From positions 1-33,065 of the forward strand of contig JAJYIS010000009.1 in assembly GCA_021789945.1 (NCBI GenBank): a stretch of DNA of 33,065 nucleotides. The letters are read 5' to 3'. The translations under genes and the position numbers were made by a program. Source of the stretch: Thermoplasmata archaeon (GTDB taxonomy: Archaea > Thermoplasmatota > Thermoplasmata > UBA10834). A model generated the notes under the pieces. The model was not told the DNA's origin, ran no database searches, and saw only the letters and a list, made by a program, of their open reading frames with translations. Within the stretch, counting starts at the first letter, position 1, and each line of letters starts with the position of its first letter. Shown here piece after piece: positions 1-33,065 of the stretch.

Positions 1-2278
1 GTACGATGAGGTCAGCGCGCCCGTCGCCCGTCATGTCCTTGAGGTCTATCTGCGAGATCGTGCCGGTCCAATGGTTCACTGACGGGTTGAACACCCATCC
101 GTGGGAGCCGTATGTATTGTTGTATATCACGATCTGGCCGTTCGAGTTGGAGTACGCGAAGTCCAGGACCCCGTCCCCGTTGACATCGCCGAAGGCTATC
201 CAAGTTACTGGATAGAGCATGCCATCGGGCCGGTAGATGGTCGAGGCTGGCTGCCATGAGCCGTAGTTGCCCGGGGTGTTCTCGAACACGACGAGCGAGT
301 TGGTGGCCGGCGTCGTGGGTCCCGCTTGGCCCATCAGGATGTCCTTGCCGCCGTCGCCGTCGATGTCGCCAACCGCCATCGCGGATATCGTGTAATCGAT
401 GCACGCGCTCGGAGAGTTCTCATAGTACCACAGGGCATGGCTCGTGAAGAAGTTGTTGTTCTGGACGTAGTACGGGTAATATCTCGTGATGAAGTTCGCA
501 TTGCCCGTCGAGAGGCCGTCCGTGCCCACGAAGAAGTCCGACCTCCCGGCAGCTCCCTTTATCCAGATCTGCTGGGAGAGGGTGTAGATCCCCTCGTTCG
601 AATCGTTGAGCTTCGAGAGGTAGAGGGTATAGGAGTTCGTGCCTGGCAGCCACTGGTTGCCGTTGTTCAACCTCAAGGCGATCGTGAAGTTGTACCTGTA
701 GCCGTCCAGCGTCCTGACCTTCGAGATCATCGAGCCGGCTGGCGGCGTGCCGTACAGCTCCGAGGCGCCGCTCAGGTCTGCTATCCTTACCTGCCCGATG
801 GTCGGGGAGAAACTGTCGGTGTCCTGCACCACGACGGCCACATAGACGGTGTTGCTGCTCGCTGACGAGACGTCGAAGGCGGCGTCCTTGGATGTGCCCC
901 ACGGCGTGCCCGAAGGAGACACCCAGCCGCCCTTGTAGAGCTGGATCGACGGAAGGGTCATCTGCGGCGCGCCGACCTGGTTCACGAGGATCATCTGGTA
1001 CGCCTGGAAGCTTACAGGGGTGCCGCCCGTCATAGGCTGGTTCATGAACGCCATACTCACAGTATAGGCGCTCGGCGGGAGGTCCGTCGTGTCGAAGACG
1101 CACTCGTAGACGAAGGCGTTCCCGCCGGCCCCGATCTGGTAGAATGGAGCTGATGGGGTGCTGTTGCTCCCCGCTGGGAAACTCGGCGTGAAGCTTGTGC
1201 CCGTTCTCGTGTCGGTTATCGAGAGGGTGTTGACGCCGTTGAGGTTGTTTATGCTCAGGCTCGCGAATCTGACGAATATCTTGGAGTCCTTCCAGAAGGT
1301 GGTCGTCGGGGAGTTCGTATCCGCGGTCCCGGTCGCGTTCCCGTTGGCGTCGATGAGTTCCTTGTAGAAGCCGAACCCGTGGCCGAGGACCGAGCTGACA
1401 TATGTCAGATAGAGCGGCAGTCCGTTGGTCTCCGGCCCGAACGGGTTGCTTGGATAGTACTTGACGTCGGACGGCAGCACGGTCACGTGCAGGATGTATG
1501 TGGAGATCGCCTCGTGTCCGGCGTCGTCACTTGCATGGATGATAATCACGGCTCCGTCAACCGCCGTCGCGTTCAGGACCCTGTTGAAGTTCCAGCTGAA
1601 CAGGCCGTTGTCGTTCGCGTCCCATGCCCTGTGGGCGCCGTTAGAGCCATCTATGTTCACCGCGGAGGCGTCTATCCAAACGTTGTTCACGTTCAGGTCG
1701 CCGTCTGGGTCTTCGATTTGGGCGTAGAAGGTGAACGTGTCATTGATCTTGACTGGGTCGATGGTGGCCGTGTCGGGGTACGCGTCGACATACCTCTGAA
1801 GTATGTTCGGCGGGTTGCCCTTCAGCCCGCCCGTGACCTGGCTCGTCCAGATCGCGATGTTCTTGGCCATGTCGACCACGGTCACGACGATGCTGCTCGA
1901 GGAGCTCGTCCCGTCAATCCTGTGCGTCCACGACCTGCCGGTGCTCCACAGGGTGCCGTTGAAGTTGGCGCCATCGCTCGGGCTATAGGCGAAGTTCGTC
2001 CCATCCCTGTTGATGATGATCTTGACCTTCGAGACGTCGAGAGCCTGCCCCCCGGCATGTACCAGCGTCAGGTTGGCATGCTGGTAGTTGCCCGTGAAGG
2101 ACACGGTCGCCGAGAAGTCTGCCTTGGTGGTCTGCTGGGGCACCGGTATCTGCTGCACGAAGGCGACGATTCCGCTGAACAACACTACGGTTATCATGAG
2201 AATCATGATGTTGCCGATGACCTCGGATACACCACCCTTGTCTTCCCACGACTTCTTCGTTCGAGATTCGAAATCCAT
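1..2278 (-). CDS. Type IV pilin-like N-terminal domain protein with C-terminal FG-GAP/VCBS repeats (C-terminus truncated by window edge)
   Basis: Reading the minus strand from ATG at 2278 gives MDFESRTKKSWEDKGGVSEVIGNIMILMITVVLFSGIVAFVQQIPVPQQTTKADFSATVSF..., an archaeal pilin-like N-terminus (short basic segment, GGVSE, hydrophobic helix). The frame stays open to position 1 and contains GDIDGDGGKDILMG, GDVNGDGVLDFAYSN and TGDGRADLIVL, which are FG-GAP-type Ca-binding motifs. Absent from the ORF track because no stop lies in the window. Confidence 0.88.
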   Translation of the reverse strand, partial: MDFESRTKKSWEDKGGVSEVIGNIMILMITVVLFSGIVAFVQQIPVPQQTTKADFSATVSFTGNYQHANLTLVHAGGQALDVSKVKIIINRDGTNFAYSPSDGANFNGTLWSTGRSWTHRIDGTSSSSSIVVTVVDMAKNIAIWTSQVTGGLKGNPPNILQRYVDAYPDTATIDPVKINDTFTFYAQIEDPDGDLNVNNVWIDASAVNIDGSNGAHRAWDANDNGLFSWNFNRVLNATAVDGAVIIIHASDDAGHEAISTYILHVTVLPSDVKYYPSNPFGPETNGLPLYLTYVSSVLGHGFGFYKELIDANGNATGTADTNSPTTTFWKDSKIFVRFASLSINNLNGVNTLSITDTRTGTSFTPSFPAGSNSTPSAPFYQIGAGGNAFVYECVFDTTDLPPSAYTVSMAFMNQPMTGGTPVSFQAYQMILVNQVGAPQMTLPSIQLYKGGWVSPSGTPWGTSKDAAFDVSSASSNTVYVAVVVQDTDSFSPTIGQVRIADLSGASELYGTPPAGSMISKVRTLDGYRYNFTIALRLNNGNQWLPGTNSYTLYLSKLNDSNEGIYTLSQQIWIKGAAGRSDFFVGTDGLSTGNANFITRYYPYYVQNNNFFTSHALWYYENSPSACIDYTISAMAVGDIDGDGGKDILMGQAGPTTPATNSLVVFENTPGNYGSWQPASTIYRPDGMLYPVTWIAFGDVNGDGVLDFAYSNSNGQIVIYNNTYGSHGWVFNPSVNHWTGTISQIDLKDMTGDGRADLIV

Positions 2279-2283
2279 AATTA

Positions 2284-2307
2284 TCTATCCTCCGGGGGGT
2301 GGATAGA
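2284..2307 (-). promoter_or_regulatory. Inverted repeat TCTATCC-N10-GGATAGA in the pilin-like gene leader, overlapping the Shine-Dalgarno
   Basis: Perfect 7-bp arms at 2284-2290 and 2301-2307. mRNA sense reads UCUAUCC ACCCCCCGGA GGAUAGA UAAUU AUG, so the GGAGG lies across the loop and 3' arm. Confidence 0.55.
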
Positions 2308-2322
2308 ACTCTCAGTCTCTGA

Positions 2323-2342
2323 CTCGAATCAAGGGATTCGAG
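2323..2342. promoter_or_regulatory. Perfect inverted repeat CTCGAATC-aagg-GATTCGAG next to a TATA box (candidate operator)
   Basis: 8-bp perfect arms at 2323-2330 and 2335-2342, immediately downstream of the minus-strand TATA-like element at 2345-2352. Confidence 0.5.
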
Positions 2343-2344
2343 CG

Positions 2345-2352
2345 TATATAAA
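2345..2352 (-). promoter_or_regulatory. TATA box for the pilin-like gene
   Basis: TATATAAA (TTTATATA on the minus strand), about 67-74 nt upstream of the ATG in otherwise GC-rich DNA. Confidence 0.5.
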
Positions 2353-2435
2353 CATGTTGAGGTCATTACCAACTACCAGTCGAGCCTGGTCTGGGAGCCC
2401 GTCCCCGAGGACGCCGCGCGGAAAAGCCATCACGG

Positions 2436-2444
2436 TTATATAAG
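2436..2444 (+). promoter_or_regulatory. TATA box for the HTH/P-loop gene
   Basis: TTATATAAG centred about 27 nt upstream of ATG 2467, fitting a leaderless archaeal transcript. Confidence 0.6.
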
Positions 2445-2466
2445 CTCATGAGCATCCCAGCGACGT

Positions 2467-3600
2467 ATGCCTGAGGGTAGCCAGCTGAGCGTCAATGACA
2501 GGGTCATGATTCATCTCGCGAGGTTCGCGACCGACATCGCCCCCGAGGAGTACCCCGCCGAGATCACGCAGATGGGGATCGCCTCGGCGGTGGGCATATC
2601 GCGCACGCACGTCCCGCGCGCGGTGAAGCTGCTCGAGAAGGGTGGCTTGATAGCCGAGCTGACCGCGAGGGTGAAGGGGCACGAGCGGAGGATGAACGTG
2701 TACACCGTCACTGCGGAGGGCATGCGGAGGACCGAGGAGCTCTGGAAGGTGGTCCTCGAAGCGAGGTTCCCAGTGCTGACGAACGGCGAGACCTCGATGC
2801 TGACCGGAAAGGAGATAGAATCGGCGATCGGCAGGAAGAGGGCCTCGGCGGCGATATCCCAGATTCGCGAGGGCGTCGTTTCCATCGACGAGACCAGAAG
2901 GGCTCCCACAAGGGAGCTGGAGGGCGCACCGTCGGTCAGGGTGTTCTTCGGAAGGGACTCTGAGCTGGACTCGATGGAGGAGTTCCTGGAATCGGATTCG
3001 AGGACCCTTGTGGTTCTCGGCAACAAGGGGTACGGCATCAGCTCCCTCGTGCGCAAGTTCGTCGACGAGCAGGAGGATCAGAACGCCCTCTGGGTGCCGC
3101 TCTTCCCGGACATAACCGTGGAAGCCATCAAGAGGAAGCTGTCGGACTTCGGCAAGCGGGGCGGACACGCCCCCGTGCCCGCCGAGCAGGTCCTGGGAAC
3201 GAAGAACCTGCTGATAGTGTTCGACGACTACCATTCAGTCCGCGACGAGGTCGTGGAATTCTTCTCCACTCTCGTGGAGTCAAAGGGGGATGCGAAGATC
3301 ATCATCACCGCCCGGGAGGAGACCCCCGCGTACAACTGGTTCTATCACAAGAAGGAGGTCGACTCGAAGCTCGTTCGCGAGCTTCGCATCCGGGGTCTTG
3401 ACGAGGCGGCCGCGAAGCGGCTGCTCGGGAACGACAGAATCGAGCCGGACGCCCTCAAGAGGATCATGATGATATCGAGGGGCCAACCCTTCACGCTCAG
3501 GCTGCTCAGGGAGGGGGACCTCGAAGGGCTCAAGGCCAACACCGTCTTCACGGCGGAGGAGATCAGGTACATGCTGTACCTGAAGGACAAGAGCGCGTAG
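2467..3600 (+). CDS. Winged-helix HTH plus P-loop NTPase-like protein (Walker A degenerate)
   Basis: N-terminal wHTH-like segment (ITQMGIASAVGISRTHVPRAVKLLEKGGLIAE...VYTVTAEGMRRTEELW), then VVLGNKGYGISSLVRKFVDE and NLLIVFDDYH, resembling Walker A and B. Confidence 0.75.
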   Translation: MPEGSQLSVNDRVMIHLARFATDIAPEEYPAEITQMGIASAVGISRTHVPRAVKLLEKGGLIAELTARVKGHERRMNVYTVTAEGMRRTEELWKVVLEARFPVLTNGETSMLTGKEIESAIGRKRASAAISQIREGVVSIDETRRAPTRELEGAPSVRVFFGRDSELDSMEEFLESDSRTLVVLGNKGYGISSLVRKFVDEQEDQNALWVPLFPDITVEAIKRKLSDFGKRGGHAPVPAEQVLGTKNLLIVFDDYHSVRDEVVEFFSTLVESKGDAKIIITAREETPAYNWFYHKKEVDSKLVRELRIRGLDEAAAKRLLGNDRIEPDALKRIMMISRGQPFTLRLLREGDLEGLKANTVFTAEEIRYMLYLKDKSA

Positions 3601-3606
3601 CCGCTG

Positions 3607-4140
3607 TCACCACTCGATGCCTTTTCTCGCGCTCAGACCTTCCTTGTACGGATGCTTCCTCTCGTCGATGAAGGACACGTAGTCCGCGAAGTCCACGAAC
3701 TCCTGAGGAGCGTCCCTCCCCGTGAGGACGACTTCGATCCCGGGCCTCCTGGACCTGAGCACCGAGAGGACCGCGTCCGCGTCCACGAGGCCGAAGTGCA
3801 CGGCCACGTTCACCTCGTCCAGGATCAGGAGGTCGCAGTCGCGCCCGGCGAGAAACCTCCTTGCCAGTGCCATCGCGTCCGAGGAGCTCTTCCTGTCTTC
3901 CTCCGTTATCTTCTTGGGATTTACGAACCTGCCGGTGCCGAACTGATGCACCTGGACCTCGTCGATCCGCTTCAGGGCCACGACCTCCCCGGAAGTCATT
4001 CCCGTCTTCATGAACTGGATTACGCAGACCTTCAGGCCGTGCCCGGCCGCCCGGAGCGCTAGGCCGAACGCGGCCGTGGTCTTCCCCTTGCCGGGGCCGG
4101 TGAGGACGTGCACCCTCCCGAGGGCCTTGTCGGACTCCAT
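3607..4140 (-). CDS. cobO: Cob(I)yrinic acid a,c-diamide adenosyltransferase (CobO/BtuR family)
   Basis: MESDKALGRVHVLTGPGKGKTTAAFGLALRAAGHGLKVCVIQFMKTG...LLILDEVNVAVHFGL...VVLTGRDAP; characteristic GxGKGKTTAA P-loop and LDE motif. Confidence 0.9.
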   Translation of the reverse strand: MESDKALGRVHVLTGPGKGKTTAAFGLALRAAGHGLKVCVIQFMKTGMTSGEVVALKRIDEVQVHQFGTGRFVNPKKITEEDRKSSSDAMALARRFLAGRDCDLLILDEVNVAVHFGLVDADAVLSVLRSRRPGIEVVLTGRDAPQEFVDFADYVSFIDERKHPYKEGLSARKGIEW

Positions 4141-4178
4141 CGAACCACCGAAGGGACGAGCTACTAGAAAAGCAGGAG

Positions 4179-4700
4179 CTAGGCGTGGTCGTCGGGGGTC
4201 GAATACAACCTTCCCTGATCGCTTGGGAGCGTGAACTCCCGCTCGAGATATCCCATCTGCTGGCTGTCCATCGTGCGCGGGTCGATCGGGACGAGGAGGA
4301 ACGAGCCGGACATGGCGACCTCCTCGTTCGTTAGCTGTATCGTCTTCATGACCGGCCCGAAGCCGTTCTCCGTGACCAGGTATTCGATGCCGTCCAGGAG
4401 CACGGCCGAGCCCGGGTTCGCCTTGATGAAGTCGGCGATCGTGCCGTGGATCTTCATGAGACGGGTCGGCTCGAGGGTGATCACGCCCCCCACGGGCTTT
4501 GTGCTCTTGGCGATCCACATGACCGGGCAGTCGAGGCCGTAGGACTGCTGCACGCGGCTCGGGTGATTCCTAGAGATGACGAGTCCCCGCTTGCCCTCGG
4601 CCATGAGCGACTTGAAGGCGGCATACGCCCTCTCGACTCCCTTGTCCGTGAACAGGTATGAGCTGCCGCCCCGCAGACCCTGTTTGGGCTCGCCGTTCAT
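4179..4700 (-). CDS. DUF835-family protein
   Basis: GGSSYLFTDKGVERAYAAFKSLMAEGKRGLVISRNHPSRV...DFIKANPGSAVLLDGIEYLVTENGFGPVMKTIQLTNEEVAMSGSFLLVPIDPRTM; pattern matches archaeal DUF835. Confidence 0.8.
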   Translation of the reverse strand: MNGEPKQGLRGGSSYLFTDKGVERAYAAFKSLMAEGKRGLVISRNHPSRVQQSYGLDCPVMWIAKSTKPVGGVITLEPTRLMKIHGTIADFIKANPGSAVLLDGIEYLVTENGFGPVMKTIQLTNEEVAMSGSFLLVPIDPRTMDSQQMGYLEREFTLPSDQGRLYSTPDDHA

Positions 4701-4709
4701 GGTCCGTAT

Positions 4710-5384
4710 CTACCTCAGGCCAGCCTGGACTGCGAGCCCCTCGTCGGTTATGTCGATGAGCTGCCGCCCGGTCGTGTGCTTCGTCCCTCTCATCTTCAGG
4801 ACCTCGAGGAACTTCCGCCTGACCTTCTCCTCCTCGGGGTAGGAGAGCATGATGACGCCATCGACCATGTACGACTCCTGGCTGTGGGAGATGTCGTCGT
4901 AGGACAGCTCAGCGGTCACGAGGGTCACGCACTCGAACGCCTTGAGGTACGCGAACAGCTCGTGCATGAACTCCCTGGTCTCGCCCCTCCACTGCAGCAT
5001 GTCGGTCATCGGCGTGATGGGGTCGATGGCAATCCTGTTGGGCTGGAACTGCTCGATGTTCTTCTTGATGATGTTCAGCATGTCGCTCGGGTTCTTCAGC
5101 AGGGTCGGCCCGATGTCGATGAAGCTCACCACGCCCTTCTCGACCAGGCCCTGATCGTAGAACGTGAACGAGGACAGGAACTTCTGGACCAGCCACTGGG
5201 GCTCCGAGATCGCAGTGATGTAGAGCCCCTTCTCGCCCTGGCGCGCCCCGTGGAACAGGCTCTGGACGGCCAGCGTGGTCTTCCCTGTACCCGGCTCCCC
5301 CGCCACAAGTATGGCGGACGGGAACGGATAGCCCCCTTGGAGCATCCCGTCCAGTCCTGGGATGCCCGTGGTCTTCCTGGCCAT
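4710..5384 (-). CDS. KaiC/RecA-superfamily ATPase
   Basis: From ATG 5384: MARKTTGIPGLDGMLQGGYPFPSAILVAGEPGTGKTTLAVQSLFHGARQGEKGLYITAISEPQW...; KaiC-like Walker A GEPGTGKTT. The track start at 5465 overlaps the upstream gene and is less likely. Confidence 0.9.
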   Translation of the reverse strand: MARKTTGIPGLDGMLQGGYPFPSAILVAGEPGTGKTTLAVQSLFHGARQGEKGLYITAISEPQWLVQKFLSSFTFYDQGLVEKGVVSFIDIGPTLLKNPSDMLNIIKKNIEQFQPNRIAIDPITPMTDMLQWRGETREFMHELFAYLKAFECVTLVTAELSYDDISHSQESYMVDGVIMLSYPEEEKVRRKFLEVLKMRGTKHTTGRQLIDITDEGLAVQAGLR

Positions 5385-5385
5385 C

Positions 5386-5793
5386 TCACAGCACCTCCGT
5401 GTCGATGACGAAGACGCACTTGTCATCGCCCTTAGAGACGCATCTGCGCTCGTGGCAGTAGACATCCTTGCCTGTCCGCTCCTCGAACACCTTCGCGAGG
5501 ATCCCCCTCAGCATGTGGCATGTCGGAGAGTCGGAGTTTGACGCCTCGATGGACCCAATGACCGATATCGTGTCCCCCTCGAAGATGACATCGGTGGCCC
5601 AGCCCTCCTTGATGATTGCCTCCCTGACCTTGTTAAGGTCCTTGCCCGCCGATTTGATGAGCCGGTCGCCCATTATTCGGCCGCTCCTGTAGAACATGCC
5701 GTGCGACGCGAACGTCATGACGGTCTCGTACAGCTTCTTTATCTCAACGAGCTCCTCCTTGCGCATCTTGATAGAACGCTCAAGTTGCTCCAT
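5386..5793 (-). CDS. V4R (4-vinyl reductase-like) domain protein
   Basis: MEQLERSIKMRKEELVEIKKLYETVMTFASHGMFYRSGRIMGDRLIK...GWATDVIFEGDTISVIGSIEASNSDSPTCHMLRGILAKVFEERTGKDVYCHERRCVSKGDDKCVFVI; V4R pattern with Cys-rich C-terminus. An upstream start (5892) is possible. Confidence 0.75.
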   Translation of the reverse strand: MEQLERSIKMRKEELVEIKKLYETVMTFASHGMFYRSGRIMGDRLIKSAGKDLNKVREAIIKEGWATDVIFEGDTISVIGSIEASNSDSPTCHMLRGILAKVFEERTGKDVYCHERRCVSKGDDKCVFVIDTEVL

Positions 5794-5915
5794 GTGGACC
5801 ACCGGGTACTTGGGGGTTGCATCTATCTGTAAGTCAAGTCTTATAACTTTTGGTCTGGGTCCAGCACGCCAACTGACTGGAGCTGAACACATTCATCTAC
5901 TGCTAGCTTCTACAG

Positions 5916-6464
5916 GTGCCCGTGCTCGAGGTAGAGTCGAAGTACCGGTCCCCGGGGAACGACAAGGTCGAGAAGGCCTTGATCAAGTTGGGCGCGAGGA
6001 AGATCTCCGACGAGGCGATCGAGGACATCTACTTCGCCCACCCTGCGAGGGACTTCGGGAAGACCGACGAGGCCCTCCGCCTGCGCAGGAAAGGGGACGG
6101 CGCAGAGCTGAGCTACAAGGGCCCGAGGATGATCGTGGACAAGTCGAAGGCCCGCGAGGAGATCAACCTCCGCGTGGACGATCCGCTGACGGCCCAGAGG
6201 ATAGTCGAGCGCTTGGGGTTCAAGGAGTTCTGCACCATCAGGAAGAAGCGGATGAGTTACCTGCTGGACAAGCTCAGGGTCGACGTGGACGATGTCGCGG
6301 GCCTGGGCGAGTTCGTCGAGCTCGAGGTCCTGACCGAATCCCCCGAGAGGACCGCCCAGCTGTTCGAAACGGCGACCGCGGAACTCTCGCTGGAGAAGTT
6401 GGAGCCGAGGACGTATCTCGAGATGATGCTCGAGACCCAAGGCTCGCAGAAGCACAGGGACTGA
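5916..6464 (+). CDS. CYTH-domain protein (class IV adenylate cyclase / ThTPase family)
   Basis: GTG start; VLEVESKYRS, DIYFAHP, DEALRLRRKGDGAELSYKGP, REEINLRVDD, ELEVLTESPE: alternating charged CYTH motifs. Confidence 0.88.
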   Translation: MPVLEVESKYRSPGNDKVEKALIKLGARKISDEAIEDIYFAHPARDFGKTDEALRLRRKGDGAELSYKGPRMIVDKSKAREEINLRVDDPLTAQRIVERLGFKEFCTIRKKRMSYLLDKLRVDVDDVAGLGEFVELEVLTESPERTAQLFETATAELSLEKLEPRTYLEMMLETQGSQKHRD

Positions 6465-6475
6465 AAAACACTTGG

Positions 6476-6497
6476 CGGCCGACCCTCCAGTCGGCCG
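6476..6497. terminator. GC-rich hairpin between convergent genes (possible bidirectional terminator)
   Basis: Perfect 8-bp arms CGGCCGAC-cctcca-GTCGGCCG between the ends of the CYTH CDS and the 6513-6761 CDS. Confidence 0.4.
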
Positions 6498-6512
6498 TGT
6501 CACCATGCCAGC

Positions 6513-6761
6513 TCAGAGCTTGTTGATCTTTTCCGTCACGAACGCCTTGATGTTGGGGTCGTCCGGGATGGTGATGGACTTCTTGTACTTCTCGCTCCCG
6601 TCTGGCAGGTAGTAGCCTCTGGACACTGAGATGAACTCGCTGTCACCCTCCTCAGTGATCGCCTTCTTCCGAGCGACCTCCAGGAAATTGTTCTTCCCAA
6701 ACGGTATTTTCTCCGAGCTCAACGTTTCAAAACGCACCTTCGTCTCCTTCTCATCATCCAT
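6513..6761 (-). CDS. Hypothetical small protein
   Basis: MDDEKETKVRFETLSSEKIPFGKNNFLEVARKKAITEEGDSEFISVSRGYYLPDGSEKYKKSITIPDDPNIKAFVTEKINKL; coding-like composition, TATA-like element upstream. Confidence 0.65.
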   Translation of the reverse strand: MDDEKETKVRFETLSSEKIPFGKNNFLEVARKKAITEEGDSEFISVSRGYYLPDGSEKYKKSITIPDDPNIKAFVTEKINKL

Positions 6762-6926
6762 TTGGTTGCCTCCGTGCAGTAGGCATCTCTCCAATATTGT
6801 CATTTAATATAAACGTTCGTTGGAAAACCTGCATTCCCGCCACAAACCATCACCAATCTGGATGCGTAGAGGCCGAACTTGTCGCACGATAGGATAATAT
6901 AGAGACGATGATGGTAAGCGCGCTCC

Positions 6927-8345
6927 GTGAGCACCGATCCGACCCAACAATCCGTTCCCCCGGCCCCACCTGGGCCGGCGCCGGAGTTCTGCGCGCACTG
7001 TGGGACCAAGTTCAAGGAGGGAGCGGTGTTCTGCGAGATGTGCGGCGCTGTGCGCCCGTCGATCCACGCGTCCCCTCCGGCCAGCCACATGGATTGGAGG
7101 AACTGGGCGCTCCAGGCGAGGATGCGGCAGAGCACGGTCTCCCCGACGAACTGGAGGGCCGTCATCAAGGCGATGCTCTCCGTGTCGATGCTCACGGTGG
7201 TATTCACAATCATCGCCGGGCTGATCACGCTCATCTACGGCGTCGGGCTTGTCGTACCCTTCATACTCAACCAGGGCTACGCCCACACTGTGTTCTTCAT
7301 CCTGCCGTTCTTCGTAACGGTTGGCGAATTGACCGGCTACCCGCTATTGGTCTACTACTTCTTCGTGATCGCAGCCATAGTAGCCAGCTGCACTTGGGTG
7401 CTGCTCGTGAGCTACAAGACCTTCATGAAGGAGATGACCATGAAGGCGACCTCGAGGGAGCACAGCCCGCTGTTCGACATCTCCGGGCTCACCTTCGTGA
7501 ACGTGTTCGTGAGCGTGCTGATCGTCCTGATAGCCATGCTATTCGGGGTCGGCGACACGAACACGCCCATCGGAGGCAGCCTCCAGGAAAACCTCCTGGA
7601 ACTCGCGAACGCAGCAGTCTGGGAAGAGATTATCGTCAGAGTGCTCCTGATCGGCGTCCCGCTCCTGATCATCGACGTCATAAGGAGGAAGATGAGGAAG
7701 GACTGGTACGCCTACATACTCGGGGGCAAGTTCAAGTTCGGCCTGCCCGAGGTTGCGCTCGTGCTGATCTCGGCGACCATCTTCGGGTACGCGCACTACC
7801 TCGGCGGCTGGGGCGCTTGGAAGATACCGGCGGCGGCCATCGGAGGAGTGGCGTTCGGCTACCTGTTCCTCAAGTACGGCCTCCCGGCGGCCATCGTCAT
7901 GCACTTCGCGACGGACTACGCGAGCATGCCGGCGGATGTCTTCGGCTTCTCGCAGGTGCCCATTGAAGTCGTCCTCCTTCTCTGGCTGGGCCTCGGGATT
8001 GCGTTCTTCATATATTACATACTGAGGATAAGCGAGTTCATCTCCGGCAGGAGGCTCCTGGATCCGAAACCACAGCCGGTCCAGGGGTTCTGGCCGCAGC
8101 CTTGGCAGTACCAGCAGACGCCTATGTACGCGCAGCCGCCGTATCCGCCGGTCCAGAATCCGCCCTACCAGCCTCCGCCGTACCAATACCCTCCGCCCCC
8201 TCCACCCTCGCCTGGCCAGGAGATGCCGCCCGTCGTCCCGCAACAGGCGCATTACGGCGGATATGTCTGCCCGAGCTGCGGCTACATGGAGGCGCGATGG
8301 GTCAACGGGCGGTTCCAGTGCCTCAGGTGTGGACGGCTATCCTAG
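6927..8345 (+). CDS. CPBP-family intramembrane metalloprotease with N- and C-terminal zinc ribbons
   Basis: FCAHCGTKFKEGAVFCEMCGA at the N-terminus; multiple TM helices with EEIIVR, FGYAHYLGGW and MHFATDY motifs; Pro-rich linker; CPSCGYMEARWVNGRFQCLRCGRLS at the C-terminus. GTG start. Confidence 0.85.
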   Translation: MSTDPTQQSVPPAPPGPAPEFCAHCGTKFKEGAVFCEMCGAVRPSIHASPPASHMDWRNWALQARMRQSTVSPTNWRAVIKAMLSVSMLTVVFTIIAGLITLIYGVGLVVPFILNQGYAHTVFFILPFFVTVGELTGYPLLVYYFFVIAAIVASCTWVLLVSYKTFMKEMTMKATSREHSPLFDISGLTFVNVFVSVLIVLIAMLFGVGDTNTPIGGSLQENLLELANAAVWEEIIVRVLLIGVPLLIIDVIRRKMRKDWYAYILGGKFKFGLPEVALVLISATIFGYAHYLGGWGAWKIPAAAIGGVAFGYLFLKYGLPAAIVMHFATDYASMPADVFGFSQVPIEVVLLLWLGLGIAFFIYYILRISEFISGRRLLDPKPQPVQGFWPQPWQYQQTPMYAQPPYPPVQNPPYQPPPYQYPPPPPPSPGQEMPPVVPQQAHYGGYVCPSCGYMEARWVNGRFQCLRCGRLS

Positions 8346-9095
8346 GAGCCTCTCGAGCACCTTCTTGCTCTCGGCGCCGCTCTCGAGGTCCGTCGATTCT
8401 ACGATGATGTTGCCCTTGTACGACCTCTTCAGGACGGAGGCGATCTTCCTGATGTCGGCGGAGCCGTCGTCGACCCGGTTGTGCTGGTCCCACTGGCCCT
8501 CGTTGTTGTGAAGATGCACGTTGCCGAACATGGACACCAGCTTCAGGAACTCGTCCACCTGGCCGGCCGTGTTCGCGTGGCCCATGTCGAAGCATATCCC
8601 CAGGCCGGAGCCCTCGACGACCTCCAGGAGCTCGCTCGCCCGAGAGCAGGTAGCGTTCATGTTCCCCGGGAGGTTCTCTATCACGACCTTGACCGAGCGG
8701 TCGGAAGCGTAGGAGGAGATCTCCCTCACGGACTTCTTCGTGCGCTCGACCGCCTGGACCTTGTCCAGGAACGCGATCCCCTGGATGAAGCCTGGGTGGA
8801 CGGTCACGAGCCCGATCTCGAGCTTGTGGGCCGAGGCGATTGTCTTCTTGACCTCGTCGAGGGCCGCGAGCCTCATCGGCTCATAAACGCTCCCGATGTT
8901 GACATCGCTCAAGGGCGCGTGCACCTGGAACTCCATGCCGAGCGAATCCCTCCCGTAGGCGACCCCCTCGCCGATGAGTTCGAGCCTATCCTCCCCCTCC
9001 GAGAGTATCTCCCAGAGCTGGAATTCCTTGGAGATCTCCTCGACCATCTCCATGAACGGCGTCTGACAGAACAGGGGTGACCCGACGCCGATCAT
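8337..9095 (-). CDS. TIM-barrel sugar phosphate isomerase/epimerase (AP endonuclease 2 fold)
   Basis: MIGVGSPLFCQTPFMEMVEEISKEFQLWEI...FQVHAPLSDVNIGS...VTVHPGF...VVIENLPGN...GICFDMGHANTAG...VHLHNNEGQWDQH: metal-binding H/E/D pattern of the family. Confidence 0.88.
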   Translation of the reverse strand: MIGVGSPLFCQTPFMEMVEEISKEFQLWEILSEGEDRLELIGEGVAYGRDSLGMEFQVHAPLSDVNIGSVYEPMRLAALDEVKKTIASAHKLEIGLVTVHPGFIQGIAFLDKVQAVERTKKSVREISSYASDRSVKVVIENLPGNMNATCSRASELLEVVEGSGLGICFDMGHANTAGQVDEFLKLVSMFGNVHLHNNEGQWDQHNRVDDGSADIRKIASVLKRSYKGNIIVESTDLESGAESKKVLERLLG

Positions 9096-9472
9096 CCAGC
9101 CACCTCAGGCCTTGTGTGCGGCGCGATCCTGTCGATCACGCGCTCCATGTCGTCTGCAACGATGTCGACCTCGATGTCGCCCAGCGGGCGGTCCTCGTCG
9201 GAGAACGATATCCTGCCGACCGCGGCGACCTGCTTGTTCAGCCGGAACGTCGTCGAGGTCCCTGACAGCCCGCGCCTGAACACCGCCCGGGCAGCGTCTC
9301 TTATCTGCTGTCTCTTGAGCTGCTCTCCCAACGCCTCCACGGAATGCGCGATCCCGCTGATGTCCTCCTCGCCCGACAGCTCGGCGTCGGGGAAGAATGA
9401 CAATATCGCGTGGACCACCTTGTCCCTGTCCTCGGTGGGGTAGCATCTGGCCCTTACTCGGACCTCGAGCAT
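9092..9472 (-). CDS. UPF0201 family protein (COG1931; putative RNA-binding)
   Basis: MLEVRVRARCYPTEDRDKVVHAILSFFPDAEL...QQIRDAARAVFRRGLSGTSTTFRLNKQVAAVGRISFSDEDRPLGDIEV. Confidence 0.85.
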   Translation of the reverse strand: MLEVRVRARCYPTEDRDKVVHAILSFFPDAELSGEEDISGIAHSVEALGEQLKRQQIRDAARAVFRRGLSGTSTTFRLNKQVAAVGRISFSDEDRPLGDIEVDIVADDMERVIDRIAPHTRPEVAG

Positions 9473-9592
9473 GAGCCAGCGATGCCCAAGTGGATATTTA
9501 ACCCTGAGGCAGGGAGGGGTCGGCGCCGCACGCGAAACCAGACGAGCGCTAAGAAAAGTCTATTAGTCCACTGCGGCTGTAAGTCGGCAGAG

Positions 9593-11044
9593 ATGAAGAA
9601 CAGCATTCTCAAGATGTTCAATGACAAGGGGATCCTCATCGACCGCGACGCTGCGGACGCGCTCTCCAGCCTCCCGGACGCCGCGAAGTGCGCTGAGCTG
9701 ATCCTGGACGACGATGCCAACAGGCCCCTCGTGCTGACCAGGACGGACATAGAGAATTACGCTGCGTGCCTTGCGAGGAACATAGCCGTGAAGAAGCCAG
9801 CACCGCCTCTCGGAACGTCGGTCTCGATCGGTACGGGGGCCCCCGTGGAGGACCTGGTGGTCCTGAAGGACATCACCGGCAACTCGACCTGCGTGGGGAA
9901 TGTCATAGATTTCGCGAAGCTGTTCAACGACCGGTACAGCAGCCTGAAGAGGATCCTCGCGCACAGGCGCGAGATGTCCGGCCTCATCCCGATCGCCAAG
10001 GCGAAGAAGGTCCAGAGGGATGTCAGGTTCGTAGGCATCGTGAACGAGATCCGCACGACCAAGAACGGCCACACGCTCCTCGAGCTCGAGGATGAGGAGG
10101 ACAAGATCGGCGTGCTCATCATGAAGGGCTCGAGGAAGTCGAACGAGTCCTTCGTCAAGGACGAAGTGGTCGGGGTCGTCGGATCCTTCAGCAAGGACGG
10201 GGAGATCGTCGTCGCGAAGGAGTTCATCAGGCCGGACGTCCCCCTGAACAGCGGCATGGCGCCGAACGGCTCGGAGTCAGTCGTCGCGTTCGTGTCCGAC
10301 ATCCATGTCGGCAGCACCGAGTTCCTGAACGACGAATGGAACAGGTTCGTCTCTTGGCTGAACAAAGACGCAGTCGCCAAGGACATCAAGTACATCGTGA
10401 TGCCGGGGGACCTAGTGGACGGCATCGGCATCTATCCCAACCAGGAGGACGAGCTGCTGATCGAGGACGTGTACGCCCAGTACGCCGAGCTCGCCAGGCT
10501 GGTGAACATGATACCCAGCCGGATCAAGATAGTGATGATGCCGGGGAACCACGACGCCGTCAGGCTGGCGGAGCCCCAGCCCGCGCTTCCGAAGGAGGTG
10601 ACCTCGCTCTTCGACCCGAGGATAATGTTCGTCGGGAACCCCTGCTATCTTCAGATAGAGGGCAGGAACATCCTCGCGTACCACGGGAGGAGCATGGACG
10701 ACTTCGTCTCCAACGTGAGGAACCTGAGCTACTCCGCGCCCGGGGACATCATGAGGGAGATGCTCAGGAGGAGGCACATGGCGCCGATCTACGGGGAGAA
10801 GACGGCCCTCGCGCCCGAGCAGAAGGACTACCTGGTCATCGACCGGGTGCCCGAGATATTCGTCACCGGGCACGTGCACGCGTGCTCCGTGGGGGAGTAC
10901 CGAGGGATCAAGCTCATCAACGCGTCCGCATGGCAGGCCCAGACTTCCTTCCAGAGGATGCACAACCAGATCCCGGACCCGGCGAAGGTGCCCATGGTCA
11001 ACCTGGGCACAGGCGAGGTCTGGGTAGAGGACTTCTCGTCCTGA
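9593..11044 (+). CDS. polB: Archaeal DNA polymerase II (PolD) small subunit DP1
   Basis: From ATG 9593; OB-fold region, then phosphoesterase motifs VSDIHVGS, MPGDLVDGIG, MMPGNHDAVRLAEPQPALP, YHGRSMDDF, VTGHVHAC. Confidence 0.93.
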   Translation: MKNSILKMFNDKGILIDRDAADALSSLPDAAKCAELILDDDANRPLVLTRTDIENYAACLARNIAVKKPAPPLGTSVSIGTGAPVEDLVVLKDITGNSTCVGNVIDFAKLFNDRYSSLKRILAHRREMSGLIPIAKAKKVQRDVRFVGIVNEIRTTKNGHTLLELEDEEDKIGVLIMKGSRKSNESFVKDEVVGVVGSFSKDGEIVVAKEFIRPDVPLNSGMAPNGSESVVAFVSDIHVGSTEFLNDEWNRFVSWLNKDAVAKDIKYIVMPGDLVDGIGIYPNQEDELLIEDVYAQYAELARLVNMIPSRIKIVMMPGNHDAVRLAEPQPALPKEVTSLFDPRIMFVGNPCYLQIEGRNILAYHGRSMDDFVSNVRNLSYSAPGDIMREMLRRRHMAPIYGEKTALAPEQKDYLVIDRVPEIFVTGHVHACSVGEYRGIKLINASAWQAQTSFQRMHNQIPDPAKVPMVNLGTGEVWVEDFSS

Positions 11045-11065
11045 AGGGTATGTCAAAGGATTGAT

Positions 11066-12463
11066 ATGGGCCGACTGGTTTTTCCCACCGTGCGCGACCT
11101 CGATCCCTTCTTCAAGCCGAAATCTGTCGCAGTCATAGGCGCGACGCCGTTGCCGGGGAAGATAGGCAACATCATAATCGAGAACCTCTACAGCGACGGC
11201 TTCCCGGGCAAGATATTCCTCGTGAACCCCAACTACCAGGAGATCCTAGGGCTGAAATGCTACCCGACCGTGCTCGACCTCCCGGAGACGCCGGACATGG
11301 TCGTGGTGGTCGTACCAGCGAAGCTGGTCCCCGACGTGATGGAGCAGATCGGGCAGAAGGGGGTCAAGGCGGTGACGATCATCTCCGCCGGGTTCTCGGA
11401 AGGGGATGAGGAGGGCAAGCAGCGGGAGAAGGCGGTGCTCGAGGTCGCCAAGAAGTACGGGATCAGGATCGTCGGCCCGAACTCCCTCGGGGTCATCTCT
11501 CCCCACCACAAGCTCAACGCGTCGTTCGCGAGGATGGCACCGCTCGCAGGGTCAATAGCGTTCTTCTCCCAGAGCGGGGCGTTCTGCACCGCGGCGATCG
11601 AGTACTCGGTGAGCGAGATGCTGGGGTTCTCGGCGTTCGTCAGCTCGGGGAACAAAGCGGACGCAGACGACGCCGATTATGTCCGGTACTTCGCCTCAGA
11701 CCCGAAGACGACCTGCATCGCCGCGTACATGGAGTCGACCAGGAAAGGGCACGAGCTCTTCCTGGCACTGGACAGGGCCTCCAGGAAGAAGCCCATCGTC
11801 ATCCTGAAGTCCGGAAGGTCGCCGAGAGGCGCGAAGGCCGCGACCTCCCACACGGGCGCCCTGGCTGGCTCGGACGCGTCGTTCGACGCCGTGTTCAAGC
11901 AGACGGGGGTCTACAGGGCGAAGACCATGTTCGAGCTGTTCGACGCCGCGCAGGCGCTCTCCGGGCAGCCCCCGATGGTAGGGGACGGCATCGCCATCGT
12001 CACGAACGCCGGAGGCATGGGAGTCATCGCGACCGACTGCGCGAGCGACCTGGACCTCCCGCTCGCGGACCTCTCGAAGGAGACCCTCGACAAGATAGGC
12101 AAGGTCTGTCCGCCGACCTGGAGCTGGGGGAACCCGATCGACATCATCGGGGACGCCGACACCGCGAGGTACGCCAACGTCCTGCAGATCGTGGGCCAGG
12201 CCCCCGAAGTGAAGGGCATCCTCGTGATAGCCGCGAGGCAGGCGGCGACGAACCTATTCCAGATCGCCAAGTGGATATCCATAACCGCGAAGCTGAGCAG
12301 CAAGCCTACGGTCGCATGCTTCGCGGGAATCGAGGACCCCGAGTCCGAACAGTTCCTGGACGGCAAGGGGATACCCGTCATGTCCGTGCCAGAGCGCGCG
12401 ATAACGGCGCTGCATGCGCTCTCCGTTCGGGGCAAATACCTGCAGAAGAAGAAGCTGATCTGA
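11066..12463 (+). CDS. Acetate/acyl-CoA synthetase (ADP-forming), alpha subunit
   Basis: LDPFFKPKSVAVIGATPLPGKIGNIIIENL...GPNSLGVISP...SHTGALAGSDASFDAVFKQTGVYR; ends without an ATP-grasp (beta) domain. Confidence 0.92.
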   Translation: MGRLVFPTVRDLDPFFKPKSVAVIGATPLPGKIGNIIIENLYSDGFPGKIFLVNPNYQEILGLKCYPTVLDLPETPDMVVVVVPAKLVPDVMEQIGQKGVKAVTIISAGFSEGDEEGKQREKAVLEVAKKYGIRIVGPNSLGVISPHHKLNASFARMAPLAGSIAFFSQSGAFCTAAIEYSVSEMLGFSAFVSSGNKADADDADYVRYFASDPKTTCIAAYMESTRKGHELFLALDRASRKKPIVILKSGRSPRGAKAATSHTGALAGSDASFDAVFKQTGVYRAKTMFELFDAAQALSGQPPMVGDGIAIVTNAGGMGVIATDCASDLDLPLADLSKETLDKIGKVCPPTWSWGNPIDIIGDADTARYANVLQIVGQAPEVKGILVIAARQAATNLFQIAKWISITAKLSSKPTVACFAGIEDPESEQFLDGKGIPVMSVPERAITALHALSVRGKYLQKKKLI

Positions 12464-12469
12464 GCTTTA

Positions 12470-12595
12470 TCACCCTACGAGCTGCATGAGGATTATCACA
12501 GCCCCGAGTCCGATGAACACGAGGCTCGATATGAAACCTATCCAGAAGAGCCTCATCATGAACTTCCGGTCAGTCAAAAGCTTCTCGAGCGTCAC
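12470..12595 (-). CDS. Small single-TM membrane protein at the end of the A-ATPase operon (AhaG position); unlisted micro-ORF
   Basis: GTG start 4 nt downstream of the atpD stop: (M)TLEKLLTDRKFMMRLFWIGFISSLVFIGLGAVIILMQLVG*, 41 aa with one strong TM segment. Too short for the supplied track. Confidence 0.65.
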   Translation of the reverse strand: MTLEKLLTDRKFMMRLFWIGFISSLVFIGLGAVIILMQLVG

Positions 12596-12599
12596 TCGC

Positions 12600-13241
12600 T
12601 CACGCCTCTAATGCCTTCGCGGTCTTGCCCTTGATCCGCTTCAGCCTGAAGGTGTTGTCGCGCTCCATCTCCTCGAGCCTGAACCTGATGAACCGCTCGA
12701 CCTCCTCGAGGTCGGGGAGCACCTTGAACTCGAGGGCGTTCACCCGGCGCTTGGTCCGCTCGATCTCGTCCAGCAGCTTCTTCATTGTCGTCTCGAGCTC
12801 CGCGGCCTTGACCACGGTCTCGACCAGCTTCTCGTAGGCGTCCGTGGCCTCGTCTATCCTCGGGGAGGTCCCGATTATGCCATAGCCCCTCTCGTCCAAA
12901 GGAGCGACGATCCTGCTCGACTTGATGTCTGGCACCACGACCCCCATCAGGTTCCTGCTCCTGAGCTTGATCTCGGGATGGGTGGACAGCGCGTACGCCG
13001 CCGACCGGACCGCGATCGCCCCGTCGACAGCGTTCGCGACCGCGATCCTCTCTTGGGCCTCCCTGTAGCGCCTCGCGATCTCCACCCTGAGGTCCTTGGA
13101 CTGGTCGAGTATCTTGAAGAACTCGAGTATGAGCCCGTCCCGCTTGAGCTTGAGGATCTTGTGGCCGTTCTTGGTGAGCTTGATCTTCTTGGTCACCTCG
13201 AGCAGCTCGGACCGGGTGGGCTGGATCTCTCGCACGGGCAT
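12600..13241 (-). CDS. atpD: A-type ATP synthase subunit D
   Basis: MPVREIQPTRSELLEVTKKIKLTKNGHKILKLKRDGLILEFF...RTKRRVNALEFKVLPDLEEVERFIRFRLEEMERDNTFRLKRIK. Confidence 0.96.
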   Translation of the reverse strand: MPVREIQPTRSELLEVTKKIKLTKNGHKILKLKRDGLILEFFKILDQSKDLRVEIARRYREAQERIAVANAVDGAIAVRSAAYALSTHPEIKLRSRNLMGVVVPDIKSSRIVAPLDERGYGIIGTSPRIDEATDAYEKLVETVVKAAELETTMKKLLDEIERTKRRVNALEFKVLPDLEEVERFIRFRLEEMERDNTFRLKRIKGKTAKALEA

Positions 13242-13248
13242 CTGTCCA

Positions 13249-14628
13249 TCACTTCTTCTTCATGGTCGGGTGGTACTTCTCTATGAACTTGCGGTCGATC
13301 TTGGTGAGCGAGTCCACGGGCAGCGCGGACAGGAGCTCCCAGCCGAGGTCCAGGGTCTGCGCGATTGTCCTGTCCTCGTCCTTCCCCTGCCGTACGAACC
13401 TGTCCTCGAACGAGTCCGCGAAGTCGAGGAACTTCCTGTCGCGCTCGGACAGCGCCTCCTTGCCGACGATCGCCACCAGGCCCCTGAGGTCCCTTCCCTC
13501 CGCATATGCCGCGTAGAGCTGGTCCGAGACGGCCCTGTGGTCCTCCCTCGTGTGCCCAGGGCCTATGCCCTGGCCCATGAGTCTGGAAAGGGACCGCTCG
13601 ACGGCTATCGGCGGGAACACGCCCTTCCTGTGCAGATCCCTCGAGGCGACGATCTGCCCCTCGGTGATGTATCCCGTGAGGTCGGGGATCGGGTGCGTGA
13701 TGTCGTCGCCGGGCATCGACAGTATCGGGAACTGCGTGATCGAGCCCGTCTTGCCCTTGATCCTGCCCGCGCGCTCGTACATGCTCGCGAGGTCGGTGTA
13801 CATGTACCCTGGGTAGCCCCTCCTCGCCGGCACCTCCTCCCTCGCGGCGCCGATCTGCCTGAGCGCCTCGCAGTAGTTCGTGATGTCCGTGAGGATGACC
13901 AGCACGTGCATGTTCAGGTCGAACGCGAGGTACTCAGCCGTGGTGAGGGCGAGCTTCGGCGTGAGCAGCCGCTCGATCGCGGGGTCATCCGCGAGGTTGA
14001 GGAACACGACCGCCCGCTTCAGCGCGCCCGTCCTCTCGAAGTCCTGCATGAAGTACTGGGCCTCCTCGCTCGTGATGCCCATAGCGGCGAACACCACCGC
14101 GAACTCCTCCTTCTTCCCGACCACCTTCGACTGCCTCGCGATCTGGAGCGCGATATCGTTGTGCGGGAGCCCGGAGCCCGAGAAGATCGGCAGCTTCTGC
14201 CCCCTGACGAGGGTGTTCATGCCGTCGATCGACGATATCCCCGTCTGGATGAACTCGCGTGGGTTGTCCCTTGCCCACGGGTTGATCGCCGCGCCGATGA
14301 TCTCGAGCCTCTTCTCGGGTATGATCGGCGGGCCCTTGTCGAGCGGGTCCCCAGAGCCGGACAGTATCCTTCCGAGCATGTCCTTCGAGACCGGCATTTT
14401 GACGGTCTCTCCCAGGAACTTCACGCCCGAGGCCTTGTCTATCCCGCCGGTCCCCTCGAACACCTGCACGACGACGACCTCGTCCGATGAGTCCAGCACC
14501 TGGCCCCTCTTGGTCGAGCCGTCCGGGAGCGCGATCAGCACGAGCTCGCCGTACCCGACGGGCTCGGTCTTCTCGACGAACACGAGTGGACCTGCGATCT
14601 GGCTGATCGTGTGATATTCCTTGACCAT
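13249..14628 (-). CDS. atpB: A-type ATP synthase subunit B
   Basis: [32 protein letters not shown]...[20 protein letters not shown]...[20 protein letters not shown]...[12 protein letters not shown]. Confidence 0.97.
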
Positions 14629-14631
14629 GCA

Positions 14632-16374
14632 TCACACCCCCAGCTCGGCGAACTGCTTGTCCATCGACGCCGACACCGTCTTGATGTCCTGGTCGATCGT
14701 CTCCTCGAACTTCAGCTTGCCCAGGTCGGCCCTGCACTTCAGCGACGCTATCCTGTCCAGGGGGACCTCGAGCGCGATCGCCTTCTTCGCGAGCTCCGAG
14801 AACTTCCGGATGGCGCTCATGTAATCGTACTGCCGCTTGAGCGGGCTGTAGGTGTCGACCGGGTGGTACGCGCTCTGCTGCAAGAAGAACTCCCTGATCA
14901 TCCTCGCGACCTCGAGCGTCAGCCTCTGCTCCTCGGGGAGCGCGTCGGAGCCGACGAGCTGCACAATCTCCTGGAGCTCGGACTCCTTCTGGAGGGTCTC
15001 CATCGCCCACAGCCTCAGCTTGTTCCAGTCCTCGGCGACGTTCTTGACGTACCAGTCCTCGAGGATCGGGCTGTACAGGCTGTAGGAGGTCAGCCAGTTG
15101 ATGGCCGGGAAGTGCCTCCTCTCCCTCAGCTTCGAGTCCAAGGCCCAGAAGACCTTGACGATCCTCAGGGTGTTCTGCGTGACGGGCTCGCTGAAGTCGC
15201 CGCCGGACGGGGAGACCGCTCCGATCACGGATATGGAGCCGGTCTCTCCGCTCAGGGTCTTCACTCGGCCGCACCTCTCGTAGAACTCCGAGAGCCTGGA
15301 GGCGAGATAGGCGGGATAGCCCTCCTCGCCCGGCATCTCCTCCAGCCTGGAGGATATCTCCCTCATCGCCTCGGCCCATCGCGAGGTCGAGTCGGCCATC
15401 AAGGAGACATCATATCCCATGTCCCTGTAGTACTCGGCGACAGTGATACCCGTGTACACGGACGCCTCTCTCGCTGCGACAGGCATGTTGGATGTGTTCG
15501 CCACGAGGACCGTCCTTCCCATGAGCGGCTTGCCGGTCTTCGGGTCCTCGAGCTCGGGGAAGCTAGTGAGCACCTCGGTCATCTCGTTCCCCCGCTCCCC
15601 ACAGCCGACATAGACGACGATCTGCGCGTCGCTCCACTTCGAGAGCTGTTGCGAGGTGACGGTCTTCCCGGTCCCGAAACCTCCGGGAATCGCGGCGGTG
15701 CCTCCCTTCGCGAGCGGGAAGAGCATGTCCAGGACCCTCTGGCCAGTGACGAGCGGGATGTCCGGGAGCAGCTTGTCCACATACGGCCTAGAGTGCCTCA
15801 CGGGCCATCTCTGCATCAGCCTCATCTCGTGGCCGGAGTCGAGCTCCCCGATGGAGTCCTCGACCGCGAACTCTCCCTCGGATATGCTCGTGACCTTGCC
15901 CTTTGCGTCCGCCGGTAGCAGGACCTTGTGAACGATGTTGCCCTCCGGGACCTCGCCGATGATGGCACCGCCCTGGAGGTCAGCGCCCTTCTTCACCGTG
16001 GGGGTGAACTTCCACTTCTTCTGCCTGTCAAGCCCTGGCGCGGTGACGCCCCTGGACACGAAGTCCCCCTGCTTGTCCCTGAGGACAGGCAGCGGCCGCT
16101 GGACGCCGTCATAGACACTCGACAAGAGCCCTGGCCCGAGCTCGACCTGGAGCGGAGCTCCGGTGTCGACGACCTCTTCGCCAGGCCTGATGCCCGAGGT
16201 GTCCTCGTACACTTGGATGACGGTCTTGTCGCCGACCAGCTTGATGACTTCGCCCATGAGCTTCAGGTCGCCCACGAACACGACGTCGTACATCCTCGGC
16301 GAGACGCCCTGAGCTGTCACGACCGGCCCCGCCACCCTAGTTATCTGTCCCTTCTTCTTCTCTGCCATACTCAC
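14632..16374 (-). CDS. atpA: A-type ATP synthase subunit A (catalytic)
   Basis: [27 protein letters not shown]...[41 protein letters not shown]...[32 protein letters not shown]; no intein. Confidence 0.97.
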
Positions 16375-16384
16375 CGCACTCCCG

Positions 16385-16684
16385 CTAACCAGACTTGTAA
16401 AGGTCGATCCCCATCGCCTTTCGAACCTTATCCCTCATGTCGCCCTCGTCCTCTCCCACCGGGATGACGACGGGGTCGACGCTCGCCATCATCTTCGTCC
16501 TCAGCTGCGGTGGCAGCCTCTCCAGGTCCTTCGTGTGCACCGCGAGTATGCCCACACTCTCTTCGTCCATGACGCGGACCAACGTCTCCATCAGCTTGTC
16601 CGGCGTGACGCTGTACACCTTCCTTATGCCCGCGAGGCGAAAGCCCGTCACGAACTCCTCGGAACCCACGACAGCTATCTCCAT
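16385..16684 (-). CDS. atpF: A-type ATP synthase subunit F
   Basis: [26 protein letters not shown]...[27 protein letters not shown]; operon position. Confidence 0.93.
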
Positions 16685-16685
16685 G

Positions 16686-17756
16686 TCACACCACCAGCAG
16701 CTCCTCGATCACCTTGGTCGAGAGGCCGCTCTGCTTGCCCCTCGATATTATCCTGATGTTGTCCACTTCCACCTTCTTGCGTATCATGTAGTTGACTATC
16801 GGCAACACGGAGAGAGGGTAGAAGTGGGCGAACTTCTCGCTCGTGCCTACAAGCGCCTTGTCCAGCGAGATCGTCATCGCGGACAGCTTCTTGTCCTGCT
16901 TGAACTTCTCGAGCCCGGGCTTGATGGCCTCGTACATCGAGGATTTCTCCATCTCCTCAACGATCTGCATCATGCCTTCGCCCTGGGCCATCGCGCGCAG
17001 CCTGTCGATGCCGTACTCCATCCCGCCCGGGATGAGGTACTTCGCGATCCTCTCCTCGGGGATCCTCTCCGCCTTCAGCTTCAGGAGCACCTTCAGGTTG
17101 GTGACGTCGACCTCCTTCCTGATGAAGTCCCTCAGCAGCTTGTTCGCCCTCTCCCTGCCCCTGACGACCTTGAGCAGGTCGTAGTAGAGGTTCTTGTCCA
17201 GGTGGTCCTCGAGCCTGGCGATCCGCTGCGAGTCGACGACCTCGCGGACCAGCTCCTGCGTGATCCCGAGGGACGGCTCCTGCACGAGCGCGTCCATGAC
17301 CTCGTGCACCGAGGTCATGCTCACGAGCGACCTGAGGTAGGCCTCCGAGAATGCGCCCGCGGGCACGAGCGTGTCGAGGATCTCCTCGTCGCTTGCCCCC
17401 GTAAGCTTGCCCCTCAGGACGGTCTTCACGTTGAACATGTCCCACCGCTTGAGGTAGTTCCCGACCATGTCCCTGAGGTGGCCCGTGGTGAAGCTCAGTA
17501 TCGCGGAGTAAGTGTCCGCGAGGTTCCTGGTGACCGCCACCTCGACAAGGTTCGCGCCCGAGTACTTCGATCCGTACTTCGTCATCTCGCTCCTGTACTG
17601 GGTCTCGCCGAGGAACCTCCCAATCTCGTGGACGTCCATCACGAGCAGCCTCGAGTAGGCATCCCTGGAGAGCAAGAACCTCTTCTTCGCCTTGACGCGC
17701 GCGCACGCGTATGCGAAATTACCGCGATTCCCTGATAGCCACATCCTCGCGCTCAC
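16686..17756 (-). CDS. atpC: A-type ATP synthase subunit C
   Basis: NFAYACARVKAKKRFLLSRDAYSRLLVMDVHEIGRFLGETQY...; a GTG start at 17756 overlaps the atpE TGA (GTGA), so this start is preferred over 17798. Confidence 0.93.
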   Translation of the reverse strand: MSARMWLSGNRGNFAYACARVKAKKRFLLSRDAYSRLLVMDVHEIGRFLGETQYRSEMTKYGSKYSGANLVEVAVTRNLADTYSAILSFTTGHLRDMVGNYLKRWDMFNVKTVLRGKLTGASDEEILDTLVPAGAFSEAYLRSLVSMTSVHEVMDALVQEPSLGITQELVREVVDSQRIARLEDHLDKNLYYDLLKVVRGRERANKLLRDFIRKEVDVTNLKVLLKLKAERIPEERIAKYLIPGGMEYGIDRLRAMAQGEGMMQIVEEMEKSSMYEAIKPGLEKFKQDKKLSAMTISLDKALVGTSEKFAHFYPLSVLPIVNYMIRKKVEVDNIRIISRGKQSGLSTKVIEELLVV

Positions 17757-18310
17757 CCGAACAGCATCTCGTATATCTTCCGCATGTCTTCGTTCCACAC
17801 GTCATCCAGGATGCTCTCGAAACGATAGTCCAGCCGGACCGTCCTGTCCATGCTCTCGAACACGAGCCCGCCGGAGCATTCGACGGTCCCGCCGGGCCTG
17901 AAGCCCGGCGGAAGCGACAGCAGCGCCTTGTCGGCCTTGTTCGAGTACACATAGCACTCCCCGAGCTCCTTTTTCGCCTTCGCCGTGAGCTTCGAGTACA
18001 GCTTCTTCCTGCGCTCTGGCGGGAGTCCCGCGATCCTCGACAGTGCCCGCTCCTTCAGAAGGTCCATCATGCTCTTCCGGGCCATCAGGAGCGCCTTCTT
18101 CGACTCGAGCTCGGCGCTTGAGATCTCCTGCTGCTCCATCTGGGCGATCGCAGACGCGAGGGCCCCTTCGGCCTTCGCCCTCGACTCGGCGATCCTCTTG
18201 CCAGCATTGGCGATGAGCTCGTCCCGCTCATGCTCGCCGGCCCTGATAACCTCAGCCTTCTTCTCCTCGCCCTTTCGGAGTATCTCGTCGACCACCTTGT
18301 TCAGACTCAT
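17753..18310 (-). CDS. atpE: A-type ATP synthase subunit E
   Basis: MSLNKVVDEILRKGEEKKAEVIRAGEHERDELIANAGKRIAESRAKAEGALASAIAQ...; operon position. Confidence 0.93.
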   Translation of the reverse strand: MSLNKVVDEILRKGEEKKAEVIRAGEHERDELIANAGKRIAESRAKAEGALASAIAQMEQQEISSAELESKKALLMARKSMMDLLKERALSRIAGLPPERRKKLYSKLTAKAKKELGECYVYSNKADKALLSLPPGFRPGGTVECSGGLVFESMDRTVRLDYRFESILDDVWNEDMRKIYEMLFG

Positions 18311-18371
18311 AGCGTCTCAGCTCCTGCCAGGACTGTCACGTCCAGCCCGCGTCCGTCCTGCATCCGCGTCT

Positions 18372-18611
18372 TCACGTCTTTCCGAGCAGCAGGTAAGCCA
18401 CGACGAAGCCGAGGATGACGATCGTCTCGGGGAGCACCATCAAGATCATGCCCCTTCCGAACATCTTCGGGTCCTCTGCCGTCGCGCCGACTGCCGCCGC
18501 ACCGATCTGGGCCTGCGCTACGCCGGTGCCGAGGCCCGCGACTCCAATCGCGATGCCGGCGCCGATCAACGCTAGGCCTGCTCCTACCGCCGTCTGTGGG
18601 TCCAGTGCCAT
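18372..18611 (-). CDS. atpK: A-type ATP synthase subunit K (rotor c subunit, two TM helices)
   Basis: MALDPQTAVGAGLALIGAGIAIGVAGLGTGVAQAQIGAAAVGATAEDPKMFGRGMILMVLPETIVILGFVVAYLLLGKT. Confidence 0.96.
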   Translation of the reverse strand: MALDPQTAVGAGLALIGAGIAIGVAGLGTGVAQAQIGAAAVGATAEDPKMFGRGMILMVLPETIVILGFVVAYLLLGKT

Positions 18612-18624
18612 TTCTTTTCGCCTC

Positions 18625-20610
18625 CTATTCCGTTGCCGTGGAATACTTCCGCTCGTAGGTCAAGGGCTGGAACTCCGTCCCGCCGCCCTCGAAGAACTTG
18701 AGGAAGAACTCCACATAGTTCAACCTGATAGCCTGGATCCCTGCCGAGAGGGCTCCCAGGAAGAACACGAAGAACGCCTGCGTGATGAACAGCGCGAGCG
18801 CGCCGAGGACCGCGAAGGCGATGTTGCCGCTGAAGATCAGCGGGAACATGAGCGAGTTGAACGCGAGCGCCATCGCGCCCTTCCCGACCGCGAGCGCAGC
18901 CAGCCTCGTGTACGAGACGAGGTTCGTGAACAGGCCGATCACCTCGCTGAGCGCGAGAGGGCCTTCCGTGAACGGCAGGGCGATGACGCCGATGACTATG
19001 AGCACGACCGCCGGCACGGAGACCTTTATGCCTATCAGCATGAGGATGTTGTGGGGCATCATCGAGAACACCGTCGAGTTGACGAATGCGCTCGTCTGGG
19101 TCGCATTGCCAGCGACTGTCATTATCTCCTCGAAGAGCCCGAAGAGCACGATCAGCCAGGCGATTTTGCCGAGCGCGTGCTTCTTGTTGTGGCGCAGGTT
19201 GTTGAACACGCCGAAGACAAGCCCGAGCGTGAGGTGAAGCCAGCCAGCGAGGAGCGATATCCCTAGCATCTCCTGGATGTCGTGCATCTTGTCCAGCATC
19301 GGGTGGATCGGTATGTTCCCCAAGACCTCCCACGAGTACCCGCCCTCGCCGGAGCTCGGGTGGAAGGGCACGCCGAACGCCTCCGCGAAGACGAACGTGC
19401 CGAATATCGATGCCAGGATGCCGCCGGCCAGGATTATGGTCCCGAGCTGGTAGAGGTCCTTGCTGCTCTTCATCTTAATCATGATGAGGGCCCCGAGGGC
19501 CATCAGGCATAGCCCGAAGCCCAGGTCCCCGATCATGAACCCGAAGAAGAGCGGGAATGTGATGAACAGGACGAGGGTCGGGTCGATCTCCTCGTACTTC
19601 GGAGTCGAGACGAGGTTGATGAAGAACTCGAAGGGCCTTACGAGCCTGGGGTTCTTCAGCTTCACCGGGGGCTCCTCCTCCTTCTCCTGGGGCACCGTCT
19701 CGACGAAGACGGTCCCGCAGCAGAGCTTATCGAGCGCGCCCTGGACCTCCGCCATCTTCGAGTTGGGGATCCAGCCGTCGATGACGAACGAGTTGGAGGT
19801 CGTGGCTATCCTCAGGGGCGTCTCCGCCTTGAGCACCTCGATCGTGAGGTCCTCCTCGGACGCGATGATGAAATCCGCGAACTGCTTCCTCACGGATCCG
19901 AGGTCATTCTCGATCCTCTCGAGATCCTTCTGCAAATCCGCGATCTCGGCCCCCAGCTGGTCCGTGAGCTTCGCGGGATCCCCGGACAGCTTGGGCAGCT
20001 TCATCTCCTGGAAGCCGTTGTCGGCCAGGATCCTGGCGACCTCGGGCCGTTCGCTGTTCCCGACGAACACCGAAACCTGGAGGTCCCCCTTCCGGGCGAG
20101 CTTCATGAGCTCGTAGTCCTTGACCTTCTTTTCCAGGGCATCCTCTGGGTCCTGCTTGCAGGTGCCGACAAACACCGAGATGTTCTCGTAGCCTTCGAAC
20201 AGCTCGACCGGCACCCCGAACGACCTGATCGGCTCGAGGGCACGGATCTCCGCCTCCCGCTCGCGTATCAGGGACTGTATCTTCTGGCGGGCCTCGGCCT
20301 TGCTCGATGTGTTCAGGTCGAGAGTAATCAGCGCCTGCTCGAGCTTCCCCTTCATGTCCTTGGTGTCGAGCCTCTTCTCGGGGCGGTGGGATTCGATCTC
20401 GAGAGTCCGGATCATCGAGCGCAGCTTGAGCAGTTTCTGAGAAGCGTCAGAGGCCTTCGGAAGCGGCTGGCCGAGCTTGAACTCCTCGTCCTGCTTTGTG
20501 AAGTCTATGAGGTGCAGTATGCCGAGCTCGTAAAGGCAGTCGATCGTCTTGTCGAGGCTTTCGATAGAGCCGACCACGACTGCCCGGGTCATCTCCTCCG
20601 GTCTAAGCAT
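18625..20610 (-). CDS. atpI: A-type ATP synthase subunit I (a subunit)
   Basis: MLRPEEMTRAVVVGSIESLDKTIDCLYELGILHLIDF... followed by a multi-TM C-terminal half (FPLFFGFMIGDLGFGL..., EVIGLFTNLVSYTRLAALAVGKGAMA). Confidence 0.95.
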   Translation of the reverse strand: MLRPEEMTRAVVVGSIESLDKTIDCLYELGILHLIDFTKQDEEFKLGQPLPKASDASQKLLKLRSMIRTLEIESHRPEKRLDTKDMKGKLEQALITLDLNTSSKAEARQKIQSLIREREAEIRALEPIRSFGVPVELFEGYENISVFVGTCKQDPEDALEKKVKDYELMKLARKGDLQVSVFVGNSERPEVARILADNGFQEMKLPKLSGDPAKLTDQLGAEIADLQKDLERIENDLGSVRKQFADFIIASEEDLTIEVLKAETPLRIATTSNSFVIDGWIPNSKMAEVQGALDKLCCGTVFVETVPQEKEEEPPVKLKNPRLVRPFEFFINLVSTPKYEEIDPTLVLFITFPLFFGFMIGDLGFGLCLMALGALIMIKMKSSKDLYQLGTIILAGGILASIFGTFVFAEAFGVPFHPSSGEGGYSWEVLGNIPIHPMLDKMHDIQEMLGISLLAGWLHLTLGLVFGVFNNLRHNKKHALGKIAWLIVLFGLFEEIMTVAGNATQTSAFVNSTVFSMMPHNILMLIGIKVSVPAVVLIVIGVIALPFTEGPLALSEVIGLFTNLVSYTRLAALAVGKGAMALAFNSLMFPLIFSGNIAFAVLGALALFITQAFFVFFLGALSAGIQAIRLNYVEFFLKFFEGGGTEFQPLTYERKYSTATE

Positions 20611-20944
20611 CCACGGTCCTCTCAAACTCGTCCAGGATGAAAGCTTCGGCCTTGCTCATCCTCTGCTGAGCGTTCGATTTGAGGGCCTCGGCCTTGAGCG
20701 CGCCCTCGTCGAGAAGCTCCCTCTTCTGCGATTCGATGCGCGACTTGGCGTCCGAGAGCCGTCGGTCCATTTCCTTCCTGTGGGCGGCCTCGGAGGCGTC
20801 GATCTTCTCTATCGCTATCCGCTTCCCCTCGGCCTGGAGCTGCTTTCGCTTTTCCTCGGCCTCCTTAGTCGAAACGCGGACCTTCTCCTCTGCGTCCTTT
20901 ATCTGTCGAAGGATCTCCGCCTTCTCCAAGTCAGTCACAGCCAA
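20603..20944 (-). CDS. atpH: A-type ATP synthase subunit H
   Basis: TTG at 20944 or GTG at 20938; VTDLEKAEILRQIKDAEEKVRVSTKEAEEKRKQLQAEGKRIAIEKI... coiled coil; first gene of the operon. Confidence 0.88.
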   Translation of the reverse strand: MAVTDLEKAEILRQIKDAEEKVRVSTKEAEEKRKQLQAEGKRIAIEKIDASEAAHRKEMDRRLSDAKSRIESQKRELLDEGALKAEALKSNAQQRMSKAEAFILDEFERTVDA

Positions 20945-20963
20945 GTTCGCTGATGCGGCTTTC

Positions 20964-20973
20964 GATATAAATA
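20964..20973 (-). promoter_or_regulatory. TATA box of the A-ATP synthase operon
   Basis: GATATAAATA on the plus strand (TATTTATATC on the minus strand), about 25 nt upstream of the atpH start; suggests a leaderless operon mRNA. Confidence 0.6.
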
Positions 20974-21091
20974 TGCTACGGGGTCTGACCTTTTCGTCTA
21001 ATTGAGGGGCAAATTGGACACTTAACGGCGGGCAAAAGCTGGGCCGAAAAGCACGGAGCCTCCGAACAAGAAATCCTCATCGACACCGTAA

Positions 21092-21589
21092 TCAGAACAG
21101 GCTGGCGAGCTTCTCAGCGAAATCCTTCTTGTCGAGCCTGGTCAGCTTCATGCCTCCCTGCTTGAGGAGCTCCACGCCTGCGAGGTCCGAATAATCGTCG
21201 ATGTAGACGACACGGGCGATCTGCGCGTTGAGGATCATGCGGGCGCATATGGGACATGGAACGATGGTCGTGTACATAGTCGACCCGCGGGAGTTGGTCC
21301 CCGCCTGAATAAGCGCGTTCTGCTCCGCATGGACCGCGGTGCAGGTCTCCATCCTGACCCCGGACGGTATCCCGAGCTTGTCCCTGATGCACCCGATCTC
21401 GTCGCAGTGCGGAAGGCCCCTGGGGTTGCCGTTGTACCCCGAACTCTTGATCTCCCCGACGTCGCTGACGATTATCGCGCCGATGTGCCTCCTGCTGCAG
21501 GTGCTCCTTCTGGCAACCTCGATCGCGATGTTCATGAAGTAATGGTCCTTCGAGATCCTGGCGTTCCTGTTCTCCGCCCTGAGAGCCAT
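21092..21589 (-). CDS. dCMP deaminase / CDA-fold deaminase
   Basis: MALRAENRNARISKDHYFMNIAIEVARRSTCSRRHIGAIIVS...GYNGNPRGLPHCDEIGC...CTAVHAEQNALIQAG...PCPICARMILN: HAE and PCxxC zinc motifs. Confidence 0.92.
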   Translation of the reverse strand: MALRAENRNARISKDHYFMNIAIEVARRSTCSRRHIGAIIVSDVGEIKSSGYNGNPRGLPHCDEIGCIRDKLGIPSGVRMETCTAVHAEQNALIQAGTNSRGSTMYTTIVPCPICARMILNAQIARVVYIDDYSDLAGVELLKQGGMKLTRLDKKDFAEKLASLF

Positions 21590-21812
21590 CACACGCCCAA
21601 ATCCTGTGAAGGCATTTGAAGTTTCTGCCAGCGTCGCCGCTCCTTCGCGCATCGTCGAGCGCCGAGGAGCCCGTGCTGGCCCCATCTGGATGAACCGCGC
21701 GGGCATAGAGTTCTGCGCGTGAAGGGCGCGCTCGGTAGGGCGGCCGGGACCTCCTTCGAAATATCTTCGACAACTCCGAGAAAACACGGACGGTGGGGCA
21801 ACACCAGCGAAT

Positions 21813-21821
21813 CTATATATC
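21813..21821 (+). promoter_or_regulatory. TATA box for the APC permease gene
   Basis: CTATATATC about 65-70 nt upstream of ATG 21885; followed by a GGAGGGGG Shine-Dalgarno. Confidence 0.5.
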
Positions 21822-21884
21822 AATCGAATAGCGATGCGTACCGCGGAAAGTTGAGCCCCTTATCAGGGGATAGGAGGGGGTGTT

Positions 21885-23537
21885 ATGGCCGAAGCGCAGC
21901 AAGCCGGAGAGAAGCGAGTCTTCCTCAGAGAAGCGACGGGCCTAGTTCGAGAGATGAAATGGTACGATGCCTTGTTCCTGAACTTCCTGAACATGAGCAT
22001 CGGGTTGGGCGCCGCATGGGTCATATTCTTCGGGCCTGGGATCTACCCTCAGGCAAATGTGACTCTCGGGTTGGTCATATGCGCGCTGGGCTGCATGGCA
22101 GGCATGTACTGCTTCGCCGCGCTCACGACCGCAATGCCACGTAGCGGCGGGGACTACGTATTCGTCAGCAGGTGCCTCCACCCAGCCCTTGGCCTAGCCT
22201 CGAACTGGATGTGGGTCGTATGGAACGTCGTCTGGTGCGCGGTACTCGGGACATGGGTCGTCACATGGGGCCTGCGGGACCTTGTGGGCGGCCTGGGGGT
22301 AATCAACAACGACCAAGGCCTTGTGAGCCTGGCGACGGACCTCAGCCATCCCGACCATCCGATAACCTTCGCGATAACCGCGGCGGTCGTGATATTGTCG
22401 GGAGTCATGTTGGCCCTTGGCCTCAGGGTGTATCTCAAGGTCCAGGCGATCTGCGCGATCGTCGGCCTCATAATGCTCGTGGTCGCGGTAGCGATATTCG
22501 CGACCACTCCGAATGACAAGTTCCAGCAGGTGTGGAACGAGTACGCGGCCCAGCAGGGGGCGGCCAACTACTCCGCCACGGTCGGCGACGCGAGTTCGGT
22601 GACGGCTTGGTACACCAACTGGGGCGGCAACATTCAGACCCTCGGGATACTGCCCATAGGCTTCTGGGTCCTAGCATATCCGTATTTCTCGGCCTTCATG
22701 GGCGGAGAACTGAAACGAGCCAAATCGACGGCTTTCATAGGCAACATGGGCGGCGTCGTGATCGGGGCCGTGTTTATCATCGCCCTGTGGCTGCTCGCGG
22801 CGGGCACGATGGGCCATGACTTCATAGTGGGCACATACGGCCAATTCTACGGGTACACATCGACGGCCTACGGCATGCCGAGCCAATGGTTCGGTTTCGA
22901 TGTCAGCCTGATGTCGAAGAGCCCTGCAGTGGACATTTTGATGGGCGCAGGCATGATCGGCTGGCTGCTCATGTACCCTGCACTGTCCTACCTCGGACAG
23001 ACGAGGGCCGCGCTCGCATGGTCGTTCGACAGGCTGATCCCAGGATGGTTCGGGAAGGTGAGCGAGAGGTGGCACACGCCGATAAACGCCATACTCTTCT
23101 TCACGATCCTGAACACGCTCTACCTGATCGTGTACGCCAAGTCGTACTCGTACCAGGCGAGCTTCTCGGCGGTGCTCGGGCAAGGTAGCGCCACGTTCCT
23201 GTTCGTCGGGCTGGCGGCGATCGTATTGCCGTTCCGCAAGCGCACAAAGCCGATATACGAGGCCTCAGGAGTGAAGAGGAGCATAGTGGGCGTACCCCTC
23301 GTGACGATCGCGGGGATAATATGGGTTATCTTCCTCTTCGTGAACATCTACTACTTCTGGGTAGACCCGAACCTGGGCGCGAACGACTACTTCAGCAAGA
23401 TCGTGAAGTTCTTCTCGCTGTACTTCACCTACGCGATGTTCTTCTTCGCCATGGCCTACTACTTCATCGTGAGATGGTACAGGAGCAGGCAGGGCGTCAA
23501 CATCGATCTTGCGTACCAGGAACTCCCGCCTGAGTGA
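21885..23537 (+). CDS. APC-superfamily amino acid/amine permease
   Basis: 550 aa, about 12 hydrophobic segments; N-terminal APC-like region FLNMSIGLGAAWVIFFGPGIYP...AMPRSGGDYVFVSRCLHPALG. Confidence 0.88.
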   Translation: MAEAQQAGEKRVFLREATGLVREMKWYDALFLNFLNMSIGLGAAWVIFFGPGIYPQANVTLGLVICALGCMAGMYCFAALTTAMPRSGGDYVFVSRCLHPALGLASNWMWVVWNVVWCAVLGTWVVTWGLRDLVGGLGVINNDQGLVSLATDLSHPDHPITFAITAAVVILSGVMLALGLRVYLKVQAICAIVGLIMLVVAVAIFATTPNDKFQQVWNEYAAQQGAANYSATVGDASSVTAWYTNWGGNIQTLGILPIGFWVLAYPYFSAFMGGELKRAKSTAFIGNMGGVVIGAVFIIALWLLAAGTMGHDFIVGTYGQFYGYTSTAYGMPSQWFGFDVSLMSKSPAVDILMGAGMIGWLLMYPALSYLGQTRAALAWSFDRLIPGWFGKVSERWHTPINAILFFTILNTLYLIVYAKSYSYQASFSAVLGQGSATFLFVGLAAIVLPFRKRTKPIYEASGVKRSIVGVPLVTIAGIIWVIFLFVNIYYFWVDPNLGANDYFSKIVKFFSLYFTYAMFFFAMAYYFIVRWYRSRQGVNIDLAYQELPPE

Positions 23538-23664
23538 GCAAACCCGCAAAACCCCTTTCCTTCGTTTTCATATCATTCGCATGTCGTCCGTCTCTCACGC
23601 TCATCTTTAGATACTGTCGAAAGATATCGATAAGGGCAGCTCACCTGAGGAGGGGACTGATACG

Positions 23665-25113
23665 ATGATAGAAGAGCCCGTAGGGGGGCAGTTGGAGATA
23701 CTCTCCAGGAGCGAACTGGACAGGATACACGGCGCAACGATGGAAGTCTTGCGGAAGGTCGGGATAAAGGTCTGGGAGCCGCAGTCGTTCTCGCTGTTCA
23801 AGAACGCGGGGGCGGAGGTGGACTCGAAGACCCTGATGGTCAGGCCGTCCGAGAGCCTGGTCAAGGAGACCGTCAGGAAGGCGCCCTCGGAGTTCTATAT
23901 GTACGGCCGGGACCCGAAGTACAAGCTTCACATGGGAGCGAGGAAGGTCCATTTCTCGGTCGCCGGCCAGACGATCAGGATGCTGGACGCGGACGGGAAG
24001 GTGCGGTCGCAGGTCCTCAAGGACAGCGAGAACGTCGCGAAGGTGGCCGACTGGTGCTCTCACATCCACCACGTGTCGGTCGGCACGACGCCAAAGGACG
24101 TGCCGGACGACATCCACCCGCTGTATCACATCGCGGCGGACTGGAGGAACTCGGTCAAGACGACGGACGGATACAACTACGGGAAGCGGCTCTCGACAGA
24201 GACCATGGAGATGCTCTCCATACTCAGGGGAGGGGAGGACCAGATGCGGAAAACGCCCACCCTCCTGGGATTCACCAACCCCGTGAGCCCCCTCCAGCTC
24301 TCCAAGGAGCTCATGGAGGGCGCCATCGTCTACGCGAAGAACAACCAGCCGATGCTCTACGCGCCCGAGGCCCTTTCCGGCGCGACCGCGCCCGCGACCC
24401 TCGCCGGGCTGACCGTGCAGCAGAACGCGGAGGTGCTCTCGGGAATCATGGTCTCCCAGCTCGCGAACCCGGGCGCGCCTATCTTCTACGGCACGGTCTC
24501 CGCGGCCATGGACATGAAGACGGGCGCGACCGCGCTGGGCGGGCCCGAGGTCGGCCTGCTGAACGTCGCCGCGGCCCAGCTGGCACGCTACTACAACCTG
24601 CCGTGCAGGGGCACGGGCGGGAACACGGACTCAAAGACCCTCGACCCGCAGGCGTTCATCGAGACCTCGACCAGCCTGATGATGGCGAGCCTTGCGGGGA
24701 TGAACTTCATATACGACGCGGCCGGGTCGTTGGACGGCAGCCTGACGATGTCCCTCGAGAAGATCGTGATCGACAACGAGCTCGCCGGGATGGTCGCGAG
24801 GACGCTGGCTGGGATCAAGGTCACCGACGAGACTCTGGCAGTGGACGAGATACTCAGGGCGGGGCCAACCGCGAGCTACCTCTCGACGCCTTTCACGGCC
24901 CGGATGTTCAGGAGGGAGCACTTCATCCCGGAGATGGCCGACCGGAAATCCAGGGAGGCCTGGCAGAAGGATGGCGGCAAGGACATGGTCGACCTCGCGA
25001 AGGAGAAGGTCAGATGGATCCTGAAGGAGCACCACCCTGACCCGCTCGACAAGGACGTGAGCGCGAGGCTGGACAGCTACCTGAAGAAGGTCTCGAAGGA
25101 GCACGGTCACTGA
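23665..25113 (+). CDS. Trimethylamine methyltransferase MttB-family protein (COG5598), non-pyrrolysine type
   Basis: 482 aa uninterrupted: LSRSELDRIHGATMEVLRKVGIKVWEPQSFSLFKNAGAEVDSKTLMVRPSESLVKETVRKAPSEFYMYGRDPKYKLHMG...VHFSVAGQTIRMLD...GGEDQMRKTPTLLGFTNPVSPLQLSKE...; no in-frame UAG. Confidence 0.9.
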   Translation: MIEEPVGGQLEILSRSELDRIHGATMEVLRKVGIKVWEPQSFSLFKNAGAEVDSKTLMVRPSESLVKETVRKAPSEFYMYGRDPKYKLHMGARKVHFSVAGQTIRMLDADGKVRSQVLKDSENVAKVADWCSHIHHVSVGTTPKDVPDDIHPLYHIAADWRNSVKTTDGYNYGKRLSTETMEMLSILRGGEDQMRKTPTLLGFTNPVSPLQLSKELMEGAIVYAKNNQPMLYAPEALSGATAPATLAGLTVQQNAEVLSGIMVSQLANPGAPIFYGTVSAAMDMKTGATALGGPEVGLLNVAAAQLARYYNLPCRGTGGNTDSKTLDPQAFIETSTSLMMASLAGMNFIYDAAGSLDGSLTMSLEKIVIDNELAGMVARTLAGIKVTDETLAVDEILRAGPTASYLSTPFTARMFRREHFIPEMADRKSREAWQKDGGKDMVDLAKEKVRWILKEHHPDPLDKDVSARLDSYLKKVSKEHGH

Positions 25114-25868
25114 TCGGCCGCGATCTTCCCGACATGCTCGGGCATGTCGTACCACACGACCCGGTCCCCGACCTTCGCGCGCATCTTCCAGCGCAGGCTC
25201 TTGGGCTCGTTCTCGATCCGCTCGAGAAGGGAGTTGACCCGTGAGATGACGAGCTCCTTCTTCTCCGGCTCCATGTCCATGCTGGCGACATGGTTCTTCA
25301 CCCAGTCGAGGTTGCGCGTCAACGTGCGCCACACGCCCCAGTTGTCCGCGCAGAGCGAGGCGATGTACGCGGCGTTTATGCTCTCCTTCTCGTCCTTCTC
25401 GGACAGCGGGTGGTCGAGGAGCAGGCTCGCGATGTCCTTGTAGTCCTTCTCGTTGATTTCGATGATCTGGAGCTTGGTCACCAGGAGGTCCGCCAGCGGG
25501 AGCGTCTTGTCGTCCAACAGCAGCCGCTTGCTGAAGTCGAACGTGTGGCACATCTCGAAGGTCTCGACGAACACGTCGACCTGCCTGTTGAACTTCGGGT
25601 CGGTGAAGAGCATCCTCTTGTCCCCGTGCAGCGCGTTGAACATCTTCACCGGCTGGACCCCGAGCTCAACGAGCATCTCGCTGAGCTTCCTGGAATCCTT
25701 CCTCAGAGTTATCAGGTCGATGTCCGGGACCTTCCTGGCGAGGGACCGATGGGTCGCGCTCGGGCACCTCATCTTGATCGCCGTCCCGCCCAGTAGACGG
25801 ACGGTCAGGTTCCTCCTCCTCGCCCCTTCCAGGATCTGGTCGGTCGCTATCAGGATGTCTTCGTGCAT
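25107..25868 (-). CDS. Pol beta-superfamily nucleotidyltransferase-like protein
   Basis: VRLLGGTAIKMRCPSATHRSLARKVPDIDLITLRKDSRKLSEMLVELG...RQVDVFVETFEMCHTFDF...LPLADLLVTKLQIIEINEKDYKDIASLLLDHPLSEKD; GG-x9+-DxD NTase layout. Start likely ATG 25868. Confidence 0.65.
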   Translation of the reverse strand: MHEDILIATDQILEGARRRNLTVRLLGGTAIKMRCPSATHRSLARKVPDIDLITLRKDSRKLSEMLVELGVQPVKMFNALHGDKRMLFTDPKFNRQVDVFVETFEMCHTFDFSKRLLLDDKTLPLADLLVTKLQIIEINEKDYKDIASLLLDHPLSEKDEKESINAAYIASLCADNWGVWRTLTRNLDWVKNHVASMDMEPEKKELVISRVNSLLERIENEPKSLRWKMRAKVGDRVVWYDMPEHVGKIAADQ

Positions 25869-26022
25869 CAGGGTACGCTTCAGGATATCAGAGCTGCCGC
25901 ATTTCAACCTTTTCGACGTGGCCAGCGGGACATGGACGATTTGAACGCTGACGGGACAAGTAGCAAGAGGCAGTTGGGTTATTGTCCCCGATGACGATTC
26001 GGATAGGTCAAGGGGACAAACG

Positions 26023-26970
26023 ATGACGGTGCTGTTCTTCACGACCGACCTGCACGGGTCCGAGAGATGCTTCATGAAGTTCGTGAACTCGGCGGCGTTC
26101 TACAAGGCGGACGTGCTGGTCCTGGGAGGAGACGTCACGGGCAAGATGATCATACCGCTGGTTGAGCAGAAGGACGGCTCATATGTCGCCGACTTCGTGG
26201 GCTTGATCCACAAGCCGAAGAACAAGGCAGAGGTGGACGCCCTCGTCAAGAACATCAGGTATTCCGGGTACTACCCATACATCACGGACCAGCGAGGGAT
26301 GGACGAACTGAACGCCTCGAAGGAGAAGGTCGACGCCCTCTTCACTAGGCTTATGGGCGAGACGATGGAGCGCTGGGTGAAGATCGCGGAGGAGCGGCTG
26401 AAGCCCCTGAACGTCAAGTGCTTCATCACGCCAGGGAACGATGACAGGTTCATAATCGACGAGGTGCTCGCGAAGTCCACCTATGTCCAGAACCCCGAAG
26501 GGAAGGTCGTCTGGGTCGACGAGGACCACGAGATGATCAGCATGGGATGGAGCAACCCCACGCCCTGGAACAGCCCGAGGGAGACCTCCGAGGAGGATCT
26601 CGAGAGGAAGATCGAGCAGATGGCGTCCAAGGTGACCCGGATGGACAACTGCATCTTCAACATGCACTGCCCGCCGATAGACACGCCGCTTGACCCGGCC
26701 GTCAAGCTGGACGAGAACCTGAAGGCCGTCAGCACCGGCGGGAACCTCGTCACGATCTCCGCCGGGAGCAGGGCCGTGCGCAACTCGATCGAGAAGCACA
26801 AGCCGCTCCTGGGCCTCCACGGGCACATACACGAGTCGAAGGCGTTCTGCAACCTCGGGAGGACGCTCTGCCTCAACCCGGGGAGCGAGTACGGAGAGGG
26901 CATCCTCAGGGGCGCGCTGATCAACCTGACGAAGAAGGGGCTCAAGAGCCACATGTTCACCCAGGGCTGA
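26023..26970 (+). CDS. Calcineurin-like metallophosphoesterase
   Basis: FTTDLHGSERC, LVLGGDVTGK, FITPGNDDRF, NMHCPPIDTP, GLHGHIHES: complete metallophosphoesterase motif set. Confidence 0.9.
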   Translation: MTVLFFTTDLHGSERCFMKFVNSAAFYKADVLVLGGDVTGKMIIPLVEQKDGSYVADFVGLIHKPKNKAEVDALVKNIRYSGYYPYITDQRGMDELNASKEKVDALFTRLMGETMERWVKIAEERLKPLNVKCFITPGNDDRFIIDEVLAKSTYVQNPEGKVVWVDEDHEMISMGWSNPTPWNSPRETSEEDLERKIEQMASKVTRMDNCIFNMHCPPIDTPLDPAVKLDENLKAVSTGGNLVTISAGSRAVRNSIEKHKPLLGLHGHIHESKAFCNLGRTLCLNPGSEYGEGILRGALINLTKKGLKSHMFTQG

Positions 26971-27038
26971 CCCGGGGGCGTACGCCCGAACCGCTCCAGC
27001 CCATAGGGATTTTATAGTCGGCGCATACTCATATCGCC

Positions 27039-27962
27039 GTGGCCGAGCAGGGTCGCGGAGACCGAGGGTCCAGGCGACACGGCGGCGTCGCCTTGTTCTT
27101 CAGGGATGCAGGAGTGGCCGCGCTGATAGTCGCGAGCGTACTCCTAACAATGTACGCGTTCGCCGGCCAATGGCCTCCGCTTGTCGTCGTAGAATCCGAG
27201 AGCATGATGCACGGGGACGACAACATGAGCCACCTCGGGATCATAGACACCGGCGACCTCGTCCTCGTCCAGAAGGTCGAGTCGACGAAGGACATAGTCA
27301 CCTATGTCGAGGGGTACGTCGACGGCCACCGGACCTATGGGGACTATGGCGATGTCGTCATCTACAAGGTCAACGGGCAGACCGTCCGCACGCCCATAAT
27401 CCACAGGGCGATGGTCTACCTCGAGGCGAACGCCGACGGCTCGAGCTACAGGGTCTCCGCCCTCAGGGAGCTGCCTGCGGGGAAGTGGTCCTCGTCGAAC
27501 AGCGCGGACACCTGGGACCACCTGACCGGCGTCCTCACGATATACAATGTCGGGTACGACCACCTGCCAGTCGTGATCGATATCCCGCACCTCTCCATGC
27601 CCTACGTCAGCGGGTACATAACCAAGGGAGATCACAACACCATCATCGACCAGTTCTCAGGCGGCTCCCCGGTGAAGTTCAGCTGGGTAGTCGGCAAGGC
27701 CAGGGGAGAGATACCGTGGTTCGGCCTCCTGAAGCTCTGGTCCACGGGAACGCTGGGCAGCCCGGCCCCCGAGAACAGCGTCGAGTACCTCTACGCGTCC
27801 ATAGGCCTCATCATCGTGGCGCCGATCCTGATCGACCTCGGCATGACGTACAAAGAGAAGAGGGAGAGCCGCAAGAAGAGGATAGTGGCCAGCGCGAAGG
27901 GCGAGGGGCCTCCTGAGAACTCGGAAGGCCCTGATAAAGATGGGGGCAGAGGACGGCTCTAG
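27039..27962 (+). CDS. Signal peptidase I (S26B, archaeal/ER type)
   Basis: GTG start; VVVESESMMHGDDN (catalytic Ser), DTGDLVLVQKV, YGDVVIYKVN, TPIIHRAMVY, YITKGDHNTIIDQ; TM segments at both ends. Confidence 0.88.
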   Translation: MAEQGRGDRGSRRHGGVALFFRDAGVAALIVASVLLTMYAFAGQWPPLVVVESESMMHGDDNMSHLGIIDTGDLVLVQKVESTKDIVTYVEGYVDGHRTYGDYGDVVIYKVNGQTVRTPIIHRAMVYLEANADGSSYRVSALRELPAGKWSSSNSADTWDHLTGVLTIYNVGYDHLPVVIDIPHLSMPYVSGYITKGDHNTIIDQFSGGSPVKFSWVVGKARGEIPWFGLLKLWSTGTLGSPAPENSVEYLYASIGLIIVAPILIDLGMTYKEKRESRKKRIVASAKGEGPPENSEGPDKDGGRGRL

Positions 27963-27977
27963 CCAGGCCGGATGCGG

Positions 27978-29213
27978 TCACATGAGAGTCGTCTGGTACC
28001 GCAGCTTGTAGTTCCTCAGCTGGCTGAGTATCTCGTCCTCCTCCAAGATATGCTTGCCCTCCGCCACCGGCACGCTCGGCTCGATCTCCTTCGTCCTCCC
28101 CCCTCTCCCGAAGGACCTCACGCGGGCGTGTATGATCCCCAGCATGTCCAGCTCGGATATCAGGTCGGTGATCCTGCGCTGGGTGAGGATGGCCATCGAG
28201 GTGCACTGGCAGAGCTCCTTGTAGGTCTCGTACAGGTCGCCCGTGGTGAGCTTCGCGTCCCCGCGCTCGTTGTTGAGAAGGACCCCCATCAGGACGAGCT
28301 TCGACTGGACAGGCAGGGTCCTGATGGCCTCGGTCACGCAGTCCAGCTCGATCTTGTTCTTCGCCTTCGTCACATCGGACTCCGTCACCATCGGCAGGTG
28401 ATTCCTCTCGGAGATCTCGGCCGCGACCCTGAGAAGGTCGAGCGCCCTCCTCGCATCGCCGTGCTCCTGGGCCGCGAGCGCGGCGCAGAGCGGTATCACG
28501 GACTCCTCTAGCACGCCGTCGTCGAACGCGAGCCTCGCGCGCTGGGCCAGGATGTCCTTCAGCTGCTCGGCGTTGTACGGCGGGAAGACCATCTTCTCCT
28601 CGCTGAGCGAGCTCCTTACGCGCGGGTCCAGGAACTCCATGAACCTGAGGTCGTTCGAGATGCCCACGACGCTGACCTTCGCGTTCTTGAGGTCGTCGTT
28701 GATGCGGCAGAGGTGATAGAGCACATCGTCGCCGCTCTTGGACACCAGCTTGTCGATCTCGTCGAGGGCGATGACGATCACGCGCTTCTCCTCGTCGATC
28801 TTCTCCCTCAGGATGTTGTAGACCCGCTCGGTGCTCCATCCAGTGAAAGGTATCCTCTCCTCGAAGTTTTCGATGAACTTGTTCCCGATGTTCTGGAGGA
28901 CGCCGTACTGGGTGTCGATCACCTCGCAGTTCATGTAGATGAAATTGACATTGTGGAGGTTGGAGTCGGCGCGCTCGATCTCCTTGCCGATGTACTTTAT
29001 GCACGCGGTCTTGCCGGTCCCCGTCTTCCCGAACACCAGCACGTTCGAGGGCCTCTGTCCCTCCAGGGCCGTCACGAGGATCGACGCCAGCTGATTTATC
29101 TGGTCCTCCCTGTGCGGCAGGACGTCTGGTATGTAAGAGGGGCGCAGGACATCCCTGTCTCCCTTGAAGATGGACTTCGATCTCATGTATTGCTGGAATA
29201 TGGTTTCCTGCAT
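27978..29213 (-). CDS. cdc6: Orc1/Cdc6 replication initiator
   Basis: VLVFGKTGTGKTACIKYIGKE (Walker A), VIVIALDEIDKL (Walker B), SVVGISNDLRFMEFLDPRVRSSL (sensor 1 and Arg finger), C-terminal winged helix. ATG at 29213. Confidence 0.95.
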   Translation of the reverse strand: MQETIFQQYMRSKSIFKGDRDVLRPSYIPDVLPHREDQINQLASILVTALEGQRPSNVLVFGKTGTGKTACIKYIGKEIERADSNLHNVNFIYMNCEVIDTQYGVLQNIGNKFIENFEERIPFTGWSTERVYNILREKIDEEKRVIVIALDEIDKLVSKSGDDVLYHLCRINDDLKNAKVSVVGISNDLRFMEFLDPRVRSSLSEEKMVFPPYNAEQLKDILAQRARLAFDDGVLEESVIPLCAALAAQEHGDARRALDLLRVAAEISERNHLPMVTESDVTKAKNKIELDCVTEAIRTLPVQSKLVLMGVLLNNERGDAKLTTGDLYETYKELCQCTSMAILTQRRITDLISELDMLGIIHARVRSFGRGGRTKEIEPSVPVAEGKHILEEDEILSQLRNYKLRYQTTLM

Positions 29214-29250
29214 CCTGCTCCCCCAATCTGGCAAAAAGCCTCCTTCCCCT

Positions 29251-29548
29251 TCCCCTAGATTTCCTATGGAAGCCGCTCTCGGAATCCATCCGAAACAGAG
29301 GAAATGGGGAATGAGACGGAGTCTACTTAAGCGTTAATATTATCGCGATAATTCATTTTACCTGCAGCCGAGGAATTTTGGAGAATCCGTCGAGCCAGCT
29401 CGACGCGATATTGTCCGATGCAGAATAATAGAGTCCGACGTGCAGTCGTGTGCATCGGGAAGGGGGACCCCTTCGCTTCCACTGGAACGCGTTCCACAGG
29501 AGGCATCGGAAACGATGGCTGGTATGCTCCAACGGAAACATAGGTTTT
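29251..29548. other. Candidate chromosomal replication origin (ORB-like repeats plus AT-rich unwinding segment)
   Basis: ORB-like elements at 29251-29274(-), 29284-29303(+), 29466-29490(-) and 29525-29548(+) around the AT-rich segment 29325-29362, directly upstream of orc1/cdc6. Confidence 0.72.
29466..29490 (-). repeat. ORB-like element (best match)
   Basis: Minus strand: CGTTCCAGTGGAAGCGAAGGGGTC, close to the remembered ORB core TTCCAGTGGAAACGAAGGGG. Confidence 0.72.
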
Positions 29549-29620
29549 TTCCACTGTAAGGTGCTGGATGTCGTCGCGACATACAATAAACTTGAGGAGC
29601 GATAGGGTTTCGATCGACAG

Positions 29621-30946
29621 ATGGAACGAGTACTGGTGTTCACGACAACAGAAGACGACGACGAGCTGCGAGCACTTCTGAAAACCTTGAAGATCCAAAT
29701 CGTCAAGGAGTTCGTTCAGAAGAGGGAGCGAGCGCACAAAGTCGGCTTCCTCGGACCGGGGAAGCTAGATGAGATAGAGGATGAGATCAAGGATCTCGAG
29801 TTCGATGCGGTAGTCGTCAACGGGGATCTGAAGCCGTCACAACATCACTATCTGGAGATGCGGTTTCAGAAGGAGTGCTTAGATCGGACCGGCGTGATCC
29901 TCAAGATATTCACAGAGCATGCCCACACTCCCGAGGCGATCGCCCAGGTCACCTTGGCCAAGCTGAGGTATGAACAGCCGTTCCTAAGAGAATGGATTCA
30001 CAAGGCGAAGAAAGGAGATAGGCCAGGATTCCTCGCAGGCGGCGCATATGCGACCGACATCTACTACGAACATGCGAAGAGCCACGCGAGAAGAATCGAA
30101 CTGAACCTAAAGGATCTATCTAGACAGAGAGAGCTTACAAGAGCGAAGAGACACGCGAGGGGCTATTCGCTCGTCTCTCTGGCAGGGTACACCAACGCTG
30201 GCAAGTCCGCCCTGTTCAACGCGCTGTGCGGAGCGGATGTCGTCGTCGATGACCTCTTCTTCTCCACTCTGTCCACGACTACGAGGAAGGTGTTAGGAGT
30301 TCCAGGGAACATCCTGATGGTCGACACGGTCGGATTTATCAGCGACCTTCCGACAGACTTGGTGGACGCGTTCAACTCCACTCTCGAGGAGATCTTCTAC
30401 GCGGACATGATTCTCCTAGTCTTCGATTCCAGTGAGCCGATGGAATCCATCAAGAGGAAGCTGGCTACCTCTGTCGGCATACTGCTCCCGAAAATTGAGC
30501 GTCAGAGGGTTGTCATCGTCGGGAACAAAATCGACCTCCTTCCGAAATCAAAGCGAGACGGCCTCATCTCCGGACTCAAGACGGAGACTGGACAGCACGA
30601 TCTCGTACTCGTCTCTGCGCTCACCGGCGAAGGCCTCGATGAGCTCAAAGAGATGATTGTCTTAGTCCAAGGGAGATCGCTCATGGTGGAAGGAGATCTT
30701 CCGCACACGGACTCCGCCCTGGCCCTCCTCTCCCGCCTTCGCTCTTCCTGCTCTGTGAACGAGTCGGTCGATGACAACGGCATCCATGTGGTCCTTCGGT
30801 GCAAGCCGGAGGATGGCCAGAAGATCATCGGATGGATGCGCAAGGCCGGGGGAAAGAGCATCTCGTCCTTCGCGGAGGGGCCTTCTGACGCAGGCTCTCA
30901 GAACGAAGCGGTCTCCAGTAGAAACGAAGGGGCCCCCCTCATATGA
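29621..30946 (+). CDS. hflX: GTPase HflX
   Basis: N-terminal HflX domain (VGFLGPGKLDEIEDEIKDLEFDAVVVNGDLKPSQHHYLE...DRTGVILKIFTEHAHTPEAIAQVTLAKLRYE), SLAGYTNAGKSALFNAL (G1), DTVGFISDLP (G3), GNKIDLL (G4). Confidence 0.95.
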   Translation: MERVLVFTTTEDDDELRALLKTLKIQIVKEFVQKRERAHKVGFLGPGKLDEIEDEIKDLEFDAVVVNGDLKPSQHHYLEMRFQKECLDRTGVILKIFTEHAHTPEAIAQVTLAKLRYEQPFLREWIHKAKKGDRPGFLAGGAYATDIYYEHAKSHARRIELNLKDLSRQRELTRAKRHARGYSLVSLAGYTNAGKSALFNALCGADVVVDDLFFSTLSTTTRKVLGVPGNILMVDTVGFISDLPTDLVDAFNSTLEEIFYADMILLVFDSSEPMESIKRKLATSVGILLPKIERQRVVIVGNKIDLLPKSKRDGLISGLKTETGQHDLVLVSALTGEGLDELKEMIVLVQGRSLMVEGDLPHTDSALALLSRLRSSCSVNESVDDNGIHVVLRCKPEDGQKIIGWMRKAGGKSISSFAEGPSDAGSQNEAVSSRNEGAPLI

Positions 30947-30953
30947 TGGCCGC

Positions 30954-31358
30954 TCAAATCTTGAGATCCTTCTTCTTCTTGAGAACCTTGTCCTCGAACC
31001 TCTGGGGCAGGACCCATGCGAGATACTCGATGTCATCCAGGTTCCTGACGAACTTGGCCTTGCTGGGAGTGTCGATCAGCTCGTGGAGCTCGCGGGTCTT
31101 TGCGATGTAGTCGTACAGCCACCATACGCACACGATGAACGCAATGGGCGCAGCGACGACGATCCACGTCGCCCATGTCCCCAGAGGCGTGCCGAGATCT
31201 CCTAGGAACGAGAGGTACGAGGGCAGCCTGTTCGTGCTCGGGGAGCCGCCGGCCAGTATCCAAACTTGAACCGCACTGATGATGCTAAGGAACCCGAAGG
31301 CGAGCCCTAGGAAAGCGCTGAGCTCCAACCTGTACTCTGTCAGGAAGCTCTTCGTCAA
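30954..31358 (-). CDS. Hypothetical membrane protein, three predicted TM segments or fewer
   Basis: TTG start preceded by GGTGA; MTKSFLTEYRLELSAFLGLAFGFLSIISAVQVWILAGG...WATWIVVAAPIAFIVCVWWLYDYIAKTRELHELIDTPSKAKFVRNLDDIEYLAWVLPQRFEDKV. Confidence 0.7.
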   Translation of the reverse strand: MTKSFLTEYRLELSAFLGLAFGFLSIISAVQVWILAGGSPSTNRLPSYLSFLGDLGTPLGTWATWIVVAAPIAFIVCVWWLYDYIAKTRELHELIDTPSKAKFVRNLDDIEYLAWVLPQRFEDKVLKKKKDLKI

Positions 31359-31470
31359 ACTCTCACCTGAGTTCCCGTAAAATCAGTGTCCCTATTATAA
31401 TGATTCTCCAAGAGCGGGCGAATACATGTAGCCCGAGGGGTCAAGAGCGCTGCCAGGCCATGGCTGTCAC

Positions 31471-32130
31471 GTGCTCTCCCCCCAATCTCTTGACCAGAGG
31501 ACCATCGCCGTGGTCCTCGTTTCCCTCCTCAGCTCCTTGGTCCTTCTCGGGTCCGACGCTGAGCCTCCGCTCGTCGCGATATCCGAGGTCCAGAGGCTCG
31601 AGGACGGAATGAGTGTCCAGCTGTCCGGGCTTCTCGTGGACGACTGGACCTACGAGAGCGGGTCGGAGTCGATGGTGCTCGCGGACCCCGCCGGCGTGGC
31701 CACCGTCGAGGTCATCACCGTCCCGGGGGCTCGTCCGCAGCCGAGCCAGTACGCCAACATAGGGGACGAGCTGCTCGTGGCCGGCAAGCTCTCGAAGTCC
31801 GGCCAGGCATGCACGGTGTTCGCGAAGAGCGACGGCATCACGGTGCTCCGCACCTCGGACGAGGTCCTCACGGTCGATGTGCTCATGCGCACCTGGAGGC
31901 TCTTCGAGGGCGACTGCGTGCGCATCAGGGGCGTCCTCGGATCGGACGGGCTCCAAGGCTCCGTCAGGCTGTTCAGCTCCGAGAGGAACTGCAGCATCGC
32001 GCTCGACCCTGGCGGGCTCGCCGTGGACGGCCTGATCGGGACGGACGTTCTGGTCAGCGCGCTCGTGAGGTTCGACTTCAGGATCTCGGCCCTGACCCTG
32101 CTCGCGAGGAGCGTCGTGGCCGACGACTGA
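31471..32130 (+). CDS. Predicted secreted/membrane-anchored protein with OB-fold-like repeats
   Basis: GTG start; N-terminal hydrophobic segment TIAVVLVSLLSSLVLLGS, then two beta-rich stretches (VQLSGLLVDDWTYESGSESMVLADPAGVATVEV...; VRIRGVLGSDGLQGSVRLFSSE...). Confidence 0.6.
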   Translation: MLSPQSLDQRTIAVVLVSLLSSLVLLGSDAEPPLVAISEVQRLEDGMSVQLSGLLVDDWTYESGSESMVLADPAGVATVEVITVPGARPQPSQYANIGDELLVAGKLSKSGQACTVFAKSDGITVLRTSDEVLTVDVLMRTWRLFEGDCVRIRGVLGSDGLQGSVRLFSSERNCSIALDPGGLAVDGLIGTDVLVSALVRFDFRISALTLLARSVVADD

Positions 32131-32157
32131 CGGCAATCCTTTTTTGCGAGTCCCGCC

Positions 32158-33065
32158 ATGGCCATCTCCGTGGCCGCAACGCTATTGGCCTTCGACGACA
32201 CCGATTCCCCAGACGGGATGTGCACGACCTACCTCGCCACCCTCATCCTCGAGGAGCTCTCGGAGTACGACCTCATCGGGCTGCCGAGGCTCGTGCGGCT
32301 GAACCCTAACATACCCTGGAAGACCAGGGGGAATGCCGCGATCTGCCTCCCGCTCGGGCACGGCTCCGGCAAGGGCATGCCCTGCGGGAGCGTCTCAGGG
32401 CGAGAGCTTCGGTACCATCTATCGGGCCGTCCAGCGGATCCGTCCGAGCTGCTCGAGAGGGCCTCGAAGGTCCTCAAGAAGTTCGCCAGGTTCGAGTGCG
32501 CGGAGACGAACCCCGGGATAGTCGCATCCAACAGGCGGCCTCCGCCCTCCCTGTACTGGAGGGCCGTCCGCGAGGTAGTCTCCGCCAAGGATGTGGAGGC
32601 CGTCCTGAAACGTTCGCGGGCACGCTGGAGGAAGTTCAAGAAAGGCCGGGGGATAATCGGCGCCGCGGCCGCCATGTCCTGGAGGCCTCACGACAGGACC
32701 TGGGAGGTCATCGCGTACAGGGCCCCTGGAAGATTCGGCACCCCCAGGCGGATCCAACCCGAGAGCGTGATCGAGATGGACAGGGCGACGAAGAAGACCT
32801 TTAACAACTACGACTACGAGAACGGCCACATCGCGATCGCACCCGGGTCGCCTTGCCCCATTCTCTTCGGCATCAGGGGTGACTCCCCGAAGGAGCTCCT
32901 GAGGGCGAAGGACATGATCAGGGGCGAGAGGCCGGACAAGTGGCTCCTGTTCCTGACCAACCAGGCGACAGAGGACCACATCGTCCAGAGGCGGATAGCC
33001 GAGCTGAGGCCGATGATGTCCGCGCGCGTCGAAGCCAGAGTGGCCCTCCTGCCGAAGACCATCCC
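32158..33065 (+). CDS. tiaS: tRNA(Ile2) 2-agmatinylcytidine synthetase TiaS (truncated at window end)
   Basis: MAISVAATLLAFDDTDSPDGMCTTYLATLILEEL...GLPRLVRLNPNIPWKTRGNAAICLPLGHG...NPGIV...IIGAAAAMSW...TYENGHIAIAP-like FNNYDYENGHIAIAPGSPCPILFGIRGD. Open to the window edge, so not in the track as such. Confidence 0.93.
   Translation, partial: MAISVAATLLAFDDTDSPDGMCTTYLATLILEELSEYDLIGLPRLVRLNPNIPWKTRGNAAICLPLGHGSGKGMPCGSVSGRELRYHLSGRPADPSELLERASKVLKKFARFECAETNPGIVASNRRPPPSLYWRAVREVVSAKDVEAVLKRSRARWRKFKKGRGIIGAAAAMSWRPHDRTWEVIAYRAPGRFGTPRRIQPESVIEMDRATKKTFNNYDYENGHIAIAPGSPCPILFGIRGDSPKELLRAKDMIRGERPDKWLLFLTNQATEDHIVQRRIAELRPMMSARVEARVALLPKTI

Follow-up and report, generated by a model that had tools for sequence, protein, structure and literature searches.

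In Methanosarcina mazei the aha operon, which encodes the archaeal A-type ATP synthase, closes with ahaG, the gene for a protein of 6.3 kDa. Heterologous expression of AhaG yielded a band of the right size; the subcomplexes obtained from E. coli expressing ahaA-G contained A, B, C, D and F but lacked G, and proteomics of M. mazei did not detect it, a result that does not exclude its presence (PMC4350412). Homologues were thought to be absent from several archaea (PMC4350412), and the gene has been reported missing in Thermoplasmatales of acid mine drainage and in T. acidophilum (PMC3750248). Published descriptions of the operons of M. acetivorans (PMC2838876) and Methanohalophilus mahii (PMC3017947) list nine genes and no AhaG. 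The name AhaG is a known orphan; what is new here is that the range of the family is far wider than recorded. Our search of openly accessible papers found no account of the spread of the family or of the K-G-K gene order described below.

Other rotary ATPases offer points of comparison. The AtpI/UncI and AtpZ proteins of bacterial F-type synthases are also small membrane proteins encoded in the synthase operon, and are dispensable and thought to help assembly; they have two or four transmembrane (TM) helices, and no homology to AhaG was seen. The TM helices of Voa1p/Ac45 and ATP6AP2 lie inside the c ring. Yeast Voa1p (human Ac45/ATP6AP1) and ATP6AP2 are members of the Vo sector of the eukaryotic V-ATPase (PMC10352029), and their possible likeness to AhaG is functional only, with no sequence relation claimed. 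Unlike AhaG, these Vo accessory proteins carry large luminal domains.

The stretch of DNA analysed here, called the window, comprises 33,065 nt of contig JAJYIS010000009.1 from a Thermoplasmata archaeon. Its GC content is about 60%, and no tRNA was found in it. A preliminary description had reported a GTG-initiated micro-ORF of 41 aa on the same strand as atpD, 4 nt after the atpD stop, behind an operon of the order H-I-K-E-C-F-A-B-D. The coordinates and the translation, (M/V)TLEKLLTDRKFMMRLFWIGFISSLVFIGLGAVIILMQLVG, proved exact, and the operon is complete in the order given, with D, B, A, F, C, E, K and I recognized by Pfam and H, whose translation had no match in Pfam, by tblastn (Table 1).

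Table 1. Features of the ATP synthase operon and of the ORF behind it (positions in the window)
Feature	Position	Strand	Evidence or remark
AhaG-family gene, 41-aa single-TM protein	12470..12595	-	GTG start; stop codon included
GAGG, possible ribosome-binding site	12605..12608	-	in atpD 3' end, 13 nt upstream of GTG
atpD (ahaD), central stalk subunit D	12600..13241	-	Pfam PF01813, E 4e-57
atpB, subunit B	13249..14628	-	Pfam; 74% identity to M. mazei B (PDB 2c61)
atpA, catalytic subunit A	14632..16374	-	Pfam
atpF, subunit F	16385..16684	-	Pfam PF01990
atpC, subunit C	16686..17798	-	Pfam PF01992; real start may be more internal
atpE, peripheral stalk subunit E	17753..18310	-	Pfam PF01991
atpK, c subunit (proteolipid, one 2-TM hairpin)	18372..18611	-	Pfam PF00137
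atpI, subunit I/a	18625..20625	-	Pfam PF01496
atpH, peripheral stalk subunit H	20603..20944	-	tblastn match to the gene that opens other archaeal ATP synthase operons, E 1e-12 to 1e-14

A GAGG element is found at -13/-14 in most genomes of the same family as the window; because these letters also encode the C-terminus of AtpD, their conservation is no proof of a ribosome-binding site. Downstream, an acyl-CoA synthetase-like gene on the plus strand (11066-12463) converges on the ORF, leaving 6 nt (12464-12469) between the two stop codons, and a search for an intrinsic terminator-like site at this convergence found none. Elsewhere in the window, a V4R-domain ORF is followed directly by a KaiC-type ATPase ORF (4713-5892, minus strand), possibly a small-molecule-sensing pair. 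There is also a CobO-type corrinoid adenosyltransferase (3607-4200, minus strand), and an MttB-family methyltransferase ORF (23665-25113, plus strand) runs in one frame with no in-frame TAG. Other substrates are known for MttB relatives that lack pyrrolysine.

A conserved reading frame behind atpD was looked for in relatives, and an intact one, free of frame-breaking indels, lies directly behind the gene in every one of the 18 same-family genomes with atpD, the window's own genome included. The 41-aa ORF was detected by tblastn in 17 of the 19 genomes of the family, always immediately behind atpD; in an eighteenth (G018) it was recovered at the same place by position and profile, and the nineteenth (G002) is an assembly without atpD and so falls outside the count of 18. 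Mean pairwise differences within the family are 0.41, 0.24 and 0.53 at codon positions 1, 2 and 3, and the median pairwise dN/dS is 0.39 over 112 non-independent pairs, beside a median of 0.25 for AhaG of Methanosarcinaceae. The ORF of the window family is under purifying selection and, judged by its conservation, is a genuine gene.

Relationship to AhaG was examined with profiles built outward from Methanosarcinales. Using M. mazei AtpB (PDB 2c61) as query, 80 named Methanosarcinales loci were collected, and AhaG of 46-62 aa was found behind atpD in Methanosarcina, Methanolobus, Methanococcoides, Methanohalophilus, Methanomethylovorans and ANME-2 loci. When 60 whole genomes from the window's relatives were searched with a profile of AhaG alone (A1), the best matches were the post-atpD ORFs of G054 (E 7e-15), G020 (3e-8), G046 (4e-7), G024 (1e-6), G058 (2e-5), G033 (3e-5) and G019 (1.6e-4). 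A second profile (A4), made of AhaG plus intermediates and containing no sequence from the window family, gave the post-atpD ORF as the top whole-genome match in six window-family genomes (G008, G012, G018, G013, G016 and G017; E 2e-5 to 6e-3). A match of this profile on contig C205 of G021 (E 1.8e-4) was rejected: it falls in a TM segment of another gene, transporter-like and far from any ATP synthase gene, and single genome matches near 1e-4 are for this reason unsafe on their own. The linking intermediates belong to four families of the window's class (f2, f6, f15 and f20). By hhalign, AhaG matched the intermediates at E 3e-16, the intermediates matched the window family at E 6e-11, and AhaG matched the window family directly at E 1.3e-5 (probability 80%). 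All three scores exceeded those of 60 out of 60 local, composition-preserving column shuffles that retain the hydrophobic architecture. Homology between the window ORF and Methanosarcina AhaG is well supported, chiefly via the intermediates, and the preliminary guess of an AhaG counterpart holds beyond mere position: on these profile comparisons, the window ORF belongs to the AhaG family as a diverged representative.

The resemblance to M. mazei AhaG extends to the place behind atpD, the single TM helix, and an Arg/Lys-Ser-Gly core with the same spacing. The two differ in that the window ORF has 41 residues against about 55-59, lacks the acidic/DRPN N-terminal extension, and has Arg where M. 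mazei AhaG has the Pro of its PEN motif; direct pairwise similarity is low. Across the family the core consists of an Arg or Lys at the membrane edge (87%), a Ser (86%) and a Gly (100%) within the membrane, plus an aromatic Trp, Phe or Tyr, and its residues are present in the window as R15, S24 and G31. The near-invariant Ser and the invariant Gly of the TM helix are spaced seven residues apart. One-sided conservation of the TM helix is suggested weakly by its helical periodicity, for which the best segment gave an uncorrected p of 0.04. At the kink site, AhaG has an acidic residue or Thr followed by Pro, and the window family has Arg instead of Pro. This PEN-motif Pro is invariant in 26 Methanosarcinales sequences; since the homologues from Archaeoglobus also lack it, it does not define the wider AhaG family.

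The preliminary description had also foreseen a charged N-terminus and one TM helix. In the AlphaFold2 model of the 41-aa protein (mean pLDDT 92), residues 3-8 form a helix, a break falls at D9, and a second helix spans residues 10-40, a prediction that fits a short interfacial helix followed by one TM helix, with membrane insertion deduced from hydrophobicity. The N-terminus is probably cytoplasmic; the charges favour this orientation in the window family and less clearly in others, where the positive-inside signal is modest. Compared with Pfam, NCBIfam and the PDB, the AhaG family returned nothing above cut-offs.

One earlier suggestion, that the ORF might encode a subunit peculiar to its lineage, is wrong: the window's class, Thermoplasmata, has homologues in at least seven further families, and beyond the class they are present in Methanosarcinaceae, Methanocella, Methanothrix-like genomes and Archaeoglobi. 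A sample of 149 genomes from the Methanosarcina phylum contained 35 with matches at E 7e-5 or better, presumably including those of Methanocella, Ferroglobus and Geoglobus, along with Methanothrix-like sequences. The match lies directly behind atpD in 34 of them and between c genes in the remaining one (G075). Eight weaker matches (1.4e-4 to 0.02) came mostly from Archaeoglobus. Seven of the eight share an operon with atpD and lie some 5.5 kb upstream of it; the last (G193) comes from an assembly that has no atpD. Among the genomes of this sample that have atpD, no match outside the operon was better than E 0.0185.

The family is also missing in places. Behind atpD of Methanoperedenaceae (L099, L103, L113, L122, L126, L139, L141, L144 and other loci) no AhaG was found, and searches elsewhere in their genomes gave nothing convincing (none of 12). 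Their sister groups, ANME-2 and Methanosarcinaceae, do have the gene, and this is a clean lineage loss. No G was found in the haloarchaea-like and several other genomes examined. Because some lineages do without it, AhaG must be dispensable somewhere and would not be required for catalysis. In an AtpD tree with 125 rows the presence of G is strongly clustered (12 changes, compared with 41.7 when the labels are shuffled), and the rows with G fall for the most part in one clade of 93 (support 100/98) that unites Methanosarcinales, Archaeoglobi and the window's part of its class. Three rows labelled as having G on weaker matches (L028, L029 and L173) stand outside this clade, and some deep joins of the tree involve long branches.

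Other small ORFs occupy similar places. In three further families of the class (f9, f10 and f18, the last of which we take to include Thermoplasmataceae), an unannotated TM ORF of 36-63 aa follows atpD, often just before an ahaH-like ORF (L062-L066, L068, L070 and L071). Considered as AhaG candidates, these ORFs between D and H showed no significant similarity and are positional look-alikes only, which may reflect extreme divergence or replacement. Within the Methanosarcina phylum sample, an operon of the order I-K-C-H-F-A-B-D (G091) has a 72-aa ORF with two hydrophobic segments after K (L231:4050-4265), which by eye looks AtpI/AtpZ-like.

An informative departure from the usual arrangement comes from seven genomes (L183-L189), among them presumably those of A. 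fulgidus, A. profundus and A. veneficus, in which an AhaG homologue of 60-66 aa sits between two c-subunit genes (at about 1030-1790 of each locus) and the operon reads I-K-G-K-E-C-F-A-B-D. This homologue shares with the window ORF a single TM helix, the same operon and the same core (EKN..ERF.KYYW..ST.R...G), and differs from it in length and in standing between c genes and not behind D. The paired c-subunit products are identical in these genomes, apart from one with a single deviating residue, a pattern suggestive of gene conversion or a recent duplication around the AhaG homologue. The presumed Ferroglobus and Geoglobus genomes have a single K and keep G behind D. Three metagenome-assembled genomes of Archaeoglobi read I-K-E with no G, an order that could stem from collapse of the K repeat during assembly, and others end at K, contigs of this group being prone to break where the c genes are duplicated. 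Direct comparison of the Archaeoglobi set with the window family gave no significant similarity; the putative link between them runs only through AhaG and the class intermediates. That the gene holds two positions in one operon, behind D and between c genes, argues for a role in the membrane sector, AO, either as a subunit or as an assembly factor.

The identity of the window ORF could be doubted in two ways. Its length of only 41 codons, together with the ACG found at the usual start in 2 of 17 same-family genomes, might suggest a chance open frame at the end of an operon and no gene at all. Against this stand the 18 intact frames out of 18, the pattern of differences by codon position, and a background, drawn from class loci, in which none of about 136 long genes other than atpD is followed by a TM ORF of 34-70 aa (145 were screened, and all nine matches were atpD genes), so that a chance frame is scarcely credible. 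Alternatively, the gene might be real and its resemblance to AhaG convergent, an unrelated TM micro-ORF having come to lie at the same position. The direct similarity is, after all, modest, and the reciprocal search fails, the window-family profile of only 41 positions having recovered no AhaG from 12 Methanosarcinales genomes at E 1 or better; moreover, f9, f10 and f18 do possess, behind D, a small TM ORF in which similarity to AhaG could not be detected. We nevertheless consider convergence very unlikely, given that the intermediate families tie strongly to both sides, that the R/K-S-G core aligns free of gaps and with equal spacing, and that the post-atpD ORF is the best whole-genome match in six window-family genomes.

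As to role, we think it fairly probable that this diverged AhaG-family gene encodes a single-pass membrane protein acting as a small accessory or assembly subunit of AO. The protein would be made together with D from the same transcript; a short interfacial helix at its N-terminus, a kink and an Arg or Lys at the membrane edge would lead into the TM helix, whose Ser/Gly face would pack against the c ring or subunit I, so that AhaG would assist AO without being essential to catalysis. Location, stoichiometry and function are what we infer from these features, with a site perhaps at the c ring, as the K-G-K order hints. An accessory or assembly subunit had been proposed at the outset; the proposal is still an inferred one, and the neighbourhood of c genes in Archaeoglobus makes it likelier. 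Many members of the family start with a 4-nt overlap of the D stop, which suggests that their translation is coupled to that of D, a one-copy subunit. A stronger version, in which AhaG is an authentic one-copy AO subunit ancestral to the clade of Methanosarcina, Archaeoglobus and Thermoplasmata and lost several times, its helix threaded into the c ring or resting against it, beneath the central stalk, as an analogue of the Voa1/Ac45 helix, strikes us as rather unlikely. AhaG-family proteins might instead regulate the synthase, for example by blocking wasteful ATP hydrolysis, and not build or brace AO. Small operon-encoded proteins often regulate, the distribution is that of a non-essential gene, and in the same organisms bioenergetic complexes are known to have small regulators, MtrI on Mtr being an example (PMC12774963). 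Yet the conserved part of AhaG is nearly all membrane helix, which leaves little in the cytoplasm that could reach A3B3, and a gene that always accompanies D or K is more suggestive of constant production than of conditional use; a regulator seems to us unlikely. Less likely still is a small membrane protein that merely shares the operon transcript and works elsewhere. The end of the operon, where the gene stands in most cases, is an easy place for a passenger, and physical contact with the synthase is putative; but the same operon has been kept across very distant archaea, the move in Archaeoglobus stayed inside it, between c genes, and the search of genomes with atpD gave no better match outside it than the one noted above.

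With AO as its probable place of action, the AhaG family, one that Pfam and NCBIfam lack, stays within a single operon even on changing its place there. A doubtful ORF becomes a specific, testable candidate subunit, for which Methanosarcina offers a tractable test organism, and the old question of a tenth subunit of the archaeal ATP synthase, an extra small membrane subunit, becomes directly testable.
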